Source: Bradyrhizobium diazoefficiens (GTDB lineage Bacteria; Pseudomonadota; Alphaproteobacteria; Rhizobiales; Xanthobacteraceae). From it: 64,000 nt of DNA. The position numbers and the translations under genes are program-made. Positions 1 through 64,000 of this stretch are shown in pieces. The stretch spans positions 124,001 through 188,000 of the forward strand of contig NZ_CP067100.1 of NCBI RefSeq assembly GCF_016616235.1. Reading direction: 5' to 3'. Under the pieces are notes generated by a model. It made no database searches and was not told the origin of the DNA. It saw nothing but the letters and a program-made list of their open reading frames with translations. The stretch's first letter is position 1; each line of letters begins with the position of its first letter.

Positions 1-1
1 T

Positions 2-1006
2 CGCAAGCGCCTGCTGCTGTTCTTCTATGTCGGCTTCACGCTGGGAACGCTGCTCTGCGCCGCCGCGCAGAATTACCATGTGCTGCTGCTCGGCCGGATC
101 GTGACCGGATTGTTCGGCGGCGTGATCGGCTCGGTCGTGCTTGCCATCATCACCGATCTGTTCCCGCTGCAGCTGCGCGGCCGCGTGATGGGCTTCGTCC
201 AGACCGCGTTCGCCGCGAGCCAGGTGCTCGGCATTCCCGCCGGCCTGTTTCTTGCCAATCACTGGAACTGGCATGTCTGCTTCGTTGCGATCGTCGGCCT
301 GTCGATTGCGGCGATCGCGGTCATCGTCTTCGCGATGGAGCCGGTCGACGCGCATCTGAAGCTGAAGCAGGACAGAAACCCGTTCCGCCATCTGATTGCG
401 ACGGTGGGGGAGCCGCGCTACACGCTGGCCTTCGCGGTCACGACCTTGCTGGCGACCGGCGGCTACATGCTGATGCCGTTCGGCAGCGCCTTCACGGTGA
501 ATAATCTCGGCATCGATATCGTGCACCTTCCGACGATCTATCTCGTCTCCGGCCTGTTCAGCATCGTCACGGGTCCGCTGGTCGGCCGCGCCAGCGATGC
601 CTTCGGCAAATACCCGACCTTCGTGTTCGGCTGCGTGATGACGGTCATCATGGTGCTGATCTACACCCATCTCGGCCACGTCTCGCTCACCACCGCGATC
701 GCCGTGAACGTCCTGTTATTCGTCGGCATCTTCTCGCGCATGATCCCGTCGCAGGCGCTGATGTCGGCGATCCCCGACCAGACCCAGCGCGGCTCGTTCA
801 GCGCGATCAGCGCCTCGCTCCAGCAGCTCTCCGGCGGCCTCGGCTCGGTGCTCGCCGCCGCGATCATTGCGCAAGAGCCGGATGGCTCGCTGCTCCATTT
901 CGAGCGGATCGGCTACGTCGTCGTGGCGACCACGGCCGTCACGCTGGTGGCGATGTACTTTGTGCAGAAGGCAGTGGCGGAACGGGCGGGGAAGCGGGTG
1001 ATGTGA
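2..1006 (+). CDS. MFS transporter, C-terminal part (5' end outside window)
   Basis: Major facilitator superfamily permease of the drug/sugar efflux type, in the inner membrane. The frame is open from base 2 and ends in TGA at 1004-1006, so about 334 residues are visible and the first one or two helices are missing. Alternating hydrophobic segments fit about ten of the usual twelve helices. A loop after visible helix 3 carries LRGRVMGF, the kind of R/G-rich loop seen in MFS proteins, followed by a glycine/proline-rich helix (QVLGIPAGLFLA). Substrate cannot be read from the sequence. The first ATG in frame (80) is internal to a helix and is not the start. Confidence 0.85.
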   Translation, partial: RKRLLLFFYVGFTLGTLLCAAAQNYHVLLLGRIVTGLFGGVIGSVVLAIITDLFPLQLRGRVMGFVQTAFAASQVLGIPAGLFLANHWNWHVCFVAIVGLSIAAIAVIVFAMEPVDAHLKLKQDRNPFRHLIATVGEPRYTLAFAVTTLLATGGYMLMPFGSAFTVNNLGIDIVHLPTIYLVSGLFSIVTGPLVGRASDAFGKYPTFVFGCVMTVIMVLIYTHLGHVSLTTAIAVNVLLFVGIFSRMIPSQALMSAIPDQTQRGSFSAISASLQQLSGGLGSVLAAAIIAQEPDGSLLHFERIGYVVVATTAVTLVAMYFVQKAVAERAGKRVM

Positions 1007-2699
1007 GGGCGGATCGGACGGGCCGGTCTCATAGCGACCCACGCAGCAGCGATGCGGGGAATTGCCGCCCTGCTATTCTACCGACCGGAGGTCGCTCGAG
1101 GTTGGGTCCAAACCCCGCAAAATGGTGCCCAGGAAAGGATTGGGGCTCGATCCGTCAAACTGCAGCAAAAACAACAACTTGCCTCTTCACAAAGTCCGAC
1201 GCTTGTACCACTGAACTGTGCTCGTGTCGACCCTGCTCTGATCGCCAAACCACACGCACTGCCGGGACAGCGAGACTGCACCTGGAGGAGCGGCTTGGGT
1301 CTAGTCTGGCATGACGACGCTCGGCTCACTTCGTCCAAACGGCCTTGGCGCCCGCACCCTTCGGAGGCTCGGCGATCCTCTCGGAATGTTCGCCGTGGAA
1401 GTCGCCGAAGACATCAAGGTGAATGCGAGGCCAACGGGATTGGCCAGCGATCCAACTTTGACGGGTACCGCCGGTTTGGATTGGCAGAGGTGCATTATCG
1501 TCGGATGCCCGCCGGTTGACTTAGATCAAAAGAGCGATTCGGGACGGCGGCAGGTCTATGTGCGAGGAGACCATCCGGGCCGCCCTATATGAGATCTTCG
1601 AGCAGGCAGCTCTCTGGCGCGCCATGCAGCCAACTGCGCGCGAGCGCGGAGGCCGCAAAGCATTTCGGGCGTCTCATCGCGACCGTCGACCAAGGGGAAC
1701 GGAGGACCTTGCGCGCCGATGCCGAAGTCTGAGAGGCCGATGCGGACAAGCAGGCCACCGCGACCTGGTGAAAGCGGTGGGCTTCGGATTCGAGCCCGCT
1801 TCGGCGTCCGACTTCGCCGCTCGTTTCATCGCCGAACGCACGGGCGGCGTCGGAACGGTTCAACCTTAGCCGTGGCCCTATCGAACCGTAAGAAGGCATC
1901 CGAGCGACGGCCAAATACTCTAACGCGGATGGGCGCGCACCCGAACACGCAGCCGACGATCCGCTTTTCCGACTGCATCTCGCTGGCCCGCATTGCGCTG
2001 GAGAACGTATAGCGTGATCCGTTCCGATGGTCGCACCAATCCAGATGGGCATCTATCTGCGAGACTGTCAGGTTGTTGGTTTCGTGGAATGCCTCAAGCA
2101 AGGGTATCGGAGCCGAATCATCGCCGCCCAAAAGAAGTGGAACGGCTCGTAGAGCCAGAATTGCTTGGTGGCTGTCCTAATCGTTCCCGATTCGCTTCGG
2201 TGTCTTCGAGTAAATTACCTCCGTCGAAACTCCACATTCTAGTTTCGTCTTCCTGATCGAAATCCTAACGATGAAGATCGCTCTCATAGCGGCGGAGGGC
2301 CTGACGGATTGCGTCTGGCGCCGCGGCAGCATGGCTTGTCTGACCTGCAACGTGAGCCGTCGGATCTGGAGCGCCAAACAAAATCACGTTCGCCCCTGGA
2401 AGTGCGGTAGTTAGGTCGCACTGCTCAACACACAGAAATGTCACCACTTGGATGTGCCCCCGTTCTCAAGCGGATTTCCTTAGTTCTGGAAACGCGAGTT
2501 CGCCGGAGGTTGTTACGGATCAAGCGATGTCCTTTGATCTCGGAAATTTGGCCCCTAACGGAGCCCAGCTGATCCTGTTGTGACGTCGGCTATATCGGTA
2601 GAACAACGCGGAGCCGCGGTCGCTTCGATTGCCGCTTGTGACCCGCAAGAGACACATCGCTTTGTTCAGAAACATGCGCCGTGGGTTACTGTTCATACA
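1007..2699. other. 1.7 kb without a convincing gene
   Basis: Several frames are open for 60-155 codons on both strands, but they overlap each other, have no good Shine-Dalgarno sites and show no recognisable domain. It contains one member of a diverged repeat (1128-1258, see separate entry). It looks like decayed accessory sequence. Confidence 0.5.
1128..1258 (+). repeat. Diverged direct repeat, copy 1
   Basis: About 130 bases that align with 3131-3268 at roughly three in four positions. Shared blocks include CTCGATCCGTCAAA, GCAAAAACA and TCGACCCTGCTCTGATC. The minus-strand translation is partly conserved in both (AGSTRAQ.SG.SV). The TCGACCCTGCTC block also matches the reverse complement of part of the repeat at 18486, so all may derive from one small mobile or coding unit. 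Confidence 0.65.
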
Positions 2700-2724
2700 G
2701 GAACCTTGCCCTACCTGAGATGTT
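2700..2724 (+). promoter_or_regulatory. Candidate EcfG-type (general stress) promoter
   Basis: GGAAC at 2700-2704, 16 bases, then TGTT at 2721-2724. The alphaproteobacterial EcfG consensus is GGAAC-N16/17-cGTT, so the -35 is perfect and the -10 has one mismatch. It lies 36 bases upstream of the start codon at 2760. Confidence 0.45.
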
Positions 2725-2759
2725 TCGAAAACAAGGCAACAACTCAGCAGGAGGTCCAT

Positions 2760-3026
2760 ATGAGAACCCTGTTACTGGCGGGTATAATGGCGGTTGCTGG
2801 TTTCGCTATCGCCACGCCGATCTCTATTGCACCGGCATCAGCTCAAGTTTCGGTTGATACTCCGCTTGGCGGCGTAAGAGTGGGGCCGGAGCGGCGTTAC
2901 TATCGAGAGTACGATCGACCCGCTTATCGTGCCTACGGATATGATCGCGGATATCGCGGTGGATGCCGCACCGTCACGATCGAGCGCGACGACGGTTCGG
3001 TCCGCAGGATCCGCCGTTGCGACTAG
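2760..3026 (+). CDS. Small secreted Tyr/Arg-rich protein
   Basis: 88 residues. The start is the ATG at 2760, eight bases after a strong AGGAGG. A signal peptide (about residues 1-29, ending ASA-Q) is followed by a mature part rich in Y, R and G (PERRYYREYDRPAYRAYGYD) and a C-terminal GGCRTVTIERDDGSVRRIRRCD with two cysteines. Short secreted proteins with this ending are common in Bradyrhizobium; their role is unknown to me. A candidate stress promoter lies just upstream and a hairpin terminator follows, so it is probably monocistronic. Confidence 0.75.
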   Translation: MRTLLLAGIMAVAGFAIATPISIAPASAQVSVDTPLGGVRVGPERRYYREYDRPAYRAYGYDRGYRGGCRTVTIERDDGSVRRIRRCD

Positions 3027-3062
3027 CGGTACCGGACTAGAAGGTTGAGCTCTGGCTCTCAC

Positions 3063-3108
3063 AAAGAGGCTATCGACTAAGGCCGCTTCAGTTGGCGGCC
3101 TCTTTCAT
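3063..3108 (+). terminator. Rho-independent-type terminator after 2760 gene
   Basis: Outer arms AAAGAGGC (3063-3070) and GCCTCTTT (3098-3105) can pair, as can inner arms GGCCGC (3081-3086) and GCGGCC (3095-3100). The structure ends in TCTTTCATTT. Confidence 0.6.
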
Positions 3109-3130
3109 TTCGTGAATGTCGCCTGTTGGA

Positions 3131-3268
3131 CGCAGAGCAGGGTTGGATTGGGACTCGATCCGTCAAAGTGGCGCAAAAACAGCCACTTACCTCTGCGCGA
3201 ACTTCGACGCTTGCGCCACTGCACTGTGCTCGCGTCGACCCTGCTCTGATCCGCCGAACCGCACCGTG
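3131..3268 (+). repeat. Diverged direct repeat, copy 2
   Basis: Partner of 1128-1258 (see that entry). It sits between the terminator of the secreted-protein gene and the methyltransferase-esterase gene. The long open frame through it in phase with the downstream gene has no ribosome binding site and is not taken as coding. Confidence 0.65.
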
Positions 3269-3436
3269 CGATCTCGGCCGGCGCATCCTCCAGGCGCGAG
3301 CCGGGGCGCTGGGCGCCGAAGCTGTAGGACGAGAGGCATATGCCCAGCCGAGCCCCTCGGCGCCATCCGGCGCGTGGAACAGGGCCTCAGAAGCTGCGTT
3401 GCTGGCCTATCCGCTCGGGCCTGTCTGGAGGCGCAG

Positions 3437-5434
3437 ATGTTGGATCTCACCCATGAACGCGAACGCATGGTGGAGCGCCAAGTCGCCCGCCGGGGCGTCA
3501 AAAACAGCTACGTCCTGGAGGCGATGCGCGCGGTGCCGCGCGAGAGGTTTGTCCCGGAGGGTCTACGCGAGTTCGCCTACGAGGACACGCCCCTGCCGAT
3601 TGAGGCCGGCCAGACGATCTCTCAGCCGTACATCGTGGGCCTCATGATCGAGGCCGCCGACGTGCGCCCCGGCGACAACGTCCTGGAGGTCGGCGCCGGG
3701 TCCGGCTACGCCGCCGCGGTGATGAGCCGGATCGCCGATCGTGTGTACGCCATCGAGCGGCATGACGAGCTCTCGCGCCTGGCCGGCGCGCGCATGCGGC
3801 GGCTGGGCTACGATAACGTGCAGATCCGGACCGGCGACGGCACCCAGGGTTGGCCGGAAGCCGCGCCGTTCGATGTCATCCTGGTCGCCGCCGGCGGGCC
3901 TGCCATTCCTCAGCCGGTCAAGGAGCAGCTCGACATCGGAGGACGGCTGGTGATGCCCGTGGGGACCAGTCAGCGTGAGCAGCGGCTGGTGAAGGTGACA
4001 CGCCACGATGCCACCCATTTCGAGGAAGAGGACCTCGGCGGGGTGACGTTCGTGCCCCTGATCGGGGAACACGGCTGGAGTGAGGAGGCGTGCCGTCCGG
4101 CCGAGCCGCGCAGCTTGAAGTCTCCTGCCCCCACCCGCTCCACACCCGAGCTGATCCGCGCCGCGGCCGAGCCGTTGCCGGAACTCGACGAGCCCGCGTT
4201 CGGCGCCCTCTCCGACCGGTTCGGCGAAGCCCGCGTGGTGCTGCTCGGCGAGGCGAGCCACGGAACGAGCGAGTTCTATCGTGCCCGCGCCGCCATCACC
4301 CGACGTCTGATCGAGCGGCACGGATTTACCATCGTGGCTGTCGAGGCCGACTGGCCCGACGCAGCCAGCCTCGACCGTTATGTGCGCGACCGCCGCGCGC
4401 CCGACCATGCCGAGCCGGCGTTCCGCCGATTCCCGACCTGGATGTGGCGCAACACCGACGTGGAGGCGTTCATCGAATCGCTGCGCGCGTGGAACCTGAA
4501 TCGTCGCCTGGAAGAGCGGACCGGCTTCTATGGCCTGGACCTCTACAATCTCTCCGCCTCGATCCGCGCGGTGCTCGACTATCTCGACAAAGTCGATCCC
4601 GAAGCCGCCCGGGTGGCGCGCGAGCGCTATGGCTGTCTGACGCCCTGGGCCAAGGAGCCCCAGGCCTACGGCCGCATGGCACTCACCCATGGCTACGCCC
4701 AATGCGAGGCTGGAGTGGTGAAGATGCTGCGCGAGCTCATGGAGAACCGGCTGCAGTATTTCGGCACGGATGGTGACCAGTTCCTCGACGCCAGCGCCAA
4801 TGCGCGCCTGGTCAAGAACGCCGAAGCCTACTACCGGGTGATGTACTACGGCTCCGCCAAAAGCTGGAACCTGCGCGACACCCACATGTTCGAGACTCTC
4901 TGCGCCATTCTCGAAGCCAAGGGCCCGAACGCAAAGGCTGTGGTCTGGGCGCACAACTCCCATATCGGCGACGCCTCCAAGACCGAAATGGGGCTGGTGC
5001 GCGAAGAACTAAATCTGGGCCAGCTTTGCCGCGAGCGGTTCGGCAAAGGTGCCGCCCTGATCGGCTTCGGCACCCATTCGGGCACGGTCGCCTGCGCCGA
5101 CAATTGGGACGAGCCGATGCAAGTGAAGCGGGTGACCCCCTCCCGGCCTGACAGCTACGAGCGGCTGGCGCACGACAGCCACGGGAATCGCTTCCTGCTG
5201 GACCTGCGGGAGGGGATGCACGAGGAATTGCGTCGTCGGCTGCTCGAACCTCGGCTCGAGCGCTTCATCGGGGTGATCTATCGGCCGGAGACCGAGCGCT
5301 GGAGCCACTATTCAGCCTGCTCGCTGCCGCAGCAGTTCGACGCGTATGTCTGGTTCGACGAGACCACGGCGGTGACGCCGCTGCCGACGACCGTCCGCCA
5401 AGGCGCCGAAGAGACTTATCCCTTTGGGCTCTGA
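3437..5434 (+). CDS. Fused protein-L-isoaspartate O-methyltransferase / erythromycin esterase-like protein
   Basis: 665 residues. ATG at 3437 is chosen because GGAGG lies five bases upstream and the PCMT domain begins at once; the frame is open further upstream without a binding site. Residues 1 to about 215 are a PCMT domain: an ISQPYIV substrate loop and the SAM motif VLEVGAGSGYA. PCMT transfers methyl from SAM to damaged isoaspartyl residues for repair. Residues of about 235-650 are an erythromycin-esterase-superfamily domain with LLGEASHGTSEFY, VEADWPDA and VWAHNSHIGD, matching the expected catalytic Glu/His positions. The esterase activity is unlikely to be a dedicated macrolide resistance; in this setting I infer a repair or stress role. 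A gene of unknown function follows on the same strand. Confidence 0.85.
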   Translation: MLDLTHERERMVERQVARRGVKNSYVLEAMRAVPRERFVPEGLREFAYEDTPLPIEAGQTISQPYIVGLMIEAADVRPGDNVLEVGAGSGYAAAVMSRIADRVYAIERHDELSRLAGARMRRLGYDNVQIRTGDGTQGWPEAAPFDVILVAAGGPAIPQPVKEQLDIGGRLVMPVGTSQREQRLVKVTRHDATHFEEEDLGGVTFVPLIGEHGWSEEACRPAEPRSLKSPAPTRSTPELIRAAAEPLPELDEPAFGALSDRFGEARVVLLGEASHGTSEFYRARAAITRRLIERHGFTIVAVEADWPDAASLDRYVRDRRAPDHAEPAFRRFPTWMWRNTDVEAFIESLRAWNLNRRLEERTGFYGLDLYNLSASIRAVLDYLDKVDPEAARVARERYGCLTPWAKEPQAYGRMALTHGYAQCEAGVVKMLRELMENRLQYFGTDGDQFLDASANARLVKNAEAYYRVMYYGSAKSWNLRDTHMFETLCAILEAKGPNAKAVVWAHNSHIGDASKTEMGLVREELNLGQLCRERFGKGAALIGFGTHSGTVACADNWDEPMQVKRVTPSRPDSYERLAHDSHGNRFLLDLREGMHEELRRRLLEPRLERFIGVIYRPETERWSHYSACSLPQQFDAYVWFDETTAVTPLPTTVRQGAEETYPFGL

Positions 5435-5461
5435 CCGTCCGCACGCGGCAACTGGCCAGCC

Positions 5462-5693
5462 GTGCCCATGTTACGAGAGCTTGACCTGGAGGCGCGCATG
5501 TCCCGACTGGTGATTTCGCAGGGTCGGCAGGGTCCAGTCCGTCACCGCCACGCCGGGCGGGCCGAATGTCGTCGTCTCGATCGACCGCAAGCTGGTCGGC
5601 ATCGCGCCGACAACCCTGGTGCTGAAAGGCGAGACCGCGGTCAGCCGCCGGACCGAGGCCGAGAGCCTCGCCAGCGGCGCGGCCAAGCCCTGA
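5462..5693 (+). pseudogene. Broken small ORF between esterase and 5727 gene
   Basis: The open frame from 5498 (ATG after GGAGG) gives a low-complexity arginine-rich product. A second frame (about 5510-5693), closed by TGA upstream and lacking a start, gives normal protein-like sequence (GGPNVVVSIDRKLVGIAPTT, then KGETAVSRRTEAESLASG). The simplest reading is one small gene broken by an indel near 5500-5530. Family not recognised. Confidence 0.4.
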
Positions 5694-5726
5694 GCCTGCA
5701 CGTGCGTCGTAAGGGCCCAGGCCGAC

Positions 5727-6635
5727 ATGCTTGATCAGATCGACTACGTCCTCGCCAAGCTCGAGTGGATGAAGCAGCAGGAGATCTGGCCCAATGGCCC
5801 GCGCTATCTCTGGACCGACGCGTTCGGTCTGGTCCTCTATGTGTCGCTCCATGAGCGCTTCAAGGACAGGACATGGCTGGACCGGGCGGAGGACCTGGTC
5901 GGCGACGTGGAACGGGTGCTCGGGCGACCGCGCGGCCTGCGCATCGGCCAAGCGCCCGACCGGGACGGGCAATATTTCCATTATCTCGCCATGTGGCTGT
6001 TCGCGCTCGGCCGTCTGGGCGAACACAAACCCGAATACCGGGAACGCGCCGTGCGCCTGGCCAAGGACATTCATCCAGCGTTTGTCGTACCCGGAGTGGG
6101 CGTCATCTGGAAAATGCAGGAGGACCTCAGCGGTCCCTACCCGGGCTATGGCCTGGGCGCGATGGATGCCTTCGACGGCTACGTGGCCTACCGCCTCCTC
6201 GATGAGGCGGCGCTGGCGGCGGAGATCGCCGATATGCAGGCCCTGATCGCGGCCCAGTCCGAGCAGCTCGACATCGACCAGGATCTCGGGCTGGGCATGA
6301 TGCTGTGGCTCGCCCACTTCTTCCCCGAGGAATCCTGGGCGGGCCTGCATCGCCAGCGCGCCCTGGACGCGCTCGACCATCTCTGGGTCGATCCCCCGGG
6401 CTATTTCGGACGGTCCCGCCGGCAAAGGCACGTCCGCTTCGCCTTCACCAACTATGGTGTGTCGCTTGGGCTGCAGGCGGTCAATTGGCATCTCGATCGG
6501 GCCGAGCGGCTGAACGCCTATTTCGAGGCGTACCGCTCAGGCGACGAATACGACACCGAAGCCATCACCCATGTGATGGCCTGCACCTCCCACTTTCCGG
6601 GCGCGTTCTTGAAGGATTGGGAGCCGAGCCGGTGA
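5727..6635 (+). CDS. Conserved protein of unknown function, probably alpha-helical
   Basis: 302 residues from ATG 5727; no strong binding site is seen. No signal peptide or long hydrophobic helix. Repeated helical stretches rich in W, Y, L and D (QYFHYLAMWLFALGRL, GLGMMLWLAHFFPEESW) suggest an alpha/alpha-barrel-like fold such as six-hairpin glycosidases, but that is only an impression. It lies directly downstream of the methyltransferase-esterase gene on the same strand, so a shared transcript is likely. Confidence 0.65.
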   Translation: MLDQIDYVLAKLEWMKQQEIWPNGPRYLWTDAFGLVLYVSLHERFKDRTWLDRAEDLVGDVERVLGRPRGLRIGQAPDRDGQYFHYLAMWLFALGRLGEHKPEYRERAVRLAKDIHPAFVVPGVGVIWKMQEDLSGPYPGYGLGAMDAFDGYVAYRLLDEAALAAEIADMQALIAAQSEQLDIDQDLGLGMMLWLAHFFPEESWAGLHRQRALDALDHLWVDPPGYFGRSRRQRHVRFAFTNYGVSLGLQAVNWHLDRAERLNAYFEAYRSGDEYDTEAITHVMACTSHFPGAFLKDWEPSR

Positions 6636-6858
6636 TTCCGCAGCCGTCGCCGGCCGTCGCGGCGGCCGCGCGACAGGAGCTTCAACTAACATCCAAATTG
6701 ATATCGTTCCGCGCGCGGAATTCCGTTCCGATACCGCGGCGGTTGGCGCGATGTCACGACAACGCGTCTTCGACGGAGCGCTGGATCTGAGGCTCGTCCT
6801 CGGCGAGGAGAATGCGGAAGGCGTCGTTCACCATTGCTCCTCGCGAAGAGAGAGAGGA

Positions 6859-7014
6859 TCAGGTCCTTTGGGATTCATCGCGGTTCTCGCCGCATTCCGG
6901 GCCCTGATGCTCCGCGAGCTCCTTCAGGTCGGCTGCCTTTTCAACGAACCCAAGGGCGACCTCCGGGTCGCTTGTCGCCTTCGCGAACTTGAGGAAGGTC
7001 GCTGCCTGCCGGTT
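6859..7014 (-). pseudogene. Relic of a short conserved ORF (QAATFLKFAKATSDPEVA type)
   Basis: On the minus strand a 51-codon open stretch encodes NRQAATFLKFAKATSDPEVA, then LGFVEKAADLKELAEHQGP, and ends in TGA at 6859-6861. It begins right after a stop codon and has no start codon. I recall similar short proteins in Bradyrhizobium. A second, shorter relic of the same motif lies at about 18495-18527 (minus). Confidence 0.5.
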
Positions 7015-7202
7015 TCAAATAATCTCGTCCTGCCACCACACACTTCCCCGCCTGTGCTAAGTCCGAAGGTCCGGCCCAAGCAAAGAAGCACCACCTGGAG
7101 GTTTCGTTCCCCCCAAATGTTCAAAAGTGAACTTTCGGGGCCAGCGGCGCAACCATCCCGGACGTTGAATGTTGGCAAGGGCGAACGACAGAGAAGAATT
7201 GT

Positions 7203-7370
7203 ATGCGGAACCCGATCTCGATCCATGCTTCCGAAAGCCGCGCCATCTCCGCGGAGATCGGAGCAAGGCTACGCCAGGCGATGCGATCGGAGGCGGAAGC
7301 TCCGACGCGGATCAAGCTGCTGCTCGAGCGGCTCCGCGCAGCGGAGCGAATGGATCGCCATTCGGACTAA
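7203..7370 (+). CDS. 55-residue ORF, possible NepR-like anti-sigma factor
   Basis: ATG 7203 to TAA 7368-7370. The product has ISAEIGARLRQAMRSEAEAP, then TRIKLLLERLRAAERMD, resembling NepR anti-sigma factors (IG..LR....P....LL..L) in size and pattern. Its stop overlaps by four bases the stop of the convergent histidine kinase gene. In alphaproteobacteria NepR binds EcfG and is released by PhyR, which is driven by kinases of the class found next door. There is no clear Shine-Dalgarno and no adjacent ecfG, so the assignment is tentative. A truncated second copy begins at 18627. Confidence 0.4.
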   Translation: MRNPISIHASESRAISAEIGARLRQAMRSEAEAPTRIKLLLERLRAAERMDRHSD

Positions 7371-8317
7371 CGAGGACGCGCCCGCAGCACCACGCGCAGG
7401 CCCGGATCAAGCCGCTCGTAGGATATCTCTCCCTCGAGTTGCTGGCTCAGCAGCGAGATGATGCGGGAGCCCAATCCTTCGGGATTGCTCGCGCTCGGCA
7501 GACCGATGCCGTTGTCGCTCACCGAAAGCTCTAGTCCGTCGCCGTTCGCGAGGGCGACGACGACATGACCGGCCCGGTCGTCGGGGAAGGCGTACTTGAG
7601 GCAGTTCGTGACGAGTTCGCTCGCGATGATTCCGATAGCCAAGGCCTGATGATGCGATAGAGCAATATCATCGCAGACGACTTTGAATGCGATCGGGCCG
7701 GATGGTGCCAAGGACTGGAAGACCTTTTCGATCAGGTCCGTGAGGAAGTATCGCATGTCGACGACGCGCGAATCCTGCCTGGGCGAGAGATGGCCGTACA
7801 CCGCCGCCATGACCTGCAGCCGGCGCGCCGTGGCCTCGAGCGCCGCGGCGACCTCCGGGCCTCCGTTCCTGGCTTCGAGCCTGATCATCGAGCCAAGGAT
7901 GGCGAGGTTGTTCTTCGTCCGGTGCGCCAACTCCTGCAGCAGCACGGCCTTGGTCTTGTCCGCCTGCATGACGCGCTTGAGCTCGATGCGCTGGAATTCG
8001 GCGACGACCGCCGTGCCGGCCGCGGTGATCGCGAACAGCGTGTTCGTTGCCAGATAGTTGGCGCCGTATCCGCCAGCATAGCTGATGTAGGCTCCCACGC
8101 CGACGGCGATCACCGCCGCCAGAATCCCGGAGCCCCGGTCGAAGATCAGTCCGGAGAGAAACACGCCGGGGAGCAGCAGGAAGTAGCCGGGGTCACCGGT
8201 CTGGATCTGCAGCCCCACCTGCAGCACGGCGCACACCAACATGATGCAGGCCGAGATGATGTAGCGGACGAACCACGGAAGGCGGTGCTCAAGCACCAGC
8301 GGATACAGTCTGTTCAT
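7367..8317 (-). CDS. Membrane histidine kinase of the HisKA_2 / HWE-related class
   Basis: 316 residues from ATG 8317; an upstream TTG at 8326 is in frame but less likely. Residues of about 15-105 form four hydrophobic segments like a DUF4118 sensor module. The H-box is LLQELAHRTKNNLAIL (phospho-accepting His), and the ATPase has ELVTNCLKYAFP and VSDNGIGLP. Such kinases phosphorylate PhyR or single-domain regulators in alphaproteobacterial stress signalling. A GGAAC-N17-GGTT site lies immediately upstream, so a transcript from it would be almost leaderless. The NepR-like ORF converges on its 3' end. Confidence 0.8.
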   Translation of the reverse strand: MNRLYPLVLEHRLPWFVRYIISACIMLVCAVLQVGLQIQTGDPGYFLLLPGVFLSGLIFDRGSGILAAVIAVGVGAYISYAGGYGANYLATNTLFAITAAGTAVVAEFQRIELKRVMQADKTKAVLLQELAHRTKNNLAILGSMIRLEARNGGPEVAAALEATARRLQVMAAVYGHLSPRQDSRVVDMRYFLTDLIEKVFQSLAPSGPIAFKVVCDDIALSHHQALAIGIIASELVTNCLKYAFPDDRAGHVVVALANGDGLELSVSDNGIGLPSASNPEGLGSRIISLLSQQLEGEISYERLDPGLRVVLRARPR

Positions 8318-8327
8318 GAGAATCAAA

Positions 8328-8353
8328 AACCGCCCGCTACGGATCCACGTTCC
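8328..8353 (-). promoter_or_regulatory. Candidate EcfG-type promoter before histidine kinase
   Basis: Minus strand: GGAAC (8353-8349), 17 bases, GGTT (8331-8328). It is only about 11 bases from the ATG at 8317, so if used it implies a very short or absent leader. Confidence 0.35.
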
Positions 8354-8772
8354 TTACACCCCTGCTGCATTTGTGGACGCCGGCAAAGGCGTGCCGAAAT
8401 CGCCCAGGGAACAAAATGGGCGCGATGCAGCGCGAAGCGCCGCTTCGCAGAGCCGGGACGTGGGATTGCCGCTCACCACGCGTATTGCACCGCGCCTTTT
8501 GAAGATGGCGCCCTGGCCAGGCGAAAGCGCTCGTGAGCGAAATTCGATCACACGTGATTTGCCCGTCGTATCGAAAAGGACGGCAGCTCTGGCGTCCGGG
8601 CACTAGGACACTGGCAATTTTACGAGCCGCCGATTCACATTTGCTATGGCGACAGTTTGTTGACCGGAGAAATCTGGAGGTCCGGGCTGGTCGAGCCAAT
8701 TTCAGCCGGCATTTCGTTACGCAGCAGAGGAGAATTCTCGAGCCGGGCTCGGTAATCGTGCATGGCTGCCTG

Positions 8773-8976
8773 TTACTTTGGTGGCTGCAAACCCGGCGAC
8801 CGCAACCACTCGCTCATGCGCGAGCCGGTCTCACACTGGCGAGCCTTTCGCAGAAGATCGTCGCGCATAACCCCAGGTCTTAACACCTTGGCTCTTTCAC
8901 GAAGCCGGAGCGCTTCGGCCGCCAGACGCTCTTCTAGAGTATCGACCTGTTTAAAACGTCGCCGTCGTTGGGTCAT
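8773..8976 (-). CDS. Small conserved protein ending in MSEWLRSPGLQPPK
   Basis: 67 residues, highly charged and helical: TLEERLAAEALRLRERAKVL, then PGVMRDDLLRKARQCETGSR, then the distinctive tail MSEWLRSPGLQPPK, which I recall from many small Bradyrhizobium proteins. No domain of known function. Isolated, with no neighbour on the same strand. Confidence 0.65.
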   Translation of the reverse strand: MTQRRRRFKQVDTLEERLAAEALRLRERAKVLRPGVMRDDLLRKARQCETGSRMSEWLRSPGLQPPK

Positions 8977-9044
8977 CGCGCGCCCCTGATCAGGGTCCCT
9001 GATGCAGGTATTTAGGCCCGGCGGAAAGCGGCGTCGTCAACATG

Positions 9045-9079
9045 AGTTAAAGCTAATTTGGGACACTCCAAATTTAACT
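9045..9079. repeat. AT-rich imperfect inverted repeat
   Basis: AGTTAAAGCTAATTTGGG (9045-9062) faces CCAAATTTAACT (9068-9079) across a five-base loop, with a few unpaired bases in the left arm. It is an A+T island in GC-rich DNA. It could be a regulator site, a terminator-like hairpin or an insertion-element remnant. Confidence 0.4.
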
Positions 9080-9127
9080 TAAGACACCGGGGGGCTAGGC
9101 TCCGCGGGAACGAGGGAACATATCGCC

Positions 9128-9298
9128 ATGCCCGCTGCACCCCAACCGTTCGCGCCCGCCCAGGGCGCCCGCAAGGCGGTGAAGGCGCTGCTCGTCGCGG
9201 TCGACTTCCTCGAGGCTAAGGTCGGCGAACTCAAGGGCGCGGTGTCGAACGGTTATGCGCGCGGCCGCTACGTCGCGCCACGCGATCGCAAGGAGTGA
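9128..9298 (+). CDS. 56-residue basic protein of unknown function
   Basis: ATG 9128 to TGA 9296-9298. The product starts MPAAPQPFAPAQGARKAVKA and ends YARGRYVAPRDRKE, with a short amphipathic helix between. The 3' end (about 9246-9299) is repeated with changes at 9581-9628, which suggests duplication or decay of a neighbouring copy. The next ORF starts five bases after its stop. Confidence 0.5.
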   Translation: MPAAPQPFAPAQGARKAVKALLVAVDFLEAKVGELKGAVSNGYARGRYVAPRDRKE

Positions 9299-9303
9299 TC
9301 GAT

Positions 9304-9565
9304 ATGAGCGACGGGAAGATCCCGAAGGAAGTTACCGCGGACGCACAGGTCGACGTCGAAGAGGTCGCGAAGATGCTCGGCATCGCGGCGCCCTTGGTGT
9401 TGCGCCGGATGGAGATGGGCGGCTCCCGTTTCGCAAGGAAGGCGCCCGGCGCCTCGCCAAGGACGAAGACGGGCAAATCTTAAAGCCGACCTGGAGGGGC
9501 AGGACAGACTTCGCGCAGTTGCCGAGACCGACGAGATCGATTTTCAGCCGGAGCCGAAGCCGTAA
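9304..9565 (+). pseudogene. Excisionase-type DNA-binding protein gene broken by two frameshifts
   Basis: ATG 9304 follows AAGGAG by nine bases. Frame 1 gives EEVAKMLGIAAPLVLRRMEM, the start of a MerR/excisionase-like helix-turn-helix. The sense then moves to a second frame (LPFRKEGARRLAKDED) and to a third (LKADLEGQDRLRAVAETDEI, ending PEPKP then TAA 9563-9565). Joined, the three frames make one normal antitoxin-like protein. Indels near 9423 and 9475 explain this. No toxin gene is seen beside it. Confidence 0.6.
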
Positions 9566-9631
9566 ACATGGCGGTCGAACGGGTTATGCGCGGCCGCTAC
9601 GGCATGCCGCGCGATCGCAAGGAGTGACTGC

Positions 9632-9879
9632 GATGGACGTCACCTACTATGTGGCACTGCCTTTCGTCATGGCAGACGACGGGCTCGCGCCTGGCGAGGC
9701 GGTGGAGTGCCTGAGCGCCAATGCCGCCGTCATGCGCGCCGAAGCGCTGTCGCGGAAACCCGGCTGCGCCGGCGCGGTCGCCTTCTCGCGGACCGGAGAC
9801 CCGTCCAGCGGCGACTTCGGAGACGCCAAGGTCATCCGGAAATGTCGGCGAGGTGCCGGACGATCTGAGCACGCTCTGA
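9632..9879 (+). pseudogene. Small conserved protein gene with frameshift near its end
   Basis: ATG 9632. The product begins MDVTYYVALPFVMADDGLAP and contains CAGAVAFSRTGDPSSGDFGD followed by AKVIRK. At about 9842 the frame leaves the expected ending; the other frame reads VGEVPDDLSTL then TGA at 9877-9879, the ending also found in the relic at 14253-14372 (KLIRKFGDGPDDLS). A two-base loss or one-base gain explains it. Function unknown. Confidence 0.55.
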
Positions 9880-9894
9880 CGGGCGGGGGCTTCG

Positions 9895-10062
9895 TCACTC
9901 GTCGCTTAGACCGGCCGCATCTCTCGGATTGAGCAGGTTAAGCGCGGTCTCGATCTGGGCGAGCAGCGCCTGGATTTCCTCGCGTTCGTTCGGTCCGGGA
10001 TCGCTCTCCAGCCGCTCCATGAGCGCCTGCTTCCGCGCAAGCAGCTTCGCAACCGTCGACAT
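9895..10062 (-). CDS. 55-residue helical protein, paralogue of 34168-34320
   Basis: Product: MSTVAKLLARKQALMERLES, then DPGPNEREEIQALLAQIETALNLL. A paralogue at 34168-34320 has [20 protein letters not shown] followed by [18 protein letters not shown]. Conservation between the two copies supports coding. Predicted as two helices joined by DPGP. Function unknown. Confidence 0.65.
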   Translation of the reverse strand: MSTVAKLLARKQALMERLESDPGPNEREEIQALLAQIETALNLLNPRDAAGLSDE

Positions 10063-10157
10063 CTCGTTCCCCGCTTCTGGACACCTAAACTGGGAAGTTG
10101 GTGCGCCCCCCTGCAGCGGATCGTCGTCACAGTCGGGGCAGACCGTGGCGTGCTGCC

Positions 10158-10520
10158 TTAAGCCACCGGCACACCATAGTAGGCGTTCACGGAGCGTGCG
10201 GTCGCGGGGTCGCTCCAATTCCAACTGCTCTCGTCGGCGTATTTGGGGGCGCCGCGGAGCTGCTCCTGCGTGATGCCGGTGACGTAGCCGCCGAGATTGC
10301 TGTCGTATTTCAGCGCCTGCCAGGGCAGCGGATAGAGATCGTCGCCGATGCCGAGCAGACCGCCGAAGCTGAGCACCGCGTACGACACCTTGCCGATGAT
10401 CTTGTCGATCATCACGCGCTCGATGTAGCCGACCTTCTCTCCGTTCGCTCCGTACACGTTCGTGCCCTCGACCTTGTCGCTTCCGATCAGACTGAACGTC
10501 TCGCGATCTTCCATGGCCAT
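10158..10520 (-). CDS. PRC-barrel domain protein
   Basis: 120 residues from ATG 10520, preceded by GGGAGGT with good spacing. Residues of about 10-80 fit a PRC barrel: SLIGSDKVEGTNVYGANGEK, VGYIERVMIDKIIGKVSYAV, LSFGGLLGIGDDLYPLPW. The tail contains GGYVTGITQEQLRGAP. Such stand-alone PRC-barrel proteins are frequent in alphaproteobacterial stress regulons; the molecular role is unknown. A candidate EcfG promoter lies 31-55 bases upstream. Confidence 0.8.
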   Translation of the reverse strand: MAMEDRETFSLIGSDKVEGTNVYGANGEKVGYIERVMIDKIIGKVSYAVLSFGGLLGIGDDLYPLPWQALKYDSNLGGYVTGITQEQLRGAPKYADESSWNWSDPATARSVNAYYGVPVA

Positions 10521-10550
10521 GTTGACCTCCCGATGTCGTCTTCCGGAGTC

Positions 10551-10575
10551 AACCGGAGGACATTGGCTCCGTTCC
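10551..10575 (-). promoter_or_regulatory. Candidate EcfG-type promoter before PRC-barrel gene
   Basis: Minus strand: GGAAC (10575-10571), 16 bases, GGTT (10554-10551). Perfect -35, one mismatch in the -10, and a sensible distance to the ATG at 10520. Confidence 0.5.
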
Positions 10576-11190
10576 GTCATCGGCGCCGGCCGCGACGCCT
10601 ACGCAGAAAGGCGCCCAAACTTGAGGTCGTGGGCGCAGCGGGAGGGTGGACGGGCCAGGCCAGGTGGCGGTTCGCGTACGGGACCGGGCGGTTCCGGTCT
10701 TCAGCCAGAAGTTCGAAGGAACGATGCTCGTCGTACCCTATTGACCCGCGAGAGACCGTCGCGCGCCGTTGAAAAACGGCGTCCGTCGCGGATAGCCAAA
10801 GTCTTGCGACGCAAGGATAGCCAAAGGGGGCGGCCTCTCTCGGAATCCGCATCCTGCTCGGCGCAATCCGACCTCGCCTGGGCGCGCTGGTCCATCCCGT
10901 TATCGCTCGCCTCAATGATTAACCCGTCGGGAGCCGGCCGGGCAGGCCCATCGCAGCTTGTCGATCCACCAGTCAGGCCAATCCGGATCGCGCTTCACGC
11001 GGGGCTAGGCATCAGACGAGATGACGCGTTCACGGTGCCCTCGCGGTCGCGCGCGATACTCCTACGATTCGGCTAGACCCCTCATGCGTGGGGGCTCGCT
11101 GTCCGAGCCTTCCGTCCAAGGAGCAAACCATCGGCGCCCGCGTTTTCCGTATCTATCACGGTGATCATTCACGCCTGGAGCCAACAGGTC
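10576..11190. other. Intergenic stretch, no supported gene
   Basis: Open frames here overlap on both strands and resemble nothing I recognise. A short tandem motif (GATAGCCAAA) occurs at about 10791 and 10818. Confidence 0.4.
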
Positions 11191-11883
11191 ATGCGCGCGG
11201 TCAAGGAAAGCAAACGGTCCAAAAGGTCGCGCTTCCTTCGCGACGCAATGGTCGACGTCCAGATTGCCAGCCGCGGCATCCGCAACAAGCGGGTCCTGCT
11301 CTCCATGCGCCAGATCCCCCGCGAACTCTTCCTTGAGCGGCGGTTCGCGGAGGCCGCGTACGAAGACGGTGCCGTGCCGATCCCGAAAGGACAAACCCTC
11401 TCTCAACCCTACATCGTCGCCAAAATGCTCGAGGCTGCTGCGATCGCGAAGTCCGACCGAGCGCTGGAGATCGGCGCAGGCTCAGGCTATGTGGCGGCCC
11501 TGGCCGCCCATCTTGGACCGGAGGTTTGCGCGATCGAGCGCCACGAGGCATTGGTGCAGCGTGCCCGATCGCGCCTTCGGCATCTCGGTTGCCGGAATGT
11601 GGATCTGCGCCATGGCGACGGCACCGCAGGATGGCCGGACGGGGGCGAGTTCGACGTCATCCTGGTGTCAGCCGCCAGCGCAGAGATTCCCGCGGCTCTC
11701 AAGACTCAACTAGCTCCGTCGGGACGATTGCTGATCCCGCTCGGCAACCCTGACGGTGTGCAGTGGCTGACGAAGCTGACGCGCGCGCCGGACGATCGTT
11801 TCGTCGAGGAAAGGATACAGGAGGTCCGCTTCGTTCCTCTGGTCTGCACCACGAGCGACGGACGCCATGACGCCAGTCCTTGA
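11191..11883 (+). CDS. pcm: Protein-L-isoaspartate O-methyltransferase (stand-alone)
   Basis: 230 residues from ATG 11191; GTG 11161 is an upstream alternative and ATG 11248 a downstream one. The PCMT fold is clear: GQTLSQPYIVAKML, SAM motif ALEIGAGSGYVAAL, then IERHEALVQRAR and GDGTAGWPDGGEFDVILVSA. It repairs isoaspartyl damage with SAM as methyl donor in the cytoplasm. It is a paralogue of the N-terminal half of the 3437 protein, so the window carries two such domains about 7 kb apart. Confidence 0.88.
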   Translation: MRAVKESKRSKRSRFLRDAMVDVQIASRGIRNKRVLLSMRQIPRELFLERRFAEAAYEDGAVPIPKGQTLSQPYIVAKMLEAAAIAKSDRALEIGAGSGYVAALAAHLGPEVCAIERHEALVQRARSRLRHLGCRNVDLRHGDGTAGWPDGGEFDVILVSAASAEIPAALKTQLAPSGRLLIPLGNPDGVQWLTKLTRAPDDRFVEERIQEVRFVPLVCTTSDGRHDASP

Positions 11884-11901
11884 GCTCGAATTCATCCGAT
11901 C

Positions 11902-12180
11902 TCAAGTCGCGTTGGCGCATGCCCGTTCGCGAGCCTCCCGGCACCACTCGCGACGTTCGCGCCGCCGTTTCGCCCGCTCGGGCGACTGCCGCAGTGCAGG
12001 CACCTGGGCGGCGGGGTCGACGCTCTCGGTGCGGATGGCTGGTCCTTCGGTAGCGTCAGCGCGGGGTTGGGCGAGCCGGGCCAGCTTGCCGGCTCCCGCC
12101 GCGCTCAGCTGGCCGAGCGGCTCCGGCGCCGGATGTGCCGACTCGGCTCCGGCTCGCCGCGCCGCACGGACCGATGGGCG
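11902..12180 (-). pseudogene. Relic of the 3' end of a 13422-type gene
   Basis: A minus-strand frame without a start codon ends ALRQSPERAKRRRERREWCR, then EARERACANAT and a stop at 11902-11904. This parallels the C-terminus of the 13422-13853 protein (MLRQPAERARRRRERCERRR, then QARERARANAS). It overlaps the end of the 12105 gene in another frame. Confidence 0.55.
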
Positions 12181-12383
12181 GCCGACAGTAGCGCCAGCAG
12201 AAGCGCCCGGTTGGCATTGTAGCTAGCCGCCCGCCTCCTGCTCTCGGATCCCTGCATGAGGACGTCGCCCTCGGTCGTACACACGCACCACTTCCAGGTG
12301 CGGCCGCGCTTTTTAAGGTGGGTCTCGAAAATGGGCAGCTGGTCGGGCATTGCCACCGTAGGATCGGCCAGAGGGATTTCCAT
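12105..12383 (-). CDS. Small conserved protein (WKWCVCTTEGDVLMQGSE type)
   Basis: 92 residues from ATG 12383; an internal ATG at 12350 (MPDQLPIFETHL) is an alternative. Core motif: LKKRGRTWKWCVCTTEGDVL, then MQGSESRRRAASYNANRALL. I recall similar short proteins in Bradyrhizobium. Function unknown. The last 20 or so residues are arginine-rich and may be altered by the overlapping relic. Confidence 0.55.
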   Translation of the reverse strand: MEIPLADPTVAMPDQLPIFETHLKKRGRTWKWCVCTTEGDVLMQGSESRRRAASYNANRALLLALLSAAHRSVRRGEPEPSRHIRRRSRSAS

Positions 12384-12612
12384 TCCTCTTCTGTCTTTGC
12401 TTCCCGTCGCAGGTTCAAGCGCGGAGGCGACCAAACAGATTGAAAACCCGATCGATTGAAGATAGCTTCACACGCGTCGGAGCCCGTGTGCCTCGCGTCG
12501 GCACTGCGAGTAAGCGGCAGCATCGAAGCCGCCCCAACTTCACCTTGAGCTACATAACCAGACCTCGTGCGGGAGCGCGTTGCTCCGCGTGGGGTAAGCC
12601 GAGAGGTGCCCA

Positions 12613-13251
12613 TTGTCGCCCGCCCCTCGCAGGGTCGCTCTCTTCATCGACGGCGTCAACCTGCATGCCACTTCGAAGACCTTGGGCTTCGACATCGATT
12701 ACAAGCGGCTGTTGATCGAGTTCCAGAGCCGCGATCCGCTCCTTCGGGCGTTCTACTACACGGCGGTTATCGAGGGTCAGGAGTTCTCCTCGATCCGACC
12801 TCTGGTCGACTGGCTCGACTACAACGGATACACGGTCGTCACCAAAGCCACGAAGGAGTTCGTCGACTCCTACGGCCGCCGCAAGGTGAAGGGCAACATG
12901 GATATCGAGCTCGCGGTCGATGCCATGAGCCTCGCCGGGCAGATCGACGAGATGGTGCTGTTTTCCGGGGACGGCGACTTCCGCTCGCTGGTCGAGGCGG
13001 TGCAGCGCCGCGGCGTCCGCGTGATCGTGGTCTCGACCATTTGCAGCCAGCCGCCGATGATCGCCGACGAGCTTCGGCGGCAAGCCGATGTCTTCGTCGA
13101 CCTGATGGAGCTGCGCTCCAAAATCGGCCGGGACCTCTCGGAGCGGCCACCCTCGCGCGAGCCCGCCGTGCCGCGACCCGCCGAGCAGCAGCTTCAGCGG
13201 CGCGCCGGCCCGGTTCCGACGCCCGGCGAAGCCGACGACATCAATCCGTAG
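12613..13251 (+). CDS. NYN-domain (LabA/DUF88-like) putative ribonuclease
   Basis: 212 residues, apparently from TTG 12613 since no ATG or GTG precedes the domain in frame. The NYN/PIN-like fold is shown by RVALFIDGVNLHA, KGNMDIELAVDAM and LFSGDGDFRSLVEA; the Asp residues in each form the expected metal site. The last 50 residues are proline/arginine-rich linker. Proteins of this family are predicted RNases; some LabA homologues act in circadian output in cyanobacteria. Confidence 0.82.
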   Translation: MSPAPRRVALFIDGVNLHATSKTLGFDIDYKRLLIEFQSRDPLLRAFYYTAVIEGQEFSSIRPLVDWLDYNGYTVVTKATKEFVDSYGRRKVKGNMDIELAVDAMSLAGQIDEMVLFSGDGDFRSLVEAVQRRGVRVIVVSTICSQPPMIADELRRQADVFVDLMELRSKIGRDLSERPPSREPAVPRPAEQQLQRRAGPVPTPGEADDINP

Positions 13252-13421
13252 ATCGGCTGTGCGCCATTTGTCTTGCGTTCCAATTCTGTGCCCCGCCCCG
13301 ATTCCCGTTCATCCTTTGAGCGCCGGGAAATTTCCCAGCTTTCTGCAACTGTTCTCCGTAGAATCCGCGAGGGTAGCCTTGTAGCAGGAGAGGGCACTGC
13401 GCAACACGCTGCACGGCGACG

Positions 13422-13853
13422 TCAGGAAGCGTTTGCCCGAGCTCGTTCGCGCGCCTGCCGGCGCCGCTCGCAGCGTTCGCGTCGCCGCCTCGCCCGCTCG
13501 GCCGGCTGCCGCAGCATAGGAAGTGGCGCAGCGACGCTCTCGGTCAAAGGCACCTCTATCGCCTGATTGGTCCCTGGGCGAGCCTCCAGGAATTCCAGCA
13601 CCGTCCGCCCCTTCTCAGTGATCTTCCAGCCGCCGCTTTCGCGCTCGACGAGGCCTTGCGAGAAGATGTCGAGGTGCGGCATGCGCGCGGCGAGCCGCTT
13701 CGTGCGCTCAGCCCAATCGCGGCCGCTGGTCGCCAGGATCGCCATGTCGCGCTTGAGGTCGGCCATCACAGCGAAGCCGCCAGGGTAACTCACCAAAATC
13801 TTCAGCACCGTGACCTGGAAGTTCACCGCGGGCCCCTTGCCGGCCAGCGCCAC
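13422..13853 (-). CDS. Conserved winged-helix-like protein with Arg-rich tail
   Basis: 143 residues. The body FQVTVLKILVSYPGGFAVMA, DLKRDMAILATSGRDW, LDIFSQGLVERESGGWKITE, KGRTVLEFLEARPG resembles a winged helix found in restriction-associated or regulatory proteins. The tail is Arg-rich (ERARRRRERCERRRQARERA). The start overlaps the end of the 13823 gene on the same strand by 31 bases, so the two are probably co-transcribed. A relic of its 3' end lies at 11902-12180. Confidence 0.65.
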   Translation of the reverse strand: MALAGKGPAVNFQVTVLKILVSYPGGFAVMADLKRDMAILATSGRDWAERTKRLAARMPHLDIFSQGLVERESGGWKITEKGRTVLEFLEARPGTNQAIEVPLTESVAAPLPMLRQPAERARRRRERCERRRQARERARANAS

Positions 13854-14044
13854 ATCGTCGGCGCGTGTGAGAGTGCCTGATGACCGATCTGCCTCGAGCC
13901 ATCCGGGGAGATATCGCCCTTCGCGGCAGCTTCCAAAATTGTCGAGGCGACGTGCGTGCGCGCCCCGATCTCGCGGTGCGAAACGCTTGCGCAGACTTCA
14001 TCGAGGACCGCGCGCAAAAGCGCGGTGGTGACGGCGTCGAACAT
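13823..14044 (-). CDS. Small conserved protein, paralogue of 21653-21853
   Basis: 73 residues: MFDAVTTALLRAVLDEVCAS, RTHVASTILEAAAKGDIS, PDGSRQIGHQALSHAPTMWR. The 21653 gene encodes the same pattern (MFDSQTTALLRTVLDDVCRT, RTHVASKILEAARQGE). The last seven residues exceed the paralogue's length and overlap the next gene. Function unknown. Confidence 0.68.
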   Translation of the reverse strand: MFDAVTTALLRAVLDEVCASVSHREIGARTHVASTILEAAAKGDISPDGSRQIGHQALSHAPTMWRWPARGPR

Positions 14045-14252
14045 GAGATGCCCCGAGGGGAAAAACCCATCATAGCGCCTGTTTCGAGGTAGGTGGATTC
14101 AAATATGTTAGCCAAAGACCCGGCGTCGTGAGTGCAGAGCGTGTCCGGCATCTCGAAACAGTCCGCTTTGTGCCATCCCTGATGGCACAAGTATTTCCCA
14201 GGAGAGGAAAATCTGGAGACCATTGGCGCAGCTTCCCGTCAGTCTCAGAACG

Positions 14253-14372
14253 TTCGGGAAGCCCGGCAACGCCGGGGCCATCGCGTTCTCCCGGACCGAG
14301 CGGCGACTTCGGCGGCGCCAAGCTGATCCGGAAGTTCGGCGACGGGCCGGACGACCTCAGCGCGAGCATTCG
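14253..14372 (+). pseudogene. Relic of a 9632-type small gene
   Basis: Plus-strand fragments RKPGNAGAIAFSRTE and SGDFGGAKLIRKFGDGPDDL match the 3' half of the 9632 product. The N-terminal half is absent and an internal gap removes the GDP segment. It abuts the 3' end of the GGDEF/EAL gene. Confidence 0.5.
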
Positions 14373-14376
14373 CCGT

Positions 14377-17330
14377 CTACGACACCGCCCGGAGCCGGAG
14401 CGTCTTGCCTTTCTCGAGGCCGGTCTCGCTTCGAGGCCGGCCGATCAGAAAGCCCTGCATCTCGTCGCATCCCTCCTGCAGGAGAAGCGACATCTGAGCG
14501 TCGGTCTCGATGCCCTCGGCAAGCACCGGCACACCGAGCCCATGGGCGAGGCCGATCACGGCCCGCACGATGGCCAACGACCGCTCGCTCTGCCCGAGGC
14601 AGGCGACGAACGACCTATCGATCTTGATCCGGTCCAGAGGAAAGGCCTCGATGTAAGACAGGGAGGAATAGCCCGTGCCGAAGTCGTCAAGCGCGATCAA
14701 GATGCCGAGGTTTTTGAGCGCCTGGATCGCCCTCTTGGCGCGCGAGATGTCCTCGATGAAGAAGCCCTCAGTAATCTCGAGCTCCAGGCGGGACGGCGAT
14801 AGCCCGCTCTCCCGCAGCGCTTTGCGCACCTGCACATCGAGGTTGTCCCGGCGGAACTGCGCTGCCGAGACGTTGACTGCCACCCTGAGGGGCTGAGCCC
14901 ATGAAGCCGCCTGCCTGCACGCCTCCATCAGCACCCAGTCGTCGATCTGCGCGATTGAGCCGCTCCGCTCCGCGATCGGAATGAATTCGCCGGGAGGGAC
15001 GACCCCGCGGACCGGATGCCGCCAGCGGACGAGGGCCTCGTATCCGACGATGTGACCGTTCCGGTGCTGTTGCGGTTGGTAATCCAGATAAAATTCGCCG
15101 CGCTCGACGGCGAACCGTAGGTCGTGCTCGATGGCGCGCCGCTCGCGTAGCTGCTGGTCCATGGCGCTCGTGAACAGGCGGATCGCACCCCGACCCTCGT
15201 GCTTGGCTCGATAGAGGGCGGCATCGGCATTCGCCTGCAACGAGACGGCATCCCGCGCGTCGCGCGGAAACGCCGCCACGCCGATGCAGAGGTCCACGTT
15301 CAGGGCGTGCCCCTCGACTTCGATCGGACGTTCGAAGGCGGCCCGCATCCTGGTCGCCAGCAGTTCCGCGCTTGCCGGCAACGGCAGATGTTCGGTGATG
15401 CCGATGAACTCGTCGCCCCCGATCCGCGCGACGTACGAACCTTGCGCGGCATCCTGCAGACGTCGCGAGGCTTGGCGCAGCACGGCGTCGCCGACCGCGT
15501 GACCGAACAGGTCGTTGATCTCCTTGAAGTGGTCGAGATCGATACAGAGCACGGCGAAGCCGCCGCCGGTGACCTGCGCCCAGTCGATCGCGGCGACGAG
15601 ATGCCGATCCAGCGCAGCTCTGTTGGGCAATTCGGTCAGGGGGTCATGGGAAGCCAGATGGCTGATCCTCTCCTGGGTCCGATTGCGGTCGGTGACGTCG
15701 AAGGCGACGCTGACGTGGGCGGCCCGCCCGTCGTAGACGAGCGGCCGGGCCTCGATCGCGACCTGGATCACCTCGCCGCATGCGGTCCTGTGCAGCTCGA
15801 AGTTGCGCTCCGCGCAATCGTCCGGCTCTCCCCACCCGAGCTGCTGTTCGGTCATGGCGAGAAGCTCGTCGCGGCGGTAGCCGTAATGGCGGCACATCGC
15901 GCCGTTCACGGCGATCAATTGCCGCGTCTTCGCGTCGGCCACCCACATCGGAAGCGGATTCTCTTCGAAGAGAAGGCGGAACGACGCCTCGCGCCGCTTC
16001 AGGTCGGTGATGTCGATCCGCACGCCGATGCTGCCGCCGTCGGCGGTCCGTCGCTCCTCGACGCGGATCCACCGGTCGCCGGCCAGACGCTGTTCGTGCG
16101 AGTGCCGCGGCAATGCGTGACAAGCCATGCGCTCGGCGAGCCACTCCTCCTCCCGCCCTGTTCGCTGTCGTAGACCGCGAGCCCTTCCGGGACGACATCG
16201 AGCGCCTCGGTGAGACGGGTGTGGGCGGCGCGCGCGGCAGCCTCGGCCCGCTCGGCCGCCGCCTTGGCCTCGGCAAGCGCGACCTCGGTCCGGTGGCGCT
16301 CGGTGATGTCCTCATGCGTCGCGACCCAGCCGTTGCCGGGCATCGGGCGATGCCTGATCCGCACGATCCGCCCATTGGTCAGTTCGACCGTGGTGTCCGA
16401 TTGCGGGGCAATCACCGGAGCGCTGTTGCACCAGACCAGGTACTCCTGCTTGGACATCTTGGGCGCACTGCCGACCGAATACCGGAGATCGACGATATCG
16501 TTCAATTTCATGCCTGGCCGAACCAGTTCCGGATCGAGATCGTAGAGTTCCAGATACTGCCTGTTGCAGACGATCAGGCGCTGATCTTCATCGAAGAAGC
16601 AAAGGCCCTGGGACATGTTGTTGAGCGCCCTGTCGAAGCGCTCGGCAAAACCGGTGGCGGTCTGCTCCGCAACGCGGGCGCGCTCGCCTTCCTGCGTCAG
16701 CCGGCTATGGGTCTCGACCAGTTGGACGAAGGAGCGGAAATTGGTGTTGATCATCCGGCCGAGCAGGACGAGCAGCAGCAGCAGATTGATCCCGAGCGAG
16801 ATCATCATCCCGTCTCCGGAAACCAGCAGCACCGTCGCGACGGGGACACCGGCGATCAGCATGGTCAGTCGGGACGCCGGCGGGAAGCTGCCGAGGCAAT
16901 ACGCGGAGCCGATGCAGCCCATGAAGACGAGCAGCGCCACCGGGGCGCGGAGGCTCGGATCGACCACCCCGAACAGCGCCAGAATCCAGAGCACGAATCC
17001 GGCGTTCAGCAGACTCGCCATGAGGCGGGCTCTGCCGAGTTGACGGAACGCCTCCTTGGGAGTGAAGTCCACGCCGTTCAAGCGCAGCCACTGGATCAGG
17101 CGAACGAGACAGACGGAGAGGAGCGCGGCGGGCAGAGCAAATCGCAACCATGGCGAGACCGTCGCCGGGAGCACCAGCCCGACGCTGATGCTGTCGACCA
17201 GCAGCACGGCGTAGAGAACCGGGATCTGCCTCCGCAGCAGGCCGAATTGCTCGACGAGCAGCGAACGACCGAGCGGGTCGGTGGTGCTGCCGATGGAGAA
17301 GGCGCCGCGCGTCCGCGAGAGTAAGCCCAT
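14377..17330 (-). pseudogene. Membrane PAS-GGDEF-EAL cyclic-di-GMP protein gene, split by internal deletion and frameshift
   Basis: The upstream part (17330 to about 16140) encodes a seven-segment membrane module (residues 1-190) and a PAS domain (SQGLCFFDEDQRLIVCNRQY). A second PAS starts (DVVPEGLAVYDSE) and then breaks. The downstream part (to 14377) resumes with EEEWLAERMACHALPRHSHE in another frame, then PAS (FEENPLPMWVADAK), GGDEF (RIGGDEFIGI) and EAL (YEALVRW, DDFGTGYSSLSYIEAF). About 50 residues of the second PAS are missing at the junction near 16145-16165, so a simple recoding would not restore it. Both catalytic signatures are intact, so the 583-residue downstream ORF (start 16128) could still act if translated. 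An insertion sequence lies 28 bases upstream of the start. Confidence 0.75.
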
Positions 17331-17359
17331 GAGGAAGTCCCCAGCCTGTCAACAGGCTA

Positions 17360-18402
17360 GAGCGGGATGGGGTTAAGTTGAATCGATTTGGGATTCCCAA
17401 ATCAGTGTGTTTCTGATTCACCATGCTGGCTGGATTGGAGGCCAGCATGGATGGGCAAGCCTTACTCTCTGGATCTCCGTAAGCGTGTGGTGGCCGCGGT
17501 CGAAGGCGGGATGTCGCGCAATCAGGCAGCCAAACAGTTCGGAGTGGCGATCAGCACGGCCATCGGCTGGATGCAGCGCCTTGAGGAGACCGGCAGCGTT
17601 GAGCCTGGCCAGATGGGCGGTCACAAGCCGAAGGCGGTTTCGGGAGACCACGCGGTTTGGCTATCCCAACGGATCAAGGGCGGTGATTTCACCATACGAG
17701 GGCTCGTTGCCGAGCTTGCCGGACGCGGCCTGAAGGTCGACTACCATTCGGTGTGGGACTTTGTGCATGCCGAGAAGCTCAGCTTCAAAAAAAAGCGTGG
17801 CGGCTGGCGAACGCGATCGTCCCGAGGTCGCGCGGCGGCGAGCCCAGTGGACAAAGTATCAAGGTCGCGTCGAAGCTGACCGGCTGGTCTTCATCGACGA
17901 GACCTGGACCAGGACTGACATGGCTTCCTTGCGGGGATGGGCGCCACGCGGGCACAGACTTCACGCCAAGGTTCCCCACGGCCGCTGGAAAACCATGACC
18001 TTCCTGGCGGCCCTGCGCTATGATCGGATCGACGCGCCATGGTTCATCGAAGGGCCGATCGATGGCGTGAGCTTTCGCACCTATGTCGAGAAGGTTCTTC
18101 TACCCGTCCTTCGACCCGGCGATATCGTCATCTTGGATAATCTCGGCAGTCACAGGAGCAAAGCAGTCCGCCAGCTCATCCGTTCCGTCGGCGCCAAACT
18201 CTTCTTCCTGCCCAAATACTCACCCGACCTGAACCCGATCGAACAGGTCTTTGCCAAGCTCAAGCACCTGCTCCGCAAGGCTGCCGCGCGAACCGTCGAC
18301 GCGGTCTGCGCCGCAATCGGCCACGCACTCGATGCTTCACCTCCGAGGAATGCGCCAACTATCTCAAAAATTCAGGCTATCGAACCTAATGCCGTCACGC
18401 TT
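17360..18402 (+). mobile_element. IS630-family insertion sequence
   Basis: About 1.04 kb flanked by TA at 17358-17359 and 18403-18404, the target duplication of this family. The left end GAGCGGGATGGGGTTAAGTT matches the reverse complement of the right end (AAGCGTGACGGCATTAGGTT) at about 15 of 20 positions. Inside the left end is a perfect palindrome, GATTTGGGA/TCCCAAATC (17383-17400). The stop codon of the transposase uses the right-hand TA. It sits in the promoter region of the GGDEF/EAL gene. Confidence 0.85.
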
Positions 18403-18405
18403 TAG
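17451..18405 (+). CDS. IS630-family transposase, two overlapping frames
   Basis: The first frame (17451-17879) encodes the helix-turn-helix part (GKPYSLDLRKRVVAAVEGGM, SRNQAAKQFGVAISTAIGW). The DDE part is in another frame up to 18405: VFIDETW, VILDNLGSHRS and DLNPIEQVFAKLK carry the D, D and E residues. The switch is at eight A residues (17787-17794). The second frame is +1 (equally -2) to the first, so either slippage on the A tract joins them or an indel has disabled the element. Confidence 0.82.
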
Positions 18406-18485
18406 GCGCCGAGTGTCGAACGACACGTAAAGGCGCATGGTGACTTTGAGCTTAACCGTGCTGCTGCAATTGCGACTCAGGGGCG

Positions 18486-18797
18486 GTGGTCCGCTTTGGC
18501 GAACCTGAGCAGGGTCGCCGCTTGCCGGTTCAAATGCTCCCGTCCCGCCACTACAACACTTCCCGCCTATGCGAATTCAAAGCCCGCCCCAAGCTTGGCA
18601 AATGGGTGAAGGACAGAGCTGATTCGATGCGGAACCCGATCTCAACGGAAGCTAACGAGAGCCGCGCCATCTCCGCCGAAGCGTCAGACTTGCGGCCATC
18701 AATCACGATAGCCATCCATCGGTCTCACCAGCCCTACTTGTCGACCACTGATGTTCATTCTCTGGGGGGAGGCTTGGGACAAGCCTCCCCCCAGTAA
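18486..18797 (+). repeat. Diverged second copy of the 6990-7250 segment
   Basis: Shares with the earlier segment a Q-A-A-T-L/F-L motif on the minus strand (here NRQAATLLRFA, about 18495-18527), the text CTTCCCGCC, and the start of the NepR-like ORF (ATG 18627, MRNPISTEANESRAISAEAS). About 90 bases of the first copy are absent, and after ISAEAS the frame diverges, so the NepR-like protein is truncated here. Confidence 0.6.
18762..18794. terminator. Perfect 14-bp hairpin
   Basis: CTGGGGGGAGGCTT (18762-18775), loop GGGAC, AAGCCTCCCCCCAG (18781-18794). No T-run follows on either strand. It sits just downstream of the SPW gene (minus strand) and probably ends or protects that transcript. Confidence 0.55.
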
Positions 18798-18801
18798 CAA
18801 T

Positions 18802-19164
18802 TCACGCTGTGACGTGTGGATAACCCCCATGCGCGTACCAGAGCCGCACGGCAGCCACCGCCGCAACGATCATGCCAGCAATCACGTGGAGCGGTGTTGC
18901 GATCGCGTTAGCTGAGAAATGCACGAGCCATGGCGACGCGGCGACCCAGACGCCGATGGCAAGCGCCAACCACTCCTCCCATTCAGCGAACATCGCCAAG
19001 GCTGCGATCGCCAGCACGGCGATGGCGAAGCCGCTGATCCAGGCATTCCAACCTGCCGTAGTCTCGTTGGAAAAGCCAAAGACCCAAGGCGAAACGAACA
19101 AGCCCGCCCCGAGCAAGAGATTCAGCACATCCGGAATCAGTTCCTTTCTCAAGCTGGTGTTCAT
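18802..19164 (-). CDS. SPW-repeat membrane protein
   Basis: 120 residues, four hydrophobic segments. Two copies of the SPW motif (FVSPWVFGF at about 23-31 and AASPWLVHF at about 77-85) place it in the SPW repeat family, inner-membrane proteins of unknown function. It is the third gene of the leftward unit headed by the ROSE element at 20338, after two sHSP genes, so heat induction by read-through is likely. Confidence 0.8.
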   Translation of the reverse strand: MNTSLRKELIPDVLNLLLGAGLFVSPWVFGFSNETTAGWNAWISGFAIAVLAIAALAMFAEWEEWLALAIGVWVAASPWLVHFSANAIATPLHVIAGMIVAAVAAVRLWYAHGGYPHVTA

Positions 19165-19270
19165 GTTGCTACTCCTTCAGATTATTTTTGTTCTCTCCCG
19201 TTCTTTCGAACCACAACTCCGCCCGCAGACCAGTCCGGGCGCGAGCACTTGTCCCCGTCCGGACCGATGC

Positions 19271-19756
19271 TCATTTGCTGTTGATGGCGATCCGTTTCAC
19301 CTTCTGCTGAGCGGCAGGTGATTTCGGTAGCGTCACGGCGAGCACGCCATTCTTGAACGTCGCAGCGACCTTGTCCTGGTCGACTTCGCCGACCGGGATA
19401 GAACGCTCAAAACGTCCATAATAGCGTTCGCTGAAGCGACGCTCCTTGTCTTCGGTCTCGCTCTTCTTCTCGCCGCTGATGGTCAGCAGGCCATCGCGTA
19501 GCTCGACGTTGACGTCCTTCTCTTCGAGACCGGGCACCTCCGCCACGACCTTGACGTCCTTGTCGGTCTCGTTCACTTCGACGCTCGGCCAACCGATCCC
19601 CTGAGAGCTGAATGGGGCGACGTCGAAGGCGCGGAACGCATCGTCAAACAGCCGATTCATCTCGCGGTGAAGCGCGAGAAATGGATTGGTCTCAGCGCGG
19701 TGCAGGCCCACCTCGCGCGAGCCGTTGTTGAACGGAATGAGATCGCGTAGTGCCAT
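19271..19756 (-). CDS. Small heat-shock protein (Hsp20), class B type
   Basis: 161 residues from ATG 19756, after GGAGAG; a longer frame upstream is not used. ATP-independent holdase that binds unfolding proteins. N-terminal arm MALRDLIPFNN and LALHREMNRLFDDAFRAFD; alpha-crystallin domain from about 50 to 145 (WPSVEVNETDKDVKVVAEVP, KNGVLAVTLPK); C-terminal I-x-I motif IAI in VKRIAINSK. It is nearest to the 28792 product. It follows the class A gene by 128 bases, giving the A-B pair typical of rhizobia. Confidence 0.93.
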   Translation of the reverse strand: MALRDLIPFNNGSREVGLHRAETNPFLALHREMNRLFDDAFRAFDVAPFSSQGIGWPSVEVNETDKDVKVVAEVPGLEEKDVNVELRDGLLTISGEKKSETEDKERRFSERYYGRFERSIPVGEVDQDKVAATFKNGVLAVTLPKSPAAQQKVKRIAINSK

Positions 19757-19884
19757 TGTTCTCTCCTTTCTTCTCAGGTCTTTTCTTCTCAGGTCTTTGC
19801 TGTTCACGTCATGTGATGAACGCAGCTCGCCCGCGCGCGGCGAGGCCGCGCACAGGCTTACCGCGGCTCTGAAAGGGAGACCCG

Positions 19885-20337
19885 TCAGGCCGCTTGCTTC
19901 TGCTCGATTGGCTGGTTGTCGTTCCCGCCGACGCCGATCTCGATGCGACGCGGCTTCATCGAGTCGGGGACCTCACGTACCAGACCGATCTTGAGCATAC
20001 CATTCTCGAAGGTCGCGTCCTTAACCTGGATATAGTCTGCCAGGTTGAATACGCGCCGGAACGGGCGCATCGAGATTCCCTGGTACAGGAAGTCGTGATC
20101 ACCCTTGTTAGCCTTGCGGCCTTCCACCGTGAGCGTGGACTGCTCCGCAGTGATGGTGATCTCGTCCGGAGCGAAGCCCGCCAGCGCCAGCGAAATCCGG
20201 TACTGGTCCTCACCGACACGTTCGATGTTGTACAGCGGATAGTTGTCGCTGTCGTTCATCGTATCGTTAGCGAGGTCGAAGAGGCGATCGAAGCCTACGC
20301 TCGAACGCCAGAACGGGGACAGATCATAGGTTCTCAT
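19885..20337 (-). CDS. Small heat-shock protein (Hsp20), class A type, ROSE-controlled
   Basis: 150 residues from ATG 20337, inside a ROSE element. N-terminus MRTYDLSPFWRSSVGFDRLF; alpha-crystallin domain about 40-135 with ISLALAGFAPDEITITAEQS and SMRPFRRVFNLADYIQVKDA; C-terminal IEI. Class A and B proteins form separate oligomers in Bradyrhizobium, as I recall. First gene of a leftward unit (class A, class B, SPW protein), with a heat-type promoter at 20443-20471. Confidence 0.95.
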   Translation of the reverse strand: MRTYDLSPFWRSSVGFDRLFDLANDTMNDSDNYPLYNIERVGEDQYRISLALAGFAPDEITITAEQSTLTVEGRKANKGDHDFLYQGISMRPFRRVFNLADYIQVKDATFENGMLKIGLVREVPDSMKPRRIEIGVGGNDNQPIEQKQAA

Positions 20338-20435
20338 AACCACATCCTCCTTTGAGCAACATGGATAGGAGCGACGCCGGGAGACGCCGGCGGTCTCGGC
20401 CGGACCCTGACGGCGTCCGGCACCACATGTGTGGC
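20338..20435 (-). ncRNA. ROSE-type RNA thermometer (leftward)
   Basis: The leader ends CCATGTTGCTCAAAGGAGG then ATGTGGTTATG (start). The 5' arm CCA..TTGCTC can pair with GGAGGAT..TGG, hiding the Shine-Dalgarno; the TTGCT/AGGAGG pairing is the hallmark of ROSE elements. At high temperature the imperfect helix opens and translation starts. The GC-rich stretch upstream (20370-20420) can form further hairpins, as in known ROSE RNAs. Confidence 0.85.
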
Positions 20436-20442
20436 AACACAA

Positions 20443-20471
20443 GAGCTAGAACAACTCGATCTGGTTTCAAG
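20443..20471 (-). promoter_or_regulatory. Heat-shock-type promoter for sHSP/SPW unit
   Basis: Minus strand CTTGAAA (20471-20465), 15 bases, CTAGCTC (20449-20443). The same arrangement precedes the other ROSE-sHSP genes and groES. It fits RpoH promoters; a housekeeping sigma reading is not excluded. Confidence 0.65.
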
Positions 20472-20498
20472 GGCTCAGGAAGCGAGCCTCCGCGAAAT

Positions 20499-20527
20499 CT
20501 TGCAGACGCGCAGACCGTTACCAAATC
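20499..20527 (+). promoter_or_regulatory. Heat-shock-type promoter for the 20597 unit
   Basis: CTTGCAG (20499-20505), 15 bases, CCAAATC (20521-20527): same spacing as the sHSP promoters, with a more classical RpoH -10 (CCAnAT-like). It points away from the sHSP promoter 28 bases away. Confidence 0.55.
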
Positions 20528-20534
20528 CACCGTC

Positions 20535-20596
20535 GCCGAGGCCTTTCAAGGATTGGCGCAATTGGAAGCCCACGTTGCTTTGAGGAGGATGTGGTT
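20535..20596 (+). ncRNA. ROSE-type RNA thermometer (rightward) before an unknown ORF
   Basis: The leader ends CCCACGTTGCTTTGAGGAGG then ATGTGGTTATG. CCCAC pairs with GTGG and TTGCT faces AGGAGG, as in the sHSP leaders. It is shorter than the others (about 60 bases between the -10 and the start), which is within the known ROSE size range. No sHSP follows. Confidence 0.7.
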
Positions 20597-20956
20597 ATGA
20601 GGACTACCTATCACGCGCAATCCGCGCTGCGATCGAGCGCGGCGATCGTGCGTCGGCTCCATGATCTGGGCCGCCGTATTGCGGATCGGGCCAGGAACTG
20701 GCGAGCGGTTATTTCGTGGCACCGCCTCATTCCGGGAGATCACGGACGCAGCGCTCGCTCGCAACTGTCGCCGTGTTGTCAGTCCTGTTTGGCTCCAGCC
20801 AGCTGGCCGGGCGCCGGATGCAGCCAGGCTCTGGCCTCACCGAGCCGGGCGTGGGCTGGCCGGATAGGCCGGCGAAGCATAACCAGCAACTTTCAAGCGC
20901 TTCACTCGTTCTTGGGAAAACCACTCGAACTCAAATCAAGGAGGCCAGAAACATGA
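20597..20956 (+). CDS. 119-codon ORF of unknown function under ROSE control
   Basis: ATG 20597 is placed exactly where the sHSP starts lie in other ROSE leaders. N-terminus MRTTYHAQSALRSSAAIVRR, then LHDLGRRIADRARNWRAVIS; basic, no hydrophobic signal. The C-terminal half is cysteine- and serine-containing and low in recognisable structure. Its TGA overlaps the ATG of the next gene (ATGA at 20953-20956), so translation may be coupled. It could be a genuine heat-induced small protein, a leader ORF, or a remnant left after loss of an sHSP gene; I see no sHSP similarity. Confidence 0.5.
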   Translation: MRTTYHAQSALRSSAAIVRRLHDLGRRIADRARNWRAVISWHRLIPGDHGRSARSQLSPCCQSCLAPASWPGAGCSQALASPSRAWAGRIGRRSITSNFQALHSFLGKPLELKSRRPET

Positions 20957-21249
20957 AATCGAGAACGAGCCTACTCTCACTACTCGGCCTGGCGACGGCC
21001 GGATGGCTGGTTTTTGGCATCGGCACGGCATCTGCACAAACGATTTACGTGGATCCGTATCCCGCTGTTTTACCGCCAGCCCCCGCTTACGTCATCAGAC
21101 GGGCCGTGATTGAGGCGCCCGCACCAGTCGTGCGCGAGCGCACTGTCGTGGTAAGCCGCCCGATCTACGTGCCCGCCCCTGTCTATCGTGCGCCGTTGCC
21201 GCGCTACGGCTATGTCGGGGATGTCGACTACCTCGTTCCAGGCTGGTGA
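20953..21249 (+). CDS. Small secreted Pro/Val/Tyr-rich protein
   Basis: 98 residues, ATG 20953 preceded by AAGGAGG. Signal peptide of about 32 residues (SLLGLATAGWLVFGIGTASA), then a proline-rich mature part (VDPYPAVLPPAPAYVIRRAV, SRPIYVPAPVYRAPLPRYGY). Similar small secreted proteins occur beside Bradyrhizobium stress genes; function unknown. It shares the ATGA overlap with the 20597 ORF and so likely its heat control. A terminator hairpin follows. Confidence 0.75.
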   Translation: MKSRTSLLSLLGLATAGWLVFGIGTASAQTIYVDPYPAVLPPAPAYVIRRAVIEAPAPVVRERTVVVSRPIYVPAPVYRAPLPRYGYVGDVDYLVPGW

Positions 21250-21272
21250 GGAGATTGGATGCCAAGGGGATT

Positions 21273-21291
21273 GGCCCCGCCGAGCGGGGCC
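21273..21291 (+). terminator. Hairpin terminator after 20953 gene
   Basis: GGCCCCGC (21273-21280), loop CGA, GCGGGGCC (21284-21291), followed by GTTCTCTC. The stem is perfect; the T-run is weak. Confidence 0.6.
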
Positions 21292-21652
21292 GTTCTCTCG
21301 AAAAAGCTGTCGCAGGGCCGCAGCGCGCACTGTTTTGCCGCCAATAGGCGGATCGCCCGCAGGTGTTGCCGCGCGAGAGTTGGCACATGCTGGAATAGAG
21401 GCCGCCGACAGGGCCCTCACCTCTCCCGATGTGCCGCGCCTCCGGCCGCACGCCGATAGACGACCTGCCTGCCGCGAAACCTCCGCTACGTATCAAATGC
21501 AGCGCATCGCCAGCTGACCTCACGGAACGTGCGCCCGCCGCCTAGGATCACGTACCATGCCGAATTTTTTGCGGTGCATCTTAACCTTCGTGAATCCGAG
21601 GATGAATGACATCGACTATCGTCATTGGACACCGACTTAGGGGCAATCTCAG

Positions 21653-21853
21653 ATGTTCGATTCCCAGACCACCGCGCTTTTGCGCACGGTCCTTGACGAT
21701 GTCTGCCGAACCGTGTCGCTCTACGAAACCGGCACCCGCACGCACGTGGCCTCGAAGATTCTTGAGGCGGCAAGGCAGGGCGAGACGGCGCCCGAGAGCC
21801 TGAGGCAGGTCGGCCGCAGGGCGCTCTCTGGCGCTCCCAATGCGTTGCGGTGA
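21653..21853 (+). CDS. Small conserved protein, paralogue of 13823-14044
   Basis: 66 residues: MFDSQTTALLRTVLDDVCRT, ETGTRTHVASKILEAARQGE, SLRQVGRRALSGAPNALR. Amphipathic helices and a conserved THVASKILEAA core. Function unknown. The 400 bases between it and 21249 show no other gene. Confidence 0.7.
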   Translation: MFDSQTTALLRTVLDDVCRTVSLYETGTRTHVASKILEAARQGETAPESLRQVGRRALSGAPNALR

Positions 21854-22169
21854 TTGCGACGTGCTGCATTGCGCGTCGTCGCACTCGGCCAACTCCAGCA
21901 GCCGCTTCTATCTTTTCGGCAACGTCGGGCGCGCTTCGCAAATCCTTTGCAGAAGTCTTCTATGACACCACCCCGCAACATCACGACGGCCCACTCCCAG
22001 TACGCCGGCAATAGTCATCTCAACACGCCGACGACGGGCGCCGCGGCTGCCCAACGACTACCAATGACGCGCTTGTGCGTGCCAAACAAAGCAGTAGGCT
22101 GCTGGTGGCGGGGAAATCCATAGTGTCGGCGCTGCGATCCGGAAGTTGTGCGCGGTCTGCGGGAGGGCG

Positions 22170-22292
22170 ATGAAGCTCGAGCCCGCGCAGACGACGCGGG
22201 AGCGTTATGTCTGCCCCTGCTGCGATCGGGATCCGCTGCACGATCCCGTAGCTCGCAGATGGATCGAGGGTCCGCTGAAGCCGCCAGCTTAG
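22170..22292 (+). CDS. 40-residue Cys-rich protein
   Basis: ATG 22170 after GGGAGGG. Product begins MKLEPAQTTRERYVCPCCDR and ends with ARRWIEGPLKPP. The CPCC and DRDPLHDPVARRW pattern recalls short zinc-ribbon-like proteins in Bradyrhizobium, with a single knuckle here. Confidence 0.5.
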   Translation: MKLEPAQTTRERYVCPCCDRDPLHDPVARRWIEGPLKPPA

Positions 22293-22939
22293 ACCGAGTC
22301 GGCCTCTTCACCAGGCCCACCGCGCTCGCAACGAGCGTTCACCGCCCGGCCGTTGGCGCAGGAGACCTAGTCGCCTTGCCGGCGGCGGCCGGTCGGCGCT
22401 ACTCACGCTAATGACGTCGTCGTTAACGACAGCGCCGCAAGAGGCAGTGCTGCTGATATCGTCGACGGTCCCGAGCACGATCGCTTTGCGCGAGGAGCCG
22501 GCGCAATGTCGCCAACTCGTCTTCGGATGCGGTCTGATAGCTCCGACTCGCCAGCGAACTTGGACTGACAAAGGGCGGCGCCGGCGGCTCGCAGCAGTTA
22601 GGACACCTGGAAAGACACAAACGCGACCGGCACCCACGCTGGCGATCTTGGCAGACTGAAGTCCTTGAGGGGACCGCCGCGATCATCGCCCGCGTACGAC
22701 CGGCTGAAGCAGCTCTGCCACGATTCGATGTTTTTGATGATTTTCTCATCAAATCCCGGGATCGCGCCGCACAAGCAGGGAGTCGGATAGGAACGGACGT
22801 TTCCGCCGCGGGTTGCTCTCTGTCCGCGCGGCTTCCTTCTGCGCGTGCCTTTCGGCGAACACAGGCCCCTCGCTCCGAGGCTGTTTCAACCTAGCCTCAA
22901 GTCGGTGGTCTTGTCCTTAGCCATCAGGCGGACTGCATC
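22293..22939. other. Intergenic stretch without supported gene
   Basis: Overlapping short frames only. A minus-strand stretch (about 22440-22640) reads partly protein-like (YQTASEDELATLRRLLAQ; AIVLGTVDDISSTASCG) but changes frame and lacks a start, so it may be another decayed gene. Confidence 0.4.
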
Positions 22940-23668
22940 ATGCGTCCTAGCGAAATCCTGATCCGTAAGTTGAAGGCGGACACTCAGCTGAGCGACGACG
23001 ACGCGGCCGCGCTCAGTGCGTTACCCGTGGACGTGAGAGAGGTCTCGGCCGACACTGCGATCGTGCGGCAAGGGGACCGGCCCGGCCGCTGCTGTCTGAT
23101 AGTGCGAGGCTTCGCCTGCCGCTCGAAGGCCGCCGAGAACGGCAAACGTCAGATTTTATCCTTCCATATACCCGGTGAGCTTCCTGATCTGCAGAGTCTG
23201 TTCCTGGAGACGATGGACCATGATCTCTCGACCATCTCCTCGGCGACCCTCGGCTTCGTCGAACATTCGGCGATTTCGAGGCTGATAGACGTGCGGCCGG
23301 CAGTGGTGCGCGCACTCTGGCGCGAGACTCTGATCGATGCCGCGATCTTCCGCGAGTGGATCGTCAACGTGGGAGCGCGACCGGCCCACGCCCGGATGGC
23401 GCACGTACTCGCGGAGATGCGGCAGCGCCTCGCAGCTGTAGGACTCGTTGCTGACCACGAGTTCGAGTTTCCGGTGACCCAGGTGGAACTGGCGGATGCG
23501 CTTGGGCTGAGCGTGGTCCATGTCAATCGGGTGCTGCAGGCTTTCCGGGCGGAGCGGGTGCTCGACGTGCAAAGAAATATGGTCAGGCTGATCGACTTCG
23601 AACGGGTCCTCAATGAAGGCGGGTTCGATCCGACCTATCTACACCAGACGGGCAGCGGACCTTCTTAA
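22940..23668 (+). CDS. Crp/Fnr-family transcriptional regulator
   Basis: 242 residues from ATG 22940. Residues of about 20-135 form a cyclic-nucleotide-binding-like beta roll (VSADTAIVRQGDRPGRCCLI, QILSFHIPGELPDLQSLF); residues of about 150-225 form a winged helix with VTQVELADALGLSVVHVNRV as recognition region. There is no N-terminal FNR-type Cys cluster, so oxygen sensing through Fe-S is unlikely. Many Bradyrhizobium homologues are of unknown ligand. The next small gene follows by 13 bases. Confidence 0.88.
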   Translation: MRPSEILIRKLKADTQLSDDDAAALSALPVDVREVSADTAIVRQGDRPGRCCLIVRGFACRSKAAENGKRQILSFHIPGELPDLQSLFLETMDHDLSTISSATLGFVEHSAISRLIDVRPAVVRALWRETLIDAAIFREWIVNVGARPAHARMAHVLAEMRQRLAAVGLVADHEFEFPVTQVELADALGLSVVHVNRVLQAFRAERVLDVQRNMVRLIDFERVLNEGGFDPTYLHQTGSGPS

Positions 23669-23681
23669 AGGCGAATGTGAG

Positions 23682-23903
23682 ATGACTGCCTCGCGATTCT
23701 ACGTCACAGGACTAGGTGAACGTCCTGGAGAGGCAATCGAACTCGAGGATGCCGATACGGCGTTGTCGCAGGCGGCGGACGCCGCGCTTGCGATCGCGCG
23801 GGACAACCTGGCCTCCTCGCCGGAGGACACCACGCTGCAGGTCTACTCCGACGAGGGCTTGATTGGCTCGGTGACTGTGAAGGTTGTGATCAGCCGTGCT
23901 TAG
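23682..23903 (+). CDS. Small acidic conserved protein downstream of Crp/Fnr gene
   Basis: 73 residues from ATG 23682: RFYVTGLGERPGEAIELEDA, AALAIARDNLASSPEDTTLQ, VYSDEGLIGSVTVKVVISR. It looks like a small alpha/beta protein. The 13-base gap to the regulator gene suggests one transcript. Function unknown. Confidence 0.6.
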   Translation: MTASRFYVTGLGERPGEAIELEDADTALSQAADAALAIARDNLASSPEDTTLQVYSDEGLIGSVTVKVVISRA

Positions 23904-24568
23904 AATTGATTGGCGGCGAAATTTGCGGTTCTCGCCGGAATGTCTCTGCGCGGAGACGGTACAGTTCGACGGGTTTGCGTGTCTGTCCCGTTGCTACGCT
24001 GTTTGCGCCCGCTGATCGACCGCATCATCGAGTGCTCGTGGTGCTGAGGCGGGAGTGCGATGTCTCTCGGGGTACCGGCGTCTACGCGCGAAGCCGAAGT
24101 CGGTAATGGTGGAACAATGAACTGTTAGCCGCTCGTGGGTTGCTACGGGCCTGCAGATTTGCCGTTTACAGTCCGCGTCATGGGCAACGATTTTGATCCT
24201 CGGCGGCGCACCCTGCTCAGCGGTCTCGTCGGATGTACATCGCCTAGGCGCTCATGACCTTCGGCCCGATCGCAGGCGGTCGGGGACGGCACGGCCTTTT
24301 CCGCCTTGGCGCCTTCGTGGCGGCCCGGGGCAGCCTGCGATTGGGTCGAGCGCGCACCTTTTATCTGGTTGCCGAATCTTTCGGGCGCAAGTGGCGGGTG
24401 CCTACTTGGAAAACGCCTACTCGTCAGGTGCGTCCCGCAGCTGCATCGCGCTGCGGGATTTGAGATACACAATGCCTATACCGCTGGAGTGATCGATGCC
24501 GGGACTGCTTGCAGCTGCATGGATCTCCCAACGTCATCGAAAAGGCGGCCTCACAAGGCCGGCTTTAC
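23904..24568. other. Intergenic stretch without supported gene
   Basis: Frames on both strands are short and overlapping. It separates the Crp/Fnr unit from the convergent glycosyltransferase/sigma/eRF1-like operon. No hairpin terminator was recognised. Confidence 0.4.
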
Positions 24569-25789
24569 TCAGTATCGCAGTAAGGCTTGCAGCGGCGCCT
24601 TCTGGGTAAGTGCTGACCGGCAGGCAGGGTCGCGAACGAACGCGATCTGCGCCCTGCACTCAAGCGCCTGCTGGAGCGCAGCTTCTAGGAGGTCGTCGAC
24701 CGGTTCTAGGTCCGCCTCGCGGCACACCGGGCACTTGGACGGGGTGACTTCGAACAAGGATCCGCATTGCCGACAATGCCAGCCTCTAGCGGCGTACGTG
24801 TCATCAGCGACCAGGGTGAGAACTCGCCCCTCGCTCAGGCAATCGAGCGTCTCCTGCACTCCCGTCGAGACCGCGACCGGGCTTGCTTCGCGTAAGCGAT
24901 CAACAAGCTGGCGCTCCTCGCGGGCTTTCAGCTGCTCTTGCACAGTGGCGACCGCAGCACCGATTTCGGCGGGAGAGGCATGTACGCTCGCCTCGAACAT
25001 GCCGAGACGGGACTGAACGTTCTTGGACAGATGGTCGCGGAAAGCTGCACTCATATCAGGGGGTGCGCATAGCAGGATATGCGACGTTTCGAACTCCCGG
25101 CCGATAATCTCCGCCATCGAAGCCAAGGCCTTTGCCTCGTCCCTCATGAGCTGATTTGCCAGCGCACTACGACGGTCTCGAGGAACGCGGTCCGTCAGCA
25201 AGCCGCGAATGCGCTGGCCTTTGACCCGATAGATTTCTTCGACAGCGCCCAGATGACTGACAAGAAACCGGCTCTGCTCTCGCGAGAGTACCGCAAGCAG
25301 CATGCGATCGCTCCGACCCCAGCTGCGCAACAGAGGTCGCAGATAAGGCCGGGATCCGATCTGGATTCGATCTGGCAGCGGAATCGGCAGCGCAATCTGA
25401 CGCCAGATCCCGCGTTCGCGGCAGGCATAGAATGCAGCGCCACGACCAAGTTCCGGCAGCTGGCGCTCCAGCGCGCGCTGAACATCCTGGAGGTCGGCGT
25501 TAATGCTCGTTCGCGCAGCCTCGTCCATCGCCTGAGAGACCCGGTGGGTAAGGGCCGAGAAAGCCGACTGCCAGGCGCGCCCAACGCGTCGCTCCGGGGT
25601 CAGCTGTAGATACAGGCTGACCACGGGAGGGCCGGCTGTTTCGAGCGTTGCGAGAGTGCGCAAATGTTCGGGGGAGAGCAGGCGATAAGGGGGCTCTTGC
25701 AACCGTGTGCGCACGGTCTGGACAATCCGTTCCCGCACTTCGGGAGTGAGTGCATGATACGCGTCAATGGCGAGGCTAAGAGCCTTCAT
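24569..25789 (-). CDS. Bacterial eRF1-like (baeRF family) protein with zinc ribbon
   Basis: 406 residues; ATG 25789 after GAGGAG. Central region resembles the bacterial archaeo-eukaryotic release-factor group: VVSLYLQLTPERRVGRAW, MLLAVLSREQSRFLVSHLGA, RDEAKALASMAEIIGREFET. The C-terminus has a CxxC...CxxC zinc ribbon (WHCRQCGSLFEVTPSKCPVC). The family is predicted to act at the ribosome, perhaps in rescue or hibernation, with little experimental proof. Its start overlaps the sigma-factor gene by 14 bases, so the two are translated together. Confidence 0.72.
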   Translation of the reverse strand: MKALSLAIDAYHALTPEVRERIVQTVRTRLQEPPYRLLSPEHLRTLATLETAGPPVVSLYLQLTPERRVGRAWQSAFSALTHRVSQAMDEAARTSINADLQDVQRALERQLPELGRGAAFYACRERGIWRQIALPIPLPDRIQIGSRPYLRPLLRSWGRSDRMLLAVLSREQSRFLVSHLGAVEEIYRVKGQRIRGLLTDRVPRDRRSALANQLMRDEAKALASMAEIIGREFETSHILLCAPPDMSAAFRDHLSKNVQSRLGMFEASVHASPAEIGAAVATVQEQLKAREERQLVDRLREASPVAVSTGVQETLDCLSEGRVLTLVADDTYAARGWHCRQCGSLFEVTPSKCPVCREADLEPVDDLLEAALQQALECRAQIAFVRDPACRSALTQKAPLQALLRY

Positions 25790-26483
25790 CTGCGTTTCTC
25801 CTCAACAGTTCAACCAAGCGGGTGTGCCCCTCTCGCCAAAGCTCGGTCAGGCTTTCCCGCGAAATCCGCAAGCCAACCGCGATCTCGGTAAAGCTGAGAC
25901 CATGGATATGGCGCATGGCCAACACTTGGCGGGCGACCGGCGAAAGGCCCGGAACGCTCTCCTCGAATACCTCAGCTGAGGGCTCCAGATGGGACTCGCC
26001 GGCCAGGATATCCTCCCAACGCACCTCCTCGTCCGGTTGGAACCATTCGTAGAAGCCTTCATCATCATGGTAGATGGGTGGCTCGGGCGCATGCTCCTCC
26101 AGCGAAACAGAAATGAGACGCCGCAGTAACTGCTCCTGTCGGACGATGCGCATCAGCACCCGAAACTGCAGCCCGAGGAGCCATGCGCGCAAGCCGAGGA
26201 GTTGCGGGCGGGCTCGGCGGTCACGCCAAGCGCGCAGCAGGGTCTCGCCAACGAGCTCCTCCGCCGAGAGATCGCCCTCTCGAAGGTCACCAACTGCAGT
26301 GTGGTATCTGATGTCTCGCTGAGCAGCAGCGAACAGCTCGTCCAGATAAGGGCTAATCAAACTGTGAAAGGCGTCCCTGTCGCCGTCCAGGCAGCGGGCC
26401 CACGCTGCGTCACGGTCGGAACTGGTGCCATGCGCCGGCATCGCTCCGGCTCCACTGGCATTCGAGACATCACTGGGCGTCAT
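25776..26483 (-). CDS. Sigma-70-family (ECF-like) RNA polymerase sigma factor
   Basis: 235 residues; ATG 26483 after GGGAGGT. Region 2 spans about 30-100 (DAFHSLISPYLDELFAAAQR, AEELVGETLLRAWRDR); region 4 spans about 175-230 (LSPVARQVLAMRHIHGLSFT, EIAVGLRISRESLTELWREG). A 50-residue acidic insert separates them (YHDDEGFYEWFQPDEEV). No anti-sigma gene is adjacent; instead it overlaps the eRF1-like gene and follows the glycosyltransferase gene. Confidence 0.82.
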   Translation of the reverse strand: MTPSDVSNASGAGAMPAHGTSSDRDAAWARCLDGDRDAFHSLISPYLDELFAAAQRDIRYHTAVGDLREGDLSAEELVGETLLRAWRDRRARPQLLGLRAWLLGLQFRVLMRIVRQEQLLRRLISVSLEEHAPEPPIYHDDEGFYEWFQPDEEVRWEDILAGESHLEPSAEVFEESVPGLSPVARQVLAMRHIHGLSFTEIAVGLRISRESLTELWREGHTRLVELLRRNADEGS

Positions 26484-26507
26484 GGTGACCTCCCGTACTC
26501 GGCCTCC

Positions 26508-27632
26508 TCAGTTGGGTTCACTTTGAAGTGAAGCTTCCGCCCGAGCATGTGCGTGGGCGATCGGATGCGCCGCCAATCTCGACAGGTGACCTTCGGACGC
26601 TGCGCGCTTTCGCAGCATCTTCTGATAGAGCTTCACATAGTCGGCCGCCATGCGTGCTGCGGAGAAGCGCTCTTCGAAACGTGCGCGCACGGCCTTTCGG
26701 TCCAGCCCCAGCACATCTGGCATTGCCCGCACGGCTTCCTCTACGCTTTCGACGATGCATCCGGTGATGCCGTCTTCAACGATCTCGGCGACCGATCCTC
26801 CGCGGAACGCCAGGACGGGTGTGCCGCACGCCATAGCCTCGATCATGACGAGGCCGAATGGCTCCGGCCAATCAATCGGAAACAGCAGTGCCGCGGCGTT
26901 CCCCAGGAATTCGGTTTTCTCGCTTTCATTGATTTCGCCGATAAATTCGACACCTGGTCCGTTTAGCAGCGGGGCGATGGCATCGCGGAAATAGGCCTCA
27001 TCGGCACTGTCCACCTTCGCGGCGATTTTTAACGGCAGGCCTGTAGCGCGCGCGATTGCGATGGCTCGGTCAGGCCGCTTCTCCGGAGAAATACGTCCAA
27101 GGAAGGCGAGATAGCCACCGCGCGGGCGATAGGTAGGCTCGTGGAGATCGAGCGGCAGCCCGTGATAGACCGTTGAGATGAAATTGGCTCGCGGCAGCGG
27201 CGCGCGCTGCGCGTTTGAGATCGACACCAATGGCATCTCGGGGAAATGAGCGTAGAACGGCAAGTGGTCAGCCAAGTCCTGTCGACCATGGAGGGTTGTC
27301 AACGCCCTTCCCGCCTGGGTCCGGAACAGTGGAAAATGCAGGTAGTCGATGTGAAAGTGGAGGATGTCGAACTCTCCAGCGCGCTCGCGGACCTTGTCCA
27401 GCAGAAGCATCTGGTGTGGAATCGAATTTTTCACATCCGAATCGAGCCGGAGGGCCCTAGGCGTGCAGGGAACCAGCTCGGCTGAGGTGATGGAATCCCC
27501 GCTCGCGAACAGGGTGACGTTGTGCCCCTGTCTGACCAACTCCTCCGTCAGATAGTGCACGACCCGTTCGGTGCCGCCATAAAGACGGGGCGGTACGCTC
27601 TCGAACAATGGGGCAATCTGCGCGATCTTCAT
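26508..27632 (-). CDS. Glycosyltransferase family 4
   Basis: 374 residues. GT-B fold: N-terminal domain with PPRLYGGTERVVHYLTEELV and nucleotide-sugar-binding C-terminal domain with YLAFLGRISPEKRPDRAI, and EPFGLVMIEAMACGTPVLAF (the E-x7-E motif). The final 30 residues are His/Ala-rich and variable. Acceptor unknown. First gene of a three-gene minus-strand operon with the sigma factor (24 bases downstream) and eRF1-like gene. Confidence 0.88.
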   Translation of the reverse strand: MKIAQIAPLFESVPPRLYGGTERVVHYLTEELVRQGHNVTLFASGDSITSAELVPCTPRALRLDSDVKNSIPHQMLLLDKVRERAGEFDILHFHIDYLHFPLFRTQAGRALTTLHGRQDLADHLPFYAHFPEMPLVSISNAQRAPLPRANFISTVYHGLPLDLHEPTYRPRGGYLAFLGRISPEKRPDRAIAIARATGLPLKIAAKVDSADEAYFRDAIAPLLNGPGVEFIGEINESEKTEFLGNAAALLFPIDWPEPFGLVMIEAMACGTPVLAFRGGSVAEIVEDGITGCIVESVEEAVRAMPDVLGLDRKAVRARFEERFSAARMAADYVKLYQKMLRKRAASEGHLSRLAAHPIAHAHARAEASLQSEPN

Positions 27633-27685
27633 TGCGTCCTCTGTGCTTCCAATTCAGTACATTTCCTGTCGAACATCCGTCTTTG

Positions 27686-28045
<360 letters not shown>

Positions 28046-28106
28046 TCAGCCGGACCTGGCCAAAACATGGGTGCGGCATTGCCGTTTACGCAAGAGACCT
28101 GGAGGC

Positions 28107-28135
28107 CTTGAAACGATTGAACCCGCTTCTAATTT
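28107..28135 (+). promoter_or_regulatory. Heat-shock-type promoter for second sHSP pair
   Basis: CTTGAAA (28107-28113), 15 bases, CTAATTT (28129-28135); same spacing as the promoters at 20443, 37618, 40581 and 56169. Confidence 0.65.
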
Positions 28136-28142
28136 GATGGGT

Positions 28143-28255
28143 GGCCGCGCGAGTAATCGCACGGCGTACCGGGCGCCTTCGACAGGGCCCGGTCAGCGGG
28201 CGCCCGGCAGGTGTCCGAGGCGTTCTATCCATGTTGCTCAAAGGAGGATATGGCT
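28143..28255 (+). ncRNA. ROSE-type RNA thermometer
   Basis: The leader ends CCATGTTGCTCAAAGGAGG then ATATGGCTATG. CCAT pairs with ATGG and TTGCTC with GGAGGAT around an AAAG loop, masking the Shine-Dalgarno. It is about 110 bases long, with room for the upstream hairpins of classical ROSE. An earlier ATG (28250) lies only two bases from GGAGG and is an unlikely start. Confidence 0.88.
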
Positions 28256-28711
28256 ATGACCACGCTTGATCTTGCTCCCCTGTGGCGATCGACGATTGGG
28301 TTCGATCGTCTGTTCGACCTTCTCGAGGATTCTGGCGGATGGACGGGCGGGGACAATTACCCGCCGTATGACATCCAACGTGTTGGTGAGGACCACTACC
28401 AGATCTCGCTGGCTCTTGCCGGCTTCACGCCTGATGAGGTCTCCATCACAGCCGAGCAGAACACGCTGACCGTTGAGGGTCGCAAGGCCGACACGAGCAG
28501 CCATCAATATCTCTACCAAGGCATCTCTTCGCGCCCGTTCCGACGGACGTTCAACCTGGCGGAGTACGTGCAGGTGAAGGGCGCCTCGTTCGAGAACGGC
28601 ATGCTCAACATCGATCTGGTTCGCGAGATTCCAGACGCGATGAAACCGCGCCAGATTGCGATCAGCACAGGTGGTGATCACCAGCAAGTTGAGAATAAGC
28701 AAGCGGCGTAA
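28256..28711 (+). CDS. Small heat-shock protein (Hsp20), class A type, ROSE-controlled
   Basis: 151 residues; ATG 28256 is eight bases from GGAGG. N-terminus MTTLDLAPLWRSTIGFDRLF; alpha-crystallin domain with ISLALAGFTPDEVSITAEQN and SSRPFRRTFNLAEYVQVKGA; C-terminal IAI (PRQIAIS). A holdase chaperone of the cytoplasm. It precedes a class B sHSP gene by 80 bases, repeating the pair at 19271-20337. Confidence 0.95.
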   Translation: MTTLDLAPLWRSTIGFDRLFDLLEDSGGWTGGDNYPPYDIQRVGEDHYQISLALAGFTPDEVSITAEQNTLTVEGRKADTSSHQYLYQGISSRPFRRTFNLAEYVQVKGASFENGMLNIDLVREIPDAMKPRQIAISTGGDHQQVENKQAA

Positions 28712-28791
28712 CACCGCCTGCTCGCGCTTGCATTTCGCGGCGTGGCTTCGCCGCGCCGCGAGCGTTTGGAACCAGAAAAGGGAGAAACTCT

Positions 28792-29286
28792 ATGGCTATC
28801 ACTGATCTGATCCCCTGGGGCCGCGGTCGTGATGTGACCACCCGTCGCTCCGAGAACTACAACCCGGTTCTGACCCTGCATCGGGAGATGAACCGCCTGT
28901 TCGACGATGTCTTCCGTGGCTTCGATGTCGCGCCATTTGGCGGCAGCTTCGAGCAGTCGATGAACTGGCCGAGCATTGAGGTCAATGAGAGTGACAAGGA
29001 CGTGAAAGTCACGGCGGAGTTGCCGGGCCTCGACGAGAAAGACGTCCAGGTCGAACTCGCCAACGGCGTTCTCTCGATCAAGGGAGAGAAGAAGACTGAG
29101 ACGGAAGACAAGGATCGCAAGTTCAGCGAGCGCTACTATGGCAGGTTTGAACGGCGCATCCCGATCGAAGACGTCGACCAGGACAAGATTTCTGCTGCGT
29201 TCAAGAATGGCGTGCTGACGGTCACCATGCCGAAGCTGCCGCAAGCAGAATCCAAGGTGAAGCGTATCGCAATCAACTCGAAATGA
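28792..29286 (+). CDS. Small heat-shock protein (Hsp20), class B type
   Basis: 164 residues; ATG 28792 after AGGGAGA. N-terminus MAITDLIPWGRGRDVTTRRS, LTLHREMNRLFDDVFRGFDV; alpha-crystallin domain with VNESDKDVKVTAELPGLDEK and FKNGVLTVTMPKLPQ; C-terminal VKRIAINSK identical in ending to the 19271 product. Second gene of the unit, closed by a strong terminator. Confidence 0.95.
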   Translation: MAITDLIPWGRGRDVTTRRSENYNPVLTLHREMNRLFDDVFRGFDVAPFGGSFEQSMNWPSIEVNESDKDVKVTAELPGLDEKDVQVELANGVLSIKGEKKTETEDKDRKFSERYYGRFERRIPIEDVDQDKISAAFKNGVLTVTMPKLPQAESKVKRIAINSK

Positions 29287-29297
29287 CACCCAAATCG

Positions 29298-29324
29298 ACG
29301 GGAGCGGGTCTCCGCTCCCGTTTT
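29298..29324 (+). terminator. Rho-independent terminator of the sHSP pair
   Basis: ACGGGAGCGG (29298-29307), loop GTCT, CCGCTCCCGT (29312-29321), followed by TTTGC. Perfect 10-bp stem twelve bases after the stop codon. Confidence 0.85.
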
Positions 29325-29362
29325 GCTACAAGACCAAACCGTCTCCGGGGATGTGCTCGACG

Positions 29363-29557
29363 ATGGACACAAGGCGGAAATCCAGCTTTGCAGGCGTTGC
29401 GGATGTCGTTGCGCATGCAGAGACGGCGGCTCAGCACATCAAAGAACTGAAAGTGGCTTGTGCGAACGGAGATAAGAACGCCGCCCGTCGATCGCTGCGC
29501 CAGGCGATCAGCGAACTTGAGCTGGCTCGCGCGATGGTGCGGACTGGTATCGACTAA
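29363..29557 (+). CDS. Small helical protein of unknown function
   Basis: 64 residues from ATG 29363: VVAHAETAAQHIKELKVACA, NGDKNAARRSLRQAISELEL. Predicted as two or three helices. It lies just after the sHSP terminator and convergent with the kinase gene; family not recognised. Confidence 0.5.
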   Translation: MDTRRKSSFAGVADVVAHAETAAQHIKELKVACANGDKNAARRSLRQAISELELARAMVRTGID

Positions 29558-29591
29558 GGTCCGAACAGCGTAAACCTGTGTCGCGTGCGCC

Positions 29592-31274
29592 CTATTGGCT
29601 GGTTTTTGCGCCTAACATCGCTTCGAGCTTGGCTGAGAGCTCCCGCGAGGAAAACGGCTTCCTGAGGAGCATAGTGCCGTTCATACGTTTGCCGGTCTCT
29701 TCGATGAGATCTGGATAGCCACTGCAGTACAGGACGGGCAGACCCGGTTGCTGTCGTTGAAGTTCAAGTCCAACGTCCAGTCCAGAGACGCCGGGCATGG
29801 CGAGATCGATAATCGCCAAATCGATCGCTCGATGGGAAAGAGTTGCCACCGCAGCATCCAGATTCTCAGCCGCGATCGCCTGGTATCCAAGATCGTCAAG
29901 CATGCTCCGTGTCGTTTCGAGCACGCTGGCGTCGTCGTCCACAACAAGGATGTGCTCCCTTGCTCCCACACGTGGACTACTCAATTGGCGATCTTCGTCT
30001 CCTACAACTACGTCGGTTGATCGTGGCAAGAGGATCCGCACAACCGTTCCCCGATCAACCCGGCTCTCAATTATCGCGGTCCCGCCGGACTGCCGGGCAA
30101 ACCCATAGACCTGAGACAATCCGAGCCCCGTTCCCTTACCGGGCTCCTTGGTGGTGAAGAATGGATCGAACGCCCGTGCCAGGACCTCCGGAGGCATTCC
30201 GGTGCCCGTGTCCTTCACCGCGATGGAAACGTACTCACCTGGCTTTAGCTCGGTCTGCAGATCTTCGGGGACGCCGTGGAGAACGCTTGTCTCTATCGTG
30301 AGAAGACCGCCATTGGGCATCGCGTCTCGCGCGTTGATGGCAAGGTTGAGCAACATCAGCTCTAGTTGGGTCGCATCGACCAATGCAGGCCAAAGGTCCT
30401 TCTGCGTGACTACGCCAACCCGAATAGAGGCTCCCAAGGTTCTGGACAACATCTCTGCAACCGTGCCCACCAGTTGATTGACGTCGACAGGCTCCGGCGC
30501 GAGCCGCTGCTTCCGGGAGAATGTCAGCAGCTGCCCGACGAGCTTGGCCCCGCGCTGCGCGCCATGCATGGCGTTCCGGACATATCGCTGAATACGCTCG
30601 TCTTCCACTCGCCGGGAAATCAGCTCAAGATTACCAATAATCGCCATCAAAAGATTGTTGAAGTCGTGAGCAATGCCGCCGGTGAGTTGCCCGACGGCCT
30701 CCATCTTCTGCGCGTGACGCAGCGCGACTTCAGTGCGCTCGCGTTCCACGATTTCGTCTCTCAGCCGCTTGTTCGCTTCCGAGAGCTGCTCTGTCCGCTC
30801 CTCCACGCGGCGCTCAAGCGTGTCGGCCAGTTGTCTCAATTGCAGCAGATAGTGCTCGGCTTGTCGCTGCCGCCGGCGACCGCGTACCGCTGCCAGCACC
30901 GCACTCTTCAGTGAGGTCGCGGCTAATGGCCGCTCAAGCACTGTGACGTGACCAAGAAGCTCGATCAGCTCCGTAAGAGCCGGGCCATTTGGGCCGGTTC
31001 TCAATGTTAGCAGGACGAACGGAAAATCCGACCATGGCGGCTGATTGGCGATCCATCGGGCCAATGCGCCACGATGTTCGTGAACGAGCGCTTCCTCCGC
31101 AACAACAGCGGCCGCTGCATCATTCAGATTGGCCACCAATTCTGAAAGCCCGGATTGCTCCAACGCCTGGATGCCGACATCACGCAGAGCCGAGCAAACC
31201 ACCCTCGCGTCGCGGCCGAACGGTGCCAGAACGAGCACTGGACCGTCCTCGCTCGTCTCATGAGTGCCCATCAA
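29592..31274 (-). CDS. Hybrid histidine kinase with C-terminal receiver
   Basis: 560 residues. Residues 1 to about 130 look like a degenerate receiver ([20 protein letters not shown]). A coiled coil (about 135-180) leads into HisKA with [11 protein letters not shown] (phospho-His), HATPase_c with [20 protein letters not shown] and [14 protein letters not shown], then a receiver with [14 protein letters not shown] (phospho-Asp) at about 430-550. No membrane segment, so cytoplasmic. It overlaps the KaiC-like gene by 17 bases and is surely co-translated with it. KaiC-kinase pairs exist in Rhodopseudomonas and Legionella. Confidence 0.9.
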
Positions 31275-32772
31275 TCCTCGTCGTAAGCAGTGCGCCGTGC
31301 TGGCCGGTATAGACCGGAGACCCTGACAGGACGCCCTGGAACTCCGCTAGAGGAGGGCCGACTTGGATGCCGCGGCTATCGAGCCGGTACTCTCTGATTT
31401 CGTCTTCGTGCCGGCCGGTGCGTTTTTTTAAAACCGAGATCGCCCGACGGATTTTTCCGGCGGCCTCGAAGAAACGCAACAGCAGGACCGAGTCGCTCAG
31501 ATAAGTCAGATCGACGCTGGACTGCATCGAACCGACAAGCCCGTGCTGGGCAAGGGTCAAGATCGTGACGACGCCACGATGATTCAGATAGGTCAGCATT
31601 TCGTGCATCAGCAACAGCATGAACTGCTCGGCGGGCATGGCGTTCTGATATCCGCTCAAACTGTCCAGCACCACGACCTTGACATCGTCCACCTCGACGC
31701 GCCTGCGGACCATCCCAGTGAGTTCTCCGGGGGAAAGCTCTGCGGGATCGACTTGCTCGAGGAGCAGCTGCCCTGATGCGATCCGCTGGTCCAAGTGCCA
31801 GCCCATCCCTGCTGCCCGCTTGGTCAGGATAGCTTTGGTCTCGTCAAATGTAACAAAGAGAGCGCGTTCCTCGCGAGCGAGCGCCGACATGACAAACTGC
31901 ATGGCTATGGATGATTTCCCAGCGCCAGATGGGCCCATGAGCAGAGTACTCGTGCCGCGATCGAGGCCGGTACCCAGCAATTGATCCAGTTCTTCGATAC
32001 CGCTGAGAAGCGGTTCTGCCGACGGGGTGTTATCGACGTGCTCCGACGCGATCAGGCGTGGAAACAGGACGATTCCCCCTTTGCGGATGATGAAATCATG
32101 AAAGCCTCCCCGGAAGCTGCGCCCGCGCATCTTGAAGATGCGCAGCCGGCGACGCTCGGCGCCGTATGGCAGGGCATTATGTTCGAGCCTGATCACGCCG
32201 TGAACAAGACTGTGCAAATTGAGGTCATCGGCTTCTTCGGTGAGGTCGTCCAAAAATAGCCCGGTGCATCCCTCCTGGGCAAAGAAGTGCTTTAGAGCAA
32301 TGACTTGCCTGCGGTAGCGCAGCGGGTTCTGTGCAAGGAGCCTGATCTCGGAGAGGCTGTCAAAAACCACCCGAGCAGGCGCTACCCGCTTGACCTCGTC
32401 AAAGGTCATTTTCGTTGTTTCCCCGAGCTCGAGGTCTGAAGCGTAGACCACGGTCTGTTGCTGCTTTGGGTCCAGGCTGAGTTCCGCGGGGACAAGCTCA
32501 AAGATCTCGATCGCATCGAGATTCCAGCCGTGGGTTTCAGCCACCTGTCGCAATTCGTCTTTGCTCTCGGAGAGCGTGATGTAAAGACATCGTTCGCCTT
32601 TTGACGCGCCATCAAGGAGGAACTGCAATGCGAGCGTCGTCTTGCCGGTTCCCGGTTGGCCTTCAATCAAGTGAACGCGGTGCGACGCATATCCGCCATC
32701 GAGGATTCCGTCGAAGCCGGCGATGCCCGTAGAGATCGCCTGTGTTCTGGGGGTGCGTTCAGGAATGCTCAT
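31258..32772 (-). CDS. kaiC: KaiC-like double-ATPase protein
   Basis: 504 residues with two RecA-like domains. CI (about 10-240): Walker A EGQPGTGKTTLALQFL and VVFDSLSEIRLL. CII (about 250-490): GPSGAGKSSIAMQFV and VVLDSLSGY. The acidic pair used for catalysis in cyanobacterial KaiC is altered: SE in CI (ITLSESKDE) and DE in CII (FVTFDETK). The autophosphorylation pair Ser-Thr aligns with Thr-Tyr here (VDLTYLSDSVLLLRF). No kaiA or kaiB gene is in the window. Likely an output or stress-signalling KaiC working with the kinase it overlaps, rather than a clock. Confidence 0.85.
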   Translation of the reverse strand: MSIPERTPRTQAISTGIAGFDGILDGGYASHRVHLIEGQPGTGKTTLALQFLLDGASKGERCLYITLSESKDELRQVAETHGWNLDAIEIFELVPAELSLDPKQQQTVVYASDLELGETTKMTFDEVKRVAPARVVFDSLSEIRLLAQNPLRYRRQVIALKHFFAQEGCTGLFLDDLTEEADDLNLHSLVHGVIRLEHNALPYGAERRRLRIFKMRGRSFRGGFHDFIIRKGGIVLFPRLIASEHVDNTPSAEPLLSGIEELDQLLGTGLDRGTSTLLMGPSGAGKSSIAMQFVMSALAREERALFVTFDETKAILTKRAAGMGWHLDQRIASGQLLLEQVDPAELSPGELTGMVRRRVEVDDVKVVVLDSLSGYQNAMPAEQFMLLLMHEMLTYLNHRGVVTILTLAQHGLVGSMQSSVDLTYLSDSVLLLRFFEAAGKIRRAISVLKKRTGRHEDEIREYRLDSRGIQVGPPLAEFQGVLSGSPVYTGQHGALLTTRIDGHS

Positions 32773-32990
32773 CTGTCTTCCGATTTTTCAAGCGCGCGCC
32801 CGCAACCGGACATCGCCCCGCCCGACCGCCACGGCTTGGATTTGATTGTCATGATTTCGCGAAGACAGGGCCAAGGCCCTTGAGCAGGCACCGTGGCTGC
32901 AAACATCTTCCTGATGGCTAATTTCGTACGAATTTCCGGTGCTCTGTCAAGCCGCCGGAACTACCGCGAGCCGGAACCCGGATCGGAAGG

Positions 32991-33707
32991 TTGGAGTTAC
33001 CCGGCTCCCACGCAAAATCTCTGAGCACGACAGCCGCGGCGAGCGAGACAAAGCGAAAGCGGAAGACTGTGGCCTGGAATCAGTTTGTCGGCACCACCAT
33101 CCTTCTCTACGCCCTGACGAACCCGGTCGGAGCTATCCCAGTATTCATGGCGATGACGGGGCGTGCTGGCGCGCTGAAGACCCACCGGATCATCGTTTTG
33201 GCCTGTACGGCGGTAGCTGTCTTTTTTGTTGGATCTGCAATGTTCGGGAAGGAAATCCTGGCGTTCTTCAATGTGGGGCTCGATGACTTTCGGATCGCGG
33301 GCGGGCTGCTTGTGCTGGTGATCGCGTTCGAAATGTTTCAAGCGCAATATACAAAGTTTATTCCTCGCGCCGACGAGGCGAACGATAGCGAAATCGACAT
33401 TCATGGTCTGGCCATCACGCCATTTGCGTTTCCGTTGCTTGTCGGACCGGCCGAACTGAGCATCATGATCACCCTCTCGAATGACAACCCGGGATGGCAC
33501 GGGAAGGTGTTCTTGGCGACGGCAGCTGTGGTCGCGGCTTCCCTGATCGGATTGACATTGTGGATGGCTGCCGCGATCGAACGCTTCCTGGGGCGAACCG
33601 GCATTAACGTTATGACGCGTGTGATGGCGCTCATCATCGCGGCTATCGCTGTGAATTTTATCATGACGGGGATCAAGAACGAACTCCCTGGGTTGGTGAG
33701 CCGATAG
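32991..33707 (+). CDS. MarC-family integral membrane protein
   Basis: 238 residues if the TTG at 32991 is used. GTG 33069 (preceded by GGAAG) would give a 212-residue protein starting just before the first helix and is the more natural start. About six helices: TTILLYALTNPVGAIPVFMA, PFAFPLLVGPAELSIMITL, VMALIIAAIAVNFIMTGI. MarC proteins are inner-membrane and of unknown substrate; the former link to antibiotic resistance is not supported. Divergent from the KaiC-like gene. A run of seven T lies just after the stop (33722-33728). Confidence 0.85.
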   Translation: MELPGSHAKSLSTTAAASETKRKRKTVAWNQFVGTTILLYALTNPVGAIPVFMAMTGRAGALKTHRIIVLACTAVAVFFVGSAMFGKEILAFFNVGLDDFRIAGGLLVLVIAFEMFQAQYTKFIPRADEANDSEIDIHGLAITPFAFPLLVGPAELSIMITLSNDNPGWHGKVFLATAAVVAASLIGLTLWMAAAIERFLGRTGINVMTRVMALIIAAIAVNFIMTGIKNELPGLVSR

Positions 33708-33904
33708 GAGTCATCCGGTGCTTTTTTTCGAGGGAGCGGCGCGCTCTTCCTAGGCCGTTCTATTGAAATGGAGCTTGCACTGTACCGGGCTTGCTGGTCG
33801 GTAGCGGCACCAGGATTGTCCGACAGCGTGCGCAGATCTTCGCCAGAACGCTCGCGCGACCGCAGTTCGGCAAATCAATCCCGCACGTTGAGAAGGCGCA
33901 TCCA

Positions 33905-34144
33905 CTACGCCACCGAGTTAAACTCCCTCCTGTTTGCCCGCTCAGCAGCTGCGCGGCTCGCCGCAATCGCCATCCAATCCCTCAGCAATCCTTTGTCCTC
34001 CTTAGAAAAGGCAGCCCGCCGTTTAAGGTCCTCGAGAGTCTCACCGGGATGGCATCGCTCAAAATCCTGGCGGATTAGCGATTCAAGGTATGCCGCCTCG
34101 TCTTGAGCGGCACTGCCCAAGTTGGAATACGACTGGATCGGCAT
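33905..34144 (-). CDS. Small conserved helical protein
   Basis: 79 residues: QSYSNLGSAAQDEAAYLESL, IRQDFERCHPGETLEDLKRR, SKEDKGLLRDWMAIAASRAA. Soluble, helical, family of unknown function. It follows the 34168 gene by 23 bases on the same strand, forming a two-gene unit. Confidence 0.65.
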   Translation of the reverse strand: MPIQSYSNLGSAAQDEAAYLESLIRQDFERCHPGETLEDLKRRAAFSKEDKGLLRDWMAIAASRAAAERANRREFNSVA

Positions 34145-34167
34145 GGATGGCCCTCCCTTCCGCAGTT

Positions 34168-34320
34168 CTACAGCCGATCCGGCCTATCAACTGCATCCAG
34201 TTCGGCATCTATCTTTTCGAGAAGACGTTCGATCTCCTCGCGCTCCCTTGGACCGGGATCTTCTTCTAGGCGGCTGATCAGGTGCTGCTTTCGCGTCAGG
34301 AGCATTGCCACGCTCGTCAT
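34168..34320 (-). CDS. 50-residue helical protein, paralogue of 9895-10062
   Basis: From ATG 34320 (alternative ATG 34350): [20 protein letters not shown], then [20 protein letters not shown]. Same DPGP-hinged two-helix layout as the 9895 product. Function unknown. Confidence 0.65.
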
Positions 34321-34553
34321 TGGAGGCATTAGTTCGGGACACTGGTACATTGGTCGACACCCTTCTTCATTGTCGCGATGCAACGAGGGCGACACTCCGA
34401 GGCGCTCGACCGGCGAGCGTGCCGGAGTCCGCTCTGGATACGCGCAAAACTAACGACCGGAACGTCAGTTCCTCAGAAGCTGAAAGGCACCGCCAGCGAG
34501 TAATCCGTCCAGCGCGAGGGGTCGTTTGTTCAGTGGCCGTACAGGCGCTCCTT

Positions 34554-34578
34554 GGAACAGGCAAGGTTCGGTATAGTT
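34554..34578 (+). promoter_or_regulatory. Candidate EcfG-type promoter before greA-like gene
   Basis: GGAAC (34554-34558), 16 bases, AGTT (34575-34578); perfect -35 and one mismatch in the -10. About 100 bases upstream of the ATG at 34677. Confidence 0.45.
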
Positions 34579-34676
34579 GCCAGCCGAGTAGCACCGAGCT
34601 CGCGTCTCGCCGACAAACGACAGCGCGGCCGTTCTCGGCTCTCGGGAGAGAGCTCAGGAAGTGGGTAACGAATTCA

Positions 34677-35156
34677 ATGCCAACCATCCCCATGACTGCG
34701 GCCGGTCACGCCGCTCTTCAGGACGAACTAGCCAACCGCATTAGAATCACGCGGCCCCATCTTGCCGAGCGCATCCAGCAAGCGATCGCGGACGAACCCA
34801 ATCTCGTTGAGAATTCGGAATATCAGGCTGCGCTGACGGAGCAAGGTGTCAACGAGGCACGTATAGCCGAGTTGGAAATCAAGCTTGCACGTGCAGAGGT
34901 CATCGATGTCTCCAAGCTCTCCGGCGAAACCGTTAAATTCGGCGCGACGGTGACGCTGACGGACCAAGATACGGGCCAGGAGCGAATTTGCCAAATCGTT
35001 GGCGAGCCGGAAGCCGATGCCGCCAGAGGCAAGATTTCAGTCAGCTCACCGATCGCACGGGCGTTAATAGGCAAGCCCAAAGGCGCAGTTGTAGCTGTCG
35101 AGACCCCAGGAGGCGATAAGAGTTACAAGATTGAGCAAGTTAGGTGGCTGCCCTAG
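34677..35156 (+). CDS. GreA/GreB-family transcript cleavage factor
   Basis: 159 residues from ATG 34677. N-terminal coiled coil ([40 protein letters not shown]) includes the acidic tip residues [11 protein letters not shown] that match GreA. C-terminal FKBP-like domain: [40 protein letters not shown]. It rescues backtracked RNA polymerase through the secondary channel. It is probably an accessory paralogue, since it lies among stress genes and not in the usual housekeeping context. Confidence 0.85.
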
Positions 35157-35325
35157 AAGAAGAGCAGGCTTTTGAGCCAAATCTGGCCTGGCAGATTATC
35201 ACCGGCAGTCGCCCGCCCCAGGCCAATCCTTCATGTTCAACTCCTGGCTTGGATGCGAGCCGGCAGGCAATTGCTGGCATGCGGATTCGGCTGCGTGAGG
35301 CTGGTCGCACAGTGAAGCGTTCGCG

Positions 35326-36420
35326 CTAGCGCAATAGTCCGCTTGCCTGGACGGGCGGAGCGACTTTTACAATTACGGAATTGGTGTGGTCACCACGCAC
35401 TATGGTCAGCTTCACATCCTGACCGACACGTGCGAGGCCGATCTTGTTACGAAGTTGCGACGCGGTCCGGATCGGACGGTCATCTGCCATGATCACGATA
35501 TCGTCTTTCCGCAAACCTGCCTGATCAGCCGGAGACTCTGGCGCGACTTCCGCGATTACTGCCCCTTCATTGCGGCCGCGATTGGTCGAAGGTTGTAGGT
35601 CGTGCAGTGAAACGCCAATGCGGCCACGCTCAACGTGTCCCTTATCTACAATCTGCTCCATGACCAGCCGCGCCATATTTGCCGGAATTGCAAAACCAAT
35701 CCCGACATTACCTCCACCGGGCGAAATGATCGCGGAGTTTATACCGACCAACTCGCCGCGAAGATTGACCAATGCGCCACCCGAGTTTCCCGGATTAATC
35801 GCAGCATCGGTCTGGATAAAGTCTTCGTAGCCTTCCTTACTCAAGCCGGTGCGACCTAGCGCACTGACGAGTCCGGACGTGACGGTCTGACCGAGACCGA
35901 AGGGATTTCCGATCGCAAGCACGAAATCTCCGACCTCAAGTGCATCACTGTCGCCGAAAGGAAGCCCCTGAAGTCCGGCAGGGTTCTGGATCTGCAGCAC
36001 TGCGACGTCCGTGGGCGGGTCGCGCCCGATCACCTTCGCAGATAACTGGCGACCGTCCTTGGTCGTAATCTGAACGACAGAAGCGCCTTCGACCACGTGA
36101 TTATTGGTCAGCACATAGCCGCGCTTCGCATCGACGATGACTCCCGAGCCGGTCGAATTTATTTCCTTCTCGACCTGCTTGGGAATGTCGAAAAATTCAC
36201 GAAAGAACGGATCGCGGTAAAGCGGATTGTCCGCACGAACGCGGCCGTGCACGGAAATATTAACGACGGCGGGTGTCACCTGTCGAACCACCGGCGCCAA
36301 TGTTGGCACAGAAGCGCCCGTCTTCAGGTCCGGCACTTGAGCTGCAGCCGGATGAAACGCGGAGAGCGCCACAATTATAAACAGAGCCAATATTGTTCGC
36401 TTACCCAACATTTCGATCAT
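35326..36420 (-). CDS. Periplasmic DegP/HtrA-type serine protease with one PDZ domain
   Basis: 364 residues from ATG 36420 (MIEMLGKRTILALF); a longer frame upstream belongs to other genes. Signal peptide to about residue 27 (FHPAAA). Trypsin-like domain with H (LTNNHVVEG), D (DPPTDVAVLQI) and S (INPGNSGGALV) of the triad; one PDZ domain from about 270 (VIAEVAPESPADQAGLRKDD). Degrades or refolds damaged envelope proteins. Its ATGA overlaps the stop of a 42-residue membrane ORF, in a unit headed by a ROSE-controlled sHSP gene. Confidence 0.92.
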   Translation of the reverse strand: MIEMLGKRTILALFIIVALSAFHPAAAQVPDLKTGASVPTLAPVVRQVTPAVVNISVHGRVRADNPLYRDPFFREFFDIPKQVEKEINSTGSGVIVDAKRGYVLTNNHVVEGASVVQITTKDGRQLSAKVIGRDPPTDVAVLQIQNPAGLQGLPFGDSDALEVGDFVLAIGNPFGLGQTVTSGLVSALGRTGLSKEGYEDFIQTDAAINPGNSGGALVNLRGELVGINSAIISPGGGNVGIGFAIPANMARLVMEQIVDKGHVERGRIGVSLHDLQPSTNRGRNEGAVIAEVAPESPADQAGLRKDDIVIMADDRPIRTASQLRNKIGLARVGQDVKLTIVRGDHTNSVIVKVAPPVQASGLLR

Positions 36421-36545
36421 CGTTGCATGGTCGTGGGATCGCCAATCGGCCACAGCTTCGCTCGTTGAAATGCCATGGTCGGAAGCGCCCACATCGCCGC
36501 GGCATGGCCAAGCAGCACGATGCCGAGAACAGCTTCCGTGATCAT
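36417..36545 (-). CDS. 42-residue membrane peptide coupled to protease gene
   Basis: ATG 36545 after GGAGGT with good spacing; the stop TGA overlaps the protease start (ATGA at 36420-36417). The product has one hydrophobic helix: EAVLGIVLLGHAAAMWALP, then MAFQRAKLWPIGDPTTM. It may be a small modulator of the protease or a leader for coupling. Position, binding site and overlap are seen; function is unknown. Confidence 0.55.
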   Translation of the reverse strand: MITEAVLGIVLLGHAAAMWALPTMAFQRAKLWPIGDPTTMQR

Positions 36546-36550
36546 CACAA

Positions 36551-36877
36551 CTACCTCCGCTGTGCGGCGGCCCAAGGCCGCCGCAGCCGCATGGGAACGC
36601 CACCGCCACGGGGCGGATCATCATCGCCGTCTACGTCGAGTTGCTGCAACGCTGCCAGTATGTCGGCCAACTTCACAGCGTGGCCCGTTCCGGGGACCTC
36701 CCGCAAGTCGGGGCGGGACTCCACCGCGTACATGTCGGACGCCCATGAAGACAAGATGATTCGCTTCTCGGACGTCGAGAGCTCCTTGTCATTCAGGACT
36801 TCCGCCGGAGAGACATAGTGAGCGGCGGGGTGGAAGAACGGTTGCAGACCACGGCCGTCAATCTTGACGTGAGTCAT
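36551..36877 (-). CDS. Conserved protein in ROSE-sHSP-protease unit
   Basis: 108 residues from ATG 36877 (MTHVKIDGRGLQPFFHPAAH). Core: VSPAEVLNDKELSTSEKRII, LSSWASDMYAVESRPDLREV, VKLADILAALQQLDVDGDDD. The block with SEKR.IL..WA also appears in the C-terminal part of the NDUFS4-like protein at 51248 (LSIEAKRSILINWAWTEFLM), pointing to a shared small domain. Function unknown. It lies between the sHSP gene and the membrane peptide/protease pair. Confidence 0.7.
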   Translation of the reverse strand: MTHVKIDGRGLQPFFHPAAHYVSPAEVLNDKELSTSEKRIILSSWASDMYAVESRPDLREVPGTGHAVKLADILAALQQLDVDGDDDPPRGGGVPMRLRRPWAAAQRR

Positions 36878-37022
36878 GGGTCGCCTCCCTATCTTACTCC
36901 TTTCCATGGGATGATGCTCGAGATTCGGGTGGCGGCGTAAGAGATGTCGCCACCCAATGTTGGGATCGCAGCGTCTAGAGCGCGATGTACGTTGACATCG
37001 CAGGTCCATGGATCGAGGCTAC

Positions 37023-37481
37023 CTAAGCTGCCTTCTTCTGCTCAATCTGCGATGAAGTAGCCGCTCCACTTCCGATCTGGATCTTGCGCGGCTTCATTGC
37101 TTCCGGAATCTCCCGAACAAGGTCAACAATCAAGAGACCGTCCCGGAAGGATGCCTGCTTCACCTGAACGTAGTCGGCAAGGCTGAAGACACGCCGGAAA
37201 GGTCGCGCCGGGATACCTTGGTACAGATATTCGCGCGCAGCACCATCGGATTTCCTGCCTTCGATCGTGAGAGCATTCTGCTCGGCCGTCACGGAGATGT
37301 CGTTGGCTCCGAAGCCCGCCACGGCCAGCGTGATCCGATAGTTATCCTCACCGGACCGTTCGATGTTGTACGGGGGATAGTTGTCCTCAGCAGGCTGGCG
37401 CGACATGCCGTCGACAAGATCAGCCAGATGATCGAAGCCGACGGTGGTGCGCCAAAGCGGCGTAAAGTCGAGTGTCCTCAT
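37023..37481 (-). CDS. Small heat-shock protein (Hsp20), class A type, ROSE-controlled
   Basis: 152 residues from ATG 37481. N-terminus MRTLDFTPLWRTTVGFDHLA; alpha-crystallin domain with ITLAVAGFGANDISVTAEQN and PARPFRRVFSLADYVQVKQA; C-terminal IQI (PRKIQIG). First gene of a minus-strand unit with the 36551 gene, membrane peptide and DegP-like protease: holdase and protease under one thermometer. A similar hsp-degP linkage is known in Bradyrhizobium, as I recall. Confidence 0.95.
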   Translation of the reverse strand: MRTLDFTPLWRTTVGFDHLADLVDGMSRQPAEDNYPPYNIERSGEDNYRITLAVAGFGANDISVTAEQNALTIEGRKSDGAAREYLYQGIPARPFRRVFSLADYVQVKQASFRDGLLIVDLVREIPEAMKPRKIQIGSGAATSSQIEQKKAA

Positions 37482-37610
37482 AGCCAAGTCCTCCAAAGAG
37501 CAATATGGATACGAAGCAAGGCAGGATGGAAGTCTCGCGTAGAGCCGAAGACTCCAATCCGGCGCCTTGTGCCGAGCCTAACTGGCGCTCGACACACCGC
37601 AGTCGCGGCT
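37482..37610 (-). ncRNA. ROSE-type RNA thermometer
   Basis: The leader ends CCATATTGCTCTTTGGAGG then ACTTGGCTATG. TTGCTC faces GGAGGA and CCA faces TGG. The loop is CTTT-like instead of AAAG. About 130 bases from the -10 element to the start. Confidence 0.82.
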
Positions 37611-37617
37611 GAGAAAC

Positions 37618-37646
37618 GAACTAGAACTCACCTTCGTGAGTTCAAG
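37618..37646 (-). promoter_or_regulatory. Heat-shock-type promoter for sHSP-protease unit
   Basis: Minus strand CTTGAAC (37646-37640), 15 bases, CTAGTTC (37624-37618). An overlapping inverted repeat (GAACTCAC and GTGAGTTC, 37624-37643) spans the spacer and could bind a regulator. Confidence 0.65.
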
Positions 37647-37695
37647 AGGGGCGTCCGCATTTTTTCTGCGCGGCCCTCGCTTTGCGTCTCCGTGA

Positions 37696-37947
37696 CTAAG
37701 CGGCCAAGCGATCTGGAAAAGCGCCGTGGCGTAGATCATCGATTACTCGCTGCTCGCGCTCGATCCGGGCTTGATAAAGCTGGCGCTCTTGCTCGCTCTT
37801 CGCGGTTGAGAGCAAGCGCTCGTAGTGAGCGATAACTTTCTGGCTGCCCCTCATAAGAAAGTCGCGCACGCCGGATCCTACTGTCCCGCTCATGGCAGCG
37901 TCGGAGGTCCCGCGCACGGAATGTCTCGCCGAATCCGGTTCGAACAT
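37696..37947 (-). CDS. Small helical protein at the end of the groESL-side cluster
   Basis: 83 residues from ATG 37947: GVRDFLMRGSQKVIAHYERL, LSTAKSEQERQLYQARIERE, QRVIDDLRHGAFP. Long amphipathic helix, possibly coiled-coil. It follows the secreted-protein gene (38016) by 68 bases on the same strand. Function unknown. Confidence 0.6.
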   Translation of the reverse strand: MFEPDSARHSVRGTSDAAMSGTVGSGVRDFLMRGSQKVIAHYERLLSTAKSEQERQLYQARIEREQRVIDDLRHGAFPDRLAA

Positions 37948-38015
37948 GATTGTCGCTCGCCGTTGACGACCTTGCATAAGGTCGCGAGCGGCCAGCGCGG
38001 GCCGCTCGCTGACGT

Positions 38016-38348
38016 TCAGCTTGTTGCGGCCGGTCCGGCAGGACGGGGCATCGGCTGCGGCCAGATGCCGATTGGCGCTTGAGTCGGCGGAAGCAAGATG
38101 TCGATCTTCATCTTTGCGGCCGCAGGCTGCCAATTCATCCAGGGCATCGTGTCGAGATACGGGATCGGCGGCAGTGGTAGTCCAGTGAAAGCACCTTGCG
38201 TTGCCTCGGCTCCGCGCGGGCTTTCCACGCCGTAAGCACCAAAGGCCGTCAGGGACATTGCGCTGCCGATTGCGAGAGCGAGCAGGCGTTGCCGCAGATT
38301 GCGAATGGTCTCCGTCCGGGCGGAGAACGTATGGTGATGGCTCATCAT
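38016..38348 (-). CDS. Secreted Pro-rich protein downstream of groEL
   Basis: 110 residues, ATG 38348 after GGAGGAG. Residues of about 15-42 form a signal peptide (LLALAIGSAMSLTAFGAYGV). The mature part is proline/tryptophan-rich (FTGLPLPPIPYLDTMPWMNW, IDILLPPTQAPIGIWPQPMP). Its start directly abuts the stop of the 38349 gene, so the two are coupled. Function unknown. Confidence 0.65.
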   Translation of the reverse strand: MMSHHHTFSARTETIRNLRQRLLALAIGSAMSLTAFGAYGVESPRGAEATQGAFTGLPLPPIPYLDTMPWMNWQPAAAKMKIDILLPPTQAPIGIWPQPMPRPAGPAATS

Positions 38349-38468
38349 CTATACTCCTCCAATTGTTCGAAAGCAGATCCAGCCGAGTGTGACAAAGCTC
38401 AGGGAGAACATGAACCAATGGATCTCGTCACGTCTCATCCTGAGTCGACGACGATTAGACCTGTTCAT
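38349..38468 (-). CDS. 39-residue single-helix membrane protein
   Basis: From ATG 38468 (alternative start 38534): basic head MNRSNRRRLRMRRDEI followed by helix FMFSLSFVTLGWICFRTIGG. The positive-inside rule puts the N-terminus in the cytoplasm. Stop and the next start are adjacent. Lies 70 bases after groEL, beyond a hairpin. Confidence 0.5.
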   Translation of the reverse strand: MNRSNRRRLRMRRDEIHWFMFSLSFVTLGWICFRTIGGV

Positions 38469-38507
38469 GCGAGACTCCGTGTTGGAAGTGGTATTCTCCT
38501 CTCTGGT

Positions 38508-38532
38508 GACCCCGGCCGCGTCGGCCGGGGTC
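38508..38532. terminator. Hairpin after groEL
   Basis: GACCCCGGCCG (38508-38518), loop CGT, CGGCCGGGGTC (38522-38532): a perfect 11-bp stem seven bases past the groEL stop. No T-run on the minus strand, so it may attenuate read-through into the three small genes instead of ending the transcript. Confidence 0.6.
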
Positions 38533-38538
38533 AATTGC

Positions 38539-40179
<1,641 letters not shown>

Positions 40180-40196
40180 CTATGACTGTCGGCGCG

Positions 40197-40511
40197 CTAG
40201 GCTGCCTTCTTGATGGTGCCTGTCTTGTCGATGACACCCAGAAGGTCGCTTTCCTTCATGATCAGGAATTCCTCGCCGTCGATCTTGACCTCGGTGCCAG
40301 ACCACTTGGCAAACAGGACAAGGTCACCGGGCTTGACGTCGAGTTGAACGAGTTGGCCCTGTTCGTTGCGTGCGCCGGGCCCAGTGGCGACTATCTCGCC
40401 CTGTTGCGGCTTCTCCTTTGCGGTGTCTGGAATGATGATGCCGCCGGCGGTCTTCTCTTCGGCATCGAGACGACGCACGAGCACGCGATCGTGCAAGGGG
40501 CGGAAATGCAT
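40197..40511 (-). CDS. groS: Co-chaperonin GroES (Hsp10)
   Basis: 104 residues from ATG 40511 ([20 protein letters not shown]), preceded by AAGGAGG; an ATG six bases upstream is too close. Mobile loop [20 protein letters not shown] and dome region are present. Caps GroEL. Lies 35 bases upstream of groEL. Confidence 0.97.
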
Positions 40512-40580
40512 GCACATCCTCCTTGGGCAGGTTCAGCGATGTCCAAAATCCGGGTCCGTAACGGCCCCCGGGCGAGCAAC

Positions 40581-40609
40581 GACCTAGGCGCGGAGGTTCT
40601 ACTTTCAAG
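40581..40609 (-). promoter_or_regulatory. RpoH-type promoter of groESL
   Basis: Minus strand CTTGAAA (40609-40603), 15 bases, CTAGGTC (40587-40581). This is the same architecture as at the ROSE-sHSP genes. There is no ROSE leader: the binding site is free, so control is transcriptional. Confidence 0.7.
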
Positions 40610-40803
40610 AGGAAGAAAACAACTTTTTCTTGTCGAAGGACGGCTCATCGGATGCCGCTCGCGGCCCGCCGTCGCGGGCGCTCCAGCGCCGGGAATCGCT
40701 CGCCGCACGTTGAAAACCTAGATCATCAAACCGAGATGTTGCTCGACTGCGGAGCAACTCTGCGCAGCGCATTGGAGCATCGTCGAAAGGAGGTTGACCA
40801 GAA

Positions 40804-41034
40804 ATGCGGAGCATAATGGCATTGGCTGCTCTACTCAGCATGGTGGTTTCGCTGCACGCCAAGGAAACGGATTCCTTGCGAGCATTGCGTGCCTCAGACG
40901 CTACCGTTAAGCAATTCGTAAGCAATCAAAGCGGGCAGCCGCGAAGCAAGCTCGCAACGACAAGGTCCAGCGGCCGCAAGGACCGTGAATTCTCGGCTGT
41001 AGCAATCGTGCCGGATATCTGCACCGGCTGCTGA
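40804..41034 (+). CDS. Small secreted protein with C-terminal ICTGC
   Basis: 76 residues from ATG 40804 after AAAGGAGG. Signal peptide of about 20 residues (MALAALLSMVVSLHA), polar middle, and a conserved-looking end DREFSAVAIVPDICTGC with two cysteines. The leader has a hairpin GTTGCTC/GAGCAAC (40738-40758). Lies between divergent groESL and convergent rpoH; shares a terminator with rpoH. Function unknown. Confidence 0.65.
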   Translation: MRSIMALAALLSMVVSLHAKETDSLRALRASDATVKQFVSNQSGQPRSKLATTRSSGRKDREFSAVAIVPDICTGC

Positions 41035-41062
41035 TCCGTCGATCAGCAGCCGGTCATTTTTT
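41023..41062. terminator. Strong terminator between 40804 gene and rpoH
   Basis: ACCGGCTGCTGATC (41023-41036), loop CGTC, GATCAGCAGCCGGT (41041-41054), then CATTTTTTC. The perfect 14-bp stem includes the last codons of the 40804 gene and may also end rpoH from the other side. Confidence 0.85.
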
Positions 41063-41073
41063 CTAGTGTACGC

Positions 41074-41958
41074 TTACTGAAGCGCAGTCTGAAGGTCCGG
41101 AAGGCGTGCGCAGATCATCGCCCTGATACGTTTCAGGGCACGCTGCTCGATCTGGCGAATTCGCTCACGAGAGATCCCGAAAGTGGCAGCAAGATCGTCA
41201 AGCGTTCTTTGCTCTTCTGCCATGTAGCGGGCTTCGACGATGGTCCGTTCTCGCGGGGAAAGCGCACTCAGCGCTTCCGAGAGTGCGGCCTTCTGCCGTT
41301 CACGCTCTCCGAGCTCGGCGAGCAAGGTTTCAGGATCAGGAGACGAATCGGCGAGCCGGTCCTGCCATTGTTCGCCTTCTTCATCACTGAGCTGAATATT
41401 CAGCGTCATGTCGCCACGGATCCGCCCGTTCATCTCGACGACATCGGTTTCCTTGACCTGAAGGTGCTCAGAGACCTGCTTCACCTGCTCCGGCGAAAGC
41501 TCGCCGTCGTCCGGCGCGCCTAGCTGTCTCTTCAACTTTCGAAGGTTGAAGAAGAGCTTTTTTTGTGCCGCTGTTGTGCCGAGCTTAACCAGTGACCATG
41601 ATCTCAGGACGAATTCCTGCACGGACGCCTTGATCCACCAAGTGGCATAGGTCGCCAGGCGAAATCCTTTCTCAGGGTCGAACCGTTTGACGGCCAGCAT
41701 CAGCCCGACGTTGGCTTCCGAGATAAGGTCGGCGATCGGCAATCCGTAGCGCCGATATTTCAACGCGATCTTGGCAGCAAGTCTTAGATGGCTGGTCACT
41801 AGACGGTAAGCAGCTTCGCGATCTCCGGAATCCCGAAGACGCCTCGCATACATCACTTCTTCGGATGCATCGAGCAACGGGAAGCTACGGATCTCTTGCA
41901 GATACCGGGACAACCCAGTTTCCGAATGGATCGCAGGGAGGGCTGACGTGATTGACAT
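41074..41958 (-). CDS. rpoH: Heat-shock sigma factor RpoH (sigma-32)
   Basis: 294 residues. Directs RNA polymerase to heat-shock promoters. Regions 1.2 to 4.2 are complete: SEANVGLMLAVKRFDPEKGF (region 2), the RpoH box QKKLFFNLRK, and FGISRERIRQIEQRALKRIR (region 4.2). ATG 41958 has GAAGGAGGG upstream, which overlaps the stop of a 39-codon ORF only 13 bases away, so translation is probably coupled to that ORF. In B. japonicum, as I recall, rpoH1 is co-transcribed with hspA under a ROSE element; here the ROSE remains but hspA does not. Confidence 0.96.
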   Translation of the reverse strand: MSITSALPAIHSETGLSRYLQEIRSFPLLDASEEVMYARRLRDSGDREAAYRLVTSHLRLAAKIALKYRRYGLPIADLISEANVGLMLAVKRFDPEKGFRLATYATWWIKASVQEFVLRSWSLVKLGTTAAQKKLFFNLRKLKRQLGAPDDGELSPEQVKQVSEHLQVKETDVVEMNGRIRGDMTLNIQLSDEEGEQWQDRLADSSPDPETLLAELGERERQKAALSEALSALSPRERTIVEARYMAEEQRTLDDLAATFGISRERIRQIEQRALKRIRAMICARLPDLQTALQ

Positions 41959-41971
41959 GGCTTGCCCTCCT

Positions 41972-42091
41972 TCAGAAGTCAGCGCCGCTCTTGAGCTCTA
42001 ACGAGCAGCGAGAGGGAAGATGCAGCCGCGAGAACCCACCGAGGTGAGCGAGACCGATCGACTGCCAAGCGATGAGACAGGTAGCTTTCAT
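41972..42091 (-). CDS. 39-codon ROSE-led ORF before rpoH, possibly a relic of an sHSP gene
   Basis: ATG 42091 follows the ROSE Shine-Dalgarno at the same distance as sHSP starts. Product begins MKATCLIAWQSIGLAHLGGF and ends LELKSGADF. Its DNA between about 42040 and 42070 resembles the sHSP segment encoding LWRTTVGFDHL with shifts of frame, so it may be the remainder of an hspA-like gene after deletion. Ends 13 bases before rpoH, whose binding site begins at its stop codon. Confidence 0.5.
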   Translation of the reverse strand: MKATCLIAWQSIGLAHLGGFSRLHLPSRCSLELKSGADF

Positions 42092-42190
42092 ATCCAAATC
42101 CTCCATGGAGCAAAATGGTACGAACCGCCGTGTCGCCTGACTTAGCTGGGCCCTGAGGGCGCCCAGCGACACTCAGGCCGGCGGGCGCCA
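42092..42190 (-). ncRNA. ROSE-type RNA thermometer of the rpoH transcript
   Basis: The leader ends CCATTTTGCTCCATGGAGG then ATTTGGATATG. TTGCTCC faces GGAGGAT and CCA faces TGG, the usual ROSE closing hairpin. Upstream, GGGCGCCCTCAGGGCCCAGC and GCGCCCGCCGGCC can form further hairpins. Confidence 0.8.
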
Positions 42191-42194
42191 AAAA

Positions 42195-42219
42195 AACTGC
42201 GAACCCAATAGGTTGTTCC
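42195..42219 (-). promoter_or_regulatory. Candidate EcfG-type promoter of the ROSE-rpoH transcript
   Basis: Minus strand GGAAC (42219-42215), 16 bases, AGTT (42198-42195). The CTTGAAN-N15-CTA promoter of the other ROSE units is absent here. If used, this site would place rpoH under the general stress sigma factor. Confidence 0.45.
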
Positions 42220-42236
42220 TCGTTTCGAGTAGGCAA

Positions 42237-43121
42237 TTACTCAGAAAAATCGCCATCATCGGCTACCGGACTGCCGCTACCTGCATGATGAGGGGACGAG
42301 CCCAGCGGGTGGGGCTTACCATCTTGCCGCCTGCCACCTGCTCTATCGAGGTGAAGCGCGAATCCGCTGGCCCCCGGCCCCTCAAGCCCAGCGCGGAGTT
42401 GCATGCTCGGGATCAGGTAATCGCCCCCATTTTGTCGCCGATACGGAATAGGTTCGGCGGTTGCCAGGCTGCGCATCCTTTCTCGCAAGCCTTCAGCAAT
42501 AGCCTCGAAGCCGGCATCGTCCAGCCGGTCCACGCGATACACCACGAACGGCGGAAGGACTTCGTAGCCGGGATAGTAGAGGATGCCGTGGTTGATGGGG
42601 AAGAGCAGGTCGTCAATGGGGCCGTTGACGCCGCGAGGAGAGTAGTGCTCCTCCCAGCCGCCGGCGGTCACAACCAGCATGGCGCGCTTGCCCTTCAAGG
42701 TTCCATCGCCATAGCGATCGCCCCATCGCTTGTCGCTGTGTTCGCCAACCCCATAGGCAAAGCCATATGCGAACACCCGGTCGACCCAGCCCTTGAGGAT
42801 CGCCGGCATGGAAAACCACCACAGCGGAAATTGCAGAATCAGGACATCCGCCCACAACAGCTTCTCGATCTCGGCTTTCACGTCGCGGGTCAACGTGCCG
42901 GCCTCGAAAGCCTGCTTGGACGCCGCGGCTGGCTTGAGCCGTTCACCTTCGCCCAATGACGGAAAGTCGGCTCGGTCGACCTCCGATTTCCAGCCCTGGG
43001 CATAGAGATCCGATACCTGCACCTCATGACCGAGCCTCTCGAGCTCCGTGACGGCGACCTTAAGCAACGCGCCGTTCAGAGAGTGCGGCTCCGGGTGGGC
43101 GAAGACAATCAAGACTTTCAT
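42237..43121 (-). CDS. NAD(P)H-dependent flavodoxin-fold oxidoreductase (NQO1/MdaB-like)
   Basis: 294 residues from ATG 43121 (MKVLIVFAHPEPHSLNGALL). Flavodoxin_2 domain: phosphate loop HPEPHSLNGALLK, LILQFPLWWFSMPAILKGWV and MLVVTAGGWEEHYS. Two-electron quinone or nitro reductase with FMN or FAD. The last 40 residues are unlike the family and His/Gly-rich. Divergent from a LysR-type gene 92 bases away, which probably regulates it. Lies upstream of the rpoH leader on the same strand, 18 bases before its candidate promoter. Confidence 0.85.
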   Translation of the reverse strand: MKVLIVFAHPEPHSLNGALLKVAVTELERLGHEVQVSDLYAQGWKSEVDRADFPSLGEGERLKPAAASKQAFEAGTLTRDVKAEIEKLLWADVLILQFPLWWFSMPAILKGWVDRVFAYGFAYGVGEHSDKRWGDRYGDGTLKGKRAMLVVTAGGWEEHYSPRGVNGPIDDLLFPINHGILYYPGYEVLPPFVVYRVDRLDDAGFEAIAEGLRERMRSLATAEPIPYRRQNGGDYLIPSMQLRAGLEGPGASGFALHLDRAGGRRQDGKPHPLGSSPHHAGSGSPVADDGDFSE

Positions 43122-43213
43122 GAGAAGCACCTCCTGATGATGTGACATCGATCAGGTAGCGCGCCAGGCCACGATTCAGTAGATGTTGGTAATGGATAGG
43201 ATTGTGCCAGAAA

Positions 43214-44176
43214 ATGGATAAGTCGGAAGTCACGCTCGAGCGCATGCGCAACTTCGTTCGAGTTGCCGAGCGGGGCAATCTGTCCGCGGTCGCGCGCGAG
43301 CTGGGAGTCGGCCAGTCAACGGTGACGCGGCATTTGCGAGAGCTTGAGGACGCAGTCGGAGTGCCGCTGCTCAGCAGGACCACGCGCCGGGTGACAATGA
43401 CTGAGGAGGGCGCACGCTACTACGGGAACTGCGTCCAGATCCTCCGCCTTGTCGATCAGGCCGGCGAGGAGGCGCGCAGCACACGGGGCGCGGCAGCGGG
43501 TACGGTACGCATCTCGTGCACCGCGGCATTCGGGGTGCTGCACGTCAGCCGCTTCATCTTCGCCTTTCAGGACGTCTATCCAGACATCTTGGTCGATTTC
43601 AACCTCACCGACGAGCGAATCGACCTAGTGCAAGAAGGCGTCGATATCGCCATTCGGCTTGGGCCACCTGGTGATAGCTCGATGAAGCTGAAGCCGCTGG
43701 GTCAATCCCGACGAGTGCTCGTTGCCGCACCTCAGTATCTCGCCGCACGCGGCAAGCCCGTGCGCCCGCAAGACTTGGCAAGCCATGAAGGTGTAAGGAT
43801 GTCGAACATCGCGGGAAGCGATCTGCTAGTGCTCCATGGGCGGCGCGGGGCACGACACGCCATTCCGTTCGGTGGACGCTTGCGCGTTGATCATGGACTT
43901 GCCGCCCGAGAGGCGCTCGCGTCAGGACGAGGTATAGCGCCCGCACATCTCTGGCTGATTGAGGATCTTCTTGCTGCCAGTAAGCTCGAAGTGGTGCTGC
44001 CCGACTTTTCGCCGCCTTCCGTTCCGCTGAACATGCTGATTGTCCCTGAGCGGTCGGGCATCGCCCGTGTACGTTTGCTGGTCGACTACCTCGCGGCGCG
44101 GATCGCACAGACGCCCGGAGTAGAAAAGCAGGCACTCACGGGCAGAAAACCGGCTGGAGGCGAAGGAACTAGGTGA
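43214..44176 (+). CDS. LysR-family transcriptional regulator
   Basis: 320 residues from ATG 43214. N-terminal winged helix (ERMRNFVRVAERGNLSAVAR, ELGVGQSTVTRHLRELEDAV) and LysR substrate-binding domain (VRISCTAAFGVLHVSRFIFA, EGVDIAIRLG). It is of the CrgA/AaeR-like type with AIRLG. Effector unknown. The 92-base region shared with the oxidoreductase gene is the likely operator. Confidence 0.9.
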   Translation: MDKSEVTLERMRNFVRVAERGNLSAVARELGVGQSTVTRHLRELEDAVGVPLLSRTTRRVTMTEEGARYYGNCVQILRLVDQAGEEARSTRGAAAGTVRISCTAAFGVLHVSRFIFAFQDVYPDILVDFNLTDERIDLVQEGVDIAIRLGPPGDSSMKLKPLGQSRRVLVAAPQYLAARGKPVRPQDLASHEGVRMSNIAGSDLLVLHGRRGARHAIPFGGRLRVDHGLAAREALASGRGIAPAHLWLIEDLLAASKLEVVLPDFSPPSVPLNMLIVPERSGIARVRLLVDYLAARIAQTPGVEKQALTGRKPAGGEGTR

Positions 44177-44344
44177 ACTTGACTTCGCGAGCAAGAAACC
44201 GCCCTGATGCAAGCGGGCGGGCCAAGCTCGGCCAGGGTTAGAGCAGGAGGTGCCACTGCTCAGTCTGATCTGTAGAGTGCCGGCTTGATTGCCCTTCTCT
44301 CAAGAGAAGGACCGGAGCAAGAGTGCCCGTACACTGTCGCGCTG

Positions 44345-45109
44345 GACTGTCTCCTAACCCGCCGGGATGCCAGCCCGCGACGAAAACCTTCGCGCCACGT
44401 CGGATACTGCAGCTTTACACCCAGTTCCCATTTTGCTTTCGCCACGCTCTAGCGCGGCTAGAGTTGCCCCTGCGGCGTCCTCGATATGGATCCACGACCA
44501 CACACCGTCTCCGCTGCCCGGATCGGGAACATTCGTTTTTAACGAGAGCGATCATATCTCCGACGCGCCGGGACCGTAAAACGCACCGAAGCGAAGCACT
44601 ATGCCGTTCATTGGCGTCTCGATCACCGCGCGCTCAAGGTGCCTGATGGCGGCGAAAGACTCGGCTTGTGCGGCGGAGGGCTCGGGATCCAGAGAGGATC
44701 CTCTTCGGTCTTCACGGGGCCACCTTGACGGATGTTCGTCCAGCCCGTGAAGCTTTGCGCTAAAAACCGGTTCACATCAGCTGCACGGCTGCTGCGAGCA
44801 GATTGTCAGTCCCGTTGGTTCGAAGCGCGTTTGTTCTCGCGAACACCGGTCGAAATGCTTCAAGTCCGGTTTGCCCGATAGAGCCGTCATCTGGTGAATG
44901 ATGGCATCTGGCCTTGCGGCGCTGACAGCCCCGGCGACTGCCTTGCCGTTGAGGCCATCCATGACGGCCGGCGTAGCTCCGACACGGCCGAGTTCGGTCG
45001 CCTTCTCCGCGGTTCGCGTGGTGGCCGTCACCTCATGGCCGCGTTCGATCAATTGCCGCACGAGGGGCTTGCCAATCGCACCAGTGGCTGCAGCTAGAAA
45101 GACACGCAT
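44345..45109 (-). pseudogene. NAD-dependent epimerase/SDR gene, degenerate
   Basis: The ATG 45109 frame starts well: FLAAATGAIGKPLVRQLIER (Rossmann GxxGxxG), SAARPDAIIHQMTAL. After DLKHFDR the sense moves to another frame (FARTNALRTNGTDNLLAAAV, stop at once), then continues after gaps with DPEPSAAQAESFAAIRHLER, NGIVLRFGAFYGPGA, DGVWSWIHIEDAAGATLAAL and ends KAKWELGVKLQYPTWREGFR. At least two frameshifts and one or two deletions, so inactive. Confidence 0.8.
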
Positions 45110-45182
45110 ACAAGCTTCCTGATAAGAGATGCCGCCGCGGGCCTGCCGTTGACAGGCCTGCGGCTTTCAGTCTCAGAGACCT

Positions 45183-45473
45183 TCAGCGATAACCGGCGCG
45201 GGTCAAAGCCCAATCGAGTTCGCGCAACGAAGGCTGGACGAGCACTTGTCCGCCGATCGTGACGGTTGGGCTTGCGATCCGGCCGCCGGCCAACCATTCA
45301 AGCTGGCTTCGCGCTTCCGGATATGCCTCCCAATCCACGAAGTGGTAAGGCACGCCAGCTCGGTCGAGATGTCGACGGACCATCATAGTGATTCCGCACC
45401 AGCGGCTGCCATATACGACGATGTCGCCGACATGTGGCCTCGTTCTAAACATCGAGGAGGTGGACGCATACAT
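45183..45473 (-). CDS. Glutaredoxin-like protein with CGIT active site
   Basis: 96 residues. Thioredoxin fold of the glutaredoxin group: IVVYGSRWCGITMMVRRHLD, VDWEAYPEARSQLEWLAGGR, SPTVTIGGQVLVQPSLREL. The active site is WCGIT with a single cysteine instead of CPYC, suggesting a monothiol mechanism. cis-Pro is present (SPTV). It starts 12 bases after the peroxiredoxin gene and is probably its partner. Confidence 0.82.
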   Translation of the reverse strand: MYASTSSMFRTRPHVGDIVVYGSRWCGITMMVRRHLDRAGVPYHFVDWEAYPEARSQLEWLAGGRIASPTVTIGGQVLVQPSLRELDWALTRAGYR

Positions 45474-45485
45474 GGCAATATCTCC

Positions 45486-46217
45486 TCAAGCTGCCTTCCG
45501 AGTGCTGAGTCCGTCGAGGACTTCGAACAGCTCGTAAATGTCCGGGACATGCTGAAGCTTGGGCGAGACGTATGCGTAGCGAATGATGCCGTCAGCATCG
45601 ATCACATACAGCGCGCGCTCCGAAAACCCGTCCGCTTCGCGCCAGACTTGGTAGAGCCGGGCGACCTCGCCCTTCGGATTGAAGTCCGACAGCAGCGGGA
45701 AGGTCAGCCCTCGAACTGCGGACCAGGCGCCGTGGCTGTAGAGGCTATCCACCGAAATGCCGACGAGTTCGACACCCCGGCGCTCAAATTCCTCAAGCTC
45801 GTGCTGGTAAACATCCAGTTGCCGGCTGCAGCCTGGGCTCCAGTCGAGCGGGTAGAAGGCCAACACAACCGGTCGTCCGCGGAAGTCGGACAGGCGAATG
45901 GTGCGCCCGTTAGCATCAGGAAGAGTAAATTCGGGCGCTGGCTGCCCCACCATGAGCGGGGTGCTAACGGCGTCCCCCTCCATCGCCGGCGCGTGCTGAT
46001 GGAGTTCAACGATGTCCTCAATTGTGGGACCCGGCCTGGTTTGTGCCGGGTTGGAAGTGCCCACCGCGCGCCAGAGCTCCTGCACCATCCCATGCAGCAG
46101 CGAGATCGCCTGCCTTTCAGCGCCACCCGAAAGCTGCGGCGCTAAAGCGGCAAAATCAGCCTCAAGTTGTTCTATACGGCTCGGGCGAACGTCGAGCGGA
46201 CCTGCATGCGTAGTCAT
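45486..46217 (-). CDS. Peroxiredoxin (AhpC/TSA family) with N-terminal extension
   Basis: 243 residues from ATG 46217. The first 85 residues are a helical extension (IEQLEADFAALAPQLSGGAE, QAISLLHGMVQELWRAV). The peroxiredoxin domain follows: VGQPAPEFTLPDANGRTIRL, VVLAFYPLDWSPGCSRQLDV with the peroxidatic Cys, VGISVDSLYSHGAWSAVRGL. Reduces peroxides using a thioredoxin or glutaredoxin; the downstream glutaredoxin-like gene and the divergent trxC fit this. Confidence 0.88.
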   Translation of the reverse strand: MTTHAGPLDVRPSRIEQLEADFAALAPQLSGGAERQAISLLHGMVQELWRAVGTSNPAQTRPGPTIEDIVELHQHAPAMEGDAVSTPLMVGQPAPEFTLPDANGRTIRLSDFRGRPVVLAFYPLDWSPGCSRQLDVYQHELEEFERRGVELVGISVDSLYSHGAWSAVRGLTFPLLSDFNPKGEVARLYQVWREADGFSERALYVIDADGIIRYAYVSPKLQHVPDIYELFEVLDGLSTRKAA

Positions 46218-46394
46218 AGCTTGCTCCCTGTTTCCAATCGTCCTTTCCTGTGAGGGGCTAAACGGCGCGGGCGCGTCGTCTGATGACGATCTAGGAGCAT
46301 CGGTGACAAGCGCAAGCTTCATTCCCACCGGACTGGCGGCTACTTGGCGTCGTACCCAGATTCAGGACAGGCTGTTCTTACGCGAGGAAGTCCC

Positions 46395-46832
46395 ATGGTC
46401 GATAAACGGCGAGTAGTTTGCCCGAACTGCGATAGCATCAATGCCGTTCCGACGGATCGACCGGCAGAAGCTGCCAAGTGCGGCCGCTGCCACGCGCAGC
46501 TTTTTCAGAGACGCCCGATCGACCTCAACGCCACCCAGTTGCAGAAGCATCTCAGCCATTCCGACGTGCCAGTCATTGTCGATTTCTGGGCCCCCTGGTG
46601 CGGGCCGTGCCGCGCGATGGCACCGATCTTCGCGCAAGCAGCCCAGACCCTGGAACCCAGAGCTCGTTTCGTTAAAGTGAACGTCGACGAAAACCCGCAG
46701 GCCGCTCGCGAGTACGGAGTTCAAGGTATTCCCGCGCTCTTCGCTTTTCGTGCAGGCAAAGTAGCCACGCGCCACTCAGGCGTGATCGATAGTGTCGCTC
46801 TCCGCAATTGGGTGCAGCAACTCGAGTCCTGA
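46395..46832 (+). CDS. trxC: Thioredoxin 2 (TrxC) with N-terminal zinc ribbon
   Basis: 145 residues from ATG 46395. Residues 5-40 form the TrxC zinc ribbon (VVCPNCDSINAVP and KCGRCHAQLF); the thioredoxin domain has active site WAPWCGPCRAMAP and YGVQGIPALFAFRAG with cis-Pro. TrxC is oxidative-stress-linked, and here it is divergent from the peroxiredoxin-glutaredoxin operon. Confidence 0.93.
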   Translation: MVDKRRVVCPNCDSINAVPTDRPAEAAKCGRCHAQLFQRRPIDLNATQLQKHLSHSDVPVIVDFWAPWCGPCRAMAPIFAQAAQTLEPRARFVKVNVDENPQAAREYGVQGIPALFAFRAGKVATRHSGVIDSVALRNWVQQLES

Positions 46833-46964
46833 TTGGGAAGCAGTTGCGCTGTGACAAAGCTCAACGAAACGCTCGAGTGGCGCCGCACGATGTGAGCCCA
46901 CCCTGGAGCAAGGGGTCACATTAACCTCGGCCGAAGGAATACCCCGCCGATTTACTAGGCGGGC

Positions 46965-47710
46965 TCATAACACGCAGCCGGCCACAGTCTGATAGATGCG
47001 AGTTGAACGGAGGCAAGGTAGTTGGCGGCGAGCTTGTCGTAGCGCGTCGCCACCCGACGACATTGTTTGATCCTGTTGAAGAACCGTTTCGACCTGATTG
47101 CGAGCACGATAGAGGTAAAGGACCGAAGCAGATCGGATCGCTGCGATTGCTTTTCGGCGGGATGTGGGCCCACGCCCCTTTCTTCATGGCAAGCTCTCTG
47201 CCCAGTCGGCGTCATAGCCACGTCAGCAAGCAGCAGTGATCCGGATTTCAGACGAGACAGCAGGTCGAACGTCGTGAGCCTCGCCCGGGGCTCAATTCCA
47301 GTCGCACCGGCAGACCGTTGGTATCGGACCACCGCGCGAATTTTGCTCGTCAGGCCGTCACGGTGACCTCCCCATCGACTGACGCTGGTTCCTCGTGACG
47401 CAGGCTCCATGCTGATGCACGCGGACAATGGAGATATCGATCATCTGGACAGCGGCATCATGGGCACGGGCAAGTGGGTAAATGATGCGGCCCCGACACC
47501 GGCCCGCCGCCAGCGGGCGAAGCGATTGTAGCAAATGGTGTAGGGGCCAAACGCCTCGGGCAGATCACGCCGGGGCGGTCCGGCGCGCAAGTCCTAGAAG
47601 ATGCCGTTGAGGATACGGCGCTCGTTCACCCGTGGAACGCCACGCGGCTTGTTCGGCAGCACGGGTTGATGGCAGCCCATTCATAATCCGCGGGTTCGTA
47701 GCGCATGATT
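46965..47710 (-). pseudogene. IS5-family transposase relic
   Basis: Minus-strand translation in shifting frames gives MRYEPADYEWAAI at the start (about 47709), WGGHRDGLTSKIRAVV, LLSRLKSGSLLLADVAM and the strongly conserved end FFNRIKQCRRVATRYDKLAA, NYLASVQLASIRLW (about 46985-47100). It has several frameshifts and internal stops. Ends of the element were not identified. Confidence 0.8.
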
Positions 47711-48048
47711 CGAGCCTCCTATTTTGGGAGTTTGAATCACGGGGGGCTGGCCGAAAGCAACACTCCTGGCCAGTCCTGATATGGCGCTTGCGGGCAAAAG
47801 CGGACATCAACCCACCGGCAATTCCAGCCGGCACCGTCGAAAATGACCCTCATCAGACCTGTCCGCCGGTCGTTTGGCTCTCTCGGCGTTCAAAGTTCGG
47901 TGGTAAGACTGTCCTGCTTCCCAGCGCGATGTCGTGGCGGTAAATGTAAGTTCCTAAGCGCCCAACCAGAAGATGGGTGGCGTTTCGGATACCTTCTCTC
48001 GCAAGCGGCCATCGCCTCTTATATCGTTGGGGGGAGCTAGGAGGAGAT

Positions 48049-48276
48049 ATGTCAGACCGGCGAGAGCTCTATCGCAGCCCGAATGGCGACGCATGGTTCA
48101 TCGCTCGCGAGCCGGCAAGCGGTCATGCTTTCATCATCCACCAGCCCAATGCGCCCTCTGGTGGCCGCCTATCTCACGTCGAGTTGGGTGAGTTCTTGCG
48201 TCACGGAAGTGGGCCCGAACAGCAAGCATTGTTGCGATTGATCGGAACGCTGGTCGAGGTACCACCTTTTGCGTAA
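48049..48276 (+). CDS. Small conserved protein (SDRRELYRSPNGD type)
   Basis: 75 residues from ATG 48049 after AGGAGGAG. Product: MSDRRELYRSPNGDAWFIAR, HAFIIHQPNAPSGGRLSHVE, EQQALLRLIGTLVEVPPF. A common short protein in Bradyrhizobium as I recall; looks like a small beta-rich fold followed by a helix. Function unknown. Confidence 0.72.
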   Translation: MSDRRELYRSPNGDAWFIAREPASGHAFIIHQPNAPSGGRLSHVELGEFLRHGSGPEQQALLRLIGTLVEVPPFA

Positions 48277-48325
48277 CAGGGCTCGCGCTCTCAGGAGATT
48301 TTCGCGATCGATCAACCGCTGGAGA

Positions 48326-48532
48326 TCACTGAAGGTACGAAAGCTGATCTTCCGTAACGACTCGCTCGATCTTCTCGGACTTGCACTTGATGCGGTACCT
48401 TACCCGTCCATCGGCCTCGATGGGCATATGCTGTACGATGGTGTAAATCGCTGGCCGTTCAGTTCCGGTCCGTCCCTGTGGGCCTTGGGGTTGGTGGCGA
48501 ACGTCTTCATTGAGCTTATACGCATAGGACAT
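48326..48532 (-). CDS. Small conserved protein (ADGRVRYRIKCKSE type)
   Basis: 68 residues: YKLNEDVRHQPQGPQGRTGT, YTIVQHMPIEADGRVRYRIK, CKSEKIERVVTEDQLSYL. Beta-rich, SH3-like appearance; I recall close relatives in Bradyrhizobium. Convergent with the 48049 gene. Confidence 0.68.
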   Translation of the reverse strand: MSYAYKLNEDVRHQPQGPQGRTGTERPAIYTIVQHMPIEADGRVRYRIKCKSEKIERVVTEDQLSYLQ

Positions 48533-48639
48533 GTGTTTACCTCACGGTTGCGGCTGCTCCAGCGGGGCTGGAATGCATCCTGTTGTTTCCGGCTCCTGAC
48601 GCGCTCACAGTGCGGACCATTTTTGCCTTGGCGGGTTCG

Positions 48640-48879
48640 TTAATCCTCGAGTATGGATTTTGTAGCGTCGAATATCTGTTCCGCTGTGCCCTTGATTGTG
48701 CCCTTCGCCCAGGCCTGAAACACGGCGACGTAGGCGTTCCTGTAAGCCTCTTCATCCGCAGAAAAGTAGACTTCGTCTGTGGCGGTATCCAAGACGAGCG
48801 CTCCTTTATCGATGCAGATTTCCTCGACCAAGACCAGGCGCTCTTCCTGCTCGGCCAGATGCCGCTTTACAATACTCAT
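48640..48879 (-). CDS. Small acidic protein of unknown function
   Basis: 79 residues from ATG 48879 (alternative 48942): LAEQEERLVLVEEICIDKGA, LVLDTATDEVYFSADEEAYR, AWAKGTIKGTAEQIFDATKS. Acidic, soluble. It precedes the 48326 gene on the same strand by about 110 bases. The 400 bases from 48880 to 49293 show nothing. Confidence 0.58.
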   Translation of the reverse strand: MSIVKRHLAEQEERLVLVEEICIDKGALVLDTATDEVYFSADEEAYRNAYVAVFQAWAKGTIKGTAEQIFDATKSILED

Positions 48880-49293
48880 TGGATCTCCTGCTTGCGCGAA
48901 CCCTACCACGTTCGTCGAATTGCGCGGCCGCTCAATGCACACACATCAATCGTTGCTTAAAGAGGCCGAATAGGCCGTATCAGACCGAAGGGGAGGGAGC
49001 GAACATAACAACAGGAAGCCATCCCCGGCAGCGGGAGTACTCCCGCAGGCCGTAAGCATCGCTCATAGTTTAGCTCTTCGGACAGCCTTTGCTGCTGTTC
49101 GCCAGAGATCGAACTACGAGTCAGCCGTCCAGTGATCGGAGGCCGCCGCCAGTACCAGCGTCACGCTTGGGTTGGCTTGGCGAGCGCAGTCCAGAACAGA
49201 TTGTCGGCTCTTCTCTCGGTGACTGCGCGATTATTTTGATGCGAAGCCGCCGACGAGCTTACTTATGTATCGCTTTGACCGGTCCATCAAAAA

Positions 49294-49321
49294 CCCCGCT
49301 CCCGATGATCTGGGAGCGGGG
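49294..49321 (-). terminator. Rho-independent terminator of the cold-shock gene
   Basis: CCCCGCTCCC (49294-49303), loop of eight, GGGAGCGGGG (49312-49321). On the minus strand it is followed by TTTTTGATGG. Perfect 10-bp stem. Confidence 0.85.
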
Positions 49322-49382
49322 CATGACCACAAGCTCTGCCAGTACATCCGTGGCGAGAGCGACAGGTCTGTCGTGCTCTTAC

Positions 49383-49595
49383 TTAAGCAGCAGCACGAAG
49401 ATTTTCGGCGGCAGACTTGCCTGTACGACGGTCTGCGACGACGTCATACGACAGCGTTTGACCTTCGCTCAGAGTATCCATACCGGCGCGTTCAACCGCG
49501 CTGATATGAACAAAAACGTCGTTGCTGCCGTTTGTCGGCTGGATAAAGCCGAAGCCCTTTTGGCTGTTAAACCACTTCACTGTGCCTGTGTTCAT
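49383..49595 (-). CDS. Cold-shock-domain protein (CspA family)
   Basis: 70 residues from ATG 49595: GTVKWFNSQKGFGFIQPTNG, DVFVHISAVERAGMDTLSEG. RNP1 (KGFGFI) and RNP2 (VFVHI) are present. Single-stranded nucleic-acid binder/RNA chaperone. The long upstream non-coding stretch (to about 49800) could hold a structured leader as in other csp genes. Confidence 0.95.
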   Translation of the reverse strand: MNTGTVKWFNSQKGFGFIQPTNGSNDVFVHISAVERAGMDTLSEGQTLSYDVVADRRTGKSAAENLRAAA

Positions 49596-49980
49596 CAGGT
49601 CGTCCTTTCGTATACGCGCAGGATCTGGCGCGCGGAGTTGCGGCCAGTGTTCCGGATAGTCGATGTTGGAGAATGTCTGAAACGTGCGCGCCGTCAGGAG
49701 CTGAGGCGAAGGCGGAACAGTTGTTCGGCCAGTATCGATGTTCGAAACAATACACCAGCAGTTGAGAGACTTCAATAAGAAAGCCAACGGTGCTGTTCAT
49801 CCGCGTTGGTGGTTCCTTCTGAACCTCATGACTGATTGCTGGAATGACCCTGAGTGCTGGGAAATATAAGGGCTCCTCGTCTGCCCGATAAAGGACAACG
49901 CGCCGGGCGGGCCGGCAGCTGAAAATGCCTCGCGAGCTTCACTTTTTGCGTACTTTGCTGCATAGTTCGGCACGGCAAAA

Positions 49981-50163
49981 GTGAAAGTGAGTTTCAAACC
50001 AGTCCGTAACTCTGAAGGCGACTGGGCTATCATCGCCGAGTACCCAGGCGCAGAACCCAGAGAAATCACGGGTTTCACAAGCAAGACCGAAATTGAAGAT
50101 TGGATGCGCGGAGAGCGTCGGATCGCGTGGCTCCCGATCCCAGGGTTACGCGAAGTGAGTTGA
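49981..50163 (+). CDS. Small conserved protein (FKPVRNSEGDWAI type)
   Basis: 60 residues from GTG 49981: VSFKPVRNSEGDWAIIAEYP, PREITGFTSKTEIEDWMRGE, RRIAWLPIPGLR. The pattern resembles short Bradyrhizobium proteins with a compact alpha/beta fold. Function unknown. Confidence 0.6.
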   Translation: MKVSFKPVRNSEGDWAIIAEYPGAEPREITGFTSKTEIEDWMRGERRIAWLPIPGLREVS

Positions 50164-50230
50164 TGACTCCTTCCTCCAACTATCTTTGCAGGGCGATACG
50201 GCCCTGATCAATGAGTGCAAGGATCTAGTA

Positions 50231-50416
50231 ATGACCGAACGGAAACGCTCTGCCCAGCAGCAGGTAGCCGACGAGGCGGATCGCAAAGCACAAAACCCAA
50301 ACGGAGCGCGGCAAACGATTGCGGACAGTCAGGCCGATCCAGAGTTCCAAGAAAACCACAGACGTCTCAGAGCGGAGCGGTTAGCGCGAGAGGTCGAGGG
50401 CAAGGCCGGCAGGTAA
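50231..50416 (+). CDS. Small charged protein of unknown function
   Basis: 61 residues from ATG 50231: SAQQQVADEADRKAQNPNGA, DSQADPEFQENHRRLRAERL. Very polar, helical, perhaps disordered when free. Follows the 49981 gene by 67 bases on the same strand. Confidence 0.55.
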   Translation: MTERKRSAQQQVADEADRKAQNPNGARQTIADSQADPEFQENHRRLRAERLAREVEGKAGR

Positions 50417-50710
50417 GGCGTCTTGAAGTGCCGTTCAGGAATGTTTTCCCTTGGCGCTCCATCAGCGTTTTCTCCCGTCTGTCTGTCGGCTTTCTTCTCG
50501 AGCTCATCGATTCTGTCCAGTGCGCTGCTTAAGTGCTCGCCCAACACCAGCAGTGTTGAAGTAGAGCTGCTGCGACATACGCGATGTTGCAGCATGTATC
50601 ACTCGCTTTATTTCCTCTCGCATTTGCCATGGCTGTTCTCGTAGTGCCTTCGTGATCGGAGCTAAGACAAACGCGACTCGCGGCCCTGGAACTCAGGTGC
50701 AGGTCGATCT

Positions 50711-50953
50711 TTATTTGCGGCGATCCTGCTCAATCCGGTTGGCAGCCGCGAGCTTTCCCCCGATGTACTGCTTTAGATCACCAACCTCTTTCTCGATGGC
50801 CTCTCGCGTGATGTTTTGATTCTTGGCCCCGTCGACGAGGCGCTCAACCAATACGTCCACGCTTTGTGAAGCGCCCGGTGTCCCGTATTGCTCCGCAGCG
50901 TGAACGCTATTCTCGATCCAAAAATCAATATACTCGCGTGTCTTCGTTAGCAT
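50711..50953 (-). CDS. DUF768-like small protein
   Basis: 80 residues: EYIDFWIENSVHAAEQYGTP, SQSVDVLVERLVDGAKNQNI, EVGDLKQYIGGKLAAANRIE. The FIDFWIENSVHAAEQY opening matches what I recall of DUF768, a rhizobial family of unknown function. Confidence 0.72.
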   Translation of the reverse strand: MLTKTREYIDFWIENSVHAAEQYGTPGASQSVDVLVERLVDGAKNQNITREAIEKEVGDLKQYIGGKLAAANRIEQDRRK

Positions 50954-51247
50954 GCGAAGTCTCTGCCAGTACCGAATTGAGCTTCACTGTGGAGCGTAAC
51001 CACATGCAGAGTTGGGAGCAAGGAGGACAAGCTCGAACCCGGCGACGTTTACAGGATCGATGCGGTAAGGCCGCCCAGAAGGACAGCGTCTTTCTCGCAG
51101 GCGACGTTTTGACATTGGCCCTTCCCGAGAAATTGCGCTGCCCCAGGAACCTGGTCGCTATAGGGGTAAAGCGGCCGTAGCCTTTGCCGCATCACGCGGC
51201 CAAGTTTATGGGCACACGGTCTAGCGGGGGCATTGTTCTGAGGGTGC

Positions 51248-52015
51248 TCATGCTGCTAGTTGTGGCACGTGCCCGGCTGGCGCGGCAGGAGCGATCTCTA
51301 AGGACTCCTTGCGCTGCCCGTGGATCGTCGCGCGTTCGAGCTCGAGTAACGCGAGTTCGACTTCGCGGAGGCGGGATGGGCGCCCGTGGTCCGACAGCTG
51401 GTCGCTGTTCGCGTGCTCCATCAGGAATTCGGTCCACGCCCAGTTTATCAGGATCGACCGTTTTGCCTCGATCGAGAGCGCTGCATCCTTTGCCACAGCC
51501 ATAGGGCAGGTCCAGCCTTCATCCCCTCGACGGTCGTGCCGAGCTTCAGCGCCTGCAACCGCTTCCATATAGCTGTTTTGCAAGGCACCAAGACCAAGCC
51601 GTTCGAGCGTGGCATCGGAGAAGGCACGCGTCACTCCGGGCGCGCATTCAGGTCGGTCGGCGCGCTCCTGCTGAGACGTCTGAACCACGTATGATAGTCC
51701 CTGCCGCTCAGCGTAACGTATTGCCGACCTCAGCGTCGGAAAGCTGAGTTCGACCTGCGCCAGGGGATCATCATCGGAAGTCCAACCCATCAAAGGCTCC
51801 AAGTAGGGAGCGCTGCGCCGCTCGAACACGAGCCGCCAGCCTCCGGAATTGGCTCTTCCCGAAGACATGCACGATCTGGCCGGCTGAAAGATGATTGCTG
51901 CCGCGCCTTTGGGAAAAACGGAAGGGGTCAAAAGCTGGTCTGCACGATGATTGTCATTGGCGAACGCAGCATTTGGTGTGGGATATTCAGCTATTTTGGT
52001 TCTCACGACCTCCAT
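51248..52015 (-). CDS. NDUFS4-like domain fused to a small helical domain
   Basis: 255 residues from ATG 52015 (GGAGGG five bases upstream). Residues of about 30-130 match the ETC complex I subunit (NDUFS4) region: AAAIIFQPARSCMSSGRANS, GGWRLVFERRSAPYLEPLMG, AQVELSFPTLRSAIRYAERQ. The rest (about 165-240) carries LSIEAKRSILINWAWTEFLM, similar to the 36551 protein. True complex I accessory subunits are about 100-130 residues, so this is a paralogue with an added domain. Role unknown. Confidence 0.7.
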   Translation of the reverse strand: MEVVRTKIAEYPTPNAAFANDNHRADQLLTPSVFPKGAAAIIFQPARSCMSSGRANSGGWRLVFERRSAPYLEPLMGWTSDDDPLAQVELSFPTLRSAIRYAERQGLSYVVQTSQQERADRPECAPGVTRAFSDATLERLGLGALQNSYMEAVAGAEARHDRRGDEGWTCPMAVAKDAALSIEAKRSILINWAWTEFLMEHANSDQLSDHGRPSRLREVELALLELERATIHGQRKESLEIAPAAPAGHVPQLAA

Positions 52016-52386
52016 TTTATCCCTCCATCTGAGAACAGCGCGCGCAAGCGAATCACGCGGCGTGTCGATCCTATGAAGGAGGACCAGGGAAACCTCGATA
52101 CGTAACGTCGCTTTTCGCAACCGTTGCGGTCAACAACTTGGGTGCAGGGTGCCGCGCCTTCAAGATCTCCGAGCTTCGCAACGGCGTCCCGACCCGCGTT
52201 GCTCGCCTCGGCCGACGCCGCAGAACGCCTGATCGCCAACAGGCTGGACCGCTTGAGCCTTTGTGTCGCCAATTGTCTGGCGCCGGGCGCCGTCAGGGTT
52301 CGGCTCAAGTCGTCAGAGACGAAGACGCCAATGTCGAGCTTACGAACGGCGCTGGATTTCAGCGAGCGGCGTATCGCGGGATTTGA

Positions 52387-52411
52387 AAGGCCCGGCGGAG
52401 AACCGGGCCTT
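52387..52411. terminator. Hairpin terminator after 52422 gene
   Basis: AAGGCCCGG (52387-52395), loop of seven, CCGGGCCTT (52403-52411), followed on the plus strand by CTTCTTCTC. It lies ten bases beyond the stop of the minus-strand gene. Confidence 0.65.
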
Positions 52412-52421
52412 CTTCTTCTCA

Positions 52422-52694
52422 TCACCAGGCGTACCAGTACGGATAAACCGGCGGATAGTAGCGGACTACCCGATACGGGCGGCCGTAGTAGTAAGGGGGC
52501 GGGCCGTAGACCGATCCATAATAAACCGGGGGTGCGGTGGCGGCGGCCAGTGTTCCAGCGAACAGTCCGAGAGCAAGCCCGGGACCGATACCCGGACCGC
52601 CCCAGCCATGGTGACGCCAATGAGCCGAAGCCGGCGCAACCGATCCGACGAGGAGCGTTGCCGCCGCGACGACTGCAAGAGCAAGCTTTCTCAT
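52422..52694 (-). CDS. Small secreted Gly/Tyr/Pro-rich protein
   Basis: 90 residues. Signal peptide to about residue 24 (LALAVVAAATLLVGSVAPAS), then HWRHHGWGGPGIGPGLALGL and a tail of YGPPPYYYGRPYRVVRYYPP. Common in rhizobia as short envelope or surface proteins of unknown function. Confidence 0.7.
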   Translation of the reverse strand: MRKLALAVVAAATLLVGSVAPASAHWRHHGWGGPGIGPGLALGLFAGTLAAATAPPVYYGSVYGPPPYYYGRPYRVVRYYPPVYPYWYAW

Positions 52695-53159
52695 GTCGCT
52701 TTCCTCAAGTGTTTCGCGCTCTGCGCAGTTGTGTTCCTTATCGTCTTCTCTTTAGCCGAACATCGGTTCGGCAATACATTCAATTAGAACTGTCCGGGGC
52801 GAGTTCAAGCTACTCGGTGACCATCCCCTGTCGACCCTGGCAGCGATTTGACGGAGCCGACAACCGGTATCGAGAAGTTCTTCGCATTGCTCCGATCTTC
52901 GCAATGCAACACGGCGATGCAAGCTAGCCGGCCGGCGGGATGGTGATCTTATAAGTGCAATACTTGCTGCTGGGCCCCAGCATGCGCTTGGGTGGTTCAG
53001 CTCTGGCTTGAAGCAAAGCAAGTTGCTCCGAGCAAAATCGCACGCCGCGCTATTTGCGCCCAACCGAACCGTCAGACAACGCCTTCCGTACACTCTAGCG
53101 GAGTTCGAGCGAAAGAGGCTCGAGAGCCTGCGTGAGGTGAGGCACAAACTACTTCGCAA

Positions 53160-53186
53160 GCAGCCCGTTCATAACGGTCGGGCTGC
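53160..53186 (-). terminator. Hairpin after ftsH
   Basis: GCAGCCCG (53160-53167) and CGGGCTGC (53179-53186), 11-base loop, 23 bases beyond the ftsH stop; followed on the minus strand by TTGCG. Moderately convincing. Confidence 0.5.
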
Positions 53187-53208
53187 GCATTCGCAAATGA
53201 CAGCGATG

Positions 53209-55050
53209 TTAGACTAGTCGGAGGCCTTCCTTTGGCATTTCCCGGATCAGCAGCTCAATATCGCTCTGCTCCAGCGTCTCCTTCTCAAGGAGCTTCTTTG
53301 CCGCGCGGTCCAGGATCGGACGCCGCGCGGTCAGTATGCCTTGGGTGCGCTGGAAGACCTGATCTACTATGTCCTTTACCTCACGGTCGACGGCTGCGGC
53401 GGTCTCCTCCGCGTAGTCGCGCTCGTGAACTGGATAAGGCTGGTCGGGGCCCGCGAGGAAGTTGCCGGGCTCCCGGTCATAGGCAACGCTGCCGAGTTTC
53501 TCCGACATGCCGTAGCGTGTCACCATGCTCCGCGCGATGTCGGTCACCCGGCGCAGATCGTCGGCCGCTCCGGTCGACAGATGACCAAACACGATCAGCT
53601 CAGCTGCGCGGCCGCCGAGCAGCACGGCCATTTTGTTCTCCAGCTCCTCCTTGGTCATCAAGAATCGGTCCTCGATCGGCCGCTGAATAGTATAGCCGAG
53701 CGCGCCGACCCCACGGGGAATGATCGAAACCTTGTGCACGGGATCAACGCCGGGCAGGGAAAGCGCGACCAGCGCGTGGCCCATCTCATGAAAAGCTACA
53801 ATCTCACGCTCCTTGGGATTGAGCAGCCGGTTACGTTTTTCCAGGCCAGCGACCATGCGCTCCACCGCGTTATTGAAGTCGCTCATGCTTACCGCCTCGG
53901 CGCCGCGGCGGGTTGCCAGGAGCGCCGCTTCATTGACCAGGTTAGCTAGGTCGGCGCCGGTAAATCCCGGCGTCAAAGCTGCAACAGACTCCGGCTCGAC
54001 GTCACCGGCGAGCCGCACCTTTTTCATATGGACCTTGAGTATCTCGATACGGCCCTTCTTGTCGGGACGATCGACCAAGACCTGACGGTCGAAGCGGCCG
54101 GCGCGCAACAGCGCGGGGTCAAGGATTTCAGGCCGGTTGGTTGCCGCCAGGATGACCAGACCCGATCGAGAGTCGAAGCCGTCGAGTTCGACCAGAAGCT
54201 GGTTGAGCGTCTGCTCCTTCTCGTCGTGCCCTCCAGCAAACGGGCCGATGCCACGGGCTCGGCCAAGCGCATCGAGTTCGTCGATAAAAATGATTGCCGG
54301 CGCCTTTTCGTGTGCCTGCTGGAATAGGTCGCGCACCCGTGCCGCGCCAACTCCAACAAACATCTCGACGAATTCCGAACCCGAGATCGAGAAGAACGGA
54401 ACTCGAGCTTCGCCTGCAACCGCCTTCGCGAGCAAGGTCTTGCCAGTGCCGGGGGGGCCGACCAGCAGCACACCTTTCGGCATGCGACCACCAAGCCGAC
54501 TGTAATCGGTGGGATTCTTCAGGAAATCGACTACCTCGCGAAGCTCGTCCTTGGCTTCGTCCACACCGGCGACATCGGCAAAGGTCACGCCTGTGTTGGA
54601 TTCAACATAGATCTTGGCTTTGCTCTTGCCGATCGCCATCAGCCCGCCGCCAAGGCCGCCGCCTTCAGCCATGCGACGGCCGATGTACCACCAAAGCCCG
54701 AAGAATAGCAGGACCGGCATCACCCACGAGAGGAGGTCGCGCAGGAAGGTGCTCTCGATCTGGCCGGTGAACCGGACGTTGTACTTCTCGAGTTCCTGCG
54801 CCACGTCCTGGTCGACACGCGTGGTCACAAATCTCTTCTGGCCGCCCGGCAGCGGCTCCTTGAGCACGCCCTGCAGGGTGCGATCGGAAATGCCGACGGC
54901 ATCAACTTTCCCCTGATGCAGCAACTGCAGGTATTCGCTGTAAGGAATGACGGCAATTTGTGTCGCCGTCGCGATGAAATACTGGATGAAGAAGACCGCG
55001 AAAACCGCGGCAATGGTATATCCGACATTGAAGCGAGTTTTGTTGGTCAT
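53209..55050 (-). CDS. ftsH: ATP-dependent membrane zinc metalloprotease FtsH
   Basis: 613 residues. Two N-terminal membrane helices (residues about 8-28 and 102-122) flank a periplasmic part; AAA domain with Walker [15 protein letters not shown], Walker [13 protein letters not shown] and second region of homology [20 protein letters not shown]; peptidase with HEMGH (zinc) at about 420. Degrades unstable membrane and cytoplasmic proteins and, in many bacteria, RpoH itself, which is encoded 11 kb away. It is shorter at both ends than typical housekeeping FtsH, so probably an extra copy. Confidence 0.96.
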
Positions 55051-55631
55051 GCAGAAACTCGATGCAAAGTTTCGGGAGCGGCTTCCCGGAAACCGGGCCG
55101 GGCAACGGGCTACCGCGGCACTGCTCGAAACAACTTGGGCGTGGCATTGGTTTCAACGAGGTCCTGACGGAGCCTGAAGGCCCACGGTCGGCCGATCTCA
55201 ACCCGTTAGATGCGGCGGCAGCCCGCCATAGGCAGAGGCCCGCCCTCCCTCTCGACGCGCGTAAGCCCGTCGACCGCCACCTTGGCTTCCGCGCATTGTG
55301 CGAGCGCGATCCATCGCTCCGGCGTTCCCAGGGACGATAGGGACGCTCTGTCATTTCCTAGATGATCGCGGGCAGCATGAAGCGGCCGCCATGGCCAATG
55401 CGCTCGGACCAGCATTGATCGATCCAGTTTAGGCCGGCTCCCTAGTAATGCTGTGGACGTCTTTCGCTTCAGCCATCCTGACAGCATGACCATCCCTGGG
55501 AGCCGGGCCGGGTCGCTTCGCTTTGAGCAGGCCCGACGCGAAGGAACGCTCGCCTCTGATGGTGATTGTCGTCGGACGGGCAAGCTCTTTCCATCCTTGA
55601 ACCCGTCGTCCGCCCTATTGCGGATCCAGTC
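55051..55631. other. Region between divergent ftsH and 55632 gene
   Basis: No gene is supported. A GTTGAAA at about 55160 (minus) is a poor match to the heat-type -35 and lacks a good -10. GC-rich hairpins occur near 55085-55125. Confidence 0.35.
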
Positions 55632-56003
55632 ATGTACGTTTGCAAGCCTTCACTACGATCGTTGCTCGCGGCCCTCTTCGCAGCTGCACTTGCAACCTCC
55701 GTAACGGATGGGTACTCCGCAGCGTCTACCGATGCCGCAAGTTCACGGGTACGAATCCAGATTATGGGAGTGGGCGCCGAGCCGTGCGATGTGTTGGAAG
55801 GAGCCGACAAGCAGCGCGTACTATTTTGGCTTGACGGATTCTGGAGCGGTCTGAACTACGTCGCGGCGGCGAGTGGACAGAAACAGTCGAGCGCGGACGC
55901 CGATGCGGTGCTAAAGGAAGTCGAAAGAGCATGCCGGCGCGATCCTTCCCAAATATTGGCCAGTGCGGCGTGGACAGCTTTTCTGTCACTGAACGCAAAA
56001 TAG
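55632..56003 (+). CDS. Secreted HdeA-like small protein
   Basis: 123 residues from ATG 55632. Signal peptide of about 34 residues (SLLAALFAAALATSVTDGYS). The mature part has VLFWLDGFWSGLNYVAAASG and an acidic/basic end (ADAVLKEVERACRRDPSQIL). Two cysteines about 53 residues apart and the FW-DG-W-G pattern recall HdeA-type acid-stress periplasmic proteins, though the match is loose. Confidence 0.55.
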   Translation: MYVCKPSLRSLLAALFAAALATSVTDGYSAASTDAASSRVRIQIMGVGAEPCDVLEGADKQRVLFWLDGFWSGLNYVAAASGQKQSSADADAVLKEVERACRRDPSQILASAAWTAFLSLNAK

Positions 56004-56168
56004 CCTTTGCCTTCTGCGCCAAGTTCCTGCCCTTCTTGCGCGCTCCTGGCAAACAGCTCTTTGACATGACAACATCAGGGATTCAGCCGGGCTGGGCGAG
56101 ACGCGGGCCAAGCCCGTCCGTTGCTTGCGTATCGCGCCCAAGGTGTGCGTGCAGCGCGAGATTGCCCT

Positions 56169-56197
56169 CTTGAAAGGCTGGAATCTCGTTCTAGGTT
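56169..56197 (+). promoter_or_regulatory. Heat-shock-type promoter for the fourth ROSE-sHSP unit
   Basis: CTTGAAA (56169-56175), 15 bases, CTAGGTT (56191-56197), identical in layout to the other sHSP promoters. Confidence 0.65.
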
Positions 56198-56204
56198 GAA
56201 AAGC

Positions 56205-56298
56205 ACAGTGCGGACGCTCACCGGGCGCCAACCGGGCCCGGTCATCGGACGTCAACTGTCCGCGCTCGTGACCATGTTGCTCAATGGAGGATATGGCT
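56205..56298 (+). ncRNA. ROSE-type RNA thermometer
   Basis: The leader ends CCATGTTGCTCAATGGAGG then ATATGGCTATG. CCAT/ATGG and TTGCTC/GGAGGAT pair as in the 28143 element. Intact although the gene it controls has a frameshift. Confidence 0.85.
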
Positions 56299-56749
56299 AT
56301 GACCAACTTTGATTGCTCCTCTCTGGCGCTCAAGGATTGGGTTCGATCGCCTCTTCGATCTGCTTGAAGACTCGGTGCCAGAAAGCGCCGACAACTCCCC
56401 ACCTTACAACATTGAACGGAACGGAGAGGATCACTACCAGATCTCACTCGCGCTAGCCGGTTTTGCACCGCATGAAATAACCATTACTGCGGAGCAAAAC
56501 GTCCTCACAGTAGAAGGCCGAAAGGCTGAAACGGGGGACCACCAATACTTGTACCGGGGTATTTCCGTGCGCCCATTTCGGCGTGAGTTCAACCTCGCCG
56601 AATACGTGCAAGTGAAAGGCGCCTCGTTCGAGAACGGCATGCTTAAGATCGATCTTGTACGTGAGCTCCCCGAAGCCATGAAGCCGCGGCAGATACCGAT
56701 TCAAGCCGGCAACGACAACCAGAGGCTTGAGCACCAGCAAATGGCGTGA
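56299..56749 (+). pseudogene. Class A sHSP gene with a frameshift at codon 5-6
   Basis: The ROSE-positioned ATG (56299) reads MTNFDCSSLALKDWVRSPLR and stops after 22 codons. The sHSP frame starts effectively at 56309 (TTG ATT GCT CCT): APLWRSRIGFDRLFDLLEDS, ISLALAGFAPHEITITAEQN, SVRPFRREFNLAEYVQVKGA, C-terminal IPI. Against the 28256 gene, two bases (CT) are missing after the fifth codon at about 56313. Rescue by the TTG at 56309 would place the start 18 bases from GGAGG, too far for normal use. The rest of the coding sequence is unmutated, so the loss looks recent or is bypassed. Confidence 0.8.
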
Positions 56750-56939
56750 GTTCACTCGGCTGCTTTCAACGCGCGCGGCCCGCGCTGCGCGCTGAACTCA
56801 GTTTCGCCGGACGCTGAGCTGGTGGATCTCAGCGCGTGGTCTCCTCACCCAACGGCCGGCGTGAGCCGAACTGCCGGTGGACAACCGGGCAAATCTCGAT
56901 GGCTGTTCGAGTTCGCTGCGCCGATTCAGGAGAAATTGC

Positions 56940-57416
56940 ATGAAGAACGCAATGTTAAATGACCCGCAGCAGCTCGAGCGCAAGCTGCTCACGGTTTTCG
57001 AACGTCACGGGAGCGACGGTCGCGCGATCACCTTTGAGAGCCTCGCTGCCAATATTGGAATGCAACAGCAAGCGAAGGATCTTCTCCTCGCCTTGGGAAA
57101 TCTGGTCAGACGAGGGCTGGTTAGGGGCCGCTGCAGCGACTTCGCCTCGTCCCAAGGAGCGCGGAGCCAGACCTCGTATTCCTCCGCCGTCATCAGGATC
57201 ACCGGCATGGCCTGGGGGTGGACGCGCTTGACCTCGGCGTTCGGCTCGCAGGTGAGGAAGGCCAAGACGTCGGTGGTGATCTCGCCTTCCTTCGCATTCC
57301 GCACACTGGTCCAATTTGTCCATAGCCCCGCAAATGCGATCAGAGGCCGCGCTCGTGCAGAGCGAACCAGACTGGCGCTTTCTTGCCATCGAGGAATGTT
57401 GCCTTATGAATTCTGA
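56940..57416 (+). CDS. Small helix-turn-helix-like protein, truncated and chimeric at the 3' end
   Basis: ATG 56940. Residues 1 to about 65 are protein-like (DPQQLERKLLTVFERHGSDG, ITFESLAANIGMQQQAKDLL, GNLVRRGLVRGR), with the look of a winged helix. From about 57135 the frame runs antisense through a fragment of an SOS peptidase gene, so the native end is lost. Confidence 0.5.
   Translation: MKNAMLNDPQQLERKLLTVFERHGSDGRAITFESLAANIGMQQQAKDLLLALGNLVRRGLVRGRCSDFASSQGARSQTSYSSAVIRITGMAWGWTRLTSAFGSQVRKAKTSVVISPSFAFRTLVQFVHSPANAIRGRARAERTRLALSCHRGMLPYEF
57125..57400 (-). pseudogene. Fragment of an SOS response-associated peptidase (YedK/HMCES) gene
   Basis: Minus strand: KAPVWFALHERG, then a frameshift, then RPLIAFAGLWTNWTSVRNAK, VLAFLTCEPNAEVKRVHPQA, MPVILMTAEEYEVWLRAPWD. 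This is the C-terminal half of YedK/HMCES, which crosslinks abasic DNA; the catalytic N-terminal Cys is absent. Confidence 0.75.
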
Positions 57417-57499
57417 TTTTCGAGGGTCACCAGCGCGCGTAATGTTCGCTTTGCCCGCATCTTCCGGCGATGAGCGCACGATGTCGCGCGTTGAACAGT

Positions 57500-60400
57500 T
57501 CAGCTCAAGACCAGATCTAGAGCTCGACCGACCTCGCGTTTCGTACCTACTGCCCCAGTACGCAGTAACAATTCTTCGGACGCACTTCGGACAGCCGCGC
57601 AGTCTTGCCCCAACAGGCTCAACAACCTGCCTTTGATAAGCAATGCTTCTAGTTCCAGAGGTTGGTAGCCGCCTTGCCTGGCGATTTGCTCACACCTAGA
57701 AAGTACATCAAGCGCAGAAATCCGTTTTGTGGGTTCAGTTGCCTCACACAGCGCCAGTCCCAACTCCGACCTCAGTGCGGCCGAACGATGTCCCAGCACT
57801 TCCGCCTCGTTGCTCGCAGTTCGGTATGCAACTCGAGCCTCTTCCATCCGGAATAGCCGGATGAGCGCACCTCCATGCTGATTAGCCAAAACAGGAATAA
57901 AAAGGTGCACTTCGTGCTGTGAAGCCAGTTTGAGCGATTGAGCAAGTGAGACTTCCGCCTCCTCCGCCCGGTTCATTGCTAGCAGAAGCACTCCACCGCT
58001 GAACCCTGCGGCAATGGCAGCTGCCGGTCCCCCACACTCGGCCGCAATGGCCTCGGCGCGTGCTTGCGCGTCAGCAGCAGCTTGATCGTTGCCGAGTGCC
58101 ACTTGCGTTACGCAGATCATCATCGAGCAGAGCAGGGCTGCTTGTGCCGGTCCCCCGCCGGGCGGAGGCGAGGCCCCTTCGAAACGGAATCGTCTGTAGG
58201 CTCGCTCAAGAACGTCGATTGCTTCCGCGTAGCGGCCAGCCACGAAGCGAGCCTGACCCAATCCGTATTCCGCGTATGCGAGCCAACCCAATTGGCCGCT
58301 CTTGGTTGCTTCGCGTACGGCCGCCTCGCCGGCTTCCAAAGATTCGTGCGGCGTTCCGCAGAAATTCAGCGCGGCGGCACGCATTGCAAGCGCCGGGACC
58401 CGCCGCATTTGATCGCCGGAACTCAACGCTCGCGCCTCCGCCTCTCGCGCCAAGTCGAGCCAACGCCCAATCTCTCCCAGGTTTCCGTAAGCCATGCGTG
58501 CTTCAATGCGTAGATCTATTGCTTTTGCTTCGTGGGTAGGGGAAGGCGGCAGCTTGTCTATGGATGACATGGCCAGCTCAAAATACCGTTTGGCATCCGC
58601 AAAGGCTGCCTGACTAAAGCAACGGCGCGCAATCGCTGCCGCTATTTCAGCTGCTTCCCTCCACTGTTTGGCTTTTGTGGCGTGATGCACCATTGAGGCT
58701 GCCAGCTCCGGATCGTGCGGAGCAGTTGCTGCTTGCTTCCCCAGCTGCGCCAATATTTCGTTGTGAAGCTTCACTCGATCTGACTCGAGAGTTGCCTCGT
58801 AGGCCACCTGCCGTACGAATTCATGTGGGAACGAGGCTTCACTTCGCAGCTGCGGTGTACACGTCAGCATGCCTGCGGTCAGCAAGGCGTTCAGACTTTT
58901 GCGGTACACTGATTGCTCAAGCGCGCAGATGGCCTGCAGCAGTCGGCTTGGCACTTGTGGACCAATTGCAGAGGCTACTTGCAATACCCGCTTCTCGCGC
59001 GGTGAGAGCCGATCAATGCGGCTTGCGATCATGCCCTGGACGGTCAATGGCACGCCGAGTTCTAGCTCGGACGATGCTGGTTCGAAATTGCCCCGCTCCC
59101 CCTTCAGACGTCCAGCTTCGACGAGTCCGCGACATACTTCCTCAAGAAAAAGAGGCATTGCGCCGGTATGTTCGAGGATGCGTACTTTTAAGTCGGCTAG
59201 ACGAGAAGACGGACCGAGAAGCTGGTCGAGCATGGCAATGCCGGCTACTCGCTCAAGTGGCACCACCACGATAGTCCGATCGAACGAGTTCTCGAGCCGT
59301 TCCCACGCTTCTCCGGAACGGACGGTAGCGAGCACGAAGAAGGGAAGACGTTGCGAAAGAGCTGCAATCGCTTGGACCGCTGGCGCACTCGCCTTGTCGG
59401 TCCATTGCACATCTTCGATCAAAAGCAGCGTTGGCTGATGGCCGACACACTTCATCACAACCGCGCAGCTCATATCGATAATGGCGTGCGCCCGAGCGCG
59501 AGGTGGTAACTTATCCCACGCTGAGGAGATTTCAGCACTGGCACCGTCCAAAATCAAATGGAGGGCGTCATATTGCGCAGCAGAAAGCTCAGATCTCAGT
59601 GTTGTTTGTTCCGCATCGGGCAATTCCGATGTAGCTGCAACTAAGATGTGCTTTAGGAGCGAAAAGGGAGCGTCTCCGACAATGGGATTGCACTCCACCT
59701 CCAGAGTCTGCCAGCCTTGTTGTTGCAGCAGCGATTGGGCTTCGTGGACCAAGCGGGACTTCCCTACCCCTGGTTCGCCCGAAACGAGCGCGGTGCGCCC
59801 TGTCCCTTCCGATACACTCTTAGCTAAGGTGAGAAGTTCGGATAGTTCTGCGTTACGTCCAACGAAGTGCGTCGTGCTTCGCCCCATCGTGAGCTGCCAT
59901 TTTGAGCTCTCGCTCGCGGCCCTGATCGGGTAAACCATTATCGGCTCGGCGAAGCCCTTCAACGTATGCGCTTGCGCGGCCCCGAACTGGATGTAGCCCT
60001 CTGCGAGCGAACGACAGCTCTCTGATGCGAGCGCCTGCCCAGGCTGGGCAGCGGCTTGCAACCGCTCTGCCATAATCAGCGGCGGCCCATCGAAGTCGTA
60101 CATACTCGTATAGTCGAGCTGCCGGGGACCGGCCACCACGAGACCTGAGTGCACCCCGATACGCACGCGAATGCCGATATCCTTGAGCCCTTCGATACGA
60201 CGAACGAGATCGAGCGCCGCGACGCAAGCCATGACCGCGTGCAGGTCGCTGGCGACCGGAGCCCCGAACACCGCGAAAATCCCGTCTCCCATCTCCCGGT
60301 GAACGATGCCGCCGTACTGGTGGACAGCCGTGCGCATCTGCTCAAGTGCCGGCGCTAAACGAGCGATTGATTCTTCTAGGTCCAGCCCCGTCACGAGATC

Positions 60401-60673
60401 TGAGGAGCGGTGGAGATCGGCCCGCAGGATCGAAACGTATTTACGTTCGATCGCAAGATTACGTGTGGATCTTGCGTTGCGAGCGTCGGGCGCGGACCCC
60501 GCTGATCGTCTCTGAGTTCGCGGGCGCGCTTTCCCGGAGGCCTGCAGACTTGGCCGGTTGTTAGTGGAAAACGCCCCGCCGCCATCCATAAGGCGGACGG
60601 GTTGAGCCGTCGAGAGCCGGGCCATCCCGAGTTGCTCCCGTGCCCCATTCGAGCTGTAAGGCCGGTACTTCAC
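57500..60673 (-). CDS. Class III adenylate/guanylate cyclase with AAA ATPase and TPR region
   Basis: 1057 residues. Residues of about 75-245 form a class III cyclase domain (RKYVSILRADLHRSSDLV with the first metal Asp; REMGDGIFAVFGAP with the second). Residues of about 265-560 form an AAA-type ATPase (RTALVSGEPGVGKSRLVHEA, LLLIEDVQWTD). The C-terminal 450 residues are TPR-like helical repeats. Such large proteins (STAND-like) are common in Bradyrhizobium and sense unknown signals. The first 70 residues are low-complexity; ATGs at codons 17 and 29 are alternative starts. Confidence 0.85.
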   Translation of the reverse strand: MKYRPYSSNGAREQLGMARLSTAQPVRLMDGGGAFSTNNRPSLQASGKARPRTQRRSAGSAPDARNARSTRNLAIERKYVSILRADLHRSSDLVTGLDLEESIARLAPALEQMRTAVHQYGGIVHREMGDGIFAVFGAPVASDLHAVMACVAALDLVRRIEGLKDIGIRVRIGVHSGLVVAGPRQLDYTSMYDFDGPPLIMAERLQAAAQPGQALASESCRSLAEGYIQFGAAQAHTLKGFAEPIMVYPIRAASESSKWQLTMGRSTTHFVGRNAELSELLTLAKSVSEGTGRTALVSGEPGVGKSRLVHEAQSLLQQQGWQTLEVECNPIVGDAPFSLLKHILVAATSELPDAEQTTLRSELSAAQYDALHLILDGASAEISSAWDKLPPRARAHAIIDMSCAVVMKCVGHQPTLLLIEDVQWTDKASAPAVQAIAALSQRLPFFVLATVRSGEAWERLENSFDRTIVVVPLERVAGIAMLDQLLGPSSRLADLKVRILEHTGAMPLFLEEVCRGLVEAGRLKGERGNFEPASSELELGVPLTVQGMIASRIDRLSPREKRVLQVASAIGPQVPSRLLQAICALEQSVYRKSLNALLTAGMLTCTPQLRSEASFPHEFVRQVAYEATLESDRVKLHNEILAQLGKQAATAPHDPELAASMVHHATKAKQWREAAEIAAAIARRCFSQAAFADAKRYFELAMSSIDKLPPSPTHEAKAIDLRIEARMAYGNLGEIGRWLDLAREAEARALSSGDQMRRVPALAMRAAALNFCGTPHESLEAGEAAVREATKSGQLGWLAYAEYGLGQARFVAGRYAEAIDVLERAYRRFRFEGASPPPGGGPAQAALLCSMMICVTQVALGNDQAAADAQARAEAIAAECGGPAAAIAAGFSGGVLLLAMNRAEEAEVSLAQSLKLASQHEVHLFIPVLANQHGGALIRLFRMEEARVAYRTASNEAEVLGHRSAALRSELGLALCEATEPTKRISALDVLSRCEQIARQGGYQPLELEALLIKGRLLSLLGQDCAAVRSASEELLLRTGAVGTKREVGRALDLVLS

Positions 60674-61049
60674 GGCGTTCGCCCCCTCGCCCGATCTGGG
60701 GCTCTTACCGAGCGGATCCTGATCTCAGCAAGGCCCCTGCGGCGAGTCAAGCAATGACAAAATCGCGCTGGTGGGAACTACACCCGTGGCGAGGTCACAG
60801 TTTTAGACCTGCAGTTCCGGGCCGTTACCTACTGAGCACCTGCCGTTGAAGCCTCAGTGGAGAGCCCAGGCCAATAGCTCGTGTTTGAAATCGCGCATTG
60901 GTTGCTTTTCTTCGAAGCAGGAGTACCCTGCTTCAGGACCTTCGAACGAGCCACCCTAAGGGGCGGAAGGATAACGCAGAGCCGCATCGAATGGGACGTC
61001 TCCCGCATATTTGGTCTTTAGCGTCTTAGAGAAATTTTGAGGAGGGGTC
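60674..61049. other. Divergent intergenic region
   Basis: No gene is seen. It separates the cyclase gene (minus) from the 61050 gene (plus). GGAGG at 61040-61044 serves the latter. GC content falls from here. Confidence 0.4.
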
Positions 61050-62429
61050 ATGATCAACAACGAGGAAAGCAAGAAGGCATCGCCTGCAGCTGTAGATCGA
61101 CGAGCTCTGCTCATAGCAGGAGCATCTGCTGCAGCTGCGACTGCCATCCCGACGGCATCCTCCGCGGGTTGTGCGGCGCCAACTTGCAATCCCGCTGACC
61201 AACTGGAAGCAAGTTTAGAGGCAAATGTCTATGGAGCTGTCTACGCTGACCCAACTTACCTGGATACGTTCAACAACAACTGGTATTCAGCGGCAAAGGT
61301 CAAATCGGTACAGCTCAAACTCCAAGCCCGCTGGCCGAACAGGAACGATATGAAATGGGGTCTCTATCAGACAGACATAGAAACAAACCCAGACAAGTGG
61401 GGGTGTTCAAGTGCAAAAGGCAAAATAGCTCGTAACAACTGGAAGCATTTTGCCGCTGAAGCGCGATTCGACCTGGCCAAGCAGCCGGCCAACTTCACAG
61501 AACCGAAAAACAGAATGAACCCCTTCGACAGTACGAAGGTGGCACCAAATTTGATCGCTCATTTGGATGAGGTCGCGCGCGTTGCTCTGTATGACTTAGG
61601 GATCCCAGTGAGCATCTGTGTTGGAAAGAAAAAGCACCGGCATCACGGCCTAATGACGGAGTGGGTGCCGGCTCCCGGGCCAGGGGTCACTCCGACGAGT
61701 GTGAACATTAGCGTAGACTGTCCGGAAGGTGGATGGCAGGGCTATGGATGGTGGCGGACAAGATCGCAAAACGAACACCTAAGCACGTTCACAGCGAATT
61801 GGACGGTCCCTGCCAAACCCACACAAGATCACGACCAACTTATTTTCATATTCAACGGCTTTGAAAGTGAAAGTTCATATACACCTGGTGGCATTCTCCA
61901 GGCAGTGCTGCAATATTACAGGGGGCATTGGCGCGTTCGCTGCTGGTACGTCACTGCCGCCTTCAATCCAGACGCTTATCCGACTTTGCCAGGCGACGAC
62001 GATGAAAAGCTCCAACCAGATCTGAACAAGGAGCAGCGCTGCTATACGAAATCGATCGAAGTATCGCCTAACGATCTCGTCACTGGCACTATAACGCGCA
62101 CGGATGCGTCCAGCGGTAAGTTCAATTACGTTTGTACGATAACGGTGAATAACGATACGTCTAAACAGGAACAGCTCTCGATGACGGACATTCCGGAGCT
62201 GGTCTACGCCGTATGCGCGGTAGAGAGCTATGACCTCGATCCGAAAAAGCGGGACAAGGAATATCCTGCCAATCCTATGACGCTTTCGGGACTCAGCCTT
62301 GGGGTCGATCCAATTTCACCCGATCCGATCGCCTGGAGTACGAATACGACCATCGGTCACGATTTCATAACCAGTACGACCGATGGTGGCCAGTCTATCG
62401 AGTTTGTCGTAAGACCTCCAAAGCCGTAA
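61050..62429 (+). CDS. Large secreted protein of unknown family, possible Tat substrate
   Basis: 459 residues from ATG 61050 after GGAGG. N-terminal DRRALLIAGASAAAATAIPT is a twin-arginine-like signal. The mature protein is rich in N, T, W and Y. A central block (about 245-330) reads STFTANWTVPAKPTQDHDQL, ILQAVLQYYRGHWRVRCWYV, then DLVTGTITRTDASSGKFNYV, which resembles the beta-sandwich of eqolisin-like or concanavalin-like secreted proteins, but the catalytic residues cannot be assigned. Base composition is visibly lower in GC than neighbouring genes, suggesting transfer. Confidence 0.65.
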   Translation: MINNEESKKASPAAVDRRALLIAGASAAAATAIPTASSAGCAAPTCNPADQLEASLEANVYGAVYADPTYLDTFNNNWYSAAKVKSVQLKLQARWPNRNDMKWGLYQTDIETNPDKWGCSSAKGKIARNNWKHFAAEARFDLAKQPANFTEPKNRMNPFDSTKVAPNLIAHLDEVARVALYDLGIPVSICVGKKKHRHHGLMTEWVPAPGPGVTPTSVNISVDCPEGGWQGYGWWRTRSQNEHLSTFTANWTVPAKPTQDHDQLIFIFNGFESESSYTPGGILQAVLQYYRGHWRVRCWYVTAAFNPDAYPTLPGDDDEKLQPDLNKEQRCYTKSIEVSPNDLVTGTITRTDASSGKFNYVCTITVNNDTSKQEQLSMTDIPELVYAVCAVESYDLDPKKRDKEYPANPMTLSGLSLGVDPISPDPIAWSTNTTIGHDFITSTTDGGQSIEFVVRPPKP

Positions 62430-62758
62430 CTTGGCCTCATCGCGAGTAGCACCCTCGCGGGAAAGTACTTTGCCGGTGCAAAGCGCTTGTCCCAACTACA
62501 ATGGAACGTGACGCGTCCGAGCGAATTTCGGCGATCTGGTTGTGCTTGCGGCAGAGAAGGCATGCCTGTGCTCTGTCAGGTAAAGCTCCGACGTTCTTCA
62601 GGAAGGGATCGACCTCCCGAGATGATTGATGCGGCGCTGAGAGATGTTGCGCCGCAACGCCTGAATCGGTTGCCCGCGCTTATGAATTGATGTGAGATCG
62701 ATGAACTTCCCGGTGGGGACGGATTTCAGAAACAAGGAATTTTCGAGGAGGAATTGCA

Positions 62759-63205
62759 ATGCTGCGGACCTGCCTCTCCTGTATTTTCCTGGCGGCCTTG
62801 TCGCTACCTGCGGTCGCCGCCGAGAACGACCCGAAGCAGAAGGTCGAAGCAGTCGCGTCGGAGTATGCGGCGAGCTTCAACAGGCACGACGGCGCCGGCA
62901 TCGCCGCGCTGTTCGCGACGGGCGGCATTCACGTCAATCCGGCAGGGCCGCGCTCCGATATCGCGGAATTCTATCAGGGAGCTTTCAAGGCCGGATTCGA
63001 CCACGAGGAGATCACCGTGGACCAAGCGTGGCCCCTGGGCTCCGACATGGCTCTTGCCATCGGCAATTACCGGCTGTCCGGAAAGAATCAGAGCGGTGCG
63101 CCGATCGAGACGAGCGGTATTTGGACCGCTACCTACGTGACCGAAGGTGGCAAGCTCAAGATCCGCCTGATTTCGGCTATGCCCAAGCCGCCGCCACAGA
63201 AGTAG
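62759..63205 (+). CDS. Secreted SnoaL-like (NTF2-fold) protein
   Basis: 148 residues from ATG 62759 after GAGGAGG. Signal peptide of about 21 residues (CLSCIFLAALSLPAVAA). The NTF2-like cone is shown by EAVASEYAASFNRHDGAGIA, ALFATGGIHVNPAG, and IWTATYVTEGGKLKIRLISA. Likely binds a small ligand or acts as a stress-linked scaffold; function unknown. The 330 bases upstream (62430-62758) show no gene. Confidence 0.8.
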   Translation: MLRTCLSCIFLAALSLPAVAAENDPKQKVEAVASEYAASFNRHDGAGIAALFATGGIHVNPAGPRSDIAEFYQGAFKAGFDHEEITVDQAWPLGSDMALAIGNYRLSGKNQSGAPIETSGIWTATYVTEGGKLKIRLISAMPKPPPQK

Positions 63206-63289
63206 AGGACGGCGGCCATTTCGGGCGGCTTGTAATTGGCGCCGATGGGCCTGCTCACGGCGCTTCGATGCATTTCAAGGAGCGCTCCC

Positions 63290-63718
63290 ATGATTGACCA
63301 ACGTACGGCGCCTTATACCGCTTTGCTGCTTCGCGTCACGATTGCCGGCCTTTTCATTGCCGCCCTCTACGGCAAGTTCGTTCTCAAGCTGATCGGGCTC
63401 TGGTGGAACGGACTTCTCAAGGCAGGATATCCTGAGTGGGTATTGGCCTACACCCTCAGCGCGGAATTTGCGTCCGCGATCCTGCTTCTGCTGGGTCTCT
63501 ACACCAGGTGGGTCAGCCTCTACACGCTTCCGATGATGATAGGTGCAACCCACTTCTGGATGGTGCGCAAGAGCTTTTGGTTCGTGGAAGGCGGATGGGA
63601 GATGCCGTTCGTCTGGGCCATCATGCTCGTCGTTCAGGCCCTTCTTGGCGACGGGGCTTTTGCGCTGAGGACGCTAAGGCTCCCCTGGGAACAGCGCTTC
63701 CGCAAGGCGACCGCCTGA
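63290..63718 (+). CDS. DoxX-family membrane protein
   Basis: 142 residues from ATG 63290 after AAGGAGC. Four hydrophobic helices: LLRVTIAGLFIAALYGKFVL, VLAYTLSAEFASAILLLLGL, and two C-terminal ones. DoxX-like proteins are quinone- or thiol-linked and respond to oxidative stress in several bacteria. It follows the SnoaL-like gene by 84 bases on the same strand. Confidence 0.82.
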   Translation: MIDQRTAPYTALLLRVTIAGLFIAALYGKFVLKLIGLWWNGLLKAGYPEWVLAYTLSAEFASAILLLLGLYTRWVSLYTLPMMIGATHFWMVRKSFWFVEGGWEMPFVWAIMLVVQALLGDGAFALRTLRLPWEQRFRKATA

Positions 63719-63877
63719 GGATCCAATCCGGTAGCGATGGTGTCCGTCTGCGGCGGCGTGGACCTCGGATGAAAGTGCGTCCGTCACGGCTAAATCCCTT
63801 CCATGCGGTGGGCAACAGCCTCAAGAAATGTCGGAGCGCGGGGTGGCGACCAGGCGCTCGCTCGGAGGCGCTCTTCC

Positions 63878-64000
63878 TCACGGGAGAGTTGCGTCCATAT
63901 GCACCTGGTCGACACAGCGCTGAATCCGGCCGGGGTAGACGGCGGCGGTCCAGGCGCGATCCAGAGGGCGAACGTCCCGCACGGCTTGAATCCGCAGACA
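63878..64000 (-). other. Possible 3' end of a gene entering from the right
   Basis: A minus-strand frame is open from the window end to TGA at 63878-63880, with 40 residues (RPLDRAWTAAVYPGRIQRCV near its middle). Too short to identify. The rest of 63719-64000 shows no gene. Confidence 0.3.

Follow-up and report, generated by a model that had tools for sequence, protein, structure and literature searches.

The closest described systems are the ROSE elements of Bradyrhizobium sHSP genes (hspA ROSE1; RF00435), in which a series of hairpins places UUGCUC opposite the Shine-Dalgarno (SD) sequence and has the start codon at its 3' end; the locus that we describe here has the same features. Short leader ORFs can couple the translation of neighbouring genes, in which case the leader stop lies at or near the next SD or start codon and the peptide sequence is free. 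A ROSE-like element outside the sHSP genes is the thermometer of Pseudomonas aeruginosa rhlA (PMC6761213). It also affects the downstream cistron. For rpoH itself, the thermometer described in E. coli is a structure of the mRNA that spans the 5' UTR and reaches as far as 229 nt into the coding region (PMC4166951).

We analyzed a 64,000-nt stretch (the window, C1:124001-188000) of the 7.67-Mb genome of Bradyrhizobium diazoefficiens. Its minus strand carries, in this order, a GGAAC box, a ROSE element, a leader ORF, rpoH, groES, groEL, a further ROSE-sHSP and degP (Table 1). The ROSE element matches the full Rfam model (1-94) and exceeds the gathering score of 45, and its SD GGAGGA (42104-42099) faces UUGCUC (42113-42108). 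The leader ORF encodes the peptide MKATCLIAWQSIGLAHLGGFSRLHLPSRCSLELKSGADF. The original prediction of a ROSE element and a 39-codon ORF in front of rpoH was therefore borne out, as was its claim that the ORF ends 13 nt before the rpoH ATG with the rpoH SD starting at the ORF stop; the region that it named ends at 42219, where the GGAAC box has its first base. The rpoH product scored 345.5 bits with TIGR02392, above the cut-off of 323.1, and is thus an RpoH equivalog. Directly upstream lies a gene for a KefF-like NAD(P)H oxidoreductase (42237-43136, minus strand), which is found whole before rpoH in about half of the loci with the most similar RpoH.

Table 1. Features of the rpoH unit in the window.
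Feature	Coordinates	Strand	Evidence or detail
GGAAC-N16-AGTT, EcfG (ECF15)-like promoter box	42195..42219	-	GGAAC 42219-42215, AGTT 42198-42195
ROSE RNA thermometer	42085..42166	-	RF00435, 52.8 bits; relatives, consensus fold, hairpin identity 97%
39-codon leader ORF, ROSE-gated	41972..42091	-	stop TGA 41974-41972; stop placement, relatives' alignments
rpoH Shine-Dalgarno AGGAGG	41966..41971	-	first base directly after leader stop
GCCCTCC, rpoH codons 6-8, possible rpoH SD pairing partner (tentative)	41937..41943	-	predicted fold
rpoH, heat-shock sigma factor	41074..41958	-	TIGR02392, NF005143

We searched 242 genomes of the genus for RpoH (E <= 1e-110), found it at 52 places in 47 genomes, and inspected the upstream DNA at all 52. 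A ROSE core gates rpoH at 45 of these places: it lies directly on the rpoH start at 19 (G122 among them), leads an in-frame fusion at one, and precedes a separate leader ORF at 25. At 14 places, where RpoH is 84-100% identical (the close clade), the order is ROSE, leader and rpoH. Sister genomes thus keep the arrangement of the window, which recurs in this clade in a further 12 distinct sequences (RpoH 84-95%). RpoH was 70-75% identical at another 12 places (the second group), 11 with a separate leader and one, L110, with a fusion. In L110, and likewise in L016 of B. agreste, the leader is reduced to 5 codons and fused in frame to rpoH, which starts in frame from the ROSE ATG. Counting direct and fused forms, rpoH itself is read from the ROSE start codon at 20 places. 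Four of the 52 places carry long leaders that fit this scheme poorly, namely L116 (RpoH 69-70%), L117, L127 and L139, whose leaders end 35, 120, 40 or 122 nt short of rpoH. These long leaders have about 75 codons behind a ROSE-like core and appear broken in L117 and L139. The ROSE core pattern was not found at three of the 52 rpoH places (L130, L140 and L160).

The same genome has a second unit, L008 (G000:C1:4282521-4283399), with ROSE, a 36-codon leader, rpoH and the GGAAC box; its RpoH is 70-71% identical and its ROSE scored 36.7 bits, below the Rfam cut-off. A second RpoH search, in 265 genomes of the genus and with a stricter threshold (E <= 1e-125), yielded one more genome (G252, locus L188), where the leader stop lies 13 nt from rpoH. 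Among 248 genomes of the family (RpoH, E <= 1e-108), nine matched, six of them from other genera. In two loci of another genus, L209 and L210, ROSE is followed by a leader of 44 codons that stops 2 nt ahead of rpoH, and GGAAC precedes the leader start by 130 nt, so that the arrangement is seen in two genera; in L211-L214, also from other genera (RpoH 58-60%), no ROSE core was found within 420 nt upstream. A few rpoH genes were irregular: L013 and L104 (B. semiaridum) match in two frames and the match in L107 carries a TAG, which may reflect a frameshift, decay or sequencing error.

In the RpoH tree (52 rows, midpoint root), the direct loci form one clade (19 rows, support 100/98), as do the leader loci including the fusion (24 rows, 99/95). 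The two clades are sisters to the exclusion of the long-leader and no-ROSE rows (99/100, under the midpoint root). The grouping of the leader loci in a single clade points, on present evidence, to one origin of the leader, so that independent origins were dropped as an explanation. The fusion of L110 and L016 is nested inside the leader clade; one lineage within that clade has therefore lost the relay by fusion. The long leaders of L116 and L127 may represent an ancestral form; L116 is weakly sHSP-like at the protein level (E 0.04), L116 and L117 have no ROSE call, and the places of L116 and L127 in the tree are unsure.

We then compared how the ROSE element and the leader have changed. An Rfam scan of the rpoH sites at E <= 0.5 called ROSE in 26 of the 32 relatives' loci scanned, with 33-51 bits and with eight of the 26 above the cut-off; the other loci were identified by the core motif only. 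The calls comprised all 11 close-clade loci scanned, besides the window, all eight direct loci scanned, and seven of 11 in the second group (not L107, L108, L110 or L111), and there was none at the two long-leader loci scanned at this threshold (L116 and L117). The motif U(U/C)GCU, which in ROSE lies opposite the SD in the 3' hairpin (PMC3669281), holds that position in all 29 aligned sequences, as UCGCU in L008 and L126 and UUGCU in the rest. The consensus fold of these 29 is supported by compensatory changes, both partners being altered in seven of 19 pairs; six of the seven belong to the 5' hairpins and one to the 3' hairpin, which hardly varies: it is 97% identical in the close clade (12 sequences) and also 97% with L103. 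The fold program predicted little change at the ROSE SD between 30°C (0.29) and 42°C (0.34). The window has five ROSE elements above the Rfam cut-off and the genome six; the other five in the genome lie on sHSP genes (four) and on a frame-shifted sHSP (one). A second ROSE of the window (56221-56305, plus strand) leads an ORF of 22-24 codons because the sHSP behind it (56299-56749, plus strand), which is 69% identical to another copy, seems to carry a frameshift in its first codons; this sHSP is possibly a pseudogene or begins at a TTG further on.

The separate leaders are 17-45 codons long, and in all 23 distinct sequences of the two main groups their stops fall between -10 and +14 nt relative to the ATG of rpoH. 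A coupled leader is expected to have its stop at or near the downstream SD or start and to keep it there in relatives, and this is what we found, except in the four long-leader loci. Since the leaders vary in length and peptide and yet form one RpoH clade, the stop placement has been kept through much change. When the window leader was dinucleotide-shuffled, 5.7% of the shuffles had their first stop at -12 to +15 nt relative to the rpoH start, a range chosen after the leader stops had been seen. The per-locus shuffle P was 0.0185-0.066 in 18 of 23 loci, 0.13-0.18 in three and 0.74-0.82 in two; because the leaders share one origin, these values cannot be multiplied. None of the 12 close-clade leaders has an in-frame internal stop, for which neutral simulation gave P 0.065-0.203 depending on the seed, and in frame +2 no more than two of these 12 leaders contain an internal stop, so the open frame alone is weak evidence.

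The leader peptide has drifted. Codons 6-39 are 75% identical in the close clade (12 sequences) and 70% with L103, and pN/pS is 0.93 in frame and 0.67 and 0.76 in the other two frames (11 sequences), as against 0.11 for rpoH (first 200 codons, 10 sequences). Close-clade leaders carry indels of 12, 6 and 12 nt, whereas five of six flank indels are 1 nt (one-sided Fisher 4/84 = 0.048, calculated by hand, excluding L103 and the alignment ends); the leader of L103 contains a 4-nt gap. In the second group, gaps of 33 nt and 3 nt lie inside leaders with the same stop, and L113 and L008 differ by 39 nt. The reading frame did change in L103, L106/L112 and L115, although the stops still lie at -10, +3 and -7, respectively. 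Judged from these sequences, the leader peptide is unconstrained and appears to have no sequence-dependent job.

The rpoH SD of the window is predicted to be mostly paired, with a probability of being unpaired of 0.14 in the long fold and 0.26 in the local fold. In 28 loci this probability was lower than in 28 predicted strong-SD genes of the same genome, the window included (P 0.019 for the long fold and 0.0012 for the local fold, the loci not being independent). The predicted partner in the window is rpoH codons 6-8; because this pairing shows no compensating changes, the hairpin stays tentative. When the leader was held unpaired in silico, the rpoH SD of close-clade loci stayed paired (0.14 to 0.16 in the window), in a calculation that treats the RNA alone, without a ribosome on the stop. 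A ribosome standing on the leader stop would cover the rpoH SD.

In 45 of 47 rpoH sequences, GGAAC precedes the start codon that ROSE gates by 118-129 nt (absent in L116 and L117; the 47 leave out L122 and the three loci without ROSE); it occurs in none of 28 ROSE-sHSP genes examined, several of which are near-copies. What is conserved is GGAAC-N16-NNTT: TT is preceded by AG in the window and elsewhere mostly by AG, GG, AA, CA or GA, and a perfect GGAAC-N16-CGTT is present only in L127. GGAAC-N16-CGTT is the EcfG1 motif of R. etli, where EcfG1 drives rpoH2 (PMC3892343). A survey of alphaproteobacterial rpoH genes places rpoH2 genes under sigma-24, and its main text speaks of neither ROSE nor a thermometer (PMC4843759). 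An ECF sigma factor of the EcfG type may transcribe the rpoH unit; we infer the type from the N16 spacing, which resembles the EcfG box, although the letters before TT differ from CGTT.

The original prediction had suggested that a deletion may have turned an hspA-rpoH operon into a thermometer-leader-rpoH unit, and had seen in parts of the ORF a resemblance, with frame shifts, to the 5' region of an sHSP gene. The order of parts was confirmed and the deletion origin was not. At none of the 52 places in the 47 genomes of the genus did an sHSP lie between ROSE and rpoH (tblastn with one sHSP query at E <= 1e-8, by which a worn remnant could be missed), so the supposed ancestral order is absent from these relatives. 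The resemblance dissolved on alignment: beyond codon 3, the best score of the window leader against eight sHSP genes was 18.0, as against 17.8 +- 2.1 for shuffles, and its best protein match had an E of 0.18. Fifteen of the 27 leaders were locally aligned with the eight sHSP genes, and their scores too fell within the shuffle range (fraction of shuffles at or above the observed score 0.165-0.83). The first codons do resemble sHSP starts, but they belong to the ROSE element or adjoin it. L116 and L117 come closest to the imagined operon: upstream of their long leader and rpoH, a same-strand ROSE-sHSP pair lies about 570 nt before the ROSE core of the leader. In L175 (RpoH 53%, outside the 52), such a pair lies about 0.9 kb upstream, and in none of these loci is it located between the proximal ROSE core and rpoH. 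With no such sHSP at the 52 places and alignments at the level of shuffles, the ORF in the sister genomes is largely to be regarded as old and unrelated to hspA, and we consider an hspA remnant the least probable explanation of all.

The explanation that we favour, with somewhat better than even confidence, is a thermometer-gated sigma factor unit in which an ECF-type promoter is followed by a ROSE gate and by a sequence-free leader that relays the gate to rpoH by translational coupling. An ECF sigma factor of the EcfG type would transcribe the unit, and ROSE, at the 5' end of the mRNA, would hide the ribosome site of the leader at normal temperature. Heating would loosen the ROSE hairpin in vivo and let ribosomes translate the leader; on terminating at the rpoH SD or start codon, they would re-initiate on rpoH. 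The leader ORF would thus be a relay, extending the reach of the gate by about 130 nt. The thermometer is under selection and the peptide is without visible selection, which implies that the output lies beyond the leader. That the leader ends at the rpoH start, and that 20 places read rpoH from the ROSE start codon, suggests that this output is rpoH. The original claim that heat-controlled leader translation feeds rpoH is, with the predicted coupling, plausible. What speaks against the coupling are the predicted folds, in which the ROSE SD hardly responds to heating and an unpaired leader leaves the rpoH SD closed, as well as the frame changes and the four long-leader loci. Whether rpoH could alternatively be translated from its own SD, with the leader as a spacer and ROSE gating only an unimportant peptide, has to be weighed against this. 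A strong AGGAGG at the usual spacing, the unconstrained peptide, and a frame whose openness is not significant alone and is nearly matched by frame +2 all agree with independent initiation. However, it leaves unexplained why the ROSE hairpin is 97% identical beside a drifting peptide, why the stops stay at the rpoH start, and why ROSE, in the sister clade, lies immediately at the start codon of rpoH, and we regard it as rather unlikely.

Leader translation might instead shield the mRNA from Rho or RNase, so that ROSE would set the transcript level and not rpoH initiation. Such protection likewise predicts a leader that is open up to rpoH and free in peptide sequence, but predicts neither stops so near the start nor the direct and fused forms, and seems improbable to us. 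Even less credit goes to a functional regulatory peptide, acting by stalling or signalling. The leader length of 39 codons in nine of 12 aligned close sequences (window included) would suit it, whereas a pN/pS of 0.93, near 1, the dissimilarity of the peptides across the group, and the window leader having no Pfam match at E <= 1 led us to reject it. Relay by coupling to rpoH remains our preferred reading. Its wider form gives chances that we put at just short of even: that ROSE is relayed by a sacrificial ORF to a sigma factor more than 100 nt away, that the only selected property of the leader is to end at the next start, and that, together with the GGAAC promoter, this would make a two-input RpoH switch for general stress and heat.

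Among the literature matches listed, drawn mainly from openly available papers, none described a leader ORF in front of rpoH that is gated by a thermometer. Since ROSE here precedes the gene of the heat-shock regulator, a single RNA switch could let heat govern an entire regulon, and the direct, fused and leader-relayed forms in one gene family offer a natural series on whether a thermometer can act at a distance by translational coupling. R. etli rpoH2 resembles the unit in being an rpoH gene in the EcfG1 regulon and differs in that the available text of PMC3892343 mentions no thermometer or leader ORF for it. Compared with the sHSP ROSE elements, the ROSE of the rpoH unit has no sHSP behind it but a leader ORF and rpoH, and the unit has the GGAAC box that none of the 28 ROSE-sHSP genes has. 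The rhlA thermometer controls the gene of an enzyme, whereas the leader here seems dispensable as a peptide, and compared with coupled leader ORFs in general, this leader has a start that is itself thermometer-gated. As in the E. coli rpoH mRNA thermometer, mRNA structure would give temperature control of sigma-32 translation, but the unit of the window uses a 5' ROSE element plus a leader ORF.
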